Assembly: GCF_023072615.1 (NCBI RefSeq)
Contig: NZ_JAKNRW010000008.1
Location: 1-64,000, forward strand
Reading direction: 5' to 3'
DNA length: 64,000 bases
DNA from: Pseudomonas violetae
Lineage (GTDB): Bacteria > Pseudomonadota > Gammaproteobacteria > Pseudomonadales > Pseudomonadaceae
The notes below the pieces were generated by a model. The model was not told the DNA's origin. It did no database searches and was given only the letters and a program-made list of their open reading frames with translations. Within the stretch, counting starts at the first letter, position 1; every line of letters begins with the position of its first letter. The position numbers were made by a program, and so were the translations under genes. Shown in pieces: positions 1 through 64,000 of the stretch.

Positions 1-2
1 GC

Positions 3-587
3 ACCGCAGCCTGCCGCATCTATGCCCAGGCCGGGATCTACGAGAAGTTCGTCGAGAAGCTCGGTGCCGCGGTCAGCAGCATCAAGTACGGTCTGCAGGA
101 CGATCCGGCGACCGAGCTCGGCCCGTTAATCACTGCGCAGCACCGTGACCGCGTGGCCGGCTTCGTCGAGCGCGCCGTAGCACAATCGCACATCCGCCTG
201 ATCACCGGTGGCAAGGCGGTGGACGGCAACGGTTTTTTCTTCGAACCGACGGTGCTGGCGGACGCTCAACAGGATGACGAGATCGTCCGCCGCGAAGTGT
301 TCGGGCCGGTGGTCTCGGTAACCAAGTTCAGTGACGAAGCCCAGGTGCTGGGCTGGGCCAACGACTCGGACTACGGCCTGGCGTCATCGGTGTGGACCGC
401 CGACGTCGGCCGTGCGCATCGCCTGTCGGCGCGTCTGCAATATGGCTGCACCTGGGTCAATACGCACTTCATGCTGGTCAGCGAAATGCCCCATGGCGGT
501 CAGAAATTGTCCGGGTACGGCAAGGACATGTCGATGTATGGGCTGGAGGACTACACCGTGGTGCGGCATGTGATGTTCAAGCACTAA
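3..587 (+). CDS. patD: Gamma-aminobutyraldehyde dehydrogenase, C-terminal part (gene starts before the window)
   Basis: Oxidises 4-aminobutanal to GABA with NAD in the putrescine transaminase pathway of the cytoplasm. Only the last 194 codons are present. The frame is open from base 3 and begins just after the expected catalytic Cys (family GQDC followed by TAACRIYAQ, of which TAACRIYAQ is visible). The ALDH motif EVFGPVVSV is present, and the C-terminal stretch with [20 protein letters not shown] and [13 protein letters not shown] is very close to E. coli PatD/YdcW as I remember it. The substrate assignment is family knowledge; the ALDH assignment is direct. Followed by a REP doublet, so probably the end of a transcription unit. 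Confidence 0.88.
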
Positions 588-590
588 AAA

Positions 591-684
591 GCATCGCTGA
601 CAAGCCAGCTCCCACAAGGGTTGGGGCGTACCCAACTCTGTGGTCAACCACAAATCCTGTGGGAGCTGGCTTGCCAGCGATGGC
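591..684. repeat. REP doublet (two inverted REP elements)
   Basis: Two copies of a Pseudomonas-type REP lie head to head at 591-619 and 656-684. The right copy contains TGTGGGAGCTGGCTTGCC and the left copy is its reverse complement with few changes; about 36 bp separate them. As RNA this could fold into one long hairpin downstream of patD and may stabilise or terminate the messages converging here. Confidence 0.8.
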
Positions 685-688
685 GTCC

Positions 689-931
689 TCAAGGCCCCAA
701 CGTCCTCTGCCCATTGCCGATCCCCTTCGCGATATCCACACCCCAATCCAGCGCCGCTTCCATGTCCAACAAGTGCGGTCGTGGATCATGGTCCTCGGAA
801 ACTGGCACTCCGTCCGGACGGTAGACTCCGATAAACATCTTCAACGAACCGTCGCGCAAAATTTCCGCCCTGACCACAATCGAACATCCATTCGACAGCG
901 TCTCCTTATGTTCCAAATGGCGCTCTGTCAT
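689..931 (-). CDS. Small conserved-looking hypothetical protein (80 aa)
   Basis: I do not recognise the family. The start at 931 (MTERHLEHK) is chosen because a GGAGG box lies about nine bases upstream; a longer frame from 961 lacks one. The protein is soluble and acidic-to-neutral, with no signal peptide or membrane segment. It has a beta-rich first half (SIVVRAEILRDGSLKMFIGV) and an acidic helix with DMEAALDWGVDIAKGIG near the end. Composition looks coding rather than shadow. It stands alone, convergent with patD and divergent from the glycolate permease. Confidence 0.6.
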   Translation of the reverse strand: MTERHLEHKETLSNGCSIVVRAEILRDGSLKMFIGVYRPDGVPVSEDHDPRPHLLDMEAALDWGVDIAKGIGNGQRTLGP

Positions 932-1113
932 GACGGCTATCCTCCGGTCGATGAGTTTCAAGTCAGTACTGATCTTAGCTCACGCCAGCGCACCAAAATG
1001 ATTCGTCAAAATGCCTGAAAAGCACGGCCTGACAGCGACGCAATGCCACCTATACTGGAAGCCACCGCCCCTTCGGGGTCTGCACATCCAACAATAAAAA
1101 GCAGAGGTGGAAC

Positions 1114-2877
1114 ATGGTCTGGCAGCAAGTCTACGATCCGTTCAACAACCCGGTCATTTCCACCCTCATGGCCGCCGTGCCGGTGGTGGTGATGCTCGCG
1201 GCCCTGGCGTTCTTCCATATCAAGGCGCACCTGGCGGCCCTGCTCGCTCTTGGTTCAGCCTTGGTCATCGCGATCTTCGCCTTTGGGATGCCGGCCAACA
1301 TGGCGGGCTCTGCGGCACTTTATGGTGCCGCCAACGGTTTGTTGCCGATTGGCTGGATCGTACTCAACATCATTTTCCTGCACCGGCTGACCACCGAAAA
1401 TGGCTCGTTCAAAGTTCTGCAAGACTCCCTGGCGCGGATTACCGACGATCGTCGCCTGCAACTGCTGCTGATCGCCTTCTGTTTTGGAGCCTTTTTTGAA
1501 GGCGCGGCAGGTTTCGGTACGCCGGTGGCAGTGACCGGGGCGATTCTGATAGGCCTGGGTTTCTCGCCACTGGCGGCGTCCGGCCTGGCGCTGATCGCCA
1601 ACACCGCCCCGGTCGCCTTCGGCGCCCTGGGCACGCCAATCATCACGCTCGCCAAGGTCACCGGCCTGGATGAAATGGAGTTGTCGATGATGGTCGGTCG
1701 GCAACTGCCGTTTTTCTCGGTGATCGTACCGTTCTGGTTGATCTGGGCGTTTGCCGGGTGGCGCAAGATGCTGGAGATCTGGCCGGCGATCCTGGTCGCC
1801 GGGGTCAGCTTCGCTGTGCCGCAGTTCCTGGTGTCCAACTACCATGGCCCGATGTTGGTGGACGTGATCGCCGCCCTGATTTCCATGGCCTGCCTGACCG
1901 GCTTTCTCAGGGTGTGGAAACCGGCCAGCGTGCACACCTCCGCAGCCCTGTCCGGTCGTGTCGACAATTCGAAGATTGACGTCGAGCACGACGAAAAACC
2001 CGTTGCCAGCGCCGCATTTGGTAAGGATGCCAAATCCGCCGTGATGCGTGCATGGATGCCGTGGATCATCCTCACCGTGTTTGTATTTGCTTGGGGCACC
2101 CAGGGTTTCAAGAACCTGTTCGATACCCGTCCGGCCATTGATCCTGTCACCCAATCGGCAAAGCTCGATCCGCAAGGCAAACCGCTACGCGAGGCCAACC
2201 CGATCTTCGCCCCGGTGATTACCTTCGGCACCCTCCACCAGCAAATCGAGAAAGTCCCGCCAGTGGTGCCTGCGCCGAAAGCCGAAGACGCCCTCTACAA
2301 GTTCACTTGGCTGACCAGCACTGGCAGCGGCATCCTGCTGGCAGCGATCCTGGGTGGGCTGCTGATGGGCTATTCGATTCCGCAATTGGTCAAGCAGTAC
2401 CTGCGCACCATCTGGGTGGTGCGCTATTCGCTGATCACCATAGTCGCGATGCTCGCCCTGGGCTTTCTCACCCGCTATTCCGGCCTGGATGCAACGATGG
2501 GCCTGGCGTTTGCCGCCACGGGGATTTTCTACCCCATGTTCGGCACCCTGCTCGGCTGGCTCGGCGTGGCGCTGACGGGTTCCGACACGGCGTCGAACGT
2601 GCTGTTTGGCGGTCTGCAGCGGGTCACTGCCGAACAACTGGGACTCAGTCCGGTACTGATGGCGGCCGCCAACAGTTCCGGTGGGGTCATGGGCAAGATG
2701 GTCGACGCGCAGTCGATCGTGGTGGCCTCTACCGCGACTCGCTGGTATGGCCATGAAGGGGAAATCCTGCGGTACGTATTCTTCCACTCCATCATCCTGG
2801 CGATTCTGGTCGGAGGACTGGTGACGTTGCAGGCGTACGTGGCGCCATTCAGTCACATGGTCGTGGGTGGACATTAA
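1114..2877 (+). CDS. glcA: Glycolate/L-lactate permease, LldP/GlcA family
   Basis: Polytopic inner-membrane 2-hydroxy-acid permease of 587 residues, typical for the LldP/GlcA family. About twelve or more hydrophobic segments are visible. Family motifs include FFEGAAGFGTPVAVTGAIL and the C-terminal ANSSGGVMGKMVDAQSI. It starts after an AGAGGTGG ribosome-binding site. It lies 85 bp before glcD on the same strand, which favours glycolate as substrate over L-lactate, but sequence alone does not separate GlcA from LldP. It probably brings glycolate to the GlcDEF oxidase encoded next. Confidence 0.85.
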   Translation: MVWQQVYDPFNNPVISTLMAAVPVVVMLAALAFFHIKAHLAALLALGSALVIAIFAFGMPANMAGSAALYGAANGLLPIGWIVLNIIFLHRLTTENGSFKVLQDSLARITDDRRLQLLLIAFCFGAFFEGAAGFGTPVAVTGAILIGLGFSPLAASGLALIANTAPVAFGALGTPIITLAKVTGLDEMELSMMVGRQLPFFSVIVPFWLIWAFAGWRKMLEIWPAILVAGVSFAVPQFLVSNYHGPMLVDVIAALISMACLTGFLRVWKPASVHTSAALSGRVDNSKIDVEHDEKPVASAAFGKDAKSAVMRAWMPWIILTVFVFAWGTQGFKNLFDTRPAIDPVTQSAKLDPQGKPLREANPIFAPVITFGTLHQQIEKVPPVVPAPKAEDALYKFTWLTSTGSGILLAAILGGLLMGYSIPQLVKQYLRTIWVVRYSLITIVAMLALGFLTRYSGLDATMGLAFAATGIFYPMFGTLLGWLGVALTGSDTASNVLFGGLQRVTAEQLGLSPVLMAAANSSGGVMGKMVDAQSIVVASTATRWYGHEGEILRYVFFHSIILAILVGGLVTLQAYVAPFSHMVVGGH

Positions 2878-2913
2878 GCAGGATCGGCCGGTTGTCCCGC
2901 TTCTGGTCTATCT

Positions 2914-2933
2914 GCCCGGGCCGCCGCCCGGGC
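2914..2933 (+). repeat. GC hairpin between permease and glcD
   Basis: A perfect 8-bp inverted repeat, GCCCGGGC, with a 4-base loop lies between glcA and glcD. No T-run follows, so it is unlikely to be a full terminator. It could partly uncouple oxidase expression from permease expression or protect the upstream message. Confidence 0.6.
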
Positions 2934-2962
2934 GTTCATGAACGGAGTATCGTAAAGCGACT

Positions 2963-4462
2963 ATGAACATTCTCTACGATGAACGCGTCGATGGCGTGCT
3001 GCCGCAGGTCGACCGATCGGCACTGCTGCAGGCGCTGAATGCGCGCCTGCCGGAACTGGAAGTACTGCATCAGAAGGAAGAGCTCAAGCCGTATGAATGC
3101 GATGGTCTCTCGGCGTATCGCACCACGCCGCTGCTGGTAGTGCTGCCGAGTCACCTTGACGAAGTCCAAGGGGTGCTCAAGCTGTGCCATGAGATGCAAG
3201 TTCCGGTGGTTGCCCGGGGGGCAGGCACCGGGTTATCCGGCGGTGCATTGCCCCTGGAAAAAGGCGTGCTGCTGGTGATGGCGCGCTTCAACAATATCCT
3301 GCACATCGACCCTGCAGCCCGCACCGCGCGAGTCCAGCCGGGTGTGCGCAACCTGGCGATTTCCCAGGCTGCGGCGCCGTTTGGCCTGTACTACGCCCCA
3401 GATCCTTCGTCGCAGATCGCCTGCTCCATCGGCGGCAATGTCGCCGAAAACGCCGGAGGCGTGCATTGCCTGAAGTACGGCTTGACCGTGCACAATCTGA
3501 TCAAGGTCGACATCCTCACGGTCGAGGGCGAACACCTGAGCCTGGGATCCGATGCCCTGGACTCACCGGGCTTCGATCTGCTTGCGCTGTTCACCGGGTC
3601 CGAAGGCATGCTCGGCGTCATCACCGAAGTGACGGTCAAGCTGCTACCCAAACCACAAACCGCCAAAGTGCTGTTGGCAGCTTTTGACTCGGTCGAGAAA
3701 GCCGGCCGCGCGGTGGGCGACATCATTGGTGCCGGCATCATTCCCGGGGGCCTGGAAATGATGGACAACCTGGCCATCCGCGCCGCTGAAGACTTCATCC
3801 ATGCCGGCTACCCGGTGGATGCCGAAGCCATCCTGCTGTGCGAGCTCGATGGCGTCGAAGCCGATGTCCACGACGACTGCGACCGGGTCCGTCAGGTGCT
3901 GGAAAAGGCCGGAGCTACCGAAGTGCGCCAGGCCAGGGACGAAGCCGAACGCGTGCGTTTCTGGGCCGGGCGCAAGAACGCCTTCCCGGCGGTCGGGCGA
4001 CTGTCGCCGGACTACTACTGCATGGACGGAACCATACCGCGTCGGGAGTTGCCCGGCGTGCTGCAGGCGATCGCCGGCTTGTCTGCCGAATACGGCCTGC
4101 GCGTGGCCAATGTGTTCCATGCCGGCGACGGCAACATGCACCCCTTGATCCTGTTCGATGCCAATCAACCGGGGGAGCTCGATCGGGCCGAGGCACTGGG
4201 GGGCAAGATTCTCGAGCTGTGCGTGAAAGTCGGCGGCAGCATCACCGGTGAACATGGCGTCGGCCGCGAAAAGATCAATCAGATGTGCGCCCAGTTCAAC
4301 AGTGACGAACTGACGCTGTTCCATGCGGTCAAGGCGGCGTTCGATCCCGGCGGCCTGCTCAACCCCGGCAAGAACATCCCTACCTTGCACCGCTGTGCCG
4401 AGTTCGGCGCGCTGCACGTGCACATGGGGCAACTGCCCTTCCCCGAGCTGGAGCGTTTCTGA
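2963..4462 (+). CDS. glcD: Glycolate oxidase FAD subunit GlcD
   Basis: FAD-binding catalytic subunit of the GlcDEF glycolate oxidase, which converts glycolate to glyoxylate. At 499 residues it matches the family. The N-terminal PCMH-type FAD domain has VVARGAGTGLSGGALPLEKG and GGNVAENAGGVHCLKYGL. The C-terminal FAD-oxidase cap carries the family signature FHAGDGNMHPL and GEHGVGREK. Its TGA overlaps the glcE start by one base, indicating translational coupling. First gene of a tight glcDEFG unit. Confidence 0.93.
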   Translation: MNILYDERVDGVLPQVDRSALLQALNARLPELEVLHQKEELKPYECDGLSAYRTTPLLVVLPSHLDEVQGVLKLCHEMQVPVVARGAGTGLSGGALPLEKGVLLVMARFNNILHIDPAARTARVQPGVRNLAISQAAAPFGLYYAPDPSSQIACSIGGNVAENAGGVHCLKYGLTVHNLIKVDILTVEGEHLSLGSDALDSPGFDLLALFTGSEGMLGVITEVTVKLLPKPQTAKVLLAAFDSVEKAGRAVGDIIGAGIIPGGLEMMDNLAIRAAEDFIHAGYPVDAEAILLCELDGVEADVHDDCDRVRQVLEKAGATEVRQARDEAERVRFWAGRKNAFPAVGRLSPDYYCMDGTIPRRELPGVLQAIAGLSAEYGLRVANVFHAGDGNMHPLILFDANQPGELDRAEALGGKILELCVKVGGSITGEHGVGREKINQMCAQFNSDELTLFHAVKAAFDPGGLLNPGKNIPTLHRCAEFGALHVHMGQLPFPELERF

Positions 4463-5526
4463 TGCGCCACGAAGATGACGTCGATGACAGCGCCGCACTG
4501 CTTGAGCAAGTCAACCAGGCGCTGCAGGGCGCGACCCCACTGCGAATCCAGGGCTCTAACAGCAAGGCGTTCCTGGGGTGCATCACGGCCGGTGAAGTAC
4601 TCGACACACGCGCCCACCGGGGCATCGTCAGCTACGATCCGACCGAGCTGGTCATCACCGCGCGCTGCGGCACGCCTTTGGCTGAACTGGTTGAAGTGCT
4701 GGCCGCCGCGCAGCAGATGCTGCCCTGTGAACCGCCGTCTTTCGGTGAGGGCGCAACCGTCGGCGGCATGATTGCCTGTGGGTTGTCGGGTCCGCGACGC
4801 CCCTGGTCAGGCTCGGTGCGTGACTTTGTCCTCGGCACCCGGGTGATCACCGGTCACGGCAAGCATCTGCGCTTCGGTGGCGAAGTGATGAAGAACGTCG
4901 CCGGCTATGACCTGTCGCGCCTGATGACCGGCAGCTACGGATCCCTTGGGGTAGTGACCGAGGTGTCGCTCAAGGTCCTGCCCAAGCCCCGGCAATGCCT
5001 GAGCATCAGCCTGGAGCTGGACGCCGAACGCGCCCTCAACCGCCTCAGCGAATGGGGCCAGCAGCCATTGCCGATCAGCGCCGCCTGCCACGATGGCACA
5101 CGTCTGCACCTGCGTCTGGAGGGCGGTGAAGGCTCGGTGGCCGCAGCCCACGACCGTATGGGCGGAGAGTTGTTGAGCGCCGAATACTGGGCCGATCTCA
5201 ACGAACACCGGTTGAGTTTTTTTGATGAGGATCAACCGCTGTGGCGCCTGTCCGTACCGCACAACACCCCGCGCCTGTCCCTGCCGGGGCTGCAATTAAT
5301 CGACTGGGGCGGCGCCCAGCGCTGGCTCAAATCTGACGCTGAGGCCGCGTTCATTCGCCAGGTGGCCAGCGAGGTCGGCGGGCACGTGACCTGCTACAGC
5401 CATGGTTTGATCGATAGCCCGTTCCAGCCACTGCCGGCGGCCCTTATGCGCTACCACCGCAACCTCAAGCAGCAACTCGACCCCCAGGGTATTTTCAACC
5501 CCGGTCGCCTGTACGCGGAGCTCTGA
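4462..5526 (+). CDS. glcE: Glycolate oxidase subunit GlcE
   Basis: Second FAD-binding subunit of glycolate oxidase, 354 residues, the usual length. It shows a reduced PCMH FAD fold with PCEPPSFGEGATVGGMIACG and MKNVAGYDLSRLMTGSYGSLG. The C-terminus ends in the family's DPQGIFNPGRLY. It starts inside the glcD stop codon and is followed after three bases by glcF, so the three subunits are co-translated. Confidence 0.92.
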   Translation: MRHEDDVDDSAALLEQVNQALQGATPLRIQGSNSKAFLGCITAGEVLDTRAHRGIVSYDPTELVITARCGTPLAELVEVLAAAQQMLPCEPPSFGEGATVGGMIACGLSGPRRPWSGSVRDFVLGTRVITGHGKHLRFGGEVMKNVAGYDLSRLMTGSYGSLGVVTEVSLKVLPKPRQCLSISLELDAERALNRLSEWGQQPLPISAACHDGTRLHLRLEGGEGSVAAAHDRMGGELLSAEYWADLNEHRLSFFDEDQPLWRLSVPHNTPRLSLPGLQLIDWGGAQRWLKSDAEAAFIRQVASEVGGHVTCYSHGLIDSPFQPLPAALMRYHRNLKQQLDPQGIFNPGRLYAEL

Positions 5527-5529
5527 GCC

Positions 5530-6771
5530 ATGCAAACCACGTTGAGCGAACAGGCCCGCCAGTTGCCCCGCGCCGAAGAAGCCGAAAGCATTCTGCGCAC
5601 TTGCGTGCACTGCGGTTTCTGCAATGCCACCTGCCCGACCTACCAACTGCTCGGCGACGAGCTGGATGGGCCGCGCGGACGAATCTACCTGATCAAGCAA
5701 GTACTGGAAGGCCACGAAGTCACACGCAAGACCCAGCTGCACCTGGACCGCTGCCTGTCCTGCCGCAACTGCGAAACCACCTGCCCCTCCGGCGTGGATT
5801 ACCACAATTTGCTGGACATTGGCCGCGCGGTGGTCGATGCAGCGGTACCGCGCTCCCTCGGACAGCGCCTGTTGCGCGAGGGCCTGCGCAACGTCGTGCC
5901 CAATACGGGGCTGTTCAAGAGCCTGGTCAGCAGCGGCCAGGTGTTCCGGGCACTGCTGCCGGACACGCTACGCGCCAAGTTGCCACGCAGTGCCTGGCCG
6001 GCAAAAGCCCGACCGACTTCGCGCCATGCCCGACAGGTGCTGATGCTCGAAGGCTGCGTGCAGCCGGGGTTGTCGCCCAATACCAATGCAGCGGCAGCAC
6101 GGGTGCTGGACCGCCTGGGCATCAGCATCACCCCAAGCAGCGAGGCCGGGTGCTGCGGCGCGGTGGATTATCACCTCGACGCCCAGGCCGCAGGACTTGA
6201 TCGCGCCCGTCGAAACATCGATGCGTGGTGGCCGAGCATCGAGAATGGCGCCGAGGCGATTGTGCAGACTGCCAGCGGCTGCGGCGCGTTCATCAAGGAC
6301 TACGGGCACCTGCTATGCACTGATCCGGCCTATGCTGCCAAGGCACAGAAAGTCAGTGCGATGGCCAGGGACCTGGTTGAAGTGTTGCGCGACGAACCGT
6401 TGGAAACCCTTGGGGTCCAGGCCGAGCAACGCCTGGCGTTCCACTGCCCTTGCACCTTGCAACACGCGCAGAAACTCGGGGGCGCGGTCGAGGCGGTGCT
6501 GATGCGCCTGGGTTTCAACCTGACCGCCGTGCCGGACAGCCATCTGTGCTGCGGCTCGGCAGGCACCTATTCGGTGACCCAGCCAGTACTGGCCCGACAA
6601 CTGCGTGACAACAAACTCAATGCCCTGGAAAGTGGGCACCCCGAGGTGATTGCCACCGCCAATATCGGCTGCCAGACGCACCTGGACGGCGCCGGCCGCA
6701 CCCCGGTCAGGCACTGGATCGAACTGGTCGAAGCGGCACTGCCCGCGACCCGTACTGGAGTATCACCATGA
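5530..6771 (+). CDS. glcF: Glycolate oxidase iron-sulfur subunit GlcF
   Basis: Iron-sulfur subunit that passes electrons from GlcDE towards the respiratory chain. 413 residues. Two 4Fe-4S motifs lie near the N-terminus: CVHCGFCNATCP around residues 26-37 and CLSCRNCETTCP around 77-88. Two CCG-domain motifs follow, CCGAVDYH in the middle and CCGSAGTY near residue 340. This is the complete complement for the family. Its end overlaps the start of glcG by four bases (ATGA). Confidence 0.93.
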   Translation: MQTTLSEQARQLPRAEEAESILRTCVHCGFCNATCPTYQLLGDELDGPRGRIYLIKQVLEGHEVTRKTQLHLDRCLSCRNCETTCPSGVDYHNLLDIGRAVVDAAVPRSLGQRLLREGLRNVVPNTGLFKSLVSSGQVFRALLPDTLRAKLPRSAWPAKARPTSRHARQVLMLEGCVQPGLSPNTNAAAARVLDRLGISITPSSEAGCCGAVDYHLDAQAAGLDRARRNIDAWWPSIENGAEAIVQTASGCGAFIKDYGHLLCTDPAYAAKAQKVSAMARDLVEVLRDEPLETLGVQAEQRLAFHCPCTLQHAQKLGGAVEAVLMRLGFNLTAVPDSHLCCGSAGTYSVTQPVLARQLRDNKLNALESGHPEVIATANIGCQTHLDGAGRTPVRHWIELVEAALPATRTGVSP

Positions 6772-7181
6772 ACAGCAAATTCGTTTTGAGCCAGGTCGAG
6801 GTCAGCCAGATCCTCGCCGCCGCACGCACTGAAGCCTTGAACCATCAATGGGCAGTGACCATTGCCGTGGTTGATGACGGCGGCCATCCGCTGGCCCTGG
6901 AGCGCCTCGACGGCGCCGCCGCGATCAGCGCCTACATCGCCACGGAAAAGGCCCGCACTGCAGCGCTGGGTCGGCGGGAGTCAAAAGGCTATGAGGACAT
7001 GGTCAATGGCGGGCGGCATGCGTTTCTCTCGGCGCCCTTGCTGACGTCTCTGGAGGGTGGCGTACCGATTTTCGTCGATGGCCAGGTAATTGGCGCGGTC
7101 GGGGTGTCTGGCGTCAAGGCCGAGCAGGATGCGCAGATTGCCAAGGCCGGCGCGCAGTGCCTGGGCAACCCTAACGCCTGA
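6768..7181 (+). CDS. glcG: GlcG/HbpS family protein
   Basis: Small cytoplasmic protein of the GlcG/HbpS-like family, 137 residues, of unresolved biochemical role but regularly found at the end of glycolate oxidase operons. Visible family features are the N-terminal helix rich in AARTEA, the strand TIAVVDDGGHPLALERLDGA, and the C-terminal GQVIGAVGVSG followed by QDAQIAKAGAQ. It starts on the ATGA overlap with glcF. The regulator glcC usually found near this operon is not in the window. Confidence 0.88.
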   Translation: MNSKFVLSQVEVSQILAAARTEALNHQWAVTIAVVDDGGHPLALERLDGAAAISAYIATEKARTAALGRRESKGYEDMVNGGRHAFLSAPLLTSLEGGVPIFVDGQVIGAVGVSGVKAEQDAQIAKAGAQCLGNPNA

Positions 7182-7232
7182 TCAAGCCAAAGCCCCCTAT
7201 GTTGAATTTATCGACCCGGAGGAAACCTGCCG

Positions 7233-7325
7233 ATGCCCCGCCTGACCGCCAGGGACGTCACCCTGGAACCGCTCGGACTCTACGACTATGACGCCCACGA
7301 CAAGATCAACCGGTGCCGACATTAA
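7233..7325 (+). pseudogene. N-terminal relic of a dienelactone hydrolase-family gene
   Basis: A 30-codon frame starts at an ATG preceded by a CGGAGGAAAC box. It encodes MPRLTARDVTLEPLGLYDYD then AHDKINR, which matches the start of the long Tat-exported dienelactone hydrolases (family pattern MPRLTAKDF..ELLELYDYYAHGKINKREFL, from memory). It stops after CRH, so the whole catalytic domain is gone. Probably what a deletion left behind between glcG and the TonB receptor. The assignment depends on a short but distinctive match. Confidence 0.55.
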
Positions 7326-7397
7326 CAATCACCGACCAGGATACGTCCTCTGTATGATGGCGCGCTTTGAGCGCGGGTCAGACGTCGAGGAGTATGC

Positions 7398-9566
7398 ATG
7401 GACAGGCTTTACCGGACAGGGCACCAGGGCTTGTCCGCCCTCAATTTACTAACCTTGGGCCTGCTATCGGCCAGTACCGCGCTGGCGGCCGACACCGAGT
7501 TGCCGGCGCTCACCGTCACCGGCGAAGACACCTCCGGCTATCAGGCCGACAGTGCATCGGTCAGCGGTTTCGACTCGACGGCGCTACTCGACACCCCGGC
7601 GTCAGTGACGGTAATCAACGATGCCCTGATCAAGGATCAACAGGCACGCCTACTCAGCGAAGTGCTGAGCAATGACGCCTCCGTGGGTCAAGCCTATGCG
7701 CCGGTCGGCTATTACGAGAACTTCTCGGTTCGCGGCTTCTCGCTGAATTCCGCCAGCAGCTACAGGATCAACGGCCGCACCATCACAGGCGAGCAAAACG
7801 TCGGGCTGGAAAACAAGCAGCAGGTGGAGTTGCTCAAGGGCCTGTCAGGCCTGGAGAGCGGAGTCTCCGAGCCCGGTGGACTGGTCAACTACGTGACCAA
7901 GCGGCCGACCGAAGTGCGCCAGGTAACGGTTTCCACCGATGACCGCGGCAGCGGCTACCTGGCAACCGATGTCGGCGGGTTCTTCGGCAGCGAGCAGCAG
8001 TTCGGCCTGCGTGCCAACCTGGCCCATGAAGATATCCATTCCTATGTGGAACATGCCAACGGCCAGCGGGATTTCGCCTCTCTGGCCTTTGACTGGTACA
8101 TCAGCCCCGATGCGCTATTGCAGCTGGACGCCGAATACCAGACCCGGGAGCAGCGCTCAGCGCCGGGTTACCAGCTGCTGGGGGGTACACAATTGCCGCA
8201 CCATGCTTCGCCGAAAAAACTGCTGGCCCACCAGAGCGGTGCCAATCCCGTCAGCACCGATGCGCTGAATCTCAATGGCAAGTTCGAATACCGTTTCAGT
8301 GATGTCTGGAAAACCGACATCAGTGCTTCGCGCAGCCGGGTAGTGATCGACGACTACAGCTCGTTCGCCTGGGGTTGCTACGGTGCAGCCAGCTGTTCCG
8401 ACGCCACAGTGCCGAATTACTTCAGCCCGGAGGGTGACTACGATATTTACGATTTTCGCAGCCCCGACGATACCCGCCGCAACGACGAGCTGCAGGCGAT
8501 CCTCAGCGGGCACTTCGACATTGCAGGCCTGGGCCATGAACTGACCGTGGGCACCAGCGCATTCCGCCGGGTCGTGGACAAGCGCGACCCAATCAACGTG
8601 ATGATCGGCAGCGCCAATATTGACCGCGAGCCTGCGGACTTCGCGCGTTATGAAGGCCCGATCAATGACTCCCGGCGACGCCTGGACAGCCGGCAGTATG
8701 GGTTGTTTTTCAATGACCGGATCAGCTTCAACCAGCAATGGCAAACCGTACTGGGCGGGCGCGCGGTGCGCCTGGACGAGGAAACCTTCGACAGCCAGGG
8801 CGAAACCACTCGCCATACCCGCCGCTACGAGTTCCTGCCTCAGGCTGCGCTGATCTACAAGCCGGTGCAGAATTTGTCGCTCTACACCCGCTACAGCAAA
8901 GGCCTGTCCCTGGGCGGCGAGGCGGCGTGGTTTACCACCAACGCCTTTGAAATTCTCGCGCCGACGGTGTCACGGCAGATCGAGGCCGGGGTCAAGTATG
9001 ATGGGCACCGCATCAACCTGGGCGCGGCGCTGTTTCAGACTCGTCAGGCCTATCAGTATTCCCGCCCCAATGAAGACGGCACTTTCACCTTCGCTCAACA
9101 GGGCGAACAGAAGAACACTGGCCTGGAGCTGTCCGCCAATGGCTGGGCGACACAACGCCTGCAGATCAGTGCCAGTGTCGCGGCGATTCGTTCGCGGGTC
9201 AGCGGCACGGGAACGGCGGCTTATGAAGGTCACCAGACGATCAATGTGCCAACCTTGCGCGCCAGTCTGTCCGGCGACTATGCGTTGCCCTGGATGGAGG
9301 GCCTGGCTTTGCTCGGTGGCGTGCAGTACAGCGCCAGCAAATACGCGAGCCAGGTCGGCGAGGTGGAAACCGGAGCCTATGCGATCTTCAATGTTGGCAG
9401 CCGCTTCAGCACGCGTATCGATGGCTACGAGACGGTGTTTCGCCTGACCGTGGACAACCTGTTCGACAAGCATTACTGGCGGGATGCCGGGGAATACATG
9501 GGCGATGACTACGTATTCCAGGGCGCGCCACTGACGGCGCGCTTGAGTGCTTCAGTCAATTTCTGA
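7398..9566 (+). CDS. TonB-dependent siderophore receptor
   Basis: Outer-membrane ligand-gated porin for iron-siderophore uptake, 722 residues. A signal peptide runs to about residue 30 (LGLLSASTALA-AD). The TonB plug follows, with the conserved TPASVTVINDALIKDQQ, YYENFSVRGF and LSGLESGVSEPGGLVNYVTKRP motifs. The rest is a 22-strand-type barrel. The C-terminus ends FQGAPLTARLSASVNF, with the terminal Phe expected of a barrel protein. A GAGGAG box precedes the ATG. No sigma/anti-sigma pair or synthesis gene lies next to it, and the N-terminus has no clear signalling domain, so the ligand cannot be named. Confidence 0.9.
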   Translation: MDRLYRTGHQGLSALNLLTLGLLSASTALAADTELPALTVTGEDTSGYQADSASVSGFDSTALLDTPASVTVINDALIKDQQARLLSEVLSNDASVGQAYAPVGYYENFSVRGFSLNSASSYRINGRTITGEQNVGLENKQQVELLKGLSGLESGVSEPGGLVNYVTKRPTEVRQVTVSTDDRGSGYLATDVGGFFGSEQQFGLRANLAHEDIHSYVEHANGQRDFASLAFDWYISPDALLQLDAEYQTREQRSAPGYQLLGGTQLPHHASPKKLLAHQSGANPVSTDALNLNGKFEYRFSDVWKTDISASRSRVVIDDYSSFAWGCYGAASCSDATVPNYFSPEGDYDIYDFRSPDDTRRNDELQAILSGHFDIAGLGHELTVGTSAFRRVVDKRDPINVMIGSANIDREPADFARYEGPINDSRRRLDSRQYGLFFNDRISFNQQWQTVLGGRAVRLDEETFDSQGETTRHTRRYEFLPQAALIYKPVQNLSLYTRYSKGLSLGGEAAWFTTNAFEILAPTVSRQIEAGVKYDGHRINLGAALFQTRQAYQYSRPNEDGTFTFAQQGEQKNTGLELSANGWATQRLQISASVAAIRSRVSGTGTAAYEGHQTINVPTLRASLSGDYALPWMEGLALLGGVQYSASKYASQVGEVETGAYAIFNVGSRFSTRIDGYETVFRLTVDNLFDKHYWRDAGEYMGDDYVFQGAPLTARLSASVNF

Positions 9567-9569
9567 AAA

Positions 9570-9597
9570 GGGTGGGGGCTATTTTTGCCCTCAACCC
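9570..9597. terminator. Possible convergent hairpin between the TonB receptor and the aldo/keto reductase
   Basis: An imperfect stem (GGGT.GGGGC / GCCC..AACCC) around a T-rich loop sits in the 24-bp space between two converging stop codons. It could work in both directions, but no clean T-run follows it. Confidence 0.3.
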
Positions 9598-10409
9598 ACC
9601 AGATCAATCAACTGCTCACGCTGTGCCCCGGTCAGCATCGGGCCGAATCCGGCCGCGGCATTATCCGCCATGTAACGCGGGTTCCCGGTCCCTGGAATCA
9701 CGCAGGTGACCACCGAATGCGACAGCAGAAACTTCAGCGCCAGCTGCGGCCAGCTATTGACCTGCACCTGCGAAGCCCAGCCAGGAAGGGGTTTACCCTT
9801 CAGGCGCGCAATCAAGCCACCACCGCCAAACGGCCTGTTGCAGATCACCGCCACGCCACGTTCGCGGCACAGCGGCAGAATGCGCTTTTCAACTGCGCGG
9901 TCGTCCAGGGCGTAATTGATCTGCAGGAAGTCGAGCTTTTCAGCCCTGAGCACCGCCTCCACTTCGTCATAGGCCGACGCGGTGTAATGGGTGATCCCGA
10001 TGTAACGAATGCGCCCTTGCTCTTTCCATTCGCGCAAAGTTGGCAGATGGGTTTTCCAATCCAGCAGGTTGTGGATCTGCATCAGGTCGATCCGGTCGGT
10101 TTGCAGCAGCTTGAATGATTGTTCCATCTGCGCGATGCCTTCTTCGCGGCCACGGGTCCATACCTTGGTCGCCAGGAAAGCCGGCGAGCGCGGTTGGTGG
10201 ATCGACAGCAACTCACCGGTGGTCTGCTCGGCCCGACCGTACATCGGCGAGCTGTCGATCAGCGTCCCGCCCTTCACGAACAGTGCGTCGAGTACGGCGG
10301 GCAGTTGCTTGTACGCTGGGGCCGCAGGGGCGACATCGAAGCCGCGATAAGTGCCCAACCCGACGATGGGCAGCAGCTCGGCGCTGGAAGGAATGCCTCG
10401 GGTCTGCAT
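9591..10409 (-). CDS. Aldo/keto reductase, probably missing its original export signal
   Basis: NADPH-dependent reductase of the aldo/keto reductase fold, 272 residues from the chosen start. Motifs include VGLGTYRGFD at the N-terminus, catalytic-region LIDSSPMYGRAE (Asp and Tyr), FLATKVWTRG with the Lys, and IDLMQIHN. The start at 10409 has a strong GGAGG six bases upstream. The open frame continues upstream through LAFSAMALAQAP, which looks like the end of an exported protein's signal peptide, and then runs into a decayed transporter gene. The enzyme may therefore once have been exported and now be made in the cytoplasm. Confidence 0.8.
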   Translation of the reverse strand: MQTRGIPSSAELLPIVGLGTYRGFDVAPAAPAYKQLPAVLDALFVKGGTLIDSSPMYGRAEQTTGELLSIHQPRSPAFLATKVWTRGREEGIAQMEQSFKLLQTDRIDLMQIHNLLDWKTHLPTLREWKEQGRIRYIGITHYTASAYDEVEAVLRAEKLDFLQINYALDDRAVEKRILPLCRERGVAVICNRPFGGGGLIARLKGKPLPGWASQVQVNSWPQLALKFLLSHSVVTCVIPGTGNPRYMADNAAAGFGPMLTGAQREQLIDLVG

Positions 10410-10475
10410 GTTCTTGCCTCCTGTGGCGATCGGCGGCGCTTGCGCCAGGGCCATCGCCGAGAACGCTAAGACGGT

Positions 10476-11081
10476 CGCCACATCAGCGTAGCTGCCCACG
10501 ACGATCCGGCCCTGTTCAAAGTACAAAAAGGTCGGCGCTGGTGTGCAGCAACATGAACACCACCAGTCCCAACAGGTAGCGCGAACGCAGGATAAGGGTG
10601 ATGCCAGCCAACATGCTGGCGCCCAATCTTTTATCGTCCGGTGATCGGCTACCGGTACGCGACACCGTGCGCCTGAGCAGCGCCCGGTAGCAACGCACAG
10701 CAACCTCCAGCAGCAAAGCCGCCGCCAGCGCCATCGGGCCCATGCGCACAGCCATGTTCGCGGCCAGCAGCGGCCCGATCAAGCTGCCCAGGGTGCCACC
10801 GGCAGCAATGAAACCGCAATCAGCCGGTAGATCAAGGGGACGAAACGCGTGGCCGGCAATCGGGATACCAGCGCACCGTAGAACGGCACCAGCAGCATCA
10901 CCACGAAGGTCACGCTGAACAGCCACTGCAACTGGTCTGCCCCGCCCACCAGGCCCAGGGCATCACGCAGAGGCCGGACCAGGTAATAACTGGCGAGCAC
11001 ACAAAAATGGAAGGTAAAACCCAGCACCAATGCAGCTCGTTCCTCGGGCCGAACACTCAGCGATTTCAGCGCAATGGGCAT
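10476..11081 (-). pseudogene. Decayed MFS-type transporter (NTP/NDP-exchange-like)
   Basis: Three reading frames together give pieces of one transporter. 11081 down to about 10830 encodes MPIALKSLSVRPEERAALVL through VPLIYRLI. A second frame gives FIAAGGTLGSLIGPLLAANM to GLVVFMLLHTSA. A third gives FLYFEQGRIVVGSYADVA. The first change of frame (near 10825) also removes an internal block of membrane segments; the second (near 10535) is a one- or two-base indel. The gene is then cut off and joined to the aldo/keto reductase. The family name is from memory of similar Pseudomonas proteins; the broken state is direct. Confidence 0.75.
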
Positions 11082-11172
11082 CGCTTCCCTCCAGGACCAG
11101 CGCGCCACGTGGCCAATCGACTACACTGCGACAGCGATAAAAGGATCGCCATTTTCCACCCTTGAGTCGTCA

Positions 11173-11952
11173 ATGCCGCTCACTAACCTTAGCCGAATGT
11201 CGCGCATCCTGATGATCACCGCAGGCATCATCGCCCTGTACCTGGCGCTCTGTGTGGCGCTGTGGGTCTTGCAGCGCGCCCTCATCTACTACCCGCAACC
11301 CCGGGCGGTGGAGAGTTCGCTGTTGACGCTGTCGCGTCCCGACGCGCAGGTACTGGTCTCGGTGCGTGAGCACGAGGGACCCAAGGCGTTGATCTATTTC
11401 GGTGGTAACGCCGAGGATGTGTCGCGCAACCTGCCGTCGTTTTCACCCGCATTTGCCGACCATGCCTTGTATTTTATGCATTACCGCGGATATGGCGGCA
11501 GCTCGGGCGCGCCGTCCGAAGACGTAATTGCGCAAGATGCCCTGGCGTTGTTCGACGAGGTTTACGCCAGGCACCCGCAGGTGACGCTGGTCGGCCGAAG
11601 CCTGGGTTCCGGTGTCGCGGTGCGCCTGGCCAGCCAGCGCCCGGCCTCGCGCCTGGTATTGATCACGCCCTATAACAGTCTTGAGGAGCTCGCGGCACGG
11701 CAGTTTCCGATCTTTCCGGTGCGGTGGCTGTTGCAGGATCGCTTTGAATCCTGGCGATATGCCCGGGGGATCCGTGTGCCGACTTTGTTGATGGCGGCCG
11801 AGAATGACGAGGTCATTGCGCGATCGGGTACCCTGCGGCTGTTCGAGCATTTCGCTCCGGGGGTAGCGGTGCTCAAGGTGATACCGGGGGTGGGGCATAA
11901 TTCGATTTCCGACAGTGCCGATTACCTCAGGCTGCTAGGGGATGCTTTGTGA
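11173..11952 (+). CDS. Alpha/beta hydrolase with N-terminal membrane anchor
   Basis: Serine hydrolase of the alpha/beta fold, 259 residues from the chosen ATG. One hydrophobic segment near residues 12-32 (ILMITAGIIALYLALCVALW) suggests an inner-membrane anchor or uncleaved signal. The nucleophile elbow is GRSLGSG, the acid is in AENDEV and the His in GVGHNS, so the triad is complete. The shape is that of YfhR/ABHD-type hydrolases. The start is uncertain: ATGs at 11074, 11173 and 11197 are all in frame and none has a strong ribosome-binding site. Substrate unknown. Confidence 0.8.
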   Translation: MPLTNLSRMSRILMITAGIIALYLALCVALWVLQRALIYYPQPRAVESSLLTLSRPDAQVLVSVREHEGPKALIYFGGNAEDVSRNLPSFSPAFADHALYFMHYRGYGGSSGAPSEDVIAQDALALFDEVYARHPQVTLVGRSLGSGVAVRLASQRPASRLVLITPYNSLEELAARQFPIFPVRWLLQDRFESWRYARGIRVPTLLMAAENDEVIARSGTLRLFEHFAPGVAVLKVIPGVGHNSISDSADYLRLLGDAL

Positions 11953-12100
11953 ACTTGAGTACCTCAACCCTGACGCGTGCATGCTGGATAAACCCAACAT
12001 GCACTGGCTCCTTCATCGCATAACCTAGGTCAGCAACGATCTTCACCAACGAAGGGTCCTTCTTGATAATGTAGGTCGCCTGATATGTAGAGATGCAAGC
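11927..12100 (-). pseudogene. Unrecognised open relic without a start codon
   Basis: A 57-codon minus-strand frame runs from just after a TAG at 12101-12103 to a TGA at 11927, overlapping the last 26 bases of the alpha/beta hydrolase gene. It reads as believable protein (ATYIIKKDPSLVKIVADLGY, then VGFIQHARVRVEVLKFT) but has no usable start at its head. It may be the C-terminal end of a lost gene. Family not recognised. Confidence 0.25.
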
Positions 12101-12109
12101 CTAGTCTCA

Positions 12110-13138
12110 TCAACCTCGATCAGCACTCTCGCGCCAACGTCGCGCCTGGATCAGCAATGCAGGGGCAAAATGCAGCACAACCATCCGCACCAGATGATGG
12201 GACAGAATGAACACGACATTCAGCCCGCCGCTGAACGCAACGATAGAAATGGTTTCGATCGCGCCCGGCATGTACGCCAGCCATAACGTCAACGTGTCAC
12301 TGCCCAGGATCTGCCACGCCACTGCGGCAAAGCCAGCCGCCACCAGCAACATCAGCCCCACCGACATCACTCCGGACCGGCCGTGGCTTAACAGTTCCTT
12401 GAGGCTGATGTCGCTGAATTTCGCGCCGATCAACACCCCAAGCAGCACCGAGGCAACGTCGATGCTCCATTGCGGCATGTGGAAACCCGGGAGATAACCC
12501 GACCGGACGTAGACGCCGGTCAGTACGATGGCCGTAAGCATGAACGGCGCCGGTACTCCAAAGCGCAGAAGCAAGCGACCGAGCGCCAGGCACAGGGCGA
12601 TCAGCGAGAGCAGGATCAACAGCGTGCTCACCAGCCAGGGACTGCTGTCGCCAGCGCTTATCGCGGTTTTCCCGGTCACACAAAGACTCACCAGTACGGT
12701 GATGAACAGCAAGCGCACCAGGTGCACCACGATCACCTTGCTCGATGCCCGCTCGGATTCCAGCAAATCGAACACCGCCGCGAGCGCACCCGGGTAGACC
12801 GCCAGCAGCGAATCCTTGAGGTTCCAACCGGAGACTTTGCATAACCAGAACCCGGCCACGACGATCTGCGCCGTCAGGCATAACAGCAATAGACCGAGGC
12901 TGGGTAACAGGGCGACGGCCGTGTTGCTGTCCCAGGCCTGGAACATCAGCCCAGTGGCGATTCCCAAGGCGACTTGTACATAACCCAGGCCAAAGCGCAG
13001 GGTGGGCGCAAAGCCCGACTTTGCAACAATGATCGCGGTCGCCAGGATCGAGCCAAGCAACAAACCCTGGGGTACGCCGACCCACTCAAGCACGGCGCCG
13101 ACAGTGGCGGCAACCAGCAAGCACAAAAGCGTTTTCAT
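12110..13138 (-). CDS. AbrB-family integral membrane protein
   Basis: 342-residue polytopic membrane protein of the AbrB family, historically called 'putative ammonia monooxygenase' (AmoA-like), whose transport role is not established. The two internal repeats typical of the family are visible: PGALAAVFDL near residue 116 and PGAIETISIVAFSGG near residue 290. About ten hydrophobic segments are present. No DNA-binding domain exists despite the family name. A single gene, transcribed in the same direction as the desuccinylase-like gene upstream but separated from it by that gene's terminator. Confidence 0.82.
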   Translation of the reverse strand: MKTLLCLLVAATVGAVLEWVGVPQGLLLGSILATAIIVAKSGFAPTLRFGLGYVQVALGIATGLMFQAWDSNTAVALLPSLGLLLLCLTAQIVVAGFWLCKVSGWNLKDSLLAVYPGALAAVFDLLESERASSKVIVVHLVRLLFITVLVSLCVTGKTAISAGDSSPWLVSTLLILLSLIALCLALGRLLLRFGVPAPFMLTAIVLTGVYVRSGYLPGFHMPQWSIDVASVLLGVLIGAKFSDISLKELLSHGRSGVMSVGLMLLVAAGFAAVAWQILGSDTLTLWLAYMPGAIETISIVAFSGGLNVVFILSHHLVRMVVLHFAPALLIQARRWRESADRG

Positions 13139-13242
13139 GAATCGCCCTTAATTCCAGACCTGCTATTTTGGATCCAATCTTGCCGTGTTTGCGCTTTTTC
13201 CCACTGATCCTTGTGCAGCGTCAAGTAAAAAACGCCGTATGC

Positions 13243-13275
13243 AAAAACGCCGCTCGCTGCCGAGCGGCGTTTTTA
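13243..13275 (-). terminator. Intrinsic terminator of the desuccinylase-like gene
   Basis: An 11-bp GC-rich stem (AACGCCGCTCG / CGAGCGGCGTT) with a CTGC loop, flanked by A-run and T-run on the two sides. It lies 19 bases past the stop at 13294 and can work in both directions. Confidence 0.88.
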
Positions 13276-13293
13276 CCCCGTGTAAACAGGCGA

Positions 13294-14310
13294 TCAGTTG
13301 GGGTCCAGCAAACCGCCGCGCCAATGACGGGAAATACGCGTGCCAGTGAATTTCGCCACCACCATACCTTGGCCAATCAGTCGATCGCGATAGCAGGTGA
13401 CCATGCGCCCCGCCTGCTCGGCGAACAACACCACTTCGGTTGACGGATCACCGGGCCGAGGCAGGATCCTGGCAAAGCGCTGGCCTTCCTCGACGAAATC
13501 CCCCAGCTGTTTTTCCAGGATCAATACCCCGGGCGTCGGTGCGAGGATGGTTTCCATCTGTCCCATTTCCAGGGTTTGTACCGGCCAGTCAGCTGGAGTC
13601 AGCGCCTCATCAATGGCCCCGTAGCTGCACAGCCAGGCGTAAAGCCCCTGGGCATCCTGTTCGGCGAGGCGGTCACTGACATCGCCCTGCCCGCGCAACT
13701 CCAGGGTTGCCGCCATATTGCGGCTGTTGAGGCCATCGCGCAGCCAGGGCGCAATAATGGTTTCCTCGAAAGAACCATCGCCGCCATCATCCCAGATGAT
13801 CGCTACGTCCATCTTCATCGCTGCCGCCAGTTTACGGCCCTGTGGTGCGAAGCTGCGGTGCACGTAGAGGTACGGCAGTGCCTCGTCATCGGTGTGCAGG
13901 TCGAGCATCACATCGGCATTAGCGGCCAGTTGCACCATGGCTTTCTGCCACTCCTGCACATTGGTCGAGGGCTGTTGCAGGGCAGCCGACTGGTCAAAAC
14001 CACGATTGAAGTTATGCCCTGTGGCGTCGTGAAAACGACCCAGCAGGCGCCCCTGACGAAACTGGCCTATGCCCAGGGGATTGGCCTGGGGCACCACCGT
14101 CACCTGGCTCCTGAGCAGACCTTGAGCTTCGGCAACCTGCAGGCGCTGCATCAACAGGTGCAGCACCAGCATGCCGGCAATTTCATCGGCATGCACCCCG
14201 GCTTGCAGGTGCACCTTGGGGCCGCTGCCATCCCCCTGGTAACGCCAGGCCCCCACCCGCAACGGGTCACCGTTGTTGTTGCGAACATTGAACGAAATAT
14301 CCTGCGCCAT
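13294..14310 (-). CDS. Succinylglutamate desuccinylase/aspartoacylase-family zinc hydrolase
   Basis: Zinc-dependent amide hydrolase of the AstE/AspA family (M14-like), 338 residues. Expected zinc ligands are visible: H40 and E43 in AGVHADE, and H139 in MLDLHTDD. HNFNRGFD supplies the substrate-binding Asn-Arg, and E204 in ATLELRG is the likely catalytic Glu. Such enzymes remove an acyl group from an N-acyl amino acid. The start has a GGAGG box nine bases upstream. It is divergent from a TetR gene across a palindromic operator that is repeated before the transporter operon at 20.3 kb. The acyl substrate is unknown; a role in arginine catabolism is unlikely because no ast genes are near. Confidence 0.85.
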   Translation of the reverse strand: MAQDISFNVRNNNGDPLRVGAWRYQGDGSGPKVHLQAGVHADEIAGMLVLHLLMQRLQVAEAQGLLRSQVTVVPQANPLGIGQFRQGRLLGRFHDATGHNFNRGFDQSAALQQPSTNVQEWQKAMVQLAANADVMLDLHTDDEALPYLYVHRSFAPQGRKLAAAMKMDVAIIWDDGGDGSFEETIIAPWLRDGLNSRNMAATLELRGQGDVSDRLAEQDAQGLYAWLCSYGAIDEALTPADWPVQTLEMGQMETILAPTPGVLILEKQLGDFVEEGQRFARILPRPGDPSTEVVLFAEQAGRMVTCYRDRLIGQGMVVAKFTGTRISRHWRGGLLDPN

Positions 14311-14363
14311 CCGCTTGTCCTCCCGTCACGACCGCTAGAAAACCAATACATCGCCACTGGTGA

Positions 14364-14379
14364 TTGAACAGACGTTCAA
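14364..14379. promoter_or_regulatory. TetR operator, copy 1
   Basis: Palindrome TTGAACAGACGTTCAA between the divergent hydrolase and TetR genes, 54 and 40 bases from their start codons. Its core TGAACAGACGTTCAA matches 14 of 15 bases with a site at 20311-20325. Placement and symmetry fit autoregulation by the adjacent TetR protein. Confidence 0.72.
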
Positions 14380-14419
14380 CTAAGCTCGGCAACGTATAAC
14401 TGACTCCAAGGACTTACCT

Positions 14420-15055
14420 GTGACCCGTGCCCCTGCGAAAAACCGCCGCACCGAACCCGACGAGCGCCGTGAAATGCTCGTGGCTGCCGCGCTGCGTTGC
14501 CTGGTGCGCGATGGCCACGCCGGCATCTCGGTGCGCCGCATCGCCACCGAGGCTGGGGTGTCGGTGGGCCTGCTCAACCATCACTTCGGCAGCATCGATG
14601 CGCTGATCGCCGACACTTATCAGAAACTCGCCAGCGAACTGACCAGTGCCCTGATGCAGGAAATAGAGCAGGCTGACACCCCGGCCGCGAAGATGGACGC
14701 CTTCCTCACCGGCTCGTTTGCCCCCCGGGTCATGGATCCGCAATTGCTCGGCGCCTGGGTGGTGTTCTGGAGCCTGATCCGCCACTCCGTTCACGTCAGC
14801 CAGGCTCACGAAAAGAGCTACCGTGCCTATCTCGACTTGCTCCGCCAATTGCTCGATGACCTCGCGGCCAGCGAAGGGTTTGTGATTCACGACACTCACC
14901 TGGCCGCTATCGGCCTATCCGCGACGCTCGACGGACTCTGGATCGAGTGGTGCCTCAACCCCGAAACCTTCAGCCCCGCTAACGGCCTGCATATCTGTCG
15001 TTGCTGGGTAAAGGGGTTGCGAAACGGAGCATTCGGCGCCGACGACGTCCTGTGA
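14420..15055 (+). CDS. TetR-family transcriptional regulator
   Basis: 211-residue repressor-type protein. The N-terminal helix-turn-helix covers about residues 37-57 (ISVRRIATEAGVSVGLLNHH), close in style to BetI. The C-terminal ligand domain shows helices around FLTGSFAPRVMDPQLLGAWV. It starts at GTG after an AAGGA box. It is divergent from the zinc hydrolase and convergent with the last gene of the transporter operon, with which its 3' end overlaps by 141 bp. Two matching palindromes mark its likely targets. The ligand is probably the imported compound or a product of it. Confidence 0.88.
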   Translation: MTRAPAKNRRTEPDERREMLVAAALRCLVRDGHAGISVRRIATEAGVSVGLLNHHFGSIDALIADTYQKLASELTSALMQEIEQADTPAAKMDAFLTGSFAPRVMDPQLLGAWVVFWSLIRHSVHVSQAHEKSYRAYLDLLRQLLDDLAASEGFVIHDTHLAAIGLSATLDGLWIEWCLNPETFSPANGLHICRCWVKGLRNGAFGADDVL

Positions 15056-15922
15056 GGCGTGACGCCCGAAAATCATCGCCAGGGTGCCGCTGATCGCAAT
15101 CAACCCGGCGCCAATCATCAGTGACACGTCCATCAAGGTGCCCCAGATCAGGCTCGACAGCAGGAACGCCCAAATCAAACCGGTGTACTCGAATGGCGCC
15201 AGCAAAGTCGCCGTGGCGCGACGGAAACTGGCAAACAGCAGGAACTGCCCGATACCGCCCACCAGGCCCGCCGCGAGCATGCCGAGCCAGGCCGGCATCG
15301 GCGCCGGCGTGTGGGTCCAAGGCAAGGCCAGGGTCATGCAGATGACGAACACCACGTTGGTGATCAACATTTGCTCCAGCACTGATGTCTGGTCATCTAC
15401 CTGCCGCAACTGGATATAGGTAAACGCCCAGCAAATGGCGGCCAGCAGGGTTAGCACTACCGGCACCGGGTCGGCCATCCGGGTAGGTCGGCAGGCAATG
15501 ATCACACCGATGAACCCAACGACCAGGGTGAACCATTGCCAGCCGTTGGCGCGCTCCTTGAGGATCACCGCCGCCAGCACCGTGACCATGATCGGCGCGG
15601 AAAAATACAGCGTGGTCATCTCCGCCAGCGACAGGTCGCGGGCGGCGGTGTAATACAACACCCAGGCGATGATCGACAGCAAGCCGCGCACCACCAGCAA
15701 GCGCCGGCTCGGTGAACGCCAAGCTTTTTGCACCAGGCGCAAGCGCCCCGCCGCGACGCAGACAACCACCACCAGCAGGCTGCGCCAGAACAGGATGGTG
15801 ACCACTGAATAATCGGCCACCAGCGCCTTGATCACTGCGTCCTGCAAGGCCAGGAACGCGTATCCCAAGGTGCATAGGCCGATGCCCTGCAACGAACGAT
15901 CAACCCTGCGCGGTGCACTCAT
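14915..15922 (-). CDS. EamA-family (DMT) transporter
   Basis: Ten-segment drug/metabolite transporter made of two EamA repeats, 335 residues from the chosen start. First repeat: LGYAFLALQDAVIKALVADY onward. Second repeat: ICWAFTYIQLRQVDD onward, with the usual FEYTGLIWAFLLSSLIWGT near the end. The start at 15922 shares its A with the TAA of the upstream permease (TAATG), so it is coupled to that operon; a longer frame upstream is not needed. After FGRHAS the protein carries about 47 extra residues read antisense to the tetR 3' end, longer than usual for the family. It may export a catabolite or the same class of amino acid. Confidence 0.82.
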   Translation of the reverse strand: MSAPRRVDRSLQGIGLCTLGYAFLALQDAVIKALVADYSVVTILFWRSLLVVVVCVAAGRLRLVQKAWRSPSRRLLVVRGLLSIIAWVLYYTAARDLSLAEMTTLYFSAPIMVTVLAAVILKERANGWQWFTLVVGFIGVIIACRPTRMADPVPVVLTLLAAICWAFTYIQLRQVDDQTSVLEQMLITNVVFVICMTLALPWTHTPAPMPAWLGMLAAGLVGGIGQFLLFASFRRATATLLAPFEYTGLIWAFLLSSLIWGTLMDVSLMIGAGLIAISGTLAMIFGRHASQDVVGAECSVSQPLYPATTDMQAVSGAEGFGVEAPLDPESVERRG

Positions 15923-16629
15923 TACGCAGATCTGCGCACGGGTGTACCGCGCCGCTCGAAGAACGCGAATAGGGCCTCGATCAGGAACGTCAGGCACACA
16001 TACACCCCGGCCACCAGCAGCAGCGGTTCATACACCTGCAGGGTTTGTGCGCGCACTACGTTGGCCGCGCCCAGCAGGTCAATGATCGCAATGGTTGAGG
16101 CCAACGCCGTGGACTTGAGCAGCATCACGGTCTCACCGGCCAGGGTCGGCAACAGCAAGCGCATGGCCCGAGGCAGGCGCACCCGCAACAATGACTGGCG
16201 CGGGGTCATGCCGAAGGCCGAAGCGGCTTCCATTTCACCCTTAGGCACCGCCAGCAGCCCACCACGAATCACCTCGCCAACGTAGGCGCCTACCGACAGC
16301 ACCAGGGCAAACACGATGTACCAATAGCCGTCGCGCAGGTAAGGCCAGAAAAAACTGCCACGGATCAGCGGGAATTGTGCAAACAGGCTGCCGAGTCCGT
16401 AGTAGAAAATGTAAATCTGGATCAGCAGCGGCGTGCCCCGCAGCACGCTGGTGTAAAACAGGCTGGCCTTGGCAATGAATTTGTTTTTCGAAATACGTGC
16501 CAGTGCCACCAGTACCGCCAGGGCGAAACCGAACACCATCGAGATCAACAAAATAGTGATGGTCGTTTGCAGTCCACGGCCCAGGAGTGCCGCATATTCA
16601 ACTATCCACGCTGGAATCATTTCATTCAC
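15922..16629 (-). CDS. Polar amino acid ABC transporter permease (HisM-type)
   Basis: Inner-membrane permease of the polar-amino-acid (PAAT) importer family, 235 residues. Five or so hydrophobic segments; the start TTITILLISMVFGFALAVLV and the EAA loop GEMEAASAFGMTPRQSLLRVR (the EAA-type motif that docks the ATPase) are clear. It overlaps the other permease by four bases upstream and the EamA gene by one base downstream. It should pair with the second permease, the binding protein and the fused ATPase of this operon. Confidence 0.92.
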   Translation of the reverse strand: MNEMIPAWIVEYAALLGRGLQTTITILLISMVFGFALAVLVALARISKNKFIAKASLFYTSVLRGTPLLIQIYIFYYGLGSLFAQFPLIRGSFFWPYLRDGYWYIVFALVLSVGAYVGEVIRGGLLAVPKGEMEAASAFGMTPRQSLLRVRLPRAMRLLLPTLAGETVMLLKSTALASTIAIIDLLGAANVVRAQTLQVYEPLLLVAGVYVCLTFLIEALFAFFERRGTPVRRSA

Positions 16630-17339
16630 TCAGCCAAAGGCATCCAGCGACGAATACGTCGCTCCAGCCGTCCCGACAGGTAGTTGGACACCAACGTCAC
16701 GGCGTAATACATCGCCGCGGCCGTGAGGTAGAACAACAGATAGTGACGCGTCGATCCCGCCCCTTGCCTGGCGGTGTACAACAGCTCATTGGTGCCGACC
16801 ACGCTGATCAAGGCGCTGTCCTTGATCAGGTTGATCCACAGGTTGGCCATCCCCGCCATGGCGTAGGGTGCCATGATCGGCAGCGTGACCCGCCGGAACA
16901 GGCCGAACCCGCTGAGGCCGAACGCCCTGGCTGCTTCGATCTGGCCGTAGGGAATCGCCTGGATCGCCGCGCGGAAAATCTCCGAGGCGTAGGCGCCCTG
17001 CACCAATCCCAGTACCAGGATTGCCGCCAGCGGGCCGCTGACGTTGACCGCGTCGTAACCCATTCGGGCCATCAGCGAATTGAGCAGCATGGAGCCGACG
17101 TAGTACAGCAGCAGAATCAGCAACAACTCTGGAATGGCACGAAACAGCGTGGTGTAGCCGCGCATCAGTACAGCGATGGGTTTTGGCGCACCCAACTTCA
17201 GACAGGCCACCACCAGGCCGATAAACAAACCAACCACGAACGCCCCTGCAGATATCTGCAGGGTCATCAACAGGCCCTTGAGCAACGCGCTGCCCCAGCC
17301 TGTTTCGCTGAAATTAATCAAATCGAACATTGCTGGCAT
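16626..17339 (-). CDS. Polar amino acid ABC transporter permease (HisQ-type)
   Basis: 237-residue permease of the same PAAT family. Visible are LLMTLQISAGAFVVGLFIGL at the first segment, TTLFRAIPELLLILLLYYV, and the EAA loop GQIEAARAFGLSGFGLFRRV. It forms a likely heterodimer with the HisM-type partner, whose start lies inside its stop codon (ATGA). It lies 83 bp downstream of the binding-protein gene, a gap holding a REP element. Confidence 0.92.
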   Translation of the reverse strand: MPAMFDLINFSETGWGSALLKGLLMTLQISAGAFVVGLFIGLVVACLKLGAPKPIAVLMRGYTTLFRAIPELLLILLLYYVGSMLLNSLMARMGYDAVNVSGPLAAILVLGLVQGAYASEIFRAAIQAIPYGQIEAARAFGLSGFGLFRRVTLPIMAPYAMAGMANLWINLIKDSALISVVGTNELLYTARQGAGSTRHYLLFYLTAAAMYYAVTLVSNYLSGRLERRIRRWMPLAE

Positions 17340-17375
17340 CTCAGTCTCCAGTCAGCGGTCTAGAAATCACCACTT

Positions 17376-17410
17376 CCCCCTGTGATCGCGAGCAGGCTCG
17401 CCCCACAGGG
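17376..17410. repeat. REP element
   Basis: Hairpin-forming sequence with GCGAGCAGGCTCGC inside, flanked by CCCTGTG / CACAGGG, the common Pseudomonas REP class. It lies between the binding-protein gene and the permease genes. In that position it may protect the binding-protein message and set its higher level over the permeases. Confidence 0.75.
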
Positions 17411-17422
17411 TTTGTGTTCAAT

Positions 17423-18205
17423 TTAAAATGCAGGTTTGACGCTGGTGCCGAAGTAGTTCTGAGACAGCTCGTCGTAGTCTTTGCTTGCCAACAGGCTGGT
17501 GATTGCCTTATCCAGTTTGGCCTTGAGCTCGGTGTCGTCCTTGCGCAGGCCGGCGCCGACGCCTTTACCGAAAATCGGGTCGTAGGGCACCGTGGCGAGG
17601 TACGCCAGGTTGCCGGCATCCGCCGTCTTGACGAAAGCGGCCATGGCCGTGCCGTCGGCCATCATCAGGTCGATACGCCCGGAAATCAGGTCGGCGTTGG
17701 CCGAGTCCTGGGTGTCGTAGTACTTCACCTCGGCGATTTTTTCGTATTTGGCCTTCAGGTAGCTGGCACTGACTGTCGAGTTCTGCACGCCGATGATCTT
17801 GCCCTTGAGGTCATCCGGGAACTTGCTGATAGTGGTGTTTTTGGGGCCGACCACCGCGATCGCCGAATCGTAGTAAGCCTTGCTGAAGGCGATCTGTTTT
17901 TCGCGCTCTGCGGTCACCGACATCGAAGAAAAGATCACGTCGATCTTCTTCGCCAACAAGGATGGAATGATGCCGTCCCACGCCACCTCCTTGATCTCGC
18001 ACTCGGCCTTCATTTCGTTGCATAGCTTGCGGATCAGGTCGACCTCGAAACCTTTCCACTCACCGTTGGCCTGCTTCTCGGTGTACGGCGGATAAGGTTC
18101 TGCCGCCACCGCGAACCTAATCGGTGCAGCCTGGGCTGCGCTCATTCCGGCCAGCAGCACGCATGCCACGCCCGTCATCCAGTTTGCCAAACGTCGATTT
18201 CCCAT
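17423..18205 (-). CDS. Amino-acid ABC transporter substrate-binding protein
   Basis: Periplasmic family-3 solute-binding protein, 260 residues. A signal peptide runs to about residue 26 (VACVLLAGMSAAQA-APIRF). Family motifs include PPYTEKQANGEWKGFEVDL, the DVIFSSMSVTAEREKQIAFS segment and a ligand-binding GRIDLMMADG. It is closest in look to lysine/arginine/ornithine or octopine/nopaline-type binders, but specificity cannot be read. It lies 24 bases after the fused aminotransferase-ATPase gene. Confidence 0.92.
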   Translation of the reverse strand: MGNRRLANWMTGVACVLLAGMSAAQAAPIRFAVAAEPYPPYTEKQANGEWKGFEVDLIRKLCNEMKAECEIKEVAWDGIIPSLLAKKIDVIFSSMSVTAEREKQIAFSKAYYDSAIAVVGPKNTTISKFPDDLKGKIIGVQNSTVSASYLKAKYEKIAEVKYYDTQDSANADLISGRIDLMMADGTAMAAFVKTADAGNLAYLATVPYDPIFGKGVGAGLRKDDTELKAKLDKAITSLLASKDYDELSQNYFGTSVKPAF

Positions 18206-18229
18206 GATTGTTCCCCGTCTTTTTATTGA

Positions 18230-20233
18230 TTAGCGAGTCTGATGAGCGTTGACGAATTGTCGGCAACGCTCGCTGCGTGGGTTTACGAACACATCGTCCG
18301 GCGAACCGGTTTCCTCGATCAGCCCCTGGTGCAGGAAGGCGACCTTGGAGGAGACATCGCGTGCAAAGGCCATTTCATGGGTCACCAGGATCATGGTCCG
18401 TCCTTCCTCGGCGAGAGAGCGGATCACCCGTAACACTTCACCGACCAGTTCCGGGTCGAGCGCTGATGTGGGTTCATCGAACAGCATGACCTTGGGCCGC
18501 ATGGCCAGGGCGCGTGCGATGGCCACCCGTTGCTGCTGCCCACCGGAGAGAAACGCCGGGTACTCGTTGCGCTTGGCCGCCAATCCCACTCGTTCGAGCA
18601 AGGCTTCGGCCCGCTCGGTCGCCTCCGCGCGACTTTCTCGCAGCACCTGGGTCGGAGCTTCGATTAGGTTTTCCAGCACGGTGCGATGGGGCCAGAGGTT
18701 GAAGTTCTGGAACACCATGCCCAGGCTCGAACGGATGCGCACCAGCTGTTTGGCATCGGACACCAATGGCGCACCCGGCCGATCCTGGTTCATATGGATG
18801 CTTTCGCCATCCACGAGGATGCGGCCGTGGTCGGGTATTTCGAGCATGTTGATGCAGCGCAGCAAGGTACTTTTACCCGAGCCGCTTGCGCCAATCAGGG
18901 AGATCACCTCACCTTCACACGCGGTCAGCGAAACGCCCTTGAGCACCTCGATATTGCCGAAGCGTTTGTGCAGGCGATCGACCTCGATCATGGTCTTGCG
19001 GGGCGCAGCCTCAATGCTCGCCTCGATGCTCACGCGGGTGATCAACGGGCGCGGTGCTTCACCGTTCAACACCAGGACAAATTTGCGAATACGCTGACAG
19101 GCCTGGGCCAGTCGCTCTTCACCCAGGGTGAACGAGAGCCGCACAAAACCCTGGGCCGGCTCACCGAATGCAGCCGCATCCAGTACCGAGACATGCGCCT
19201 CGCGCAGCAGCCGCCAGGCAAATTCCAGCGACGTCAGGCCAGTACTGCGCACGTCCAGCAGCACAAACATCCCTGCGTCTGGATTGAGGACCGATATCCC
19301 CGGACAATCCGCCAGGCTGTTCACCACCAAGTCACGACGACGGCGATAGATGTCACGCATGCCGTGGCTAACGTCTGCATGGGACTGCACGGCCTTCAGC
19401 GCCGCCTCCATGACAAAACCCGGCAAGCCATAGAGCATGCTCAGCACCAGGTTTTCGACGTGGCCCACCAGGCTTTTATTAGCGACGATCCAGCCAATGC
19501 GCCAGCCGGTCATGGCGTGGGATTTCGACAGGCTGCCGATCACCACGCAACGCTCGGCCATGCCCGGCATCGCCGCAAGGCTCAAGTGCTCGCGCTCGAA
19601 GGTCAGGCTTTCATAGACCTCATCAACGACCACCCACAAGTCATGGACAACCGCCAACTCGGCGATGGCCTGTAATTCTTCGCGATTGAGCACGACGCCG
19701 GTAGGGTTATTCGGGTTGGACAGGAATATGGCTCTGGTGCGCGAGGTGATGGCCTTGGCCAGCACGGCGGCGTCCAGCCTGAAACCACCATCGGCAGCGC
19801 ACGGAACGCGCACCAGAGTCGCGCCGGACGCGTTGAGGGTGGCCTCGTAGGTGACATACATCGGGTCCAGGGCAATCACTTCATCGCCAGCTGTCAGCAG
19901 GCACAGCGAGGCGGCGAACAGCGCGTTCTGCGCCCCCGCCGTGAGGATCACGTTGGACGCTTGCACCTCACGGTGGATCTGGTGGCTGTAGCGGGCGGCA
20001 ATCGCTTCGCGCAATTTCAGGCGACCGGCGATTTCGGTGTAGTGGGTGTCGCCCTCGCGCAGGGCATCAATCGCGGCATCCGTGATGAAATCAGGGGTGG
20101 GGAAGTCCGGATCGCCGACGCTGAGGATAATCACATCCTCGCCCCGGCGTTGGGCTTCATACGCTGCGTAGTGAATATCCCAAGCGGCAACGCCGTCGCC
20201 AGTTATCCGCTGAACAAAGGGTGAAAACCGCAT
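18230..20233 (-). CDS. Fusion of PLP aminotransferase (class I/II) and amino-acid ABC transporter ATPase
   Basis: One 667-residue frame joins two complete enzymes. Residues 1 to about 388 are a fold-type I aminotransferase with SNPNNPTG at 172-179, and [14 protein letters not shown] with the PLP lysine K237. Residues 415-667 are a GlnQ/HisP-type ATPase: Walker A GASGSGKS 448-455, Q-loop Q509, signature LSGGQQQ 562-568, Walker B VMLFDEP 582-588, H-loop H619. The linker (about 389-414) is Ala/Glu/Ile-rich and contains the repeat SIEASIEA. The internal ATG at 18991 has no clear ribosome-binding site, so the parts are most likely made as one chain. First gene of the operon with SBP, two permeases and EamA; a TetR operator lies 77 bases upstream. 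Substrate unknown. Confidence 0.87.
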
Positions 20234-20309
20234 GCAAGTGCCTCGTTCGATAGGTAGAAACGCAGGCCCGCGCTACCAGCCGGGGAAGTGGGTCTAAACA
20301 TAATCGAAG

Positions 20310-20326
20310 CTGAACAGTCGTTCAAC
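20310..20326. promoter_or_regulatory. TetR operator, copy 2
   Basis: CTGAACAGTCGTTCAAC contains the palindrome TGAAC-N4-GTTCA and matches the operator at 14365-14379 in 14 of 15 bases. It lies upstream of the fused aminotransferase-ATPase gene, where a repressor would block the operon promoter. Confidence 0.72.
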
Positions 20327-20329
20327 AGA

Positions 20330-20764
20330 TAATTCCTGCAGATTCGTGTTCAGTGTAAAGAGGTCGTTTTTGCGACAGTGGTGGCGTTTGAAGATACGTC
20401 TGAAGCAGGAATTTGCTGTGACGGTGATGGCCTTATCCTAATGGCCCGGCAAAGGCCCCGGGAGTAACAAGGGGGTCGCGAAACCCGGGTTATAACGCCT
20501 CGGCCTCATCAAGCTGGCCGATCGACAGTCAACGGCGGGGCTGCAGACACCGCGTATGGGCCAGGACTTCTTTCGGCGCAAACGCCCGAGCAGCCCGTGG
20601 CACAAGCTCCCGGCCTCTCACCAGGTCGCCCAACTGCGCCATGTGCATATCCCTTCGCCGACATTCCCACAAGATACAAATACCTCCTTACAAATCCCCT
20701 CCTGGCGAAACGCCGTATATGCAACTACTGGTGATAGTTTACGGCGCTCGATCAGGCCCCTGAG
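20330..20764. other. Intergenic region with no convincing gene
   Basis: Between two divergently transcribed operons. A 39-codon minus-strand frame (20529-20648, start MHMAQLGDLVRGRELV, with a GAAGGGA box) is the only small candidate; I do not recognise it and give it little weight. The left side must hold the promoter of the fused-enzyme operon and the right side the promoter of the sialidase-like gene. Confidence 0.4.
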
Positions 20765-22069
20765 ATGCCGAGCCGTATGATGCGCATCAATCTTCCCCGT
20801 CTTGCCGTTTACTGTTTGTTGGTGTGCCTGTTTGCGGGCGCATGGTTTACCCACCCCGCCGCTGTCCACTCCTCCTTTGCGCTGATGAGCCCTGTGATGG
20901 CCGTGGCCGACAAAGTGGCCAAACCGGTCTACACCAGTCGCTTCGCCTCTTCAGGCTTGGTGGACTTTGTGCACTCCTCGGCGGTCACCGCACTGCCAGA
21001 CGGCAGCCTGATGTCGGTGTGGTTCGCCGGCACCCGCGAAGGTGCTGCCGATGTGCAGGTGCGTTCGGCCCGGTTCAATGCACAAACCGGCGAATGGGGT
21101 GCCGAGCAGATCCTGGCCACCCGCGACTCGACACAGCAAGGCACTCGAAAATACATTCGCAAGCTGGGCAACCCGGTCGTCGCACTGGCGCCGGACAATC
21201 GCATGTGGCTGTTCTACGTCTCGGTGTCGATGGGCGGCTGGGCCGGCAGTGCGGTCAACGTGATGGTCTCCGACGACTTCGGCGAGAACTGGTCCGCGCC
21301 GCGGCAGCTGATTACCTCGCCCTTCCTGAACATCAGCACCCTGGTGCGCTCAGCGCCGGTCTTTCATGCCGACGGGTCCATCGGACTGCCGGTGTATCAC
21401 GAGTTTCTCGGCAAGTTTGCCGAGTACCTGTACCTGAGCCCGGATGGCAACGTCATCGATAAATTCCGCATCAGCCGCGGCACCAATTCATTGCAGCCAA
21501 CGGTGGTGCCGCTGGATGGCCAGCGTGGGGTTGCCCTGCTGCGGTATGCCGGCGAGACCCACCATCGTGTGCTGGCGACTCGTACCGAGGACGCAGGGCA
21601 AACCTGGAGCGAACCCTATCCGCTAGCCCCCTTCAATCCAAACTCTTCGCTGGCGGCAGTGGCCACGCCGGAACACGGCTTGCTGGTGGCACTCAATGAC
21701 CTGCGTGAAGGGCGGTTCAAGCTGAGCCTGTACGGCACTGATGCGGAAATGGACCACTGGCGCTCCCTGCGCGACCTGGATAAATCACCTGACCCTGAAG
21801 GCATGCCGTTTTCCCCGCAAGCCTACAAGGAAATCATCGGCAACAAATTTCGCGACTCCAGCGGCGCCCTGCGCCAGCCCCTGGAAGCGCAGTTCCTGAG
21901 CAACCTGGACACCCGGGTCTGCACCAGCCGCGGCTGTGAGTTCGAGTACGAGTACCCCTACTTCATCCGCAGTCCCGACGGCATGTATCACCTGGTTTAT
22001 TCCTGGAACAACACCTTCATCAAGCACGTTACCTTCAACGATGCCTGGCTGTCCGAGCGCCTGAAATGA
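20765..22069 (+). CDS. Sialidase-like (BNR/Asp-box) beta-propeller protein
   Basis: Exported or membrane-anchored six-bladed propeller of the sialidase superfamily, 434 residues. A hydrophobic N-terminal segment (LAVYCLLVCLFAGAWFTH) acts as signal or anchor. Two Asp-boxes are visible: SDDFGENW near residue 170 and TEDAGQTW near 275. HSSAVTALPDGSLMSVWFAG opens the propeller. True sialidases need an Arg triad and Tyr/Glu pair, which I cannot confirm, so 'sialidase-like' is as far as it goes. Its last four bases overlap the next gene. It is co-encoded with two LtaS-like enzymes, suggesting a role on a surface glycan. Confidence 0.72.
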   Translation: MPSRMMRINLPRLAVYCLLVCLFAGAWFTHPAAVHSSFALMSPVMAVADKVAKPVYTSRFASSGLVDFVHSSAVTALPDGSLMSVWFAGTREGAADVQVRSARFNAQTGEWGAEQILATRDSTQQGTRKYIRKLGNPVVALAPDNRMWLFYVSVSMGGWAGSAVNVMVSDDFGENWSAPRQLITSPFLNISTLVRSAPVFHADGSIGLPVYHEFLGKFAEYLYLSPDGNVIDKFRISRGTNSLQPTVVPLDGQRGVALLRYAGETHHRVLATRTEDAGQTWSEPYPLAPFNPNSSLAAVATPEHGLLVALNDLREGRFKLSLYGTDAEMDHWRSLRDLDKSPDPEGMPFSPQAYKEIIGNKFRDSSGALRQPLEAQFLSNLDTRVCTSRGCEFEYEYPYFIRSPDGMYHLVYSWNNTFIKHVTFNDAWLSERLK

Positions 22070-22677
22070 TCAACCTGTGGCAAGCCCATCTCAGTTTCGC
22101 AATGATCATCTTCCTGCTGCTGCCCGGTTTCGGCCTGGCCCGGCTCTGGCGTGGGGCGCTGCTGCTGGCCTTGCTCGCCGCGAGTTTTATCCCGCTGGAC
22201 GGTTTGACCCTGGCAGCTTATTTGCGTAGCCACATCGATGACCTGGCGATAACCACGATGATTTTCATGGCGTGGGGCTGCCTGCGCCGCCTGGACATCC
22301 TGGCGCCTGCGCCACGCGGGTATGCCGGTGTACTGATCATCTTCGCCGCCATGGCCGTAGTGTTGTATCCGGCAACCCTGGGCTGGAGCTACGTTGACCC
22401 TTACCGACTGGGCTTCAGCCCGCGCGTGCTGCTGACCCTGATTGCCTTGCTGACGCTCGGCCTGTTCTACCTGCGCAACGGCCTGGCAGTCGCCATGCTG
22501 GCCGGCGCGACCCTGGCCTTCATGGTGGGGCTGAAACCTTCGCACAACTATTGGGATTACCTTGTGGATCCGCTGCTGGGCCTGTTTTGCTGTGGCGCAC
22601 TGCTGGTGCTCGCCACTCGCCAGGCCTATCGCTGGCTGACCGGCAGGCGAGGATCTGCGGGCCACAGATCCACTTGA
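22066..22677 (+). CDS. Integral membrane protein of unknown function
   Basis: 203 residues with about six hydrophobic segments (for example AMIIFLLLPGFGLA, GVLIIFAAMAVVLYPATLGW, LLTLIALLTLGLFYL). The cytoplasmic tail is basic (RWLTGRRGS). It starts on an ATGA overlap with the sialidase-like gene and is followed 31 bases later by the first LtaS-like gene, so it belongs to that operon. No family recognised. It may be an accessory subunit of the neighbouring transferase. Confidence 0.7.
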   Translation: MINLWQAHLSFAMIIFLLLPGFGLARLWRGALLLALLAASFIPLDGLTLAAYLRSHIDDLAITTMIFMAWGCLRRLDILAPAPRGYAGVLIIFAAMAVVLYPATLGWSYVDPYRLGFSPRVLLTLIALLTLGLFYLRNGLAVAMLAGATLAFMVGLKPSHNYWDYLVDPLLGLFCCGALLVLATRQAYRWLTGRRGSAGHRST

Positions 22678-22708
22678 GATTTAACGACTTTTAAACAGGG
22701 GAACCGGG

Positions 22709-24745
22709 ATGGGTTGGTTGCAATCGAGACGCTTGCACTACTGGTTGGGAGCGACCGCGATCATGTTTGCGCTGTTCGCCGTATTGCGGGTGGTGTTCTT
22801 CTTCGGCTTTTCCGGATTTGGCTCAAGTGACCTCAGTGGCCAACCCGCCATTGTGGAAACCCTGGGCATCGGCTTTCGTTTCGACTTGCGCCTGGCCATC
22901 CTCACCGTGCTGCCCCTGGCGCTTCTGGCCTGGATTCCGCGCTGGAACCTGACCACCAGCCGCGTGCTGCGTTATGTCGCCAGGGTCTATCTGGTCGCGG
23001 CCCTGAGCATCCTGCTGCTGATCTACATCATCGATTTTGGTCACTACGCCTACCTCGGCGTGCGGATCAATGCCACCGTGCTGCGCTTCATCGAGGACGC
23101 GCAGATTTCCCGTGACATGGTCTGGCAGACGTACCCGGTGATCTGGATCAGCCTCGGCTGGCTGGCGACCGTCTTGCTGGTGACCCTGGCCCTGGTACGC
23201 CTGGAACGGATCACGCTGGACCGCCCGCGCAAGGTCATTCACCCGCTCTCCGTCAGCTGGGGCAGCGCGTTGATGGTGGTCCTGGTGCTGCTGGGCATCC
23301 TCGGCCGGGTGGAAAACATGAACCTGGAGAACCCGGTCCCGCTGCGTTGGAGCGACGCGTTTTTCTCGAGCAATAACCAGATCGCCGCCTTGGGCCTGAA
23401 CCCGGTGATTTTCCTCTACGACACGGTCAAGGTTGGCCAGTCCCGCTACGACGAACAGCAAGTGCGCGAGCACTACGCCGTCATGTCCCGCTACCTGGGC
23501 GTCGACCAGCCGGACCCGCAAACCCTCAATTTTGTCCGGCACCAGGCGCCACAACCCTACAAGATTCCCGGTTCGCGCCCACCCAATGTGATGTTCGTGA
23601 TGCTCGAATCCCTGGGCACCAGCGCCGTCGGGGCCTACGGCAACCCGATCGATCCGACGCCCAACATTGACCGCCTCGCCAAGCAGAGCTGGTTCTTCGA
23701 ACATTTCTACGTGCCAGTGACCGGTACCGCAAAAACCGTGTGGGCGAGCATCTCCGGGGTGCCCGACGTCACCCGTCAGGAAACCGCGACGCGCAACCCG
23801 CTGATCACCCAGCAGAACACCCTGATCAACGCCTTCACCGGCTACGAGAAGATCTACACCATTGGCGGCAACTCCGGATGGGCCAATATGAACGCGCTGA
23901 TTCACCAGAGCATCGATGGTGTGCGGCTGTACGAGGAGCGCGACTGGAAGGCGCCGGTGGTGGATGTCTGGGGCATTTCCGACCTGGATCTGTTCAAGGA
24001 GACCGACAAGATCCTGCAGGCGTTGCCCAAGGACAAGCCGTTCTTTGCCTATGTGCAAACCGCCGGCAATCATCGCCCTTTCACCATTCCCAAGCTCAAT
24101 GACGGGTTCGAGGTCAAGCATCCGACCCTGGCCGAAGTACGGGCTGCCGGCTCGCGCAGCGTCGAGCAGTACAACGCCGTTCGCCTGCTGGACTTTAACA
24201 TCGGGCGCCTTATGGAAATCGCCAAGGCGGGCGGCTATTACGAAAACACCATTTTCGTTCTGTTTGGCGATCACAACACCCGCATCGCGCAGATCCCATT
24301 CCTTGCCCCGGCCTACGAACAGCTGGGCCTGGAAAGCAACGCCGTGCCGATGATCATCCATGCACCTGCACTGCTGGGCTCGCGCACCGTCGGGGAAGCC
24401 GTGGGCCTGGTGGATTTGCTGCCCACCGTGGCCGGTATGGCCGGCCTGGAATTTCGCAACAGCGGCATGGGCCGGGATATCCAGCAGCCCGCCCCTGAAG
24501 GTGAGCGCGTGGTGCCGCTGGTCCTGCGTGAAGGCACCTTCCCGTTGATTGCCGGCGTCACCCAGCACTACATGGTGCAGATGGAACACGACGGCAGCTC
24601 ACCGACCTTGCACGACCTGGCTTCGATGACTCCACTGGACGACGTGGCCAAGCAGAACCCCGAGGAGTTCAAGCGCCTGGTGCAATTGACCCGGGGCATG
24701 CATGAAACCTCGAGGCTGATGCTTTACCAGAACGTGCGCAAGTAA
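22709..24745 (+). CDS. LtaS/OpgB-like membrane phosphotransferase (alkaline phosphatase superfamily), first copy
   Basis: 678-residue inner-membrane enzyme with about five N-terminal transmembrane segments and a large periplasmic sulfatase-fold domain from about residue 290. Metal- and nucleophile-site motifs are present: VMLESLG (Glu), TGTAKTVWAS (nucleophile Thr), QTAGNHRPF (His) and LFGDHNTR (Asp-His). Family members transfer phosphoglycerol or phosphoethanolamine to glycans or lipids; which one here is unknown. In operon with the sialidase-like and membrane proteins upstream. An 11-bp inverted repeat separates it from the second copy. Confidence 0.83.
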   Translation: MGWLQSRRLHYWLGATAIMFALFAVLRVVFFFGFSGFGSSDLSGQPAIVETLGIGFRFDLRLAILTVLPLALLAWIPRWNLTTSRVLRYVARVYLVAALSILLLIYIIDFGHYAYLGVRINATVLRFIEDAQISRDMVWQTYPVIWISLGWLATVLLVTLALVRLERITLDRPRKVIHPLSVSWGSALMVVLVLLGILGRVENMNLENPVPLRWSDAFFSSNNQIAALGLNPVIFLYDTVKVGQSRYDEQQVREHYAVMSRYLGVDQPDPQTLNFVRHQAPQPYKIPGSRPPNVMFVMLESLGTSAVGAYGNPIDPTPNIDRLAKQSWFFEHFYVPVTGTAKTVWASISGVPDVTRQETATRNPLITQQNTLINAFTGYEKIYTIGGNSGWANMNALIHQSIDGVRLYEERDWKAPVVDVWGISDLDLFKETDKILQALPKDKPFFAYVQTAGNHRPFTIPKLNDGFEVKHPTLAEVRAAGSRSVEQYNAVRLLDFNIGRLMEIAKAGGYYENTIFVLFGDHNTRIAQIPFLAPAYEQLGLESNAVPMIIHAPALLGSRTVGEAVGLVDLLPTVAGMAGLEFRNSGMGRDIQQPAPEGERVVPLVLREGTFPLIAGVTQHYMVQMEHDGSSPTLHDLASMTPLDDVAKQNPEEFKRLVQLTRGMHETSRLMLYQNVRK

Positions 24746-24753
24746 CTGCCTGA

Positions 24754-24810
24754 CAAGTGCCGGCGAGCAAATGTGACCTCATATATCCGGGCCAGTTTTG
24801 CCGGCACTTG
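24754..24810. repeat. Perfect 11-bp inverted repeat between the two LtaS-like genes
   Basis: CAAGTGCCGGC at 24754-24764 pairs with GCCGGCACTTG at 24800-24810 across 35 bases. No T-run follows. It could be an RNA hairpin that tunes expression between the genes or a DNA operator. Confidence 0.65.
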
Positions 24811-24850
24811 ATACCATCCAGCACACTTGTGTGACGATTTAGTGGCTGGA

Positions 24851-27070
24851 ATGCATTTTGTGAACAAAATCCGTCTCGGGTTACAGAAACCCTACGCGCG
24901 TCTTATCGCTCTCACCGGCCTGGTGCTGGTCGTACCGCTATGCCTGCGAGCGGCATTGGGCTGGTCAAATCCCCACGGCTACCTGTCGGACGTCGCCATC
25001 GGCAGCTTGCTGGTGGTGCTGTTGCATCGTCGCCCCTGGTGGCTGGCGCTGCCGGTGTTGCTGGCATGGGGCTTCCTGACGGTGGCGAGCGCTGAGCTGG
25101 TCAGTGCCGTCGGGCGGCTGCCCAATATGTCAGACGTGCATTACCTGATCGACCCGCAGTTCCTGGAAAACTCCACGGGCGGCGGGTTCGCCCAGCCCTG
25201 GCTGGCAGCCATAATGCTGCTTGCGCTGGGTGCATGGTTGCTCAGCCACTGGCTGGCGCCTCCGGCCCCCGCGCCGTCCTTGCCTCGCCTTGCCTGGAGC
25301 GCTCCGGTGCTACTGCTGATCGCCCACTGGGGCGCGCAGCACTTGCAGCCTACCGATGCCGATCAGTGGCGCGTCTACAACCTGCCCCATCAATTGATGG
25401 CCGCAGGCACGGGCAACGTGCAGATGGCTTTGGAAGAATGGCTCGAGGGCGACATCGTCGACGTACCACCGCAGATGGCCGGCCTGGTTCAACTCGACCT
25501 GGACGGCCAGCGGCTGCTGGACGGCCGCGGGCAGGCGCGCAACGTGCTGGTGATCGCGCTGGAAGGCATTCCCGGCGCCTACATCGCGGCCAACCGCGAA
25601 GCGCTGCACAGCAGTTATCAGGCGAACCTGATGCCGCGCCTCAGTCGCTGGGCGGAACGCGGCATGAACACCCCTGACTACGTGCTGCACAGCCACCAGA
25701 CCATTCGCGGCCTGTACGCCATGCTCTGCGGTGACTACGACAAGCTCGACAACGGCACCCCCAAGGGTGTCGAGATGCTCACCCAAAGCGCACGCAACCA
25801 GGACTGCCTGCCCGCGCAGCTGCGCAAGAATGGCTTTGCCACGCACTACCTCCAGGGCGCCGGCCTGCGCTTCATGGCCAAAGACAAGATCATGCCGCAC
25901 ATCGGTTTCGACACGACCTTGGGCCTTGAGTGGTTCACCAACGCGTCGTATCTGGACTTCCCTTGGGGCAAGGACGACAAGGCGTTCTTCGAAGGTGCGC
26001 TGGACTATGTCGGCCAGCTCAAAAAACAAAAACAACCGTGGATGCTGACCCTGCTGACCGTCGGCACCCATCAGCCCTATTCCGCCCCAGAGGACTACCT
26101 GCAACGCTACGACACCCCCAAGCAGGCGGCGGTCGGTTATCTGGATGATGCCCTCGACCAGTTCCTTCTCGGTCTGGAGCGCCAGGGCGTGCTGAAAGAC
26201 ACCCTGGTGGTGATCACTTCCGATGAGTCCCATGGCATCGATGGCCTGCGCCTCGCTTCATCCTGGGGTTTCAACCTGACCCTCGCGCCCGATCAGAAGC
26301 AGTTACCCCACATCAAGCCCGGGGTGTACGGACATGTGGACTTGAGTACTTCGATCCTCGACTACTTCGCCCTGCCCGTGCCTGCCACCTTGAGCGGCCG
26401 CTCACTGTTTCGCGACTATGCGACCGGGCGCGAGATCATGTCCTACACCAACGGCAACCTGCGCTACCACGATGGCCAGGGCACCTTTACCGAGTGTGAT
26501 TTCCAGCAACGCTGCCGGTACTACGCCAGTGAAGGCTTCATCGCCGATCGGGCGAAGCTGCTCGGCCAATACGGTGGTCAGCGTGCCCGGCAGATTGCCG
26601 CACGCGCCACCGCCCTGGATCGGACCTTGATGCAGACCCCCCTGAACCAGCGTTATCAGTTTGGCAGCCCGGCAAGCATTCCGCTGCAGGCGCAGATCAA
26701 GGACGACTGGGCCGACAACCTGATAGGCGCCCAATACCTGGAAATGCCCAAGGGCTCGCACACCCGGGTGCGCCTGACCGTGCGCTCGGTCGACAGCCAG
26801 GAGGATGCCTACATCCTGCTCAAGACTAAGGAATTTGAACAGGACGTGCAGGTAGGGCTGCCGGCAGAAATGCTGGTCACCGCCGACCAGCCGCTGGAGA
26901 TGGACTTCAGCTTCGATAATCCGGAGTCACGCAAGGCCTTTTCTTTTCACTTGCTGGGCTACGGCACAGGCGCCGTCGAGGTCAGTGACTTCAGCGTGAT
27001 TACTGAACTGCCCGGACAGGAAGAACCGGTTGGCGAAACCCTGGAGGATGATACGGCGGAGTCGAGCTGA
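24851..27070 (+). CDS. LtaS/OpgB-like membrane phosphotransferase, second copy
   Basis: 739 residues from the chosen ATG. A membrane region of about four segments is followed by a periplasmic alkaline-phosphatase-superfamily domain: VIALEGIPG (Glu ligand), HSHQTIRGLYAMLCG (nucleophile Thr), LTVGTHQPY (His) and VITSDESHG (Asp-His). A C-terminal beta-rich extension of about 130 residues (from PLNQRYQFGS) is absent from the first copy. The start is uncertain: a TTG at 24827 opens the frame, but ATG 24851 is preferred. It may act on the same glycan as the first copy. It is followed by a convergent diguanylate cyclase. Confidence 0.8.
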   Translation: MHFVNKIRLGLQKPYARLIALTGLVLVVPLCLRAALGWSNPHGYLSDVAIGSLLVVLLHRRPWWLALPVLLAWGFLTVASAELVSAVGRLPNMSDVHYLIDPQFLENSTGGGFAQPWLAAIMLLALGAWLLSHWLAPPAPAPSLPRLAWSAPVLLLIAHWGAQHLQPTDADQWRVYNLPHQLMAAGTGNVQMALEEWLEGDIVDVPPQMAGLVQLDLDGQRLLDGRGQARNVLVIALEGIPGAYIAANREALHSSYQANLMPRLSRWAERGMNTPDYVLHSHQTIRGLYAMLCGDYDKLDNGTPKGVEMLTQSARNQDCLPAQLRKNGFATHYLQGAGLRFMAKDKIMPHIGFDTTLGLEWFTNASYLDFPWGKDDKAFFEGALDYVGQLKKQKQPWMLTLLTVGTHQPYSAPEDYLQRYDTPKQAAVGYLDDALDQFLLGLERQGVLKDTLVVITSDESHGIDGLRLASSWGFNLTLAPDQKQLPHIKPGVYGHVDLSTSILDYFALPVPATLSGRSLFRDYATGREIMSYTNGNLRYHDGQGTFTECDFQQRCRYYASEGFIADRAKLLGQYGGQRARQIAARATALDRTLMQTPLNQRYQFGSPASIPLQAQIKDDWADNLIGAQYLEMPKGSHTRVRLTVRSVDSQEDAYILLKTKEFEQDVQVGLPAEMLVTADQPLEMDFSFDNPESRKAFSFHLLGYGTGAVEVSDFSVITELPGQEEPVGETLEDDTAESS

Positions 27071-27086
27071 GTAACGCGGCGAGGCG

Positions 27087-28214
27087 TTACTCCGACACCG
27101 CCACCTGGTTGCGCCCGCGCGCCTTGGCCCGGTACAACGCCTTGTCCGCGTTGTTCATCAGGCTGTGCAGGTCATGATCTTCGCTAGCCATTGACGCGAC
27201 CCCGAGACTGGCCGTGATGCAATGCACCGGCCCGGTCATCGACCCCGCGATGGAGCGCGTGACCTGCTCGGCGATGTCCAGCGCAACCTCGATCGAAGTG
27301 TCTGGCAACAGCACCGCGAACTCCTCGCCGCCCAGTCGCCCGTACACATCCGTAGGCCGAAACGACTTGCTGATCACCACCCCCATCTGCCGCAACACCT
27401 GGTCCCCGACCTGATGCCCGTAGGTGTCGTTGATGTGCTTGAAGTGATCCATATCCAGCATCACCACGCACAGCGGTAACCGATGGTTCTTGCAGTGACT
27501 GTACAACTGCTGGGCATGCTCGAAGAATGCACGACGATTGTTCAGCCCGGTCAGCTCGTCGGTCTGCGCAGCCCGAGTGGAAATGCTATGGGCCCGTTCC
27601 ATTTCCCGGGTCAGGCGAAAGGCGGTTTCCAGCGCCTGCGACAACTTGCGGGTCGCGCTGGCTACAAAAGAGGCAAATACCAACACCGCCAGGGCCATGC
27701 CCACCTGAATCGTTGACGACTGGAACAACAGCCAGACAGTACTGGGCAGCAATACCAGTGCAATCGACGCCAGGGTCATCTGGCTATACGACGAGTAACA
27801 GGACACCGCACTGACTGACATCCCCACCGCGAACAACATCACCAGCGCTTGGGACAACAGGTCGTCCACGGGCATAACCGCCAGCGCCCCGGCGCCCCAG
27901 ATACCAGCCGACAGCACCAGCGTCAGCCAGTACATTTGCTCCCAGCGTTGCGGGGTACGCTCCCGCTCGGGGCTACGAAAATAGGCAATGAACATTCCCA
28001 GGCGCAACAACGAAGACACCGACAACAATGCGATCCAGCACAAAACCACGTTGTGATCCAGACTGCCCCAACAAAGCCAGCACAGCATGAGAGCGGCCAG
28101 GTAACTGCCGAATACCGCCGACACCGATTGGTGAAACAGTTGGTGCAAGCGGTCTGCGCGCACTTGCTCGGCGATCTGCGCTTGCTGGTCGTACCGAAGC
28201 CCCATTCGATCCAT
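27087..28214 (-). CDS. Membrane-bound diguanylate cyclase (GGDEF)
   Basis: Makes c-di-GMP from two GTP. 375 residues from the start at 28214, chosen for the AGGCGG box upstream. About six transmembrane segments (residues 30-185) form the sensor part. The C-terminal GGDEF domain has the active site GGEEF at about 295-299 and an inhibitory-site RPTD five residues before it, so it should be active and product-inhibited. It has no EAL domain. It converges on the LtaS-like operon; co-regulation is possible but not shown. Confidence 0.9.
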   Translation of the reverse strand: MDRMGLRYDQQAQIAEQVRADRLHQLFHQSVSAVFGSYLAALMLCWLCWGSLDHNVVLCWIALLSVSSLLRLGMFIAYFRSPERERTPQRWEQMYWLTLVLSAGIWGAGALAVMPVDDLLSQALVMLFAVGMSVSAVSCYSSYSQMTLASIALVLLPSTVWLLFQSSTIQVGMALAVLVFASFVASATRKLSQALETAFRLTREMERAHSISTRAAQTDELTGLNNRRAFFEHAQQLYSHCKNHRLPLCVVMLDMDHFKHINDTYGHQVGDQVLRQMGVVISKSFRPTDVYGRLGGEEFAVLLPDTSIEVALDIAEQVTRSIAGSMTGPVHCITASLGVASMASEDHDLHSLMNNADKALYRAKARGRNQVAVSE

Positions 28215-28309
28215 GTGATCCGCCTGATCATGCTGCCGCGAAAAAAGATTGTGGCACCCCGCCACTAACGCCCGCTATTGAATAACACTCATTGGCGAAG
28301 AAATCTCAC

Positions 28310-28332
28310 TGTAGGAGCGAGCTTACTCGCGA
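28310..28332. repeat. REP element
   Basis: TGTAGGAGCGAGCTTACTCG and flanks, the common Pseudomonas REP class with an internal GCGAGC/ACTCGC stem. It lies in the space between the diguanylate cyclase and the decayed sugar-metabolism island. Confidence 0.75.
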
Positions 28333-28388
28333 AAAACCTGAGCGCCGCGGGGTGTCAGAAACGCCTGCAGCCCATCACGGTTAGCGGA

Positions 28389-29137
28389 CTACACGACATA
28401 GTGATAGTAGGAGTTTCCCGGCTTGCTGCCACCAAGGTCTGTGCCCGTGCGGGCTGCGGACAGGACGTCATCATAGAACGCGGCGATTTCCACGCGCCTC
28501 TTTAGCCACTGATCCAGATACTGCGCTTTGACATTGAGCGCTGCTGCCTGCAACGAGTCGAGTCGAGTCGAGTCGAGTCGAGAGTTAATGCCGAACCGGA
28601 CCGATTCGTTACGTGTTTCCAAGCCATGATTGCGCGCGATACGCGCGTATTCGGCAATCTTCGGATCGCGGGTGGCCAGCATCCCGCCATCCCGCGGGAG
28701 CGGCACAAGTCGATGATTGCATCGATATCCAGCGGACGTCCGCGCAGGTAAACAGGAATGACGGCTTTGGTCCGGTCACTCCGGTGTGGCGCGATCGTGT
28801 CGACGTCCATCAGTTCATCGTCTCCCACATCCGCCAGCACCGGCCGGGTACCGGCAGAAACAATTGCCCCGACGGTGGCCACAAAGGTATCGGCGCAAGT
28901 GATCACCTTGTCACCGGGTCCGATCTTGAGCGCGCGCAACGCCAGAAACAACGCATCCGTGCCTGAATTGAGGGCAACGGCGTGCGCCCCGCCGCACCGA
29001 TCCGACATCCATGATTCGAACATCAGAACCTCGTCGCCCAGAATAAAGTCGCCCGACTGCAGTAGCGCCTGCCAGCGTTCAAAGATCTGGCCAGAGCGAT
29101 CCTGAGCCTGTTCCTGTACGTTATTGCACTTGATCAT
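28389..29137 (-). pseudogene. Broken DegT/DnrJ/EryC1/StrS-family sugar aminotransferase
   Basis: The 5' part (from 29137, MIKCNNVQEQAQDRSG) reads through NSGTDALFLALRALKIGPGD and ICLRSRG-type sequence up to LCRSRGM near 28690. A different frame then gives PRDGGMLATRDPKIAEYARI and ends at GNSYYHYVV. The block that should carry the PLP lysine (usual GCFSFFPGKNLG region, about 45 residues) is missing and the frame is shifted, so no active enzyme is possible. The end is also short for the family. A CGAGT microsatellite lies inside. It overlaps the MFS gene upstream by 17 bases, suggesting a former operon. Confidence 0.85.
28554..28582. repeat. CGAGT microsatellite (5.8 copies)
   Basis: Five full CGAGT units plus CGAG in tandem, inside the broken sugar aminotransferase gene at the codons for the family's RLDSLQAAAL motif. 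The repeats turn RLDS into repeated RLDST. A 5-bp unit changes the reading frame whenever copy number changes. Confidence 0.95.
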
Positions 29138-29968
29138 TACGCGCACTCCTTGGCATGAACATGATGGCAGTCAGGACAATCAGCAGTATTCCGACCGCAC
29201 TGACAACGGCGGTGAGCGTCAGGGTCTGGGAGTAGCCGATAATCCCGCCGACCACACCGCTGCCCAGATAAATAAAGGGGTGCACGCCGCTGGTGACGAA
29301 GGTATCAACCGCAACGACTTTGCCCAGATCCTTCTCCGGCGAAAGTGTCTGTATGGCGGTTGCCCAGCCCGTGAGCCAGGATGCTTCGACGATACCGACG
29401 AATGTCGCCCTCATAATAGCCATCCACGCCGACGTACCCAGCCCGAGCAACGCCATGGCCCCCGCCAGAAACAGCCCGCAAATGACCGCAAGCCCCACCA
29501 GTCGCTCATGCCCCGAAGCCAGCACGGTGATGACTGAGCCGACACAAGCGCCGAACCCCGATGCTGCCAGGCAATAACCCCACATTTCTTCGCTGAAGCG
29601 ATGACTGATCGCGTAAGGTGCAATCACCAGAAAAATCGGAAAACACAGAACGTTCAGCACCAGCGTCGCGGCAAACCCCAGCAACAGCGTCGCGTTATTG
29701 ATAACCACAGTGATGCCATTGAGCGCTTCACGCAGCGAGAACTCTTCTTCCGATTCATGGTGGCCGACATTCGGCAACTGAGCGGTGTAAATCGCCGCGC
29801 AGAAGAAGGTCAATCCATCGATCAGTATCCCCCAGACCGGGTCCCACAGAATGATGAACACGCCCAGCGTCGCCGGGAACAGAATGGCGACCAGATTATC
29901 AATGAAGTTCATCGCTCCGTTGCCCGCCACCAGTGCTTTTTGGGCAGCAGATTGACCAGCAGAACCTG
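29121..29968 (-). pseudogene. 5'-truncated, frameshifted MFS transporter
   Basis: The open stretch encodes LVAGNGAMNFIDNLVAILFP through about eight membrane segments to MFMPRSARNDQVQ, a natural-looking C-terminus, in the style of DHA3-type MFS exporters. The preceding residues VLLVNLLPK lie in another frame, with the shift in an A-run (CCCAAAAAGC) near 29938. The first several membrane segments are missing, and the gene is joined directly to a GH65 fragment. No start codon is convincing, so it is judged non-functional. Confidence 0.75.
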
Positions 29969-29969
29969 A

Positions 29970-30370
29970 GCACATGGCCGTGAAACACCGATGCCGATAT
30001 CAAGTCCCGACAGCCCTTCCACCAATCCCTGCCAGGCTCCGGCATAGGCAGAAAGATGCAGCCCATTGCTGTACTCGTCGACCGGAGTGAAATCCAAGTT
30101 GTAACGGCTGGCACGGGCAATGAAATCGGCACTGATTTGCGTCTTGCCCAGATGCGCGGCAACGACAGCGTGCGGGCCGTAACTCAACGACGACTCATGC
30201 ACCGTACGCGGTTCATAATAATCAAACGCTGCACGCTTCACGACCTCTAAAAAATCGTCGGGAAACATCGACATCAACAATATGATGTCGGCCTGCTTGA
30301 TCAGCTGCGAATCAAAGTCCTGCAGTTTCTCCGCACTTTCCCGCTCGGTCTCGTCGGCGAACTGCAGCCT
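29970..30370 (-). pseudogene. C-terminal fragment of a GH65 glycoside phosphorylase
   Basis: The frame encodes IKQADIILLMSMFP, then FDYYEPRTVHESSLSYGPHA, RASRYNLDF, EYSNGLHLSAYAGAWQG and LVEGLSGL. These are the conserved C-terminal catalytic-barrel motifs of the trehalose/maltose/kojibiose phosphorylase family (GH65). The catalytic Glu region and the first two thirds of the protein are missing. After GLSGLDIGIG the frame passes into MFS transporter sequence, so a deletion created a chimera. Together with the MFS and DegT remnants it marks a lost sugar- or aminosugar-metabolism cluster. Confidence 0.75.
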
Positions 30371-30451
30371 GCGCTTCTTGTCGGTACGCAGCCGGGTGTC
30401 CATCCGACTGTGCCGCAGTCGCAAAAACCCAGGCCCTAATCAATCCAGCTA

Positions 30452-30488
30452 AGAGACTTTCCCTATCATCCCCCAACACTCCAGCTAT
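30452..30488. promoter_or_regulatory. Possible OxyR site upstream of katG
   Basis: AGAG-N7-CTAT-N7-CAAC-N7-CTAT follows the spacing of the OxyR consensus ATAG-N7-CTAT-N7-ATAG-N7-CTAT. Matches are 3/4, 4/4, 1/4 and 4/4. It lies 111-147 bases before the katG start. OxyR control of katG is established in pseudomonads; this particular site is an inference. Confidence 0.4.
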
Positions 30489-30520
30489 TAGCTGAGTGCC
30501 CAACTCGGGTCTACCCTTAG

Positions 30521-32854
<2,334 letters not shown>

Positions 32855-32872
32855 GCCTGAGCCCTGAAACGC

Positions 32873-32897
32873 AAACGCCTCCCGCTGGAGGCGTTTT
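32873..32897 (+). terminator. katG terminator
   Basis: Stem AAACGCCTCC / GGAGGCGTTT with a CGCT loop followed by TTTTGCTTT, 19 bases after the katG stop. It would also serve the small minus-strand gene that ends at 32915. Confidence 0.9.
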
Positions 32898-32914
32898 GCT
32901 TTAAAGCACGAAGG

Positions 32915-32998
32915 CTACACCGGCGAGATTGTGGCCAGAGCGCCGATCAGCACCGTCAGTACGAGAAAACCACCGAGGAAAATCGCCATCTTGCCCAT
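32915..32998 (-). CDS. 27-residue single-span membrane peptide
   Basis: A tiny gene with a good AGGAG box eight bases before ATG. The peptide starts MGKMAIFLGGFLVLTVLIGA, continues LATISPV and stops: a basic N-terminus followed by one hydrophobic helix, the shape of known bacterial small membrane proteins and type I toxin-like peptides. It converges with katG across a shared terminator. Family not recognised. Confidence rests on ribosome-binding site plus composition. Confidence 0.5.
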   Translation of the reverse strand: MGKMAIFLGGFLVLTVLIGALATISPV

Positions 32999-33027
32999 GA
33001 GGGTGCTCCTGCCTGTTCAATATGCAG

Positions 33028-33237
33028 TTATTGTGAGCCGCAGACTGTTTGCATTACAGATGCAGATGGCGATGAAAAATACGGATCAGATGCCGACCGC
33101 GTCGCATCATAGTTGAATCGTCCCTCGTCCCCTACGACCTTCTGCCGCTCCTGCAGGTAGTCGCTGTCTGCCTTCGGCAGCTGCACTAAAGACTCCCAGT
33201 CGGGGCGCGGAGGCAGATTATCCGCTGCTAGATCCAC
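33028..33237 (-). CDS. Hypothetical 69-residue protein downstream of the YecR-like lipoprotein
   Basis: The frame starts at GTG 33237, five bases after the lipoprotein stop; GGAG lies inside the end of that gene at a good distance. The product is hydrophilic (LPPRPDWESLVQLPKADSDY, then FNYDATRSASDPYFSSPSA) with no signal or membrane segment. I do not recognise it. The tight spacing makes co-expression with the lipoprotein likely. It could also be the remnant of a longer gene. Confidence 0.45.
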   Translation of the reverse strand: MDLAADNLPPRPDWESLVQLPKADSDYLQERQKVVGDEGRFNYDATRSASDPYFSSPSASVMQTVCGSQ

Positions 33238-33242
33238 AAAAA

Positions 33243-33713
33243 CTACTCCGCCATGATCGCGTGATACTGCTTCTGGTACTCGCTATAAGGCAGGTTCTTT
33301 TCCATCAATGCCTTCAACCTAGTTTCCTTGTACTGGGCAGCCGACATGATTCCTGCCGGAACGGGTGTGACTGCGGGCGCTGCTGCCTGAGTTGACGGCG
33401 TGATGTTGCCGATGCACTGATATTTGACGACTATCTGGCCAGCGGTGCAATTTCCCCCTCCATCACGAGTCTGGCAAATCTGGGTTTTCCCTCCAAATGG
33501 CTCCGCCCGCTGATAACCCCAGACAGCGCATTTGTTGGTCGCGATCGATTCAGCCTGGTTGATGTCGACAATAGGCGTTTCAAAGGGTTTGAAATCGTAA
33601 GCCATATCAATCGAGCCATCTGCCCGACTGCCTCCTGTGGCGTAAAAATCCTTGCGGGTGGAGCAGCCAGTGATTGTTACGGCCAGCATGACCAGCAAAA
33701 TCAGCTTATACAT
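33243..33713 (-). CDS. YecR-like lipoprotein
   Basis: 156-residue probable lipoprotein. Signal peptide with lipobox VTITGC (Cys17), then KDFYATGGSRADGSIDMAYD. The central domain has the YecR-like pattern NKCAVWGYQRAEPFGG followed by CNCTAG-type cysteines (CQTRDGGGNCTAG and YQC). A flexible Ala/Pro stretch (QAAAPAVTPVPAG) and a short helical tail end it (YKETRLKALMEKNLPYSEYQ). YecR is a flagellar-regulon lipoprotein of unknown role in E. coli; no flagellar gene lies here. The local base composition is less GC-rich than the surroundings, hinting at acquisition. Confidence 0.75.
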   Translation of the reverse strand: MYKLILLVMLAVTITGCSTRKDFYATGGSRADGSIDMAYDFKPFETPIVDINQAESIATNKCAVWGYQRAEPFGGKTQICQTRDGGGNCTAGQIVVKYQCIGNITPSTQAAAPAVTPVPAGIMSAAQYKETRLKALMEKNLPYSEYQKQYHAIMAE

Positions 33714-33743
33714 CGAGAAAATCCTTTTCAGTCGGCGACTGCA

Positions 33744-33884
33744 TCAAATAGTGGCAATACGCCTTACTGTAGCAGCTTGCGAAGTCATTGAGCTGTATTC
33801 GTGCACGTCCGCCTGATAGCCCATATTGTGAGTTGTCCGGTCTTCGATTTCGAACCACGAGGGCACGATGTTCCATAACGCCAT
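33744..33884 (-). CDS. Possible 46-residue small ORF upstream of the lipoprotein
   Basis: ATG at 33884 has AGGAAG seven bases upstream. The frame encodes MALWNIVPSWFEIEDRTTHN and then QADVHEYSSMTSQAATV before a TGA. It ends 30 bases before the lipoprotein start. No family recognised. It may be real, or the N-terminal scrap of a larger lost gene, given the degraded look of this stretch. Confidence 0.35.
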   Translation of the reverse strand: MALWNIVPSWFEIEDRTTHNMGYQADVHEYSSMTSQAATVRRIATI

Positions 33885-34074
33885 TGTGGGTCTTCCTGAC
33901 CAGGGAAAACAGTACTCAAGAAGTTCATCGCGACTTCTAATAGCTCACCCTAAATCAGGCAGATTTATTCAACCAACTTGATGCCAGACAACTCCCGGCC
34001 CCGCTCATCAATCAATGAAGTTTCATATCCCAACTTCCGACTACCCGTCAGAACCTTCCTACTTCCTATAATAA

Positions 34075-34137
34075 ACACCCGCAAAAAAGCCCGCTGACCG
34101 TCACCAGTTCAGCGGGTTCTTCAACAGTGCTTCTACT
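34075..34137 (-). terminator. Terminator copy A (near-duplicate of the mqo terminator)
   Basis: A 63-bp segment that matches the mqo terminator region (34782-34844) at 57 of 63 positions. It includes the stem AGCCCGCTGACCG / GTTCAGCGGGTT and, read on the minus strand, a terminal T-run (TTTTTTGCGGG). It lies 39 bases past the DUF6124 stop and would end that message. From here to 33885 I see no gene. Confidence 0.75.
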
Positions 34138-34175
34138 GGCAGGCTTATTTTCGCTAGGCCTTCCAAGACCTTCGG

Positions 34176-34487
34176 CTATTTCTCAAGTTCAAGTTCATCC
34201 AACAACCGATCCACCGACAATTCTGCCAACGAAATCATCTGTAGAATACCCAATGCCAAATTGCATTTCGGACCGCTGAGGAGAAAAGCCAACTCACTGG
34301 CCATGACGCCGGCCGAGGCAAGGGTTTCGCAAGCGTGGGTTAGTAACGTTTCAGCGTTTACATCAGGGGCGATGATAAACATTGGAGGAGCACAGCGTTT
34401 TGCCATGGCTGGTTTACGGGATTCAAACGCTGAATCGATTTCTGTGTGACCATCCGTTTTCGGAGGATTCGGGGTTTCTTTGATCAT
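34176..34487 (-). CDS. DUF6124/DUF3077-family protein
   Basis: 103-residue protein of a small family common in Pseudomonas, function unknown. The N-terminus is polar (MIKETPNPPKTDGHTEI). The body holds the typical FIIAPDVNAETLLTHACETL and the helix LALGILQMISLAELSVDRLL. No signal or membrane segment. Start supported by AGGAG eight bases upstream. A 290-base leader with its own terminator hairpin lies before it, and near-identical terminators bracket the whole unit. Confidence 0.78.
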   Translation of the reverse strand: MIKETPNPPKTDGHTEIDSAFESRKPAMAKRCAPPMFIIAPDVNAETLLTHACETLASAGVMASELAFLLSGPKCNLALGILQMISLAELSVDRLLDELELEK

Positions 34488-34775
34488 GTGGAACTCCTAT
34501 GACATGAGTTCCTCTTCACCCGCTACCACGCAAAGTGAGGAGGCGACTGTACACAGGGTGGTAGACCGGTCATAGGAACCCGGCAGGCCGAAGCCTCCCA
34601 TGCACAGCCGCCACAAAGCAGCCAGCAAAAAAAACGCCCTGAGGCGTTCTGGGTCTATGAAATAACCGGGCTACCACACCCGTCCGCTGAATTTGCAGCG
34701 GCAAGGCAAGGTTAGCGATGAGGCTTGCGAAGTGCAAGCGCCGTGGTTGGAACCCTCCATGCTGGCGATCCTCCC
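34488..34775 (-). promoter_or_regulatory. Long leader of the DUF6124 gene with an internal intrinsic terminator
   Basis: Read on the minus strand, this region starts just after the mqo terminator and holds paired stretches (GCTTGCACTTCGCAAGC; CCGCTG...CAGCGG around 34690). Next comes a 6-bp hairpin AACGCC-TCAG-GGCGTT followed by eight Ts (34625-34648), then about 140 bases and the DUF6124 ribosome-binding site. I recall closely similar leader sequence before other DUF6124/DUF3077 genes in Pseudomonas. A terminator in the 5' leader suggests attenuation or a regulatory RNA. Alternatively an independent small RNA ends at the hairpin. Confidence 0.5.
34625..34648 (-). terminator. Terminator hairpin inside the DUF6124 leader
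   Basis: Stem AACGCC / GGCGTT with loop TCAG on the minus strand and an uninterrupted run of eight Ts after it. It lies about 140 bases before the DUF6124 start codon and about 135 bases after the mqo terminator. Confidence 0.75.
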
Positions 34776-34781
34776 ATAACA

Positions 34782-34844
34782 ACACCCACAAAAAAGCCCG
34801 CTGACCGTTACCGGTTTAGCGGGCTCTTCAACAGCGCTTCTACT
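34782..34844 (-). terminator. mqo terminator (copy B)
   Basis: Begins at the mqo stop codon. The stem pairs GCCCGCTGACCG with CGGTTTAGCGGGC around TTAC, with a T-run on the minus strand. A 63-bp near-copy occurs at 34075-34137. Confidence 0.85.
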
Positions 34845-36493
34845 TACAAAGCCATGTCACTTGCAGCGTTAGCCTTCGGAGCAGCCTTCTCGGCATCAGC
34901 CGGAGTAGCCACCGGAGCCACTACCTGACCCATCGCCGGCGGCGGAGTGAGTTGCAGTACCTTGGCGGTATAGGCCCACTCTTCGGCCACTTTTTCAGGG
35001 TTGCCGTTCAACTGAGTGCCGTAGCTCGGCACGATCTGGTGCAGCTTTTCCTGCCAGGCCGGGGAAGCGACCTTGTCCTTGAACACTTTCTGCAGCACGG
35101 TCAGCATGATCGGCGCGGCAGTCGATGCACCTGGGGAGGCGCCCAGCAGGCCGGCGATGGAGCCGTCTTGCGAAGCCACGATCTCGGTGCCCAGCTTCAG
35201 TACGCCACCGGCGGCTTCGTCACGCTTGATGATTTGCACGCGCTGGCCGGCCTGCCACAGGCGCCAGTCTTCAGACTTGGCGTTCGGGAAGTATTCCTTC
35301 AGCGCGTTGAGGCGGTCTTCGTCCGACAGCATCAACTGGCCGGCAAGGTACTCGACCAGCGGGTATTCCTTGATACCGACCTTGGTCATTGGCCACACGT
35401 TATGCGTGGTCGTGGTGGTCAGCAGGTCCAGGTACGAACCTTCTTTCAGGAACTTGGTGCTGAAGGTTGCGAATGGGCCAAACAGGATCACTCGCTTGCC
35501 GTCCAGGACACGGGTGTCCAGGTGCGGAACCGACATGGGCGGTGCGCCAACGGAAGCCTTACCGTAGGCCTTGGCCAGGTGCTGCTGGGCGATGGTAGGG
35601 TTTTCGGTCACGAGGAACGAGCCACCAACCGGGAAGCCTGCGTACTCCTTGGCTTCAGGAATACCGGACTTCTGTAGCAGGTGCAGGGCACCGCCGCCAG
35701 CGCCGATGAAGACGAACTTGGCGTCGGTCTCGAACTTGCTGCCGTCTTTCAGGTTTTTGGAGCTGACGCGCCAGGTGCCGTCTTCGTTGCGGGTGATGTC
35801 CTGCACTTCGCTGGACAGCTTCAGGTCGAACTTGGGAGTGGTCTGCAGGTGCGCGACGAACTGGCGGGTGATTTCGCCGAAGTTGACGTCGGTGCCGAGC
35901 GGCGACCAGGTGGCGGCGACTTTCTGTTTCGGGTCACGCCCTTCCATCATCAGCGGCACCCACTTGCTGATCACAGCCGGGTCTTCAGAATACTGCATGC
36001 CGGCGAACAGCGGGCTCGCCTGCAGGGCTTCGTAGCGCTTTTTGAGGAAGCTGATGTTGTCGTCACCCCACACAAAGCTCATGTGCGGAGTGGAGTTGAT
36101 GAACGAACGCGGGTTCTTCAGCACGCCTTGCTGAACCTGCCAGGCCCAGAACTGACGGGATATCTGGAACGCTTCGTTGATGTCAACGGCTTTAGGGATC
36201 TGTACGTTACCCTTTTCGTCTTCCGGGGTGTAGTTCAGCTCGGCCAGGGCTGAGTGACCGGTACCGGCGTTGTTCCAGCCGTTGGAGCTTTCCAGGGCCA
36301 CGCCGTCCAGGCGCTCGATCATTTCCATCGAGGTGCCAGGTTCCAGCTCGTTGAGCCAGACACCCAGTGTTGCGCTCATGATGCCGCCACCGATCAGCAG
36401 CACATCGACTTTCTTTGCCTCTTCCGCCTGAACGGACGTGATCCCCATCGACAAAGCCAGCCCCAGCAGGGCTGTGTTCATTTTCTTAAACAT
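34844..36493 (-). CDS. mqo: Malate:quinone oxidoreductase
   Basis: FAD-dependent membrane-associated enzyme that oxidises malate to oxaloacetate and reduces quinone, the usual TCA-cycle step in Pseudomonas. 549 residues from the start at 36493, chosen for AAGGTG seven bases upstream. A signal-like N-terminus ([19 protein letters not shown]) precedes the FAD-binding [16 protein letters not shown]. The family sequence [14 protein letters not shown]-type region and [17 protein letters not shown] are present. The C-terminus has an Ala/Pro-rich tail ([18 protein letters not shown]). An 8-bp inverted repeat lies upstream. Confidence 0.94.
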
Positions 36494-36554
36494 CTGTAGC
36501 ACCTTTGATAAAACGCCATCCGCCCTGCCATCCGCAGTCTCGAGCCCCTTATTG

Positions 36555-36579
36555 CACGACATTCATGCAAGATGTCGTG
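36555..36579. promoter_or_regulatory. Inverted repeat upstream of mqo
   Basis: CACGACAT-N9-ATGTCGTG, a perfect 8-bp inverted repeat centred about 74 bases before the mqo start, in the 384-bp space shared with ilvD. The spacing suits a dimeric regulator. The rest of this space shows an AT-rich stretch around 36640-36690 but no further gene. Confidence 0.45.
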
Positions 36580-36877
36580 AGTGCTCGCGCCGCTGGATTG
36601 GAGGGTGGGCACACAAAGCCGATTGACTGCATCGACCTCAGTTTATATGTCCCTACTGAACTGACTTTTTATCTTTATTGGCTTCAGCTGCTTGAGCGAC
36701 AGTGATTCCGTTGGCGCGTCTCAAGGACACGCAAACTGAATAGATCGATCCAAGTAATCCCCAAGAATATCACGTCAGGGCAAACCCGCGCGTCTGTTCC
36801 CGACCTGTTAGTCCGGCTGCAGGCGCCCGGGCCACTATACTCAAGGTGTTTTTCCCAACGATTCGGCGAGGCACGCG

Positions 36878-38560
36878 ATGAGCGACAAACCCGATTTGCG
36901 CAAATATTCCTCCCAGGTGGTCGACGGCGTCGAGCGCTCCCCCGGGCGAGCCATGCTGCGCGCGGTGGGCTTTAGCGACGAAGATTTCGCCAAGCCGCAG
37001 ATCGGCATTGCCTCGACCTGGGCGATGGTCACGCCATGCAACATGCACATCGACAAGCTGGCGCTTGAAGCCGAACGCGGAGCCAATGCGGCCGGCGCTA
37101 AAGGGGTTATCTTCAATACCATCACCATCTCCGACGGCATAGCCAATGGCACCGAGGGCATGAAGTACTCGCTGGTGTCGCGGGAGGTCATCGCCGACTC
37201 GATCGAAACGGTGGCCGGTTGCGAAGGCTTCGACGGGCTGGTCACCGTGGGTGGCTGTGACAAAAACATGCCGGGCTGCCTGATCGGTATGGCACGGCTG
37301 AACCGCCCCTCGATCTTTGTGTATGGCGGCACCATTCGCCCGGGCGCCGGCCACACCGACATCATTTCCGTGTTCGAAGCCGTGGGCCAGCATGCGCGCG
37401 GCGATATCAACGAGATCCAGGTCAAGCAGATCGAGGAAGTGGCCATTCCCGGCCCGGGCTCCTGCGGCGGTATGTACACGGCCAACACCATGGCTTCGGC
37501 CATCGAGGCGCTGGGCATGAGTCTTCCAGGTTCCAGTTCCCAGGATGCGGTGGGCACCGACAAGACTTCAGACAGCTTCCGCGCCGGGAAACAGGTCATG
37601 GAGCTGCTCAAGCTGGACCTCAAGCCGCGGGACATCATGACCCGCAAGGCCTTTGAAAACGCGATTCGCGTGGTGATCGCCCTCGCCGGCTCGACCAACG
37701 CGGTCTTGCACCTGCTGGCCATGGCCCACGCCGTGGATGTCGAGCTGACGCTGGATGATTTCGTCGAACTGGGCAAAGTCTCCCCGGTGGTGGCCGACCT
37801 GCGGCCCAGCGGCCAGTACATGATGAGCGAGCTGGTGGCCATCGGCGGCATCCAGCCGCTGATGAAACGGATGCTCGACGCCGGCATGCTGCATGGCGAT
37901 GTCATGACCGTGACCGGCAAGACCCTGGCCGAGAACCTGCGCGACGTCGTCGATTACGTGGCCGGCCAGGACGTGATCCTGCCCTTCGACCAGCCGATCA
38001 AGAAGGACTCCCACTTGGTGATTCTGCGCGGCAACCTGGCCCCCGATGGCGCGGTGGCCAAAATCACCGGCAAGGAGGGTCTGCGCTTTGAGGGCACAGC
38101 CCGGGTCTATCACGGCGAAGAAGGCGCGCTGGCGGGCATTCTCAATGGCGAAGTGCTGGCGGGCGATGTGATCGTGATTCGCTACGAAGGCCCCAAGGGC
38201 GGACCGGGCATGCGCGAAATGCTCTCGCCGACTTCGGCAGTGATGGGCAAGGGGCTGGGCAAGGAAGTGGCGCTGATCACCGACGGCCGCTTCTCCGGCG
38301 GCTCCCACGGTTTTGTGGTCGGGCATATCACCCCGGAGGCATTTGAGGGCGGGCCGATCGCACTGATCGAGGATGGCGACCGGATCGTCATCGATGCCGA
38401 GACGCGGCAGATCACGGTGGATGTTGCATCGCCTGAACTGGCCAGGCGCAAAACCGCCTGGGTGCGCCCGGAGGCCAAGTACAAGCGTGGGGTGTTGGCC
38501 AAATATGCGAAGACTGTGTCCAGCGCCTCGGAAGGCGCCGTGACGGATAAATATCTCTGA
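36878..38560 (+). CDS. ilvD: Dihydroxy-acid dehydratase
   Basis: Iron-sulfur dehydratase of branched-chain amino acid synthesis that converts dihydroxy-acids to 2-keto acids. 560 residues, the shorter IlvD form rather than the about 615-residue E. coli type. Cluster-binding and active-site motifs are clear: [20 protein letters not shown] and [12 protein letters not shown], with the C-terminal [11 protein letters not shown]. Pseudomonads often carry both lengths; this may be the second copy, and a sugar-acid dehydratase role cannot be excluded. It stands alone, divergent from mqo. Confidence 0.9.
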
Positions 38561-38589
38561 ACGGATTTACCCGCGGGTTGAACCATCGC

Positions 38590-38611
38590 CATCGCGAGCC
38601 TGCTCGCGATG
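38590..38611. repeat. REP-type palindrome
   Basis: A perfect 9-bp stem CATCGCGAG / CTCGCGATG with loop CCTG, the core of the common Pseudomonas REP. It lies between the converging ilvD and aldehyde dehydrogenase genes and could end both messages. Confidence 0.8.
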
Positions 38612-38634
38612 AGGCCCTTGAAACAAAAAAATCT

Positions 38635-40062
38635 CTAAGCGCCAGGCTGATAACCAAACATCGACTTCAACTCCAGGTATTCCTCAAATCCATGGACGCC
38701 CCACTCGCGGCCGTTGCCCGACTGTTTGTAACCACCAAAGGGCGCGCCGTTGTCGGCCTTGCTGCCATTGAGGTGAACCATGCCGGTGCGCAGCTTTCGA
38801 GCAACCGAACGAGCACGCTCCAGAGTGCCAGCGGTCACATACCCTGACAGTCCGTAAGGGCTGTCATTGGCGATCGCCACGGCTTCGTCCTCGCTGTCGT
38901 ACGGCATGATCACCAGCACTGGACCGAACACTTCATCGCGAGCAATCGGCATGTCGGTCGTGACGTCGGCAAATACCGTGGGCCTCACGTAATACCCTTG
39001 CGCCACGCCAACCGGACGACCCACGCCACCGCACACCAGGCGCGCACCTTGATCCATCGCCCCGGCGATCATGGCCTGGACGCACTCGAACTGCGCCAGG
39101 TTGGCCAGCGGCCCCATGGCGGTGGAGGGATTACTGTCGTCGAAACAGACCTGGGCGGCGACAGCCCGGGCGATTTCAACGGCGCGTTCCTGCAAGGCGC
39201 GCGCGATCAGCAATCGCGTGGGTGCGTTGCAGGACTGGCCGCTGTTACGAAAACAACTGCTGACACCGTGGCGCACAGCCTCCTCGATATCCGCATCAGC
39301 GATTACCAGATTGGCCGACTTGCCGCCCAGCTCCTGGGACACGCGCTTGACCGAGTCTGCCGCGGCCTTGGCCACTGCAACCCCGGCACTTGTGGAACCG
39401 GTGAACGACACCATGTCGATATGCGGATGGCGGGCAATGCCGTCGCCGATGGTCGGGCCGTCGCCGTTGACCAGGTTGAACACCCCCTTCGGCACCCCGG
39501 CACAGTGAAGAATCTCGGCCAGCAGCATTGCCGACAGCGGCGCCCTTTCGCTGGGTTTGAGCACCAGGGTGCAGCCGGTTGCCAGTGCCGGGGCAATTTT
39601 GCAGGTCAGTTGGTTCAGCGGCCAGTTCCATGGGGTGATCAGGCCGCAGACGCCGATAGGCTCGCGACTGATCAGGGTGCTGCCATGGGGACGGTCGAAA
39701 TCATAAGTGCGCAGCACCTCAAACGCTTGTTGCAGATGCCCGAGGCCGGCTGGAACGTGGGCGCTGCGGGCCAGTGACAGCGGCGCGCCCATTTCCTTGT
39801 GCACCCGTTCAGCCAAGGCTTCGCTCTGTGATTCATAACCTTGAATGATCGCCGCGAGCAGTTCCAGGCGCTGTTCCCGCGACCACTGCGAGTAAGCTGG
39901 AAATGCCTGTCTTGCCGCTGCCACCGCGTCATCCAGATCGGCCCGGGTACCCAGGCTGATCACGCCGACCGAGCGCTCGGTGGACGGGTCAATCACCTCC
40001 AGGGTAGAGCCACCCCGCGGCTTGACCCACTGGCCATTGATGTAGAAATCCAGGTCATTCAT
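38635..40062 (-). CDS. NAD(P)-dependent aldehyde dehydrogenase
   Basis: 475-residue ALDH. Complete active site: PWNWPLNQLTCKIAPALATG (with the Asn), E244 in SQELGGKS, catalytic C278 in NSGQSCNAP, and EVFGPVLVI. The start is nine bases after the aminotransferase stop, so the two genes are one operon with the serine hydrolase upstream. In that order the enzyme most likely oxidises the semialdehyde produced by the transaminase to a dicarboxylic or oxo-free acid. The exact aldehyde is not readable. Confidence 0.9.
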   Translation of the reverse strand: MNDLDFYINGQWVKPRGGSTLEVIDPSTERSVGVISLGTRADLDDAVAAARQAFPAYSQWSREQRLELLAAIIQGYESQSEALAERVHKEMGAPLSLARSAHVPAGLGHLQQAFEVLRTYDFDRPHGSTLISREPIGVCGLITPWNWPLNQLTCKIAPALATGCTLVLKPSERAPLSAMLLAEILHCAGVPKGVFNLVNGDGPTIGDGIARHPHIDMVSFTGSTSAGVAVAKAAADSVKRVSQELGGKSANLVIADADIEEAVRHGVSSCFRNSGQSCNAPTRLLIARALQERAVEIARAVAAQVCFDDSNPSTAMGPLANLAQFECVQAMIAGAMDQGARLVCGGVGRPVGVAQGYYVRPTVFADVTTDMPIARDEVFGPVLVIMPYDSEDEAVAIANDSPYGLSGYVTAGTLERARSVARKLRTGMVHLNGSKADNGAPFGGYKQSGNGREWGVHGFEEYLELKSMFGYQPGA

Positions 40063-40071
40063 TTCGGTTCC

Positions 40072-41379
40072 TCAAGCGACCTTGTCGAGGGCGCGGCGCA
40101 AGGTGTCGAAGATCAGCGCGATCTGTTCTTCAGTGATAATCAGCGGCGGCGACAGCAAGATGTTTTCCCCTGACGCGCGTACCAGCACTCCGGCGTCGAA
40201 ACACCGCTGGGCAACCTCGGCCGCGCGGGTACCCGGCGCGCTTTCACGGGGCTTGAGTTCAACCGCGCACAGTAGGCCAATGGCGCGAACGTCAAGCACC
40301 AGGCCCTGCTCGCGCAATGCCAGTGCAGCGTTCTGCCAGACTGGCGCGACCTGCTGCACATGGGCATTGATGCGCAACTCATCGTGCACCGCCAAGGTCG
40401 CAAGCCCGGCGGCGCACGCCAGTGGGTGCGCCGAATAGGTGTAGCCGTGCATCAATTCAATGGCCTGGTCAGGGCCCTGCATGAACGCGTCATACACCGC
40501 ACCACTGACCAGCACGCCGCCCATGGGGACGGCGCCATTGGTCAAGCCCTTGGCCAGGGCCATCAGGTCCGGCGTCACGCCGAACACCTGCGCACCGAAA
40601 GACTCGCCCAGGCGCCCGAAACCGCTGATCACCTCATCAAAAATCAGCAGTACGCCATGGCGATCACAGATCTCCCGCAGTTTCTGCAGGTAACCCAGTG
40701 GCGGTGCATACACCCCACCCGACCCGGTGACCGGCTCGACGATGACCGCCGCCACGGTCGCCGGGTCGTGAATCTCCAGCAATTGCAGCAACGCATCGGC
40801 GTAATGTGCGCCCTGCCCCGGCTGACCGGGACTGAAACGCAAGCTGGTGTCGTACGGTAGCGGCAGGTGCGCAACGTCGCCGAGCAACGGGCCGAAGTCA
40901 CGTTTTTGCCGGCCAATCCCGGAGACCGACAGCCCACCGAAGCCCATGCCGTGATAGCCCTTGGCGCGGCCGATCATTTTGGTCCGGCGACAATCGCCAC
41001 GAGCCTGATGGTAGGCCCGGGCGATCTTCAACGCAGTGTCGACGGCCTCGGAGCCGGAGTTGGTGAAGAACACCTTGTCCAGGCCCGCAGGCGCCTTCGC
41101 CACCAACTTGTCAGCGAAGTCGAGTGCCGCCGGGTGACTCATCTTGAACGAGGACACAAAGTCCAGACGCCCCGCCGCTTCGCGAATCGCTTCAACGATT
41201 GGCCCCTGGCCGTGCCCGGCGTTGACACACCAGAGCCCGGCCATGGCGTCGAGCACCTGGCGGCCATCGGTGGTGGTGTAGTGCATGCCCTCGGCGCTGT
41301 TGATCAGCAGCCGCTGGCGATCGAACTGGCGCATCGGGGTAAAGGGCGCCCACAGGGCCGAAGTCGAGGTCTGGTTCAT
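40072..41379 (-). CDS. Class III omega-amino acid:pyruvate-type aminotransferase
   Basis: PLP enzyme of aminotransferase class III, 435 residues. K277 in MALAKGLTNG binds PLP; D248 in LIFDEVISGFGR and the cofactor loop FTNSGSEAVDTALK are in place. The N-terminus (LWAPFTPMRQF) and WCVNAGHG are typical of beta-alanine/omega-amino acid:pyruvate aminotransferases. It would turn a terminal amine into an aldehyde for the ALDH encoded nine bases downstream. It follows the SxxK hydrolase gene by 29 bases. Confidence 0.9.
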   Translation of the reverse strand: MNQTSTSALWAPFTPMRQFDRQRLLINSAEGMHYTTTDGRQVLDAMAGLWCVNAGHGQGPIVEAIREAAGRLDFVSSFKMSHPAALDFADKLVAKAPAGLDKVFFTNSGSEAVDTALKIARAYHQARGDCRRTKMIGRAKGYHGMGFGGLSVSGIGRQKRDFGPLLGDVAHLPLPYDTSLRFSPGQPGQGAHYADALLQLLEIHDPATVAAVIVEPVTGSGGVYAPPLGYLQKLREICDRHGVLLIFDEVISGFGRLGESFGAQVFGVTPDLMALAKGLTNGAVPMGGVLVSGAVYDAFMQGPDQAIELMHGYTYSAHPLACAAGLATLAVHDELRINAHVQQVAPVWQNAALALREQGLVLDVRAIGLLCAVELKPRESAPGTRAAEVAQRCFDAGVLVRASGENILLSPPLIITEEQIALIFDTLRRALDKVA

Positions 41380-41408
41380 CTACAGTGCTCCGTAAAGTGT
41401 CAAAAGAT

Positions 41409-42908
41409 TCAGATGCGCTTGCCGGTCAGCGTCGGCCGCTGCATGGATCCGGCGTTGGTATTGACGCCGCGATCAAACAGCAGGCGACCGCCTTCCAGGC
41501 GGCAACGGACATGGTCGCCAAAAGCGGTTTCGACGAAGCGCCAGTTCATTCGCAACTCGCCTTCGGGGGTCCAGCACCCATGGGCGATCACCGGGGTCTG
41601 CTGTGGTTGGTATTGGTGATGAAGATAGTTACCGGTAAGGCTGGTGATCGATTCCAACGGCTGCTGCAAACCCACTCGCAGGCGATGGGTTCCGCGATGA
41701 TCGACCAGGCCGAACGCGCATTCGCCAGGGCTGAAATCAAAGCTGATCTCGCACACACCGTCCTCGTTCGGTTCGATGGCGAAACGTCCCTGCAGCGCTT
41801 CAGCCTCGGGGGACTCGCTCAAGCCCTGCAGCATAGGCAGGCGTAGGCCATCGATCACTGCATCGAGTTGCAACCGGGAAGCTTGCGGATCCGCCGCTGA
41901 TCGCCCCAGGGCCGGGAACAAATGTTCCCAGATGGCCGCCTGCAAACGGCGCTCGCCGAGCTGCAGGCCGCAGGTGAAGGCAAGCACCGTTTCCTGTTCG
42001 GGCAATACCATGCAGTACTGGCCGAAGACGCCAGAGGCGTAGTAACCGCCGTGACGGGTCATCCACCATTGGTAGCCATACCCTTCACGTTGCACATCGC
42101 CGGCACCATCCTTGTTGCGCGGCAGGTATTGCTTGCCGTCGAATTCGCCCATCCACACGTCTTCGACCTGGTTGCGAGTGGCTGCGGCGATCCACTGCGG
42201 CGACAGTAACTGCCGGCCCTGCCACTGTCCCTTGTTCAAATGCAGCACGCCGAACTTCAGCGAGTCTTCCGTGGTGCAGCTCAAGCCATTGCCGCCGGAA
42301 TTGAAGCCATCTGGCGCCAGATCCCACTCCAGTTTGTCCATCCCGAGAAAACCCAGGACCCGCTCCTGCAACAGGGCATGCATGGTCTGCCCGCTGACAC
42401 GGGTGACAATGGCCGAGAGCATGAAGCTTGAGGCGCTGCTGTAGATGAATGACTGGCCCGGAAGTTCGTCCACAGGCTCGTTCAGGAAGGCCTCGACCCA
42501 GCTGCTTTGCAGATTGCGCCAGGCGCCACCGGAAATGCCGCGCTGATGGCCGGTGCGCATGGTTAGCAGGTCTTCGACGGTCATGGCGGCGAGGTTCGCG
42601 CTGATCTGTGGCGGACACAGTTCAGGGAAGAAGCTCACGACTTTGGCGTCGAGCTGCAGACGCCCATCGTCGACCAGCAGGCCGACGGCGGTGGCCGTCC
42701 AGCTCTTGGTCGCAGAGTGCTGCACGTGCATGCGGCGCGCCGAATATGGCTGCCAGAACGCCTCTGCCACCACCGCCCCCTGGCGATAGAGCATGAAACT
42801 GTGCAGCTCGATCCCGGCGTCACTGACCGCCGAGAGGAATTCGACGATCCCGCGAGGGTCGACGCCACGTTCTTGAGGCAGGGCTCTGGGCAGAGGTACA
42901 TAGGTCAT
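41409..42908 (-). CDS. Beta-lactamase-fold serine hydrolase (SxxK, NylB/esterase-like)
   Basis: 499-residue serine hydrolase of the class C beta-lactamase/penicillin-binding fold. The nucleophile motif SATK lies near residues 65-68 and the Tyr motif YSS near 156; DLLTMRTGHQ and GYGYQWWMTRHGGYYASGVFG are typical family sequence. No signal peptide is seen, so it is cytoplasmic. A C-terminal beta domain of about 150 residues follows. Relatives include 6-aminohexanoate-dimer hydrolase NylB, D-aminopeptidases and EstB esterases. The ATG at 42908 is preferred over the adjacent GTG because of AGGAAG spacing. First gene of the operon with aminotransferase and ALDH. Confidence 0.85.
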   Translation of the reverse strand: MTYVPLPRALPQERGVDPRGIVEFLSAVSDAGIELHSFMLYRQGAVVAEAFWQPYSARRMHVQHSATKSWTATAVGLLVDDGRLQLDAKVVSFFPELCPPQISANLAAMTVEDLLTMRTGHQRGISGGAWRNLQSSWVEAFLNEPVDELPGQSFIYSSASSFMLSAIVTRVSGQTMHALLQERVLGFLGMDKLEWDLAPDGFNSGGNGLSCTTEDSLKFGVLHLNKGQWQGRQLLSPQWIAAATRNQVEDVWMGEFDGKQYLPRNKDGAGDVQREGYGYQWWMTRHGGYYASGVFGQYCMVLPEQETVLAFTCGLQLGERRLQAAIWEHLFPALGRSAADPQASRLQLDAVIDGLRLPMLQGLSESPEAEALQGRFAIEPNEDGVCEISFDFSPGECAFGLVDHRGTHRLRVGLQQPLESITSLTGNYLHHQYQPQQTPVIAHGCWTPEGELRMNWRFVETAFGDHVRCRLEGGRLLFDRGVNTNAGSMQRPTLTGKRI

Positions 42909-42967
42909 CACGAAGCTTCCTGGTAATTGCCATTAACGCGCAGCAATGTTTTTAAATTGAAAGTAAT

Positions 42968-42983
42968 ACAGTTGAAATACTGT
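42968..42983. promoter_or_regulatory. Candidate GntR operator
   Basis: ACAGT-TGAAAT-ACTGT, a short inverted repeat in the AT-rich 189-bp space between the divergent hydrolase operon and the GntR gene. A second copy upstream of the ABC or porin genes was not found. Confidence 0.3.
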
Positions 42984-43097
42984 CTTTTGCTGAGTAAATG
43001 TATTTGCGCGGCCTGTAATTCATTTTCGGGCGAATCAAAGCTGCCCGGGCTTTTCGGGTATCCTTGCCTTCCCCTGCCACAGGAACGACCACGCGCC

Positions 43098-43976
43098 ATG
43101 TCTCAACTCACCTCGCTGCAGACCAAAGTCGCCGGCCAGATTCTTTCCGCCATCCAGTCGGGCGACCTGCAACCCGGTACTCATCTGAAGGAAGTCGAAC
43201 TGACCCAGCGCCTGGGCGTGTCCCGCTCGCCCATCCGCAGCGCGCTGTCGTACCTGGCCGAGCAGCAATTGATCGAGCCTTTGCCGCAGCAGGGTTTTCG
43301 CGTACCGCTGCAGACGGCCAGCGGACTGGCACAGCAGGTCAGTGAGTTGCACAATGAGGAGGACGACCTTTACACGCGCCTGATCGATGACCGGCTGAAC
43401 CAGGTGCTGCCCGACCAGATCTCCGAGAGCGACCTGCTGCGCCGTTATGGCGCCGGTAAAAGCGTGCTGCGCCGTTGCCTGTTGCGCCTGTCCGATGAAG
43501 GCGTAATGCAGCGCAGGCACGGCCACGGCTGGTTGTTCCTGCCGACCTTGAGCAGCGCGCAAACACGCTTCGAGAGTTATCGCTTTCGCATGCTGCTCGA
43601 GCCCGCCGGGCTGTTGGAGCCGACCTTCAAGGTCAACCCCGAGCAATTCCGTCGGTGCCGGGAGCGGCAGCTGGAGCTGCTTGAAGGCCAGGTGGACGGG
43701 CAGCGCTTTTTTGAATGCAATGCCGAGTTTCACGAGCTGTTGGCAGCGGCCTCCGGCAACAGCTACATCCTGCAGGCGATCCAGCAACAGAACCGCCTGC
43801 GCCGCCTCACCGAGTTCCATTCGGCGAGCAACGTCGAGCGGGTCAAGGTCTCCTGCCGCGAGCACCTGGCGATTCTCGATGCGCTGGAACAGGGCGACAA
43901 CGAATGGGCATCGACCCTGTTGCATCGGCACCTGGAAGTCGCCAGCAAGATGGGCGTCGCGCGCAACAAGGCCTGA
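43098..43976 (+). CDS. GntR-family regulator with two predicted winged-helix regions and an FCD domain
   Basis: 292 residues. Residues about 1-70 form a GntR winged helix (AIQSGDLQPGTHLKEVELTQ, then RLGVSRSPIRSALSYLAEQQ). Residues about 100-155 look like a second winged helix (DQISESDLLRRYGAGKSVLR, then LRLSDEGVMQRRHGHGWLFL). The C-terminal FCD ligand domain follows, with FFECNAEFHELLAAASGN and REHLAILDALEQGD. The start at ATG 43098 fits the conserved fold; the open frame upstream is AT-rich promoter. It is divergent from the hydrolase operon, hence its likely regulator. Confidence 0.85.
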   Translation: MSQLTSLQTKVAGQILSAIQSGDLQPGTHLKEVELTQRLGVSRSPIRSALSYLAEQQLIEPLPQQGFRVPLQTASGLAQQVSELHNEEDDLYTRLIDDRLNQVLPDQISESDLLRRYGAGKSVLRRCLLRLSDEGVMQRRHGHGWLFLPTLSSAQTRFESYRFRMLLEPAGLLEPTFKVNPEQFRRCRERQLELLEGQVDGQRFFECNAEFHELLAAASGNSYILQAIQQQNRLRRLTEFHSASNVERVKVSCREHLAILDALEQGDNEWASTLLHRHLEVASKMGVARNKA

Positions 43977-43997
43977 CTCGCACCGTAGGCATCCCCC

Positions 43998-44034
43998 CGT
44001 AGGAGCTGCCGAAGGCTGCGATCTTTTGATCTTG
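43998..44034. repeat. REP-like element
   Basis: CGTAGGAGCTGCCGAAGGCT followed by GCGATCTTTTGATCTTG, a frequent Pseudomonas intergenic repeat with a GCTGCCGAAGGC-type stem and a GATC...GATC part. It lies between the converging GntR and porin genes. Confidence 0.7.
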
Positions 44035-44047
44035 TCCAGCAGGCTCA

Positions 44048-45337
44048 TTACCAAAGCGCCACGGTGTAACCGACGATCAGGCGGTTTTCGTTCATGTCGC
44101 GCAGATAGTTGGCCTTGCTCATCCCGTTACGCCAGCGCAGCGAAACGCCCTTGAGCGCCCCGGACTGGAACACATAGCCAAGGTCGATATCCCGCTCCCA
44201 CTCACGCCCCTCCCCGGCAAAACCCAACACCTGCGCCTGATCGCCCTTGGCCCAGCGAGTCGAAAACGTCAGCCCGGGCACACCCAGCGCAGCGAAATCA
44301 AAGTCATAACGCGCGTGCCACACCCGCTCGTTGGTCTGGGAAAAGTTGCTCAACTGGTACTCGGAAAACAGATAGGTATTGGTGCCATCGACATAAGTGA
44401 ACGGCGTATCACCAAACTGCTCCTGATACCCGCCGCCCAGACTGTGCCCCTTGAAGCTGTAGGCGACCCGCGTACTCAGCGCGCGGTTATCCACCTTCCC
44501 CGCCAGCCCGGCGCCCGCCTTGTCCGCGTCGAAATAACGAATGTCGCTCTTGAGCACGCCACCGCCCAGGGCAAAACTGTTCTTCAGGCCCATGTAGTGC
44601 TGCTGGTAAATGTCCTCCAGCTGGGCAAAGTGATAGGTCAACGTGAGGTTCGGATTGACCTTGTAATCGCCGCCCATGAAACGAAACTGATCGCTCTTGG
44701 CCGAGCTTTTGTAGGCGCCGCTTTGCCCCGTCAACCCCATGTCCTCATAGTCGGTCGACTCACGTTGTTTGGTCCGGTCGATCTGGCCACCGGTGAGGTT
44801 CAGGCCGGTGACATCCGCCGACGTGACCTGAGTTCCGCGAAACGTCTGCGGAAACAGCCGGCTGGTGTTGGGCTGCAAGGTCGGCAAGTCCGGTACCAGG
44901 TATCCGCTGCGCAATTCGCTCTTGGCAAAGCGCACCTTGCCGGTCACACCCAGCTTGGAATATTCATCGTGGGCGCGCTTGACGTAGCTCGGTTGCCCGG
45001 GCTCAGGCTCGTTGTCCCGCGACAGCAGGCCGGACCCTGAGCGGTCAGGACTGGAGTCCAGTTTCAGGCCGAGCATGCCGACCGCGTCGACGCCAAACCC
45101 GACCGTGCCTTCGGTGAAACCGGACTTGAGGTTGAGAATGAAGCCCTGGGCCCACTCCTCGCGTTTGGATTGTCCGGCGTCTTCGCGGTAGTCACGGTTG
45201 AAGTAGTAGTTTTTCAGCTCCAGGTCAGCCTTGCTGTCCTTGATGAAATCGGCGTAGGCCGGGGCGCATAGCAAGCCGCCGCTCATCAGGCTTACGCCCT
45301 TGAAGATCAGGTGCAGGTTGTTCTTATGCATTGTCAT
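44048..45337 (-). CDS. OprD-family outer-membrane porin
   Basis: 429-residue substrate-specific porin. A signal peptide ends near residue 29 (SGGLLCAPAYA-DFIKDSKADL). OprD-family features: DLELKNYYFNRDYR at the start, GFGVDAVGMLGLKLDSSPDR, then PDLPTLQPNTSRLFPQTFRG and the closing NRLIVGYTVALW strand. Its place after the peptide-type ABC operon suggests that it lets the same substrate cross the outer membrane, as the glycine-glutamate porin OpdP does for dipeptides. Start by AGGAG close to the first of two ATGs. Confidence 0.9.
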   Translation of the reverse strand: MTMHKNNLHLIFKGVSLMSGGLLCAPAYADFIKDSKADLELKNYYFNRDYREDAGQSKREEWAQGFILNLKSGFTEGTVGFGVDAVGMLGLKLDSSPDRSGSGLLSRDNEPEPGQPSYVKRAHDEYSKLGVTGKVRFAKSELRSGYLVPDLPTLQPNTSRLFPQTFRGTQVTSADVTGLNLTGGQIDRTKQRESTDYEDMGLTGQSGAYKSSAKSDQFRFMGGDYKVNPNLTLTYHFAQLEDIYQQHYMGLKNSFALGGGVLKSDIRYFDADKAGAGLAGKVDNRALSTRVAYSFKGHSLGGGYQEQFGDTPFTYVDGTNTYLFSEYQLSNFSQTNERVWHARYDFDFAALGVPGLTFSTRWAKGDQAQVLGFAGEGREWERDIDLGYVFQSGALKGVSLRWRNGMSKANYLRDMNENRLIVGYTVALW

Positions 45338-45400
45338 TGGCTCCTGGCAGTCGTGATGGATGAGTAGGTCTTATTGTTTTTCGGGCATGACTTCCCCCTT

Positions 45401-45424
45401 CGCGCCAGTTTTGAAGCTGGCGCG
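45401..45424 (-). repeat. Strong hairpin after the ABC transporter operon
   Basis: CGCGCCAG / CTGGCGCG with an 8-base loop and flanking CCCCC / GGGGG. It lies between the ATPase stop and the porin start. There is no T-run, so it may only partly terminate or may protect the message end. Confidence 0.55.
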
Positions 45425-45447
45425 CCGGGGGTAATCAGGGTGCTAGA

Positions 45448-47076
45448 TCAAAAGCTCGCGGGTCGTATTCGGTAGCCGCCGTCGCTCAGCTTTTCCAGCG
45501 GACTCGCCGCCGCCAGCAGCTGGCGGGTATAGGGGTGTTGCGGGTGGTCGAAGATCTGTTCGCGGCTGCCCACTTCCACCACTTGCCCCTGGTGCATCAC
45601 GGCGACCCGGTGAGCAATACGCTCCACCGCCGCCAGGTCATGGGAGATGAACAGGCAGGCGAAACCGTATTGCGCCTGCAGACGCTCGAACAGTTCGAGG
45701 ATCTGCTTCTGGATCGTCATGTCGAGGGCTGAAATGGGCTCGTCGGCGATCACCAGTTGCGGATGCCGCACCAGTGCCCGGCCGATGGCGACGCGCTGGC
45801 GCTGACCACCCGACAGTTGATGGGGAAAGCGCTCGATGAACTGTTCGGCCAGTCCCACATCGCACAGTGTCTGTGCCACTCGCTCCCGGCGCTGCTGGGC
45901 ATTGAGCGCCGGTTCGTGGCGCAACGGCTCGGCCAGGATCTCGCCGATCTTCATCCGCGGGTTCAGCGACGAGTAAGGGTCCTGAAAGATCATCTGGCAT
46001 TGCAGGCGATGAGTACGGTTGGCCGCCTTGAGGATGTCCACGCCCTTGAAGCGAATCGCCCCGGCGCAGGGTTTGATCAGTCCCACCAGCGAGCGCCCGA
46101 GGGTGGTCTTGCCCGAGCCGCTGCCGCCGACCAGCGCCAGGGTCTCCCCCGGCGCAATCGCCAGGCTGGCCGAATGCACCACGCGCTTGTAGTGGCGTTT
46201 GCCCCAGAACGAAGTGGGCCCGGGATGCTCGATGCACACCTGATCGACCTCTACCAGCGGGCCGTCGCTGGCCGGCAATTGCGCCAGTACGCCGCGCCGT
46301 GGCAAGGCTTCGAGCAACTGGCGGGTGTATTCGGCCTTCGGTGCCAGGAGGATGTCCTGGATACTGCCCTGCTCCACCGATTTGCCGTGGCGCATTACCA
46401 CCACCTTGTGGGCGTAGCGTGCGACCAGCGACAGGTCATGGCTGATGAACAGGATCGCCGTGCCCTGCTCCCGGGTCAGTTCCAGCATGAGCTCGATTAC
46501 GTCCAGCTGCGCCAGGCAATCGAGCGCAGTAGTCGGTTCGTCGGCAATCAGCAACGCCGGGCGCAACAGCATCACCGAGGCCAGCATGATCCGTTGGCGC
46601 ATGCCGCCAGAAAACTGGTGCGGGTACGATTCCAGGCAGCGTTCGGCGTCCTTGATACCAATGCGCTGGAGCATCGTGATGCAACGCTCGCGGATCTGCG
46701 CGGCATTGAGGTCGGTGTGCAGTTGCAGCGCTTCGCTCATCTGCTGGCCGATTTTCAACGCCGGGTTGAGCGACACCATTGGCTCCTGAAACACCATGCC
46801 GATGCTGGCGCCGCGAATGGCGCGCAGCTGTGCGGTGTCGAGCTTCACCAAATCACGCCCCTGGAACTCCAGGCGACCTGCGCAGACCTGCATCGGCAAC
46901 GGCAGCAGTCCGATCGCCGCACGGGCTGCCATGGTCTTGCCACTGCCCGACTCGCCAACCAGGGCCACGATCTCGCCTGGGGCAACGCTGAAGCTCAGGT
47001 CGTCGACCGCCAGTACGCCGTGCTCACCCACGCGAATCTTCAGGTTTTCCACGCTCAGCAACGTATCAGTCGCCAT
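45448..47076 (-). CDS. Dual-ATPase of a peptide/nickel-type ABC transporter (DppD-DppF fused type)
   Basis: 542 residues carrying two complete oligopeptide-type ATPase domains. First: Walker A GESGSGKT 41-48, signature FSGGMRQ, Walker B LLIADEPT. Second: Walker A GGSGSGKT, signature LSGGQRQ, Walker B LVIADEPI. The linker near residues 265-290 carries the substrate-family's PSDGPLVEVDQV-like sequence. Such natural fusions (GsiA type) are common for this importer class. Last gene of the operon SBP-permease-permease-ATPase. Confidence 0.93.
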   Translation of the reverse strand: MATDTLLSVENLKIRVGEHGVLAVDDLSFSVAPGEIVALVGESGSGKTMAARAAIGLLPLPMQVCAGRLEFQGRDLVKLDTAQLRAIRGASIGMVFQEPMVSLNPALKIGQQMSEALQLHTDLNAAQIRERCITMLQRIGIKDAERCLESYPHQFSGGMRQRIMLASVMLLRPALLIADEPTTALDCLAQLDVIELMLELTREQGTAILFISHDLSLVARYAHKVVVMRHGKSVEQGSIQDILLAPKAEYTRQLLEALPRRGVLAQLPASDGPLVEVDQVCIEHPGPTSFWGKRHYKRVVHSASLAIAPGETLALVGGSGSGKTTLGRSLVGLIKPCAGAIRFKGVDILKAANRTHRLQCQMIFQDPYSSLNPRMKIGEILAEPLRHEPALNAQQRRERVAQTLCDVGLAEQFIERFPHQLSGGQRQRVAIGRALVRHPQLVIADEPISALDMTIQKQILELFERLQAQYGFACLFISHDLAAVERIAHRVAVMHQGQVVEVGSREQIFDHPQHPYTRQLLAAASPLEKLSDGGYRIRPASF

Positions 47077-47078
47077 GC

Positions 47079-47954
47079 TTATTTCCTCATCCGGGGGTCG
47101 AGACGATCACGCAGCGCGTCGCCGAACAGATTGATAGCCAACAGTGCCAGGCAGATGAACAGCCCCGGGAAGATTCCCAGCCAGCTCGCCGAAGCAATAT
47201 AGGGCCGGCTGCTGGCGAGCATGTTGCCCCAGGTCGCCGCAGGTGGCGGAACGCCCAGGCCGAGAAAGCTCAAGGCGCTTTCCGACAGCAGTGCCCAGCC
47301 GAACATGCTGGTGGCCAGTACGCACAGTGGCGCCAGGCAGTTGGGTGCGATGTGCCGCAGCATGGTGTACAGCTCCGAATTGCCGATCACCCGCGACGCT
47401 TCGATGTACTCCAGCTCCCGCAGGGACAACACGGTGCCGCGCACCACGCGCACCACCGACGGGGTGTAGGCAATGCCCAGTGCCAGGACGATCCCGTACT
47501 TGCTCGCGCCGATGATCGCCATGATGCCCAGCGCCATGAGGATGCCGGGGAAGGCCAGCAGCGCATCGTTGAACATCATCAGAACACGGTCAGTCCAGCC
47601 GCGCAGGTAGCCGGCGAGCATGCCGATCAAGGTCCCCGCAATCACCGCGACACTGACCGTCAGCAGGCTGATCCACAGGCTGGTACGGGCGCCGATCAAC
47701 AGCCGGCTGAACACGTCTCGCCCGAATTCGTCGGTGCCCAGCCAGTGGTTGGCAGACGGTGCCTGCAAACGCGACAGCAGGTCGATACGCAGCGGATCGA
47801 ACGGTGTCCAGATCAGCCCCAGCAACGCCAGGACGATCAGGATCAGCAACAGGCTGCCACCGATCAGCGCATTGGCCGGTGGCCAGGCACGGGGCCGCTT
47901 GCCTGCGGGGGTGGCGGTACCGGCAAGCGGCGCCACAGGTAGATTCGAACTCAT
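47079..47954 (-). CDS. Peptide-type ABC transporter permease (DppC-like)
   Basis: 291-residue inner-membrane permease. The N-terminal tail ends in ANALIGGSLLLILIVLALLG, followed by the family's NHWLGTDEFGRDVFSRLLIG and the EAA loop REYIEASR-type (RELEYIEASRVIGNSELY). The start at 47954 overlaps the upstream permease stop by four bases; the longer open frame is antisense-like and rejected. It pairs with the DppB-like permease. Confidence 0.92.
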   Translation of the reverse strand: MSSNLPVAPLAGTATPAGKRPRAWPPANALIGGSLLLILIVLALLGLIWTPFDPLRIDLLSRLQAPSANHWLGTDEFGRDVFSRLLIGARTSLWISLLTVSVAVIAGTLIGMLAGYLRGWTDRVLMMFNDALLAFPGILMALGIMAIIGASKYGIVLALGIAYTPSVVRVVRGTVLSLRELEYIEASRVIGNSELYTMLRHIAPNCLAPLCVLATSMFGWALLSESALSFLGLGVPPPAATWGNMLASSRPYIASASWLGIFPGLFICLALLAINLFGDALRDRLDPRMRK

Positions 47955-48892
47955 AACTTCACCCTTGGATCGAACAGCTGGTAGAGCAGATCCACACAAA
48001 GGTTGACCAGCACATAGATGAAGGTGATCAGCAGCAGGCAGCCCTGCAGCACCGGGTAATCGCGGGCGAAGATCGCGTCCACCATCAGCCGGCCAATGCC
48101 TGGCAAGGTAAACACGGTTTCGAGTACCGCAATGCCGCCCAGCAGGTTGCCAAGGATCAGCCCGACCAGGGTCCAGGTTGGCGCAAAAGCATTGGGCAAG
48201 GCGTGCCGCCACAGTACCGTGCGTTCCGACAGGCCCTTGGCGCGGGCATGGGCAATGTATTCCAGGCGCAGGACTTCAATGGTGCTGGCCCGGGCCATGC
48301 GAGTGATCGCGCCCAGCTCCACCAAGGTCAGGGTGACGATCGGCAGCACCAGGTAACTCATGGCCTGCCAGGGTGCCTGGGCAAAGCTGACGTACCCCAC
48401 CACCGGCAGCCAGCCTAGCTTGATGCCGAAAGCGTGCAGCAACAGCAAGCCGAGCCAGAAGCTGGGAATCGACAGCAGCAGCGTCGCCGTGGTCACCAGC
48501 CCCAGGTCCAGCGCGCTGTTCTGTTTCCACGCAGCGATCAGGCCAACCGGTACCGCAATCAGCGTGGCCAGCAGCACCGAGACCAGAACGATGATCGCGC
48601 TGACGCTGAAACGCTCGATAATCAGTGGCAACACCGCCTGTTTGGTGCTGATGGAATACCCGAGGTCACCGCTGAGTACGGCCTTGATCCAGATAAAAAA
48701 CTGGGTCGGCAGGGTGTGATCCAGCCCCAGGTTACGACGCATGTCGGCCAGGCTCTGCGGGTCGGCCATATCGCCGAGCATCAGCAGCGCCGGATCGCCG
48801 GGAATCAGGCGGATCAATGCGAACACCATCACTGAAATCAGCAACAGGGTCGGCACCGCCATCCCGAGTTTTTGCAGGATAAAACGCAACAT
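47951..48892 (-). CDS. Peptide-type ABC transporter permease (DppB-like)
   Basis: 313-residue permease with the DppB opening MLRFILQKLGMAVPTLLLIS and LIPGDPALLMLGD. The EAA-type loop is EYIAHARAKGLSERTVLWRH and the family end PVLQGCLLLITFIYVLVNL is present. It starts 15 bases after the binding-protein stop. The substrate is set by the binding protein. Confidence 0.92.
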   Translation of the reverse strand: MLRFILQKLGMAVPTLLLISVMVFALIRLIPGDPALLMLGDMADPQSLADMRRNLGLDHTLPTQFFIWIKAVLSGDLGYSISTKQAVLPLIIERFSVSAIIVLVSVLLATLIAVPVGLIAAWKQNSALDLGLVTTATLLLSIPSFWLGLLLLHAFGIKLGWLPVVGYVSFAQAPWQAMSYLVLPIVTLTLVELGAITRMARASTIEVLRLEYIAHARAKGLSERTVLWRHALPNAFAPTWTLVGLILGNLLGGIAVLETVFTLPGIGRLMVDAIFARDYPVLQGCLLLITFIYVLVNLCVDLLYQLFDPRVKL

Positions 48893-48907
48893 GATCAGAC
48901 TCCGCCT

Positions 48908-50488
48908 TTACTGGGCCGCGAGGCTCACGCCCCACAGTCGAGGCTTGGCCACCGGCCAGGAGTGATAGCCACTCACGCTGTCGCGCAACGCACCGATGAT
49001 GGTGCCGTTGTAGATGATCACCATCGGCGTGTCCTCAATCATCATCTTGTGCAACTGATCGAACAAGGCCTGGCGCTTGCCCGTGTCACTCTCGCGCACA
49101 GCTTCACGCAGCAAAACCTGGGCTTGGGGGTTGTCCCAGACCTTGCGCGGCTCTTTGCCCTTGTCGCCCATCAGCGAATCGAAACCCAGGGCCGGGTCCA
49201 GTCGCGAGGAATAGGAGAACGACATCATCTGGTAGTTACCGCTCTGGTAACGCTCCAGTTGCGTGCCCCACTCGAGGGTCTCCATCTCGATGTTCAGGCC
49301 GCTGCCCTGGGCCATGGCCTGGCTGAGTACGCCCATGTCGAACATCTGCTGATAGCGCTTGTTGACGATCATCTTGATCGGCTGGCCTTTATAACCGGCC
49401 TCTTTCAACAGCCGCTGAGCCTGCTCGGGGTCATATTTGTAGCCCTGCCTGGCCGTGGCATCGTAAAAGGCGCTGGACTGCGGAATCGCCGAGTTGTTCG
49501 GCTCCGACAACCCGTTGGATAAGGCGGTGACCATTTGCCCGTAGTCCAGCGAATGGGCGATGGCCTGGCGAATGCGCACGTCCTTGAGCAGCGGATCGTT
49601 GGTCTGGAACAGCAAACCGCAGATCGCCATGATGGGGCTGACCGACACCTGTACCCCCGGCAGCGCCTTGAGTTCCTGTGCATCGCTTGCGGTCACGTCC
49701 GGCAGCAGGTCGATGTTGTTCGACAGCAGTGCGGCCTTGGCCGAAGACGCATCGGGAATGATCATGAAGCGCAGCATGTCGACCAACGCCTGTTTCTTGC
49801 CGGTGAAGCCATCCGGGCCGGCATCGTCGCGGGCGCTGTAATCCTTGAAGCGTGCCAACTCCACCGATTGGCCGGGTTTCCATTCGGCCAGGGTGAATGG
49901 CCCGGTACCGATCGGAGCTTTCCACTTGCCGTCGGCCGCCACCGAGTCCGGGTGCAGGATGCCGCCGCCACCGCAATCCGGGCGGGACATGGATGCCAGG
50001 AACAGCCCGCTAGGCTGGTCGAGGGTGAACACCACAGTCAGTGGATCGGGTGTGGCGATACCGGTGATTTTCGCCCCGCCGCGACCATCGAACTCCGCCA
50101 GGCAGCGCCACTGGGTTTGAGGATTCAGGTAGTGCTCCCACGTCCACTTGACGTCAGCCGCCGTCAGCGTCGCGCCATTATGAAAACGCACCCCATCGCG
50201 CAGCTTGAAGGTATAGGTCTGACCATCGTCGGAAACCTGGACTTCCCGGGCCAGCAACGGGCCGACAGATGCATCCTCACGATGGGCCACCAGCCCCTCG
50301 ACGATGTGCAGCATCACCGTATCGGTATTTTCGTCACGGTTGACACCAGGCTCGGTGCTGCGGATATCGGCGTTGAGGCCAACTCGCAAGGTGCCGGCGG
50401 CCTGGGCCTGCGCAAAGGCTGCGCCGAGGGCAACCACACTGAGGGCTTGCAGGGTGACACAGAGGGATCTGTTCAATAAGCGATGCAC
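48908..50488 (-). CDS. Family 5 extracellular solute-binding protein (peptide-type)
   Basis: 526-residue periplasmic receptor. Signal peptide to about residue 30 (LSVVALGAAFAQAQA). SBP family 5 motifs: TLRVGLNADIRSTEPG, HIVEGLVAHRED, TYTFKLRDGVRFHNGATLTA and GTGPFTLAEWKPGQ. It starts at GTG with GGAG about eleven bases upstream. Family 5 proteins bind peptides, opines, nickel, glutathione or other amides; the neighbouring hydrolase, transaminase and ALDH point to an amine-containing amide. First gene of the ABC operon, preceded by a 226-bp promoter space. Confidence 0.9.
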   Translation of the reverse strand: MHRLLNRSLCVTLQALSVVALGAAFAQAQAAGTLRVGLNADIRSTEPGVNRDENTDTVMLHIVEGLVAHREDASVGPLLAREVQVSDDGQTYTFKLRDGVRFHNGATLTAADVKWTWEHYLNPQTQWRCLAEFDGRGGAKITGIATPDPLTVVFTLDQPSGLFLASMSRPDCGGGGILHPDSVAADGKWKAPIGTGPFTLAEWKPGQSVELARFKDYSARDDAGPDGFTGKKQALVDMLRFMIIPDASSAKAALLSNNIDLLPDVTASDAQELKALPGVQVSVSPIMAICGLLFQTNDPLLKDVRIRQAIAHSLDYGQMVTALSNGLSEPNNSAIPQSSAFYDATARQGYKYDPEQAQRLLKEAGYKGQPIKMIVNKRYQQMFDMGVLSQAMAQGSGLNIEMETLEWGTQLERYQSGNYQMMSFSYSSRLDPALGFDSLMGDKGKEPRKVWDNPQAQVLLREAVRESDTGKRQALFDQLHKMMIEDTPMVIIYNGTIIGALRDSVSGYHSWPVAKPRLWGVSLAAQ

Positions 50489-50714
50489 GGGAGAGGCTCT
50501 CCTTCGCTGAAAAGTCCGGCCAGGGGCAGTGCCGGCTTCAAGCCTGTGTTTATGTCGTTTTTGTTATGGCCTGATTGTGATCAGCGCCGTATGCGATTTT
50601 GTTTTTTTAAATTCGCACGGACATATTCACAGCATGCAAGCTGCTTGTAAATGTTTTTTTATCCACATAAAAACATTAAATGTGTTTTCCGGTGCACCCG
50701 CTCCTACCAGACCA

Positions 50715-52328
50715 TCAAAGCCGGAACCTGCCCACCGACTGCGCCAACTGCCCTGCCAGGCTCGCCAGTTCATCGGTGGTCGAGGCCGTCTGGCCGATCA
50801 CCCGGCTGTTGCCCTCTGACATCCCGGCAATCATCTCCACCTGATGGGCGATTTCGTTGCTGGCCAGGCTTTGTTCGCCAATGGTGCGAGTGATGTCGTT
50901 GACCAGTTGCGTAGTGTTTAGCGTTGCGTCGAGAATTTCCCGGATCGCCCGCTCGACTTCCGCGGTCACCGCCATGCCCTTGTCAACTTGCGCCACCCCG
51001 GCCTCCATGCTGCTGACCGCGTCCCGGGTGCTTTGCTGGATGCGCGCCACCATGCCGGCGATTTCCTGGGTGGACGCGCTGGTACGTCCAGCCAGGCTGC
51101 GGACTTCGTCAGCCACCACGGCAAAACCACGGCCCTGCTCGCCGGCGCGGGCGGCTTCAATCGCGGCATTCAGTGCCAGCAGGTTGGTCTGGTCGGCAAT
51201 GCCCTTGATGACCTGGATGATGCTGAAGATCCCTTCGGACTCTTTGTCCAGGGTACGGATGACCTGCGCCGACTGCTGCGCCGAGCGAGCGATGCCGTCC
51301 ATGTCGCTGACCACTTGATGGATCACCCGGCCGCCTTCCTTGGCCAGGTTTTCCGCCTGGTTGGCCATATTCAGCGCACGCTCGGCATGCCGGGTGATTT
51401 CTTCGATGCTCGCCGTCATTTCGCTGGCGGCTGCGGCCATGGTGCTGGCGGCACTGCTTTGCTGCTGGCTGCTGTCGGCCACCTCGTGGCAGCCATTGCT
51501 CAACCGTTCGCTCATGCCGCTCACACCTTGGGCGTTGCTGCGCACGACTTCGATCATGCCGCGCAGGTCGCGCTGCATGGTTGCCAGGCTGCGAATCAGG
51601 GTGCTCGCTTCGTCCTTGCCGGCAGGTTCGGCAATCGGTTCGCTCAGGTGGCCGTGGGCGATGCTGTCGGCGATACGACTGGCGGTTTGCAGCGGGCCCA
51701 TGATGCTGCCCAGCACCCAGCGCCCCTGCACCAGCAGCAACAACAGGCTGGCGATCAGCACCCCACCGACGGCGAAGTTGGCGTCGATGATGGCCTGTTG
51801 CGTACCGACGCTGGTCTGCTGGGTATCGGTTTCGATCAGTTCACTGAGCGCGGCCATCTGGTCTTCGAGCTGGCTGAACGCGGCATTAAACGTGCCGAGT
51901 TCCTGTTGCGCAGCCAAAGGATTTTCCAGCGCCAGCCCGACAATGCGCTCGGCTGCACTGATATAGGTATCGAGGCTCGGCTTGACCTGGTTGAGGCCTG
52001 CCATGATGGTGGGGTTGACCGGCAGCTTGAGGTTATTACCCAGCACTTCACGGAAATGGGCCGCGTGCTCATCAATGGAGCTGCGCACTTCGGCCTTGCT
52101 GCTGGTGCTTTTACCCAGCCCGACCAGCATCGCCGACAAGACGTCGGCGCGCAGGGCGTCATGCATCATGTCGGCTTCGAGGTGGTTGCGCAGCGCGGCC
52201 ATGCTGACTTCGTTGTCGCTCACCGCCCCCGCCATCTGCGTATTTCCCACATAACTGACCAGGCTCATGATCAAGGCCGTCAACAAGCCGGTACCAATCA
52301 GCAGTATCAAACGTAATTTTATCGACAC
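50715..52328 (-). CDS. Methyl-accepting chemotaxis protein
   Basis: 537-residue chemoreceptor. First transmembrane segment at about residues 7-27, a helical periplasmic ligand domain of about 150 residues (four-helix-bundle type), second segment near 185-205 (FAVGGVLIASLLLLLV), then HAMP (SIMGPLQTASRIADSIAHGH). The signalling hairpin tip contains GIADQTNLLALNAAIEAARA followed by GEQGRGFAVVADEVRSLAGR. No C-terminal CheR pentapeptide is present. It lies just upstream of the ABC binding-protein gene on the same strand, so it may sense the transported compound; this is inference from position. Confidence 0.93.
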   Translation of the reverse strand: MSIKLRLILLIGTGLLTALIMSLVSYVGNTQMAGAVSDNEVSMAALRNHLEADMMHDALRADVLSAMLVGLGKSTSSKAEVRSSIDEHAAHFREVLGNNLKLPVNPTIMAGLNQVKPSLDTYISAAERIVGLALENPLAAQQELGTFNAAFSQLEDQMAALSELIETDTQQTSVGTQQAIIDANFAVGGVLIASLLLLLVQGRWVLGSIMGPLQTASRIADSIAHGHLSEPIAEPAGKDEASTLIRSLATMQRDLRGMIEVVRSNAQGVSGMSERLSNGCHEVADSSQQQSSAASTMAAAASEMTASIEEITRHAERALNMANQAENLAKEGGRVIHQVVSDMDGIARSAQQSAQVIRTLDKESEGIFSIIQVIKGIADQTNLLALNAAIEAARAGEQGRGFAVVADEVRSLAGRTSASTQEIAGMVARIQQSTRDAVSSMEAGVAQVDKGMAVTAEVERAIREILDATLNTTQLVNDITRTIGEQSLASNEIAHQVEMIAGMSEGNSRVIGQTASTTDELASLAGQLAQSVGRFRL

Positions 52329-52480
52329 TCTGTGAATCCCCGATCAGTTGGGTGCAGCCATGCTGCAGATGGCTGTTCTGATCAGGTTATCGACTGCACA
52401 AAGCGCTAATTGAACGCTATTTGCAAACGAGCGTTTTGTTGCCCGCCGAGGGTGAGGAACGAGGCGAGTAGGTTCCTGCC

Positions 52481-53047
52481 TCAAACAGCCGGATAGATAA
52501 TTTCCAGCCAGGGCCAGCGCGCTTGATAGCTCAGCGCTTTCCTTTCGAACAGATCAAATTGGTGGTTCATCGGATTGATCCGCAACAGCCCGTTTTCGAC
52601 GTCACCCAGGCCATAAGGCGCATACAACTCGCCAGTCATTACATCCACACCAATGCAGGTACCCTCGATCAAGTAGCGATCAATGCCCTCCTTCGCTGAA
52701 TTCAGCCGTGGGTATGCCCCGCCGAAGCGCTCGCCGTACCACAGGTGGACACGTGCCTGGTTCTTGATTTCAATGTTGAGGTCGAGATCGTGAAACAGTG
52801 CCTTGGTGGCGAGAATGACGTTGTTCTCGGCTTCCCAGGACAGATCCTCGTCAAAGTAGAAGACGTCATAATCCTTGATGCCCCACGCTGCGGGTTTTGC
52901 GTCGTGGTGGTTCCACACCGCCTGGAACAGGCAGCCTGCAGTGAGCATGCACTGGCTCAGGCCGAGGGCAGGTAACCGTTCGAGGATCCTAACGTTGGCC
53001 GGGTTGGCCCTGGCGATTTCCATCAGACGATCGTGGGTCAGTAGCAT
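52481..53047 (-). CDS. Nucleotidyltransferase-family protein (NTP_transf_6/COG3575-like)
   Basis: 188-residue cytoplasmic protein. Family features are the early helix MEIARANPANVRILERL, the AGCLFQAVWN loop and the acidic pair in KDYDVFYFDEDLSWEAE, followed by IEIKNQARVHLWYGERFGG. The acidic motif is the likely metal site of a nucleotidyltransferase fold. The biological substrate is unknown. Monocistronic as far as the sequence shows. Confidence 0.8.
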   Translation of the reverse strand: MLLTHDRLMEIARANPANVRILERLPALGLSQCMLTAGCLFQAVWNHHDAKPAAWGIKDYDVFYFDEDLSWEAENNVILATKALFHDLDLNIEIKNQARVHLWYGERFGGAYPRLNSAKEGIDRYLIEGTCIGVDVMTGELYAPYGLGDVENGLLRINPMNHQFDLFERKALSYQARWPWLEIIYPAV

Positions 53048-53199
53048 TTGCGAACTCCTTGTCAGCCATCAGTTCCCTGGAATCAGGACAATACAGCAAA
53101 ACGAACGAGCTTTTTATCGCAAAAGGGCCGACTCACACTCACCAGGATACATACCACGATGGATCAATTGCAGCGTCCAAGGCCCCGTGGTGCCGGCCG

Positions 53200-54231
53200 T
53201 CAGACCAGGGGTAACGTCACCACGAACTCGCTACCCTGGCCATCGCCTTCGCTGCGGCCCGTCACGTACCCACCGTGCGCCTCGACCAACTCACGCACCA
53301 CCGTCAGGCCGATGCCCAGTCCGGCGCCGTTGAAGCCCACGGCATGACTGTCTTGCACGAACGGCTCGAAGATAAACGGCAGCGCCTGTGCAGAAACACC
53401 GATGCCATTATCACGGATACACATGATCAGGCTGTGGCCCTGGACTGTGACCCTCAGCGTGACGATGCCGCCCGCCGGGGTGTATTTGGCGGCGTTGCCC
53501 AACAGGTTGCCGAGTATTTGCGTAAGGCGCACGGCATCGCCATTTACTGTCAGGGGCTGCTGCGGCACATCAGCCGTGAACTGCAGCCGGTGATCGCGCA
53601 TCACCGGCCGGCACACTTCGACGGCGTCTTCGATGATCGGGACTATATCGACCAGACAGCAGTCCAGGCGCAGCTTGCCGGTGCTGGCGCGGGAGACATC
53701 GAGCAAGTCCTCCACCAGCCGTGACATGTGCTTGACCTGCCCCTCGATCAAATGCTGCATGCGCGGCAGCTCTGCGCTAGGCACCCGTACCAGGCGACCG
53801 GCGATCATGCTGATCGGCGTCAGCGGGTTGCGCAACTCGTGGGCCACCAAGGCCAGGGTGTTGCGTTGCTGCAACAGCGCCTGTTCGGCCGAGGCTTGCA
53901 GTTGTTGCGCGCTGAGGGCGGCAATCACCAGTTGCTCGTTGGCTTCGCGTATTTCAAGGAACAGCCGCTGCTCATGATCGGTACGCAGGGGGCTTTGGGC
54001 ATCGGACTGCGCCGACAAAATCGCCAGCACCAGTTGTTGATTGGCCTCGATCAATTGCTCGACCTGCTGATTGTCCATCCGCTGGGTGTTGGCGTCGCTC
54101 AGTTCCTTTTGCAGTGCCCCCAGCACAGCTCGCGCTTCAACGATTTTCTGACCCAGGAGGAACAACTCCCGAGCGGCAGTGGTCAGCGCTTTTTCGTCCC
54201 GACCATCAACCCCGCTCATGATATCCCTCAT
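53200..54231 (-). CDS. Cytoplasmic sensor histidine kinase in a KaiC operon
   Basis: 343 residues without membrane segments. The N-terminal half is coiled-coil-rich (residues 25-125, QKIVEARAVLGALQKELSDA, and REANEQLVIAALSAQQLQAS). The H-box VAHELRNPL has phospho-acceptor H131. N-box NLLGNAAKYTP, G1 DNGIGV and G2 GAGLGIGL complete the ATPase domain, so it looks active. No receiver domain and no response regulator lie next to it. ATG 54231 overlaps the KaiC stop (ATGA); ATG 54219, with GAGGG before it, is an alternative. It is likely coupled to the KaiC-like protein. Confidence 0.9.
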   Translation of the reverse strand: MRDIMSGVDGRDEKALTTAARELFLLGQKIVEARAVLGALQKELSDANTQRMDNQQVEQLIEANQQLVLAILSAQSDAQSPLRTDHEQRLFLEIREANEQLVIAALSAQQLQASAEQALLQQRNTLALVAHELRNPLTPISMIAGRLVRVPSAELPRMQHLIEGQVKHMSRLVEDLLDVSRASTGKLRLDCCLVDIVPIIEDAVEVCRPVMRDHRLQFTADVPQQPLTVNGDAVRLTQILGNLLGNAAKYTPAGGIVTLRVTVQGHSLIMCIRDNGIGVSAQALPFIFEPFVQDSHAVGFNGAGLGIGLTVVRELVEAHGGYVTGRSEGDGQGSEFVVTLPLV

Positions 54232-55688
54232 CCATTGTCGAGGCCCGTATGCCGCCGGGTTGGGCGGCCACCGAGCAGACCCTCCTGATCCGGCAAGCGG
54301 TCGCCGATCTGCAACCCGTCATTGTCGATGCGGTACAGGCGCAACTCGTCCGAGTGCGCGCTGGACCGCACCTTCACCACCGCCATGATGCGCAGCAGGC
54401 GGCTTTGCACTTCGATGTAGCGCTGCACGATGATCGCGTCGGTGAGGAATGCCGTGCCATAAGGGCTGAATCGCAGGTCGGTATAGCGGTCTTCCAGTTC
54501 CGAAGTCATCAGCACGCTGACCCCGGCGCCGGTCAATGCAGTGACCATCCGCGACAGCGACTCGCGGAAGTCTTCGCGGAAGGTGGGCGCCAGCGCCAAC
54601 TCGAAACCTGACAGCGAATCGATCACCACCCGGGTCGCCTTCAGCCGGCGAATTTCGCTGAGCAGCAAATGCACGATTTCATCGATGGACAGGTCCGGCG
54701 CGCGGCTATCCACAAGACCTACCTTGTCAGCTGCGATCAGGCCGGCCAGGGTGGCGTTCTGCGGATGGTTGGGGCGCTGTTCAAAGACTGCGATCACGCC
54801 GGTTTCGCCGCTGCGCGCACCTTCGGCCAGAAAGGTCGCGGCGAGGATGCTCTTGCCCGAACCCGACGGCCCGGCCACCAGCAGCGAATAGCCGCGAGGC
54901 AGACCGCCGCCAAGCATCTCATCGAGTTGCGGCACACCCATTTTCAGGCGCTCGCCGGCAGATGCCCGCGGCGCTTCGAAGTGTTCGGTTGCAACCGGTG
55001 CAAAAACCTTGATCCCCGATGTGGCGATGCGGAAGGTGTGCAAACCTGGCAGCGTCGGCTGGCCGCGCATCTTCATGATTTCCATCTTGCGCACCATGGA
55101 GTTGCGCTGCACGCTCTGACGCAGCCAGATCAGACCGTCGGCCACGGTGAAGATCGGATTGGTGTCGGTTTCGGTGAAATACTCGCCTATCAGGAAGGTC
55201 GTCGCCTGCCAGGTGGTCATCAACATGCCCAATTGCTGGACGAACTGCGGCAGGTTGTTATTCGGGTTGTCCTGGGTCTGGCTGGCCAATACCACCGAGC
55301 GGAACGAGTCGACAAATACCAGGGCCGGCGAGTGGGTTTGCACCTCGCTGACGATGCGCCGCAGCACTTCGTCCAGATCACCGGCCAGGGTGTCGTCAGC
55401 CAGGTTGATATAGCGCACGGAGTGGTTGATGGCTTCACTGTCGAAGAAGTCGAACTGCTGCTGATAGCGCAGCATCTTCAGCGGCGGTTCGCCAAGCACG
55501 GTAAAGAACAGCGCCGGGCGCTCAGGTGTCGCCAGGGCGAACATCATCTGATGGGCCAAGGTGGTCTTGCCGCAGCCCGGCGGGCCAGCGATCAGGTTGA
55601 ACGAAAATTCCGGTAGTCCTCCGCCCAGCACCTCGTCCAGTCCTGGCACGCCCGTGGCCAGACGGTTGATAGTTACTTTGGTGCTCAT
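54228..55688 (-). CDS. KaiC-like double RecA-domain ATPase
   Basis: 486 residues with two KaiC domains, as in cyanobacterial KaiC. First Walker A GPPGCGKT at 35-42; second GPSGSGKS at 273-280. Each domain is introduced by the KaiC hallmark: GVPGLDEVLGGGLP at about 13-26 and GVPQLDEMLGGGLPRG at about 251-266. The catalytic Glu pair of KaiC appears as GE (about 66-67) and EQ (303-304), so activity may be altered. The C-terminal part keeps TDAIIVQRYIEVQSRLLRIM and VVKVRSSAHSDEL. It starts on an ATGA overlap with the small upstream gene. No KaiA or KaiB is present, so a clock role should not be assumed. Confidence 0.9.
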   Translation of the reverse strand: MSTKVTINRLATGVPGLDEVLGGGLPEFSFNLIAGPPGCGKTTLAHQMMFALATPERPALFFTVLGEPPLKMLRYQQQFDFFDSEAINHSVRYINLADDTLAGDLDEVLRRIVSEVQTHSPALVFVDSFRSVVLASQTQDNPNNNLPQFVQQLGMLMTTWQATTFLIGEYFTETDTNPIFTVADGLIWLRQSVQRNSMVRKMEIMKMRGQPTLPGLHTFRIATSGIKVFAPVATEHFEAPRASAGERLKMGVPQLDEMLGGGLPRGYSLLVAGPSGSGKSILAATFLAEGARSGETGVIAVFEQRPNHPQNATLAGLIAADKVGLVDSRAPDLSIDEIVHLLLSEIRRLKATRVVIDSLSGFELALAPTFREDFRESLSRMVTALTGAGVSVLMTSELEDRYTDLRFSPYGTAFLTDAIIVQRYIEVQSRLLRIMAVVKVRSSAHSDELRLYRIDNDGLQIGDRLPDQEGLLGGRPTRRHTGLDNG

Positions 55689-56119
55689 TGCGAAATTTCC
55701 TGCGAAGGGGTGTCGCTCAGGGAAGGTTCCCACACGTCACGAAGCAAACGTGCGGTGAGCGAAGGCCCGATCAGCGTGGTCAACAGCTCGTAGAAGGTGG
55801 TCAGCATGACTTCGCTGAAGAGTAATGCATCGCCCGCACTCTGCTCGACGAGCACCGGCTTGAGGGCCAGCACATCCAGCAACGCCTGCGCACTGTCGCA
55901 GGTGCCGGCCAGTTGCGGGTGCTTGGCGAGGCAAAGGTGCAGGCTGCGGCGGTAAAGCGCGACAGCCCCCTGTTTGCCAATGATCGGCGTGAGGGCTGCG
56001 TCCATATCCTGCAAAGTGGTGACCAGCGCCTGGGCAATCCTTGCGGAGCCGGCGTCAGGGCCCACTCGGTGCGCCAGAGAAGCGACGATCTGGCGGCTCT
56101 CTTGGCTTTGCGTGGTCAT
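55685..56119 (-). CDS. Helical protein of unknown function, first gene of the KaiC operon
   Basis: 144 residues from MTTQSQESRQ, where the believable protein begins; the longer open frame upstream reads as promoter. Mostly helices, with RIAQALVTTLQDMDAALTPI, then ALYRRSLHLCLAKHPQL and a final LTTFYELLTTLIGPSLTARL followed by LRDVW. The last motif looks like a partner-binding helix pair. No similarity to KaiB is visible. It shares four bases with kaiC-like, so equal expression is expected; it may be an input or adaptor for the ATPase-kinase pair. Confidence 0.72.
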   Translation of the reverse strand: MTTQSQESRQIVASLAHRVGPDAGSARIAQALVTTLQDMDAALTPIIGKQGAVALYRRSLHLCLAKHPQLAGTCDSAQALLDVLALKPVLVEQSAGDALLFSEVMLTTFYELLTTLIGPSLTARLLRDVWEPSLSDTPSQEISQ

Positions 56120-56258
56120 GGCAAACTGATATCTGATGAACAGATATTGATGGTACACCCTATGGGCGCATAGGGACTCAATTAACCATAGGACTGGCGG
56201 ATGACACCGCAGAAATCGGCGATAGCCACGCCTTTGAATCAACAATTGATCCACTTGA

Positions 56259-56296
56259 TCTACAGACGCAAAAAGAATATAAATTACTCTACAGAC
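56259..56296. promoter_or_regulatory. Direct repeats before the toxin-antitoxin pair
   Basis: TCTACAGAC occurs at 56259-56267 and again at 56288-56296, 29 bases apart (nearly three helical turns), in the AT-rich promoter just before the antitoxin gene. Likely binding sites for antitoxin autoregulation; also near the divergent KaiC operon promoter. Confidence 0.5.
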
Positions 56297-56316
56297 TCTA
56301 GATCAAGGTAGATTCC

Positions 56317-56721
56317 ATGGCCATCGTCCTTCCTTCACAGGCATTTTCCAAGGACCAATGCCTGGCCGGCCTGCGGGCGGCGGTAGGCATCATTGAAAAA
56401 TGGGCAGCGTCAAGCGAGCAGGCCTGCCGGATCCTGCGTATCTCCCGCAGTACCCACACCCGCGCCAAACAGCGTGACCCGGACTGGTCGGTGTCGCTGG
56501 ATGCCGATCAGATGCAACGAATCAGCTTTGTACTAAACATCCACGCGGCGCTGCGGCTGGTGTTTGATAATCCGGAAAACGTTTATGGCTTCCCCGCCAT
56601 GGCCAATCACAACGAGTTTTTCAACGGCCGCTCGCCGCTGGAGATCATGTCCCAGGCAGACATGATCTCGCTGTATGAGACGTTTCGCCGGATTGACGTA
56701 TTGCGGGGTGCGCAATGGTGA
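56317..56721 (+). CDS. Xre/MbcA/ParS-type antitoxin (DUF2384)
   Basis: 134-residue antitoxin of RES-Xre pairs. The N-terminal region has a helix-turn-helix-like AAVGIIEKWAASSEQACRIL. The C-terminal toxin-binding domain shows the DUF2384 pattern RISFVLNIHAALRLVFDNPE, GRSPLEIM and the final [15 protein letters not shown]. Its end overlaps the toxin start by seven bases. It should neutralise the RES toxin and, with it, repress the promoter marked by two direct repeats. Confidence 0.88.
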   Translation: MAIVLPSQAFSKDQCLAGLRAAVGIIEKWAASSEQACRILRISRSTHTRAKQRDPDWSVSLDADQMQRISFVLNIHAALRLVFDNPENVYGFPAMANHNEFFNGRSPLEIMSQADMISLYETFRRIDVLRGAQW

Positions 56722-57407
56722 CCCTGGGCCGCTTGCCGACCCTTGCCGGCGACCCGGTGCAGGCCTATCGCCTGGTCAATTCAAAGTTCCCCCCCATCAA
56801 TTTGTTCGATGACGTGGCCGACGCCCAGGCGTTCGAGGCGCTCTACCAGATACAAGCACTGACCAACCCCAGGCTGAGGAACGAGGTTGGACAACTCGAG
56901 CTGATTCCGCGCAGCGAAATCCCCTTCGGCATTCCCGGCTGTTCCTACGCCACCGCACCCTTCACCCACGTCAACCCGGCCGGCTCGCGCTTCAGCGACG
57001 GCAGCTTTGGTGTGTTGTATTTGGCAGGCTCGATGGAAACCGCCCTGGCGGAAGTGCAGCATCACCAGAGGCTGTACTGGTCCAAGGTGCAGGGGCTGAA
57101 CTATGAACGCTTTGTCTTTCGCGGCCTGGCCTGCTCCTTCATCGATGCAGCAATGAAAGATGCGACGGCTATCTCGATGAAAGATCCGATCTACGCGTCC
57201 GACGATTACGCTGCTTCCCATCGCCTCGGCAAAGCCGTCAAGGACACTGGAACCCCCGGCCTGCGCTACCAGTCCGTGCGTTTGCGAGGGAACCACTGCT
57301 GGGCGCTGATGACTCCCCGACCGGTCGCGTCGATCATCCAGGCCGCCCATTACGAGATGATCTGGAACGGGCAGATCACCGGGGTCAATCAGATCCGCGA
57401 GGCCTGA
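56715..57407 (+). CDS. RES-domain toxin (NAD-degrading type)
   Basis: 230-residue toxin of the RES family; characterised members deplete NAD+. Visible family residues: [10 protein letters not shown] (Arg near the N-terminus), [20 protein letters not shown] (the R...S...Y...E core), ALAEVQHH and a C-terminal [20 protein letters not shown]. Length fits the family. It starts inside the antitoxin gene. Directly after its TGA begins a 5'-truncated amidohydrolase, which shows where the module joined older DNA. Confidence 0.9.
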
Positions 57408-58469
57408 CCAGTTGCCGGGGCCAGTGGTGGCCCTGCGTGCGGACATGGACGCGCTGCCGGTAGAGGAGATGACAGATCTGCCCTTCGCCAGCCAGGCAAC
57501 CGGAATGCGACTGGGCAAGAGCGTGCCAGTGATGCACGCCTGTGGCCACGATACCCACACCGCCATGCTGCTGGGTGCGGCCAAGGTGTTGGCCGAGCAT
57601 CGCGACCACCTGCGCGGCACCGTGGTTTTTCTGTTTCAACCCGCCGAAGAAGGCGCCGCCGATGTGGACGAATTCCAGACCGATACCTTGATCGGCGCCC
57701 AGGCGATGATTCGCGACGGAGCCCTGGACTCGCCAAAAGTCGAGGCGATATTTGCCCTGCACGTGATGGCGGGATACCCGACCGGACACCTGTACTACAA
57801 GGCCGGAACGGTGCTCAACAGCAGCGACTCATTCCGCATCCAGCTCAAGGGGCAACAGACCCATGGTTCGCGCCCTGGAGCGGCAACGATCCGATTGTCA
57901 CCAGCCAGGGCATCATTGCCGCGATGCAGACCCTCGTCAGCCGACGCATCGATCTGACCAAGGGGATGGGGGTCATCAGTGTCGGCACTATCAATGCCGG
58001 TTCGGCCGCGAACATCATTCCCGAAACCCTGGAAATGACCGGGACCATTCGCACCAACAATGCCGACATCCGCGACACCATCCTGCAGAAAATGCCGCCA
58101 TTGGTCAGTGGCATCGCCAGTGCTTATGGAACCGAAGCCAAGCTGCTGCTGGTCAACAATGCTCCGGTCACCGTCAATGACCCGGCCCTGACCGAAGCCA
58201 TGGTGCCGGCACTGGAGCTGGCAGCACCGGGCAAGGTCCAGCGGCTTGAATCATCGCTGTCGCCCAGCGAAGACTTTTCCTACTACGCTCAGAAAGTGCC
58301 CGGCCTGTTCGTATTCCTCGGTGCCACCCCTGAAGGCCAGGACATGGCCAAGGCGCCCAACAACCACAGCCCCTACTTCACCGTCGATGACGCCACCCTC
58401 GCGACCGGGGTGAAGGCGCATGTGCAGTTCGTGCTGAACTATCCCGAGCGCGCCAAGGGCAAATTCTGA
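57408..58469 (+). pseudogene. Broken M20-family amidohydrolase (aminoacylase/hippurate hydrolase type)
   Basis: The N-terminus is missing: sequence opens at [19 protein letters not shown]. Metal-site motifs [15 protein letters not shown] and FQPAEEG follow up to [10 protein letters not shown] single-base loss in CGCCC(C)TGG near 57873 then shifts the frame; the other frame gives [34 protein letters not shown] and the end LSPSEDFSYYAQKVPGLFVF. Both halves are otherwise well kept, so decay is recent. The cut end abuts the RES toxin stop codon. The gene may once have had a signal peptide. Confidence 0.87.
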
Positions 58470-58523
58470 GTGTGCCGATGAGGTCATGGCGGCTGCCTGG
58501 ACCTCATCGCTGGCATAGCCCAC

Positions 58524-59021
58524 TTACCCAGGGAGAACGATGTAATCGTTGCCCTGGATAATCCCACCATGCTCACCCTCGACCAGGTGTATGTAGCGCC
58601 CGCCGACCAGATCAATCGGCAGGCAATCATCCACGTCCATCAGCGCATCGGTATGCGACTGGGTCCAGTGCTTCGGCATTTGTCGCTTGCCATTAGCCGC
58701 GGCTTCTTTCCTGTTCCGGGCGACCACCAGCAGGTAATGATGAGCTTCTCCAAAAACCGCCGTTTCATAACCACCCAGATTGATGAAATACAGGCGCGGT
58801 GAATCAGCCGCCGGTGCCAGCGGACTCAACTCGACTTTCCAGCCCTCGACACCCTCGACACGCATCCACGAGTCGATGTGCACACCTGCTGAATGGCCAA
58901 ACCAACCTTCTCGCAGTTGCGGATAGGTACCCTGAAGGTCGTCCGCAACTGCAAACACCACATCGTGGACCTCAATCCTCGCCCTGGGATGTTTGCCTCC
59001 CAGCATCACTACAAACAGCAT
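58524..59021 (-). CDS. DUF1543-domain protein
   Basis: 165-residue protein of the DUF1543 family, function unknown. The first domain begins MLFVVMLGGKHPRARIEVHD and VVFAVADDLQGTYPQLREGW, the family hallmark. RLYFINLGGY and AHHYLLVVA follow. A second half with KHWTQSHTDALMDVDDCLPI ends in GNDYIVLPG. No signal peptide. Monocistronic. Confidence 0.8.
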   Translation of the reverse strand: MLFVVMLGGKHPRARIEVHDVVFAVADDLQGTYPQLREGWFGHSAGVHIDSWMRVEGVEGWKVELSPLAPAADSPRLYFINLGGYETAVFGEAHHYLLVVARNRKEAAANGKRQMPKHWTQSHTDALMDVDDCLPIDLVGGRYIHLVEGEHGGIIQGNDYIVLPG

Positions 59022-59358
59022 TACTGTGCTCCTGAATACGCCCGACTACCGACCCCCCAGAGCCGCCGCGGCCGCTATTGCTCAACGCGACCAGAAACTC
59101 CCGATCCTGTGCATAGTGCCTGCCCAGCCCAAAGCCGGGCAACCACGACTCACGAGGCGAGGTCCAGTCATCATCAGTGGCCAGGTTCTTCCCCGCACGC
59201 CAACCGCTGTGTACTATCAGCGCGGGCCGATGCTGCCCGCCGCTCGCTTCCGCAAGGAAGGGTGAAAGCATTTATTCATGACCCGAATCCTGTCGCAACT
59301 CTTGACGGTCAAGGTTTGGCAACGCGAGCACCGACATGCCTTGATCCAAGGAGCTAAA
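59022..59358. other. Intergenic region, nothing recognised
   Basis: 337 bp between the divergent DUF1543 and glyoxalase genes. Overlapping open frames occur on both strands, but none has a ribosome-binding site plus protein-like composition. It must contain two outward promoters. Confidence 0.4.
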
Positions 59359-59889
59359 ATGATTTCTATCGAACAAGCCAAACAGATGGCCAAACGCCTG
59401 CGCGCCTCATTGCAAGCGCACGACCAGCAGGCGTGCCATTCCATGGCGCTGGAACTGGTAGCCCACCAACTGGGTTACAAGGACTGGAACACCGCTGCGG
59501 CACTGCTGCCTGCGCAAGTACCGCCACCCGCAGTCACCTTTACCAAAGCCATTCCGATCCTGCGAATGTTCGACGAAACCAAGGCGCGGCAGTTTTACCT
59601 CGACTTCCTTGGCTTCAACGTGGAGTTCGAGCATCGCTTTGAAGCTGATCTGCCCCTGTATCTGGGGATCCAGCGCAACGGTCTGCAACTGCACCTCTCG
59701 GAGCATCACGGCGACGCGAGCCCGGGCGCGACCACCTTTGTCCCCATGGACAATATCGAACTGTTCCGCGACGAACTCCAGGCCAAGCGCTACGGCTATG
59801 GCCGGCCGGATATCGTCGAGCAAGGCTGGGGGAAAGTCCTCGAAGTCCATGACCCTTTCGGCAACCGCATCCGCTTCTGCCAAGACTGA
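59359..59889 (+). CDS. Glyoxalase/bleomycin-resistance superfamily protein with an N-terminal helical extension
   Basis: 176 residues from MISIEQAKQM, chosen because AAGGAG lies six bases upstream. Residues 1-55 are a helical extension (AKRLRASLQAHDQQACHSMA, LGYKDWNTAAALL) of the kind seen in 'glyoxalase superfamily' proteins and in phage-like DUFs. The VOC fold follows: IPILRMFDETKARQFYLDFL, LHLSEHHGDASPG and VLEVHDPFGNRIRF with the terminal metal-ligand region. Substrate unknown; resistance to bleomycin should not be assumed. Confidence 0.82.
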   Translation: MISIEQAKQMAKRLRASLQAHDQQACHSMALELVAHQLGYKDWNTAAALLPAQVPPPAVTFTKAIPILRMFDETKARQFYLDFLGFNVEFEHRFEADLPLYLGIQRNGLQLHLSEHHGDASPGATTFVPMDNIELFRDELQAKRYGYGRPDIVEQGWGKVLEVHDPFGNRIRFCQD

Positions 59890-59927
59890 TGCTGCCACTG
59901 CGGACCGGTTACAGCCGGTCCGCGTCC

Positions 59928-60137
59928 TTACTCATTCGCCGCGTCGAGCCCCGAATCCGGAACATTGAGAAAGGCATTCCACAGCTCATACGCGTCGTGG
60001 TGCCGCTGGGTCGCGTCATCCCAAGCAGGCCCGGATACGCATCTGGAAGAAACCAGCAGCATCATGCCCATTGTGGCAGCGTCGAGCTCAATAAGGAGCG
60101 CGTGGGATTGTATTCTGAAGTCTTCGACCGATGTCAT
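59928..60137 (-). CDS. Small hypothetical protein
   Basis: A 69-codon frame from MTSVEDFRIQSHALLIELDA to the TGA/TAA at 59928, with protein-like composition: helix LLIELDAATMGMMLLVSSRC, then GPAWDDATQRHHDAYELWNA and FLNVPDS. No clear ribosome-binding site precedes ATG 60137. I do not know the family. It is convergent with the glyoxalase gene. The rest of 59890-60305 holds the promoter of the NTF2-like gene. Confidence 0.45.
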   Translation of the reverse strand: MTSVEDFRIQSHALLIELDAATMGMMLLVSSRCVSGPAWDDATQRHHDAYELWNAFLNVPDSGLDAANE

Positions 60138-60305
60138 TGAATTGAACCCCGGGCGGATAGCACCGCCATTACAGAGCAAAGCCCTACTGACCATCGAGTC
60201 CGGGTATCAGGGAAGATTCATCCGGCCTGACCGCCGGTACCCCCTTCATGCAAACTGGCTAAGATAAAGTCAGCTATCGACCAACAAAAAAACAGGAGTT
60301 GAACT

Positions 60306-60734
60306 ATGTCCGAACTCAACCTGCATCCTAACGCCGCCGCTACCTTGCAGCAGTGGCACGCCATGATCAACACCGCCGACTTGAAGGGCTTGCCCGGCCT
60401 GCTCGACGCGAACGTAGTCTTTCGCTCGCCCATGGCGCACACGCCGTACCCGGGTGCTGCGGTGGTGTCGATGATCCTCAATACGGTATTCCAGGTGTTT
60501 GAAGACTTTAAATATCACCGCGAACTGGCGACGGCAGACGGCTTGAATGTCGTCCTGGAATTCAGCGCCACCGTCAGTGGCAAAGAGCTCAAGGGCATCG
60601 ATATGATCCGGTTCAATGAGCAGGGCAAGATGGTTGAGTTCGAAGTGATGGTGCGACCGTTGAGCGGCTTGCAGGCGCTGGGGGAACAGATGGGCCAGCG
60701 GCTTGGCGCCTACCTGGCGGCCAGCAAGGGATGA
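60306..60734 (+). CDS. NTF2-like (SnoaL-type) protein
   Basis: 142-residue cone-fold protein. N-terminal helix LHPNAAATLQQWHAMINTAD, then LLDANVVFRSPMAHTPYPG and the strand-rich end VVLEFSATVSGKELKGIDMI and MVEFEVMVRPLSGLQAL. Ribosome-binding site AGGAG nine bases before ATG. NTF2-like proteins bind small hydrophobic ligands or act as isomerases/hydrolases; no catalytic Asp-His pair could be assigned with confidence. Confidence 0.82.
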   Translation: MSELNLHPNAAATLQQWHAMINTADLKGLPGLLDANVVFRSPMAHTPYPGAAVVSMILNTVFQVFEDFKYHRELATADGLNVVLEFSATVSGKELKGIDMIRFNEQGKMVEFEVMVRPLSGLQALGEQMGQRLGAYLAASKG

Positions 60735-60830
60735 GTTGCCAACCCAGCCATCCCGACATACTTATCGCAATCAAGCGCAGCCAGTTACTAACCCTCCGTT
60801 GCAATCAATAAGCGAGGTGATGACACGCCG

Positions 60831-60944
60831 AGCGACACCCGCCCTGCAGTGCTCGAACTGATCGGCAACACGCCACTGGTGCGTGTCAGCCGATTCGATA
60901 CCGGCCTGACGCGCTTTTTCAAACGGGTGCAACTGGACCTGTAA
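60831..60944 (+). pseudogene. N-terminal relic of a cysteine synthase/cystathionine beta-synthase-like gene
   Basis: The frame SDTRPAVLELIGNTPLVRVS then RFDTG is the conserved start of PLP fold-type II cysteine synthases/CBS proteins (LIGNTPLV motif). It breaks off at LTRFFKRVQLDL-stop. The expected ATG before SDTRP reads CCG, while a GAGGTG box still lies upstream. Everything containing the PLP lysine is gone. From 60945 to 61083 I see nothing else. Confidence 0.7.
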
Positions 60945-61083
60945 ATGGACCGGGCCGATCCACCGTCTCTGTCATGGCCAAATACAGCCGCAGCGTCACC
61001 CTTCTTGGCACGCCGGGATCATGGGCTGTGGAAGGCATCTATGAAGACTGTAAGGACTGCTTGAGTGTCTGAGGGTACGCGCG

Positions 61084-61539
61084 CTATTCCAGCAAACGCT
61101 TGCACATGACGATCGTTCGCTCATCGCCGAAAAACTCATCGCGTACTTTTTGATAGCCCATGGACACGTAAAAGGTTTCCGCGGTGATTGATGAGGGGAC
61201 GTGCAGTAATTCAAGGCTGGCATCAATGGCGGCGGCATGGATGACAACCATTAACTGCTTGCCGATACCTTTGCCCTGGTAGCCCGGTTCTACGAACACA
61301 CTACGCACAACCGCGCCGTCCAGGCTGGCGGTTGCGACGACCTGTTCGTCGACAACGGCTACGAAAACCTGGCGCTGCATCATTAATCGATGGATTGCCT
61401 GAGTGGAGAAATTGTGTTCAAGACGGGCAATTACTTCGGGCGGGTAGTCCTGCGCGCTGGATTTGCGTAGGGCGTTTATCGTAACTTCGCTGATCGCTTC
61501 AGCATCAAGGCTGGTTGCCCGGCGAATCTGACATTCCAT
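61084..61539 (-). CDS. GNAT-family N-acetyltransferase
   Basis: 151 residues from MECQIRRAT; an ATG 11 codons upstream is possible. GNAT motif A is clear: VRSVFVEPGYQGKGIGKQLM (R/QxxGxG/A-type acetyl-CoA loop). Motif B follows with ELLHVPSSITAETFYVSMGY and QKVRDEFF. The N-terminus has the usual ATSLDAEAISEVTINALR. Acceptor unknown. Monocistronic and followed downstream on this strand by the cysteine-synthase relic. Confidence 0.87.
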   Translation of the reverse strand: MECQIRRATSLDAEAISEVTINALRKSSAQDYPPEVIARLEHNFSTQAIHRLMMQRQVFVAVVDEQVVATASLDGAVVRSVFVEPGYQGKGIGKQLMVVIHAAAIDASLELLHVPSSITAETFYVSMGYQKVRDEFFGDERTIVMCKRLLE

Positions 61540-61644
61540 TGTGAGTATCTCGCTGCGGATTGATTCATCCATCGTAACGAGGGCACGCCGGATTCAAAAG
61601 GCAAAGCTGTACACCCATCCCATTGTAGCGACTGTGTTCTCAAG

Positions 61645-61670
61645 CCATCGCGAGCTAACTCGCTCCTACA
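61645..61670. repeat. REP element
   Basis: CCATCGCGAGCTAACTCGCT followed by CCTACA, the common Pseudomonas REP class, between the GNAT gene and tRNA-Gln. Confidence 0.75.
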
Positions 61671-61765
61671 ATCGATAAGGCCATGTGCGCATTATTTTTT
61701 GAGCGATCACACTGCCCGCACGCGCCGTGGTGACAGCTGCGACATGGAATATGAATCAGAAAAAA

Positions 61766-61840
61766 TGGCAGGGGCGGCTGGATTCGAACCAACGCATGGC
61801 AGGATCAAAACCTGCTGCCTTACCGCTTGGCGACGCCCCT
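61766..61840 (-). tRNA. tRNA-Gln(TTG)
   Basis: 75 bases including an encoded CCA. Acceptor AGGGGCG pairs with CGCCCCT; the anticodon arm is GCAGG-TTTTGAT-CCTGC with anticodon TTG; the T arm holds GGTTCGAATCC. The sequence reads like gamma-proteobacterial tRNA-Gln (TCGCCAAGCGGTAAGGC D arm). No sign of an integrase or att duplication next to it. From 61841 to 62087 no gene is seen. Confidence 0.95.
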
Positions 61841-62087
61841 GTATCGATCGTGACGAGTGCCGGGCACTGTCTTTTTGATGGTGTAGCTGGTGAGCAACGG
61901 CGGGCGTTGCTGCGTTCGCTGCCAGTCCGCAGAGGCCCTGTGCAGGAATGGGCGCAAATTTACCAACTTCTGCGCCGTGTTGGAAGCAAAAAGTGGAAAT
62001 AATTTTGTTTTAAAACAGCCGCTTATCGTATTCGCAGGATTGCACCGGCGACCCGGCTCATTTCACGGGGCCGCCGGACAGACCGGA

Positions 62088-62468
62088 TCAGCCCTTGGCC
62101 GCCATCGCCGTGACTTCCACGCGCATCCCTTCCACCGCCAGCGAGGCCACGCCGACAGCGGCGCGAACGGGCCATGGCTTGGCGAAGAAGCGCTTGTAGA
62201 CTTCGTTGAAGGCAGCGCGATCGGCCATGTCAGTGAGGTAGATGGTCAGGTGCAGAACGCGATCCATGGAACTGCCGGCGCGCTCCAGCGCCACCTTGAG
62301 TGCCTGCAGGGTGCATTCGCTCTGCACGGTGATGTCGCCCAGCTCCAGGCTGCCATCGGCGTGAGTCGGGATCTGCGTGGAAACCAGCAGACCGCCGAAG
62401 CCGGCAACGTCGGAGGAGATGGAATCGGCGTCAGGGTCCGGGACGAAGGTGATGTCTTGGTTGGCCAT
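62088..62468 (-). CDS. RidA-family protein
   Basis: 126-residue member of the RidA/YjgF/TdcF family. The start at MANQDITFVP is preferred because the longer frame reads as promoter. Motifs include GGLLVSTQIPTHADGSLELG, SECTLQALKVALERAGSS, RVLHLTIYLTDM and the C-terminal VEGMRVEVTAMAAKG. RidA proteins hydrolyse enamine/imine intermediates; the active-site Arg of true RidA (family R105) falls in the PVRAAVGVASL region, where PVRAAV carries an Arg. Deaminase activity is family-based inference. Confidence 0.87.
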   Translation of the reverse strand: MANQDITFVPDPDADSISSDVAGFGGLLVSTQIPTHADGSLELGDITVQSECTLQALKVALERAGSSMDRVLHLTIYLTDMADRAAFNEVYKRFFAKPWPVRAAVGVASLAVEGMRVEVTAMAAKG

Positions 62469-62797
62469 GGGGGTCTCTTTTATAAAGTGATCGGCTGGGG
62501 TACGCCTTGAGCGGGCATAGTCTACAGCTGCTGCGCGGTGGTGTGGATGGTTGAGGCGGCGGATCTGTGTCATGCGCAGGGAGACTGGCAACAGGGAGCT
62601 ATTGTGGCCGGCAGAGATTGCTGGGGGAGCAAAGCGTGCTTGCGATAGCGGTCTGCCTGTCACATCCATGCTGGAATATGCGCACGAAAAACCGCCCGCG
62701 GCCCCTCGCTACGCGCCTTGAGCTAGAGCGCGCAATGAGGGTTGAACAGGGAAAAAATGACCGGAAAAGCACATGAATTCTGAGAACGGCAAGCCGA
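62469..62797. other. Intergenic region, nothing recognised
   Basis: 329 bp upstream of the RidA gene and downstream of the VOC gene, both minus strand. It must hold the RidA promoter and the VOC terminator. No repeat, RNA or protein-like frame with a ribosome-binding site was found. Confidence 0.4.
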
Positions 62798-63280
62798 TCA
62801 GCCCTTGAGTGCCGCTTCGATACCGGCGACGTCTATCTTGCCCATCTGCATCATCGCTTCGAACGCGCGCTTGGCCGCTGCGGGGTCAGGGTCGGTGATC
62901 GCGGCCGTCAGGATGCGCGGCGTGATCTGCCACGACAGCCCCCACTTGTCCCTGCACCAGCCACAGACGCTTTCCTCGCCACCGTTACTGACGATGGCAC
63001 TCCACAGCAGGTCGGTTTCCGCCTGGTCGTCGGTCGCCACCTGGAACGAAAACGCCTCGGTGTGCTTGAACGCATCGCCGCCGTTCAACCCCAGGCACGG
63101 GATGCCCATCACGGTAAACTCTACCGTCAGCACATCGCCCTGCTTGCCCGACGGATAGTCGCCAGGCGCATGATGAACGGCAACCACGGCACTGTCCGGG
63201 AATGTCCGGGCGTAAAAGTTGGCGGCGTCCAGTGCGTCGCCGTTGTACCAGAGACAAATCGTATTCTTGCTGATCATCAT
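62798..63280 (-). CDS. VOC-family protein (PhnB/3-demethylubiquinone-methyltransferase-like domain)
   Basis: 160 residues. The start MMISKNTICLWYNGDALDAA and NFYARTFPDSAVVAVH is typical of the PhnB-like VOC group; SVCGWCRDKWGLSWQITPRI is its most conserved segment. The last part, AAKRAFEAMMQMGKIDVAGI, is also family-typical. Despite the database name these are not methyltransferases. Function unknown. Ribosome-binding site GGAG just before the first ATG. Confidence 0.87.
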   Translation of the reverse strand: MMISKNTICLWYNGDALDAANFYARTFPDSAVVAVHHAPGDYPSGKQGDVLTVEFTVMGIPCLGLNGGDAFKHTEAFSFQVATDDQAETDLLWSAIVSNGGEESVCGWCRDKWGLSWQITPRILTAAITDPDPAAAKRAFEAMMQMGKIDVAGIEAALKG

Positions 63281-63385
63281 GGCTCTCCAGAACGAAGGTT
63301 CTCCAACAAAGAGTTAACCGGTTGAGTCTAGCCGCGCGGGGCCATGGCCTATCCTTCAACTCAAATGATCACTGTGAGTAACGCC

Positions 63386-64000
63386 ATGACCTCCCCCGAG
63401 TCCGCCCTCCTGCAAAGCTGGCACCACAACGCTCGCGCCTGGATCGAAGCCGTGCGCAGTGGCTCGATCGAAAGCCGCCGACAGGTCACAGACCAGGCCA
63501 TTCTGCTGGCGATCATGGGCCGCCAGCCCGAGCGAGTGCTGGACTTGGGTTGTGGTGAAGGCTGGTTATTGCGGGTGCTGGCTGAACGGGGCATCACGGC
63601 AGTGGGAGTGGACGGCGATGGGACGTTGGTCGAGGCAGCGCGGGCGGCGGGCAGCGCCCAGGTCTATCTGGCGAGTTACGAAGCCCTGGCCGACTCAACG
63701 GCAGACATCGGCGGCGATTACAATCTGATCTGCGCCAACTTTGCCTTACTGCACCAGGACATCATACCCCTGCTCAGCGCCCTGCATGCCCTGCTCGCCC
63801 CCGGCGGCGCGCTGGTGATCCAGACGCTGCATCCGTGGACTGCGGCAGCAGGCGACTATCAGGATGGGTGGCGGGAAGAGGCATTCACCGGGTTCAGTGG
63901 GCAGTGGCAACCGATGCCCTGGTACCTGCGCACCCTGTCCAGTTGGTTCAACGCGCTGGACATGGCCGGTTTTCAACTGGTGGGGCTGCAAGAGCCGCAG
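63386..64000 (+). CDS. Class I SAM-dependent methyltransferase (3' end beyond the window)
   Basis: At least 205 residues, still open at the window end. The Rossmann motif I is RVLDLGCGEGWLLRVLAERG, with the acidic residue after beta-2 in AVGVDGDGTLV. ICANFALLHQDIIPLLSALH is the motif IV/post region, followed by LLAPGGALVIQTLHPW. ATG 63386 is preferred; an in-frame ATG at 63365 has no ribosome-binding site. Divergent from the VOC gene. Methyl acceptor unknown. Confidence 0.88.
   Translation, partial: MTSPESALLQSWHHNARAWIEAVRSGSIESRRQVTDQAILLAIMGRQPERVLDLGCGEGWLLRVLAERGITAVGVDGDGTLVEAARAAGSAQVYLASYEALADSTADIGGDYNLICANFALLHQDIIPLLSALHALLAPGGALVIQTLHPWTAAAGDYQDGWREEAFTGFSGQWQPMPWYLRTLSSWFNALDMAGFQLVGLQEPQ

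Follow-up and report, generated by a model that had tools for sequence, protein, structure and literature searches.

The window analyzed here is a 64,000-nucleotide stretch of the Pseudomonas violetae genome. Positions 53200-56119 carry three genes on the minus strand, all in the same direction and all real by their open reading frame calls. They encode a small helical protein, a double-domain KaiC-like ATPase and a soluble histidine kinase (HK), and their coordinates are given in Table 1. No gene for KaiA, KaiB or a response regulator adjoins the trio, in agreement with what the original prediction had stated for this locus. Aligning the upstream regions of 58 Pseudomonas loci, the window's own among them, yielded a consensus, ATAGGGTGTACCATC, that we regard as a putative promoter-like element of the small gene.

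Table 1. Features of the KaiC-like locus, numbered from the first letter of the window
Feature	Position	Strand	Details
Small helical partner protein	55685..56119	-	144 aa; ATG 56119, stop 55685-55687; ORF
Double-domain KaiC-like ATPase	54228..55688	-	486 aa; ATG 55688, stop 54228-54230; discrete subfamily (GE / E[QK], A-F); PF06745
Output soluble histidine kinase (HK)	53200..54219	-	HisKA + HATPase_c; 339 aa from the likelier start at 54219
Second helix copy (REANEQLVIAALSAQ), directly before HisKA	53863..53982	-	Profile A7, E 2.5e-12
First, weaker helix copy (LIEANQQLVLAILSAQ)	54007..54069	-	Profile A7, E 0.0016
Promoter-like element (ATAGGGTGTACCATC), upstream of the small gene	56149..56163	-	Consensus of aligned upstream regions

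All three genes had been described as overlapping by four bases (ATGA). The overlap of the small gene with the KaiC gene is real, but that of the KaiC gene with the HK gene requires the HK to start at an alternative ATG at position 54231. We consider the ATG at 54219 the likelier start because GAGGG lies five bases upstream of it and because of the homolog alignments: in most other copies the alignment begins at HK residue 4 or 5, with the HK starting past the KaiC end. The closest relative (L037) aligns from HK residue 1 and keeps a KaiC/HK overlap. Such an overlap is possible in the window. As a conserved feature, a four-base KaiC/HK overlap was ruled out by the homolog alignments and the GAGGG before 54219.

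The KaiC-like protein belongs to the KaiC superfamily, with PF06745 domains and Walker A and B motifs (216 bits against a cut-off of 26.6; E 5.8e-64). The double-domain layout and both Walker A motifs had been predicted correctly, with two PF06745 stretches and the motifs GPPGCGKTT and GPSGSGKS. Both the Walker A lysines and the Walker B aspartates are invariant in 84 of 84 family members. The catalytic glutamate pairs do read GE and EQ, as predicted, at the positions aligned with EE in solved KaiC (PDB). The first pair is GE in all 84 members. In the second pair the E is invariant and is followed by Q (52 members), K (29), R (2) or E (1). The S-T phosphorylation positions, S431/T432 in clock KaiC, are A-F in the window; across the family the first is A in 82 members (C in 1, S in 1) and the second is F in 84 of 84.

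The small protein has no match in Pfam, NCBIfam, PHROG or PADLOC. AlphaFold2 models it entirely as helices (mean pLDDT 83.7). Its residues G48, L55, L113 and G118 are invariant. We could not assign a known fold: the best Foldseek match had an E of 1.1, and the best VIA-align superposition (Z 6.5, rmsd 6.2, 128 residues) lies in the range usual for helical bundles. Globins and phycobiliproteins align with the model at Z 3.0-3.6 in VIA-align, which we treat as a lead only. Scanning 64 small proteins (63 from the 80 named loci, and the window's) against Pfam gave scattered weak matches, the best at E 0.016. A PDB sequence search with the small-protein profile returned HALC2_062 (E 0.3) and a designed protein (E 0.5). 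The same profile matched part of a 684-aa frame in genome G442 at E 0.0037.

In the window, in every one of 58 further Pseudomonas copies (L072 has it in two frames) and in each of 80 named loci (L106 as a partial match), the small gene lies directly upstream of the KaiC gene. Overlaps of 4 bases (56 loci) or 8 bases (18 loci) join the two genes in 74 of these 80. Distances among the small proteins track those among the KaiC proteins (r = 0.94, 78 loci), a correlation to which shared ancestry contributes. The comparison across loci shows the small protein and the KaiC-type double ATPase to be a fixed pair. The conservation check of the trio that the original prediction called for came out in its favor: the three genes are kept together in relatives, but within a wider family whose third gene varies.

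An output enzyme was recognized as the third gene in 73 of the 80 named loci. Using small self-built HMMs of few sequences each instead of Pfam, we classified the third genes as 39 HK, 14 GGDEF, 13 HK+REC and 7 GGDEF+HK, with none found in 7. The EAL core motif is present in 11 of the 14 GGDEF outputs; Thiobacillus and Glaciimonas have outputs of the GGDEF-EAL type. Pfam scans covered three loci's third genes and, separately, two GGDEF outputs, in both of which EAL was confirmed. Loci with no recognized output comprise the 7 of 80 above, two of them at contig ends, and 2 of the 58 Pseudomonas copies (L069 and L082); three loci (L138, L157 and L182) were scored this way with kinases on the opposite strand only, lacking the helix described below. 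The output type changes 17 times on the KaiC tree, or 12 times after six truncated or split outputs are removed, with a minimum of 4. Comparison of these sequences thus shows the output type to have been exchanged during evolution beside a constant small protein/KaiC pair. A response regulator gene follows the kinase gene in the Paracoccus locus, and receivers are fused into hybrids elsewhere. The kinase had been called an unusual partner for KaiC, which is not supported: according to de Luca and colleagues (2011; PMC3164672), nearly all kaiC genes of non-cyanobacterial bacteria have signaling genes close by, and more often it is a histidine kinase gene that lies downstream of them.

The kinase of the window was predicted to be cytoplasmic with a coiled-coil N-terminus. 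It has HisKA and HATPase_c domains and no sensor domain above the Pfam cut-off, in line with this prediction; its cytoplasmic placement relies on a search for membrane segments by eye. HisKA and HATPase_c are the only domains above cut-off, and we found no SasA-type KaiB-like domain at the N-terminus. AlphaFold2 draws the N-terminus as long helices at low confidence (mean pLDDT 69.9 for the whole model). The window HK matches a GGDEF-kinase fusion (L148) on either side of its GGDEF domain, at 61% over 251 aa and 35% over 84 aa. Because the matches flank this domain, the window HK most likely descends from a GGDEF-kinase fusion that lost it.

All four output types carry a common short helix, L-x-E-A-N-x-x-L-V-x-A, before the catalytic domain. 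Two copies occur in the window HK; the LIEANQQLVLAILSAQ copy corresponds to the pre-GGDEF copy of the L148 fusion, and the second copy is modeled as helical at low confidence by AlphaFold2. A regular expression for the helix, counted in the same sequences in which we had noticed it, matched 69 of 73 outputs, against 0.76 of 73 after shuffling, and 4 of 1774 other frames. Two of these 4 frames are further output genes at cassette loci. We also built a profile, A7, from 23 rows that include the window's own REANEQLVIAALSAQ segment. At E <= 0.1 it matched 10 of 11 cassette genomes, and 5 of the 6 with no rows in the profile; G817, which has no row, matched at 0.08 only, and G823 gave no match. 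None of 13 Pseudomonas genomes lacking the cassette matched A7, five of which have other KaiC types. Across 398 genomes of the phylum there were 3 matches; each lay in a cassette genome, and two of these genomes had contributed rows to the profile. Since some matches are the profile's own rows, the weight of A7 rests on absence elsewhere, an absence that passes through a first-look filter. Helix and cassette are not strictly linked: in Nitrosospira, two GGDEF genes with the helix lie about 500 kb away from the cassette. The Paracoccus HWE kinase shows a weak helix match (7.0 bits), equaled by 4 of 2000 shuffles. Judged from the sequences, what the original prediction missed is that the kinase appears interchangeable, the small protein constant and the helix common to the outputs.

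We consider it fairly probable that the locus encodes a self-contained intracellular signaling cassette in which the small protein/KaiC pair governs a swappable, helix-bearing output. In this reading KaiC probably serves as a non-clock switch into which outputs plug, with the common helix as the probable link. KaiC would assemble into a ring, probably hexameric, whose ATP binding and turnover proceed outside the canonical S/T phosphorylation cycle. By binding KaiC, the small protein would set the state of this ATPase in response to an intracellular cue, for instance a ligand, the redox state or the energy charge. The KaiC ring, with or without the small protein, would dock on the shared helix of the output. 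Docking would switch the activity of the kinase or c-di-GMP enzyme, because the helix continues into either the dimeric stem of HisKA or the GGDEF domain. In the window, the HK would then phosphorylate an unlinked response regulator. More tentatively, and with belief and doubt close to balance but doubt ahead, we suggest a general form of this model. The KaiC ring and its own helical regulator would be a universal socket, and an adapter helix of 20-40 residues would be the plug through which the ring controls unrelated enzymes (HisKA kinases, kinase-receiver hybrids, GGDEF/EAL proteins and perhaps HWE kinases), both in cis and, as for the Nitrosospira genes, now and then in trans. Instead of a docking site, the helix could be an ordinary coiled coil for signal transmission that was inherited along with the output genes.

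The output helix might be contacted by the small protein instead of KaiC, which would do no more than load or remodel the small protein with the energy of ATP. In its constancy the small protein equals KaiC, and its all-helical AlphaFold2 model means that it could pair with a coiled coil. The comparisons made here fit both arrangements. We still think this one unlikely, given that cyanobacterial KaiC outputs make direct contact with KaiC itself.

Some features of its distribution would suit a mobile or selfish cassette, or a defense system, kept for its own spread and not for host regulation. The cassette is present in 50 of 298 Pseudomonas genomes, in up to three full-length copies each, and 59 loci fall into 30 location groups. 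Some cassettes of Caballeronia and Paracoccus are plasmid-borne; 2 of 3 plasmid loci examined have transposase or Tni genes close by, and one cassette lies on a contig of a viral collection. However, no flanking gene family beyond the trio is common to more than 17 of the 59 loci, which means that the cassette has no constant mobility gene. In PADLOC and PHROGs, KaiC and the HK (the HK scanned in PADLOC only) matched nothing but RecA-fold, P-loop or kinase-ATPase entries and the small protein had no match, and the kinase and c-di-GMP outputs indicate regulation. We regard this explanation as very improbable.

Less probable still is a reduced clock or hourglass, in which KaiC would keep time by slow ATPase activity or phosphorylation and inform the kinase. 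The fold and double domain of KaiC fit this idea, and an hourglass is proposed for another KaiC-kinase pair in PMC3164672. The circadian clock KaiC model TIGR02655 scores the window protein at 137 bits against an equivalog cut-off of 546. The canonical phosphorylation residues are replaced, the first CI glutamate position is Gly throughout the family, and paired catalytic glutamates in both domains, as in clock KaiC, are lacking, with EE at the second pair in 1 of 84 members. A PF07689 profile search of the window's whole assembly (92 contigs) found no KaiB; the Synechococcus elongatus control was positive. The C-terminal tail of KaiC binds KaiA, and the window KaiC stops shortly after the part aligned with solved KaiC, which leaves little room for such a tail. 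A study of Pseudomonas KaiC gave no evidence of a circadian role, according to PMC11832031. The non-clock reading rests on the A-F sites and the lack of a KaiB match in the assembly; together with the conserved trio, these support the predicted non-clock switch acting through the kinase. Least probable of all is an output gene that is only co-transcribed and functionally independent of KaiC, as the loci with no output and the distant Nitrosospira outputs might suggest, since the output type is exchanged repeatedly among helix-bearing proteins, and tested genomes lacking the cassette gave no helix match.

We compared the cassette with known KaiC systems. The presence of kaiC beside kinase or GGDEF/EAL genes was reported in 2011 (PMC3164672), and the cassette is a variant of this arrangement with a fixed small partner and a common helix. 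It resembles the third ('black') group of de Luca et al., which has incomplete KaiC phosphorylation sites (AF is listed) and HK, receiver, GGDEF or EAL genes close by; the window, with A-F and an adjacent HK, fits this description. As excerpted, that group is heterogeneous, and no fixed helical partner or shared helix is named for it, whereas the window's family is one tight subfamily. The second ('dark-blue') group likewise has kaiC followed directly by a histidine kinase gene, with no kaiB. Its kinase has a KaiB/SasA-like N-terminus and almost all its KaiCs are phosphorylatable, unlike the A-F protein of the window. The cyanobacterial KaiABC-SasA/CikA clock also ties a double-domain KaiC ATPase to a histidine kinase output, but the window differs in its partner, its catalytic and phosphorylation residues, a kinase lacking the KaiB-like domain and the lack of a detectable KaiB. 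Archaeal KaiC-like signaling hubs link or fuse KaiC ATPases to two-component proteins (Makarova et al. 2017, as covered in part of PMC5847659); their architectures are archaeal, and that account describes no comparable fixed pair or shared helix. We recognized no description of the helical partner or the shared helix among the open papers searched.

One fixed pair, several outputs and one helix allow a direct test of how KaiC acts outside cyanobacteria. If the helix docks on KaiC, it would provide a ready-made KaiC-controlled module and tie KaiC to c-di-GMP and two-component signaling across many Pseudomonadota. The socket-and-plug arrangement, if true, would be a KaiC coupling distinct from KaiB/SasA. 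Environmental Pseudomonas KaiC homologs have stress and biofilm phenotypes (Terrettaz et al. 2023, as cited in PMC11832031 and PMC11372060). That set may include KaiCs of the window's type, and helix docking, if real, would offer a candidate route to these effects. The window's genome also carries, on another contig, a KaiC gene overlapping that of a kinase-receiver hybrid (L035) that has an unassigned N-terminus and lacks the shared helix, and this pair may be of the 'dark-blue' kind.

The locus encodes a small helical protein, a KaiC-like ATPase and a histidine kinase (HK), listed in the table. The original prediction placed a four-base ATGA overlap at both gene junctions. The overlap between the small gene and kaiC is real in the window. 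The overlap between kaiC and the HK gene exists only if the kinase uses the first of two start codons; the second start (54219) has GAGGG upstream. Alignments begin at HK residue 4 or 5 in most other Pseudomonas copies, and the alignment to the HK of the closest relative, locus L037, runs from residue 1. A promoter-like element 5' of the small gene, ATAGGGTGTACCATC, is conserved in the consensus sequence of the Pseudomonas cassettes. In the window a perfect inverted repeat, ATATCTG-TTCAT-CAGATAT, comes after it, and both lie within 56129-56163. A divergent RES/Xre-like toxin-antitoxin pair adjoins the cassette at 56317-57407; L037 is the only one of 58 other copies with such a pair nearby.

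Genes of the cassette in the window
Gene	Location	Strand	Product	Length
Small	upstream-most of trio within 56119-53200	minus	helical protein	144 aa
KaiC	middle gene within 56119-53200	minus	KaiC-like ATPase	486 aa
HK	last gene within 56119-53200	minus	soluble histidine kinase	339 or 343 aa, by start codon

The window KaiC is a true PF06745 protein with two copies of the domain, and the solved structures most like it are KaiC structures. We placed the catalytic and phosphorylation positions of 84 KaiC members by alignment to solved KaiC structures, with the numbering of cyanobacterial KaiC. The lysine of each Walker A motif and the Walker B aspartates were invariant; ATP binding and some hydrolysis are plausible on sequence grounds. 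The first glutamate position was G in the first domain, CI, and E in the second, CII, in all 84 members, and the second position of CII was Q, K, R or E. At the phosphorylation positions, the first residue was A in 82/84 members (C once, S once) and the second was F in 84/84. KaiB was not found in the window's genome. Because the phosphorylation and glutamate residues are replaced and KaiB was not found, a phosphorylation clock is unlikely, in agreement with the non-clock role proposed originally.

Among the matches listed, the KaiC type of the window was present in 50 of 298 Pseudomonas genomes, as 59 full-length copies in 49 genomes and one copy split in two (G177). The full-length copies in this list had identities from 77% upward, and other KaiC paralogs fell to about 32%. 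Judged by sequence, the window KaiC is a member of a discrete subfamily. The trio itself proved to be conserved. Leaving out the window's own copy, the small gene adjoined kaiC in all 58 full-length copies (in two frames at L072), and 55 had an HK match. The three exceptions were L093, which carries a GGDEF output with the helix described below, and L069 and L082, which have no recognized output. Outside the trio, the commonest neighboring gene cluster occurred at 17 of 59 loci, and none was broadly shared. Joining loci that had at least two flanking families in common on the same side, no farther than about 8 kb away, gave 30 location groups among the 59 loci. Given these varied surroundings, the cassette seems to relocate as a unit. 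No mobility gene was a fixed cassette part across the Pseudomonas loci compared. One genome (G048, locus L077) carries three full-length cassettes and a degraded copy about 8 kb from the third.

We scanned the KaiC alignment against 84,980 genomes, one per species. At least 592 stretches matched, and at least 416 of them code for a relative that passes the threshold of the tool; the best 80 of these relatives make up our named loci. Sources other than Pseudomonas among the best 80 included Burkholderiales, Gallionellaceae, Methylophilaceae, Nitrosospira, Thiobacillus, Methylococcaceae, Pinirhizobacter, one Geobacteraceae MAG and others. The small gene lay directly 5' of kaiC in 80/80 loci (a partial match in L106), overlapping it by 4 bases in 56 and by 8 bases in 18. 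Distances among small proteins and among KaiCs were correlated (r = 0.94, 78 loci), with shared ancestry contributing to the correlation. The small protein was confidently predicted to be all-helical (mean pLDDT 83.7, from 64 sequences), and a search of solved structures with this model returned no clear relative. This protein would be a natural candidate for an input or regulator of KaiC.

The third gene of the cassette, its output, was variable. The named loci carried 39 HKs, 14 GGDEF proteins, 13 HK-receiver hybrids and 7 GGDEF-HK fusions, with an uncertain class for some outputs cut by contig ends. A recognized output was absent in 7/80 loci, 2 of which stop at contig ends. The EAL core motif was present in 11 of the 14 GGDEF outputs, and the two of these run through Pfam were GGDEF-EAL proteins. 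Output exchange was apparent on a KaiC tree of 84 rows, built by a quick method and with ten of its long end branches flagged: it requires 17 switches of output type, or 12 without six truncated or split outputs, and 6 for GGDEF-only versus the rest. The window HK aligned with the GGDEF-HK fusion of Pseudomonas locus L148 over the pre-GGDEF segment (35% over 84 aa) and the pre-HK segment (61% over 251 aa); the GGDEF domain that lies between these segments in the fusion is absent from the window HK. Since fusions were found in further Pseudomonas copies and the two Pseudomonas fusions in the KaiC tree branch outside the plain-HK group, the simplest history is that the window HK would have arisen from such a fusion by loss of the GGDEF domain.

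The pattern L-[RQ]-[EQ]-A-N-x-x-L-[VI]-x-A-x-[LI]-x-[AS]-[QKH] recurs in all four output classes, shortly N-terminal to HisKA or GGDEF. A regular expression for this helix motif, which was spotted in the same output sequences later used for counting, matched 69/73 outputs versus 4/1774 other frames at these loci; in shuffles the figure was 0.76 of 73. Near variants are present in the four outputs that it missed, and two of the four off-output matches lie in additional output genes of cassette loci. The window HK has two helix copies. A 42-residue helix profile (A7, 23 rows, matches accepted at E up to 0.1) matched 10 of 11 cassette genomes, 5 of which gave a row to it. Five of the remaining six matched, G817 no better than at E 0.08; the sixth, G823, gave no match. 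None of 13 Pseudomonas genomes without the cassette matched, five of them with other KaiC types. All matches in this comparison lay at cassette loci or a degraded copy, except two Nitrosospira genes. Across 398 genomes of the window's phylum, the profile matched three; all have the cassette, and two had supplied rows to the profile. Small-protein profiles matched those three, a Xylophilus genome (G501) that lacks an output next to the match, and one more genome that is doubtful. Within the sets searched, the helix was restricted to cassette genomes.

The two exceptional genes are neighboring GGDEF genes in Nitrosospira sp. Nsp2 (L207 7071-10058), about 500 kb from the cassette. The helix is intact in one and apparently damaged in the other, and these genes are possible outputs acting in trans. 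The ORFs listed at the other two kaiC loci in the window's genome lacked the helix motif. On contig 55 of this genome (L035 8355-11590), a second kaiC overlaps a downstream kinase-receiver hybrid that lacks the shared helix and whose N-terminal 190 aa or so are unassigned.

We propose that the small protein and KaiC may form a nucleotide-driven switch. This switch would dock on the shared helix and, once docked, would control whichever enzyme comes next in the cassette. The comparisons show that the genes are conserved and paired, that outputs are exchanged and that the helix is shared; we infer the binding, ring formation, signal and direction of control in this model. The occurrence of kaiC near kinases and GGDEF/EAL genes was described earlier in three contexts (PMC3164672), so this kind of system is already known. 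A fixed helical partner and a shared helix do not appear in the passages of that paper on kaiC contexts. Archaeal KaiC proteins have been described as signaling hubs (PMC5847659), and a study by Terrettaz et al., summarized in PMC11832031, may cover the cassette locus of the window.

KaiC matches also occurred on plasmids, in three Caballeronia records (72-76%) and one Paracoccus record (50%). The product of the gene preceding kaiC in Paracoccus shares just 26% identity with the window small protein and was missed by a small-protein search of plasmids. On Caballeronia plasmid pSBC2-3 (L104 7001-8430), kaiC is disrupted and unannotated, and the small gene is annotated intact. The small gene (76%) and the N-terminal 241 aa of KaiC (95%) are also encoded on a contig from a viral collection (L186 4570-5720), which may reflect phage carriage or misassignment.
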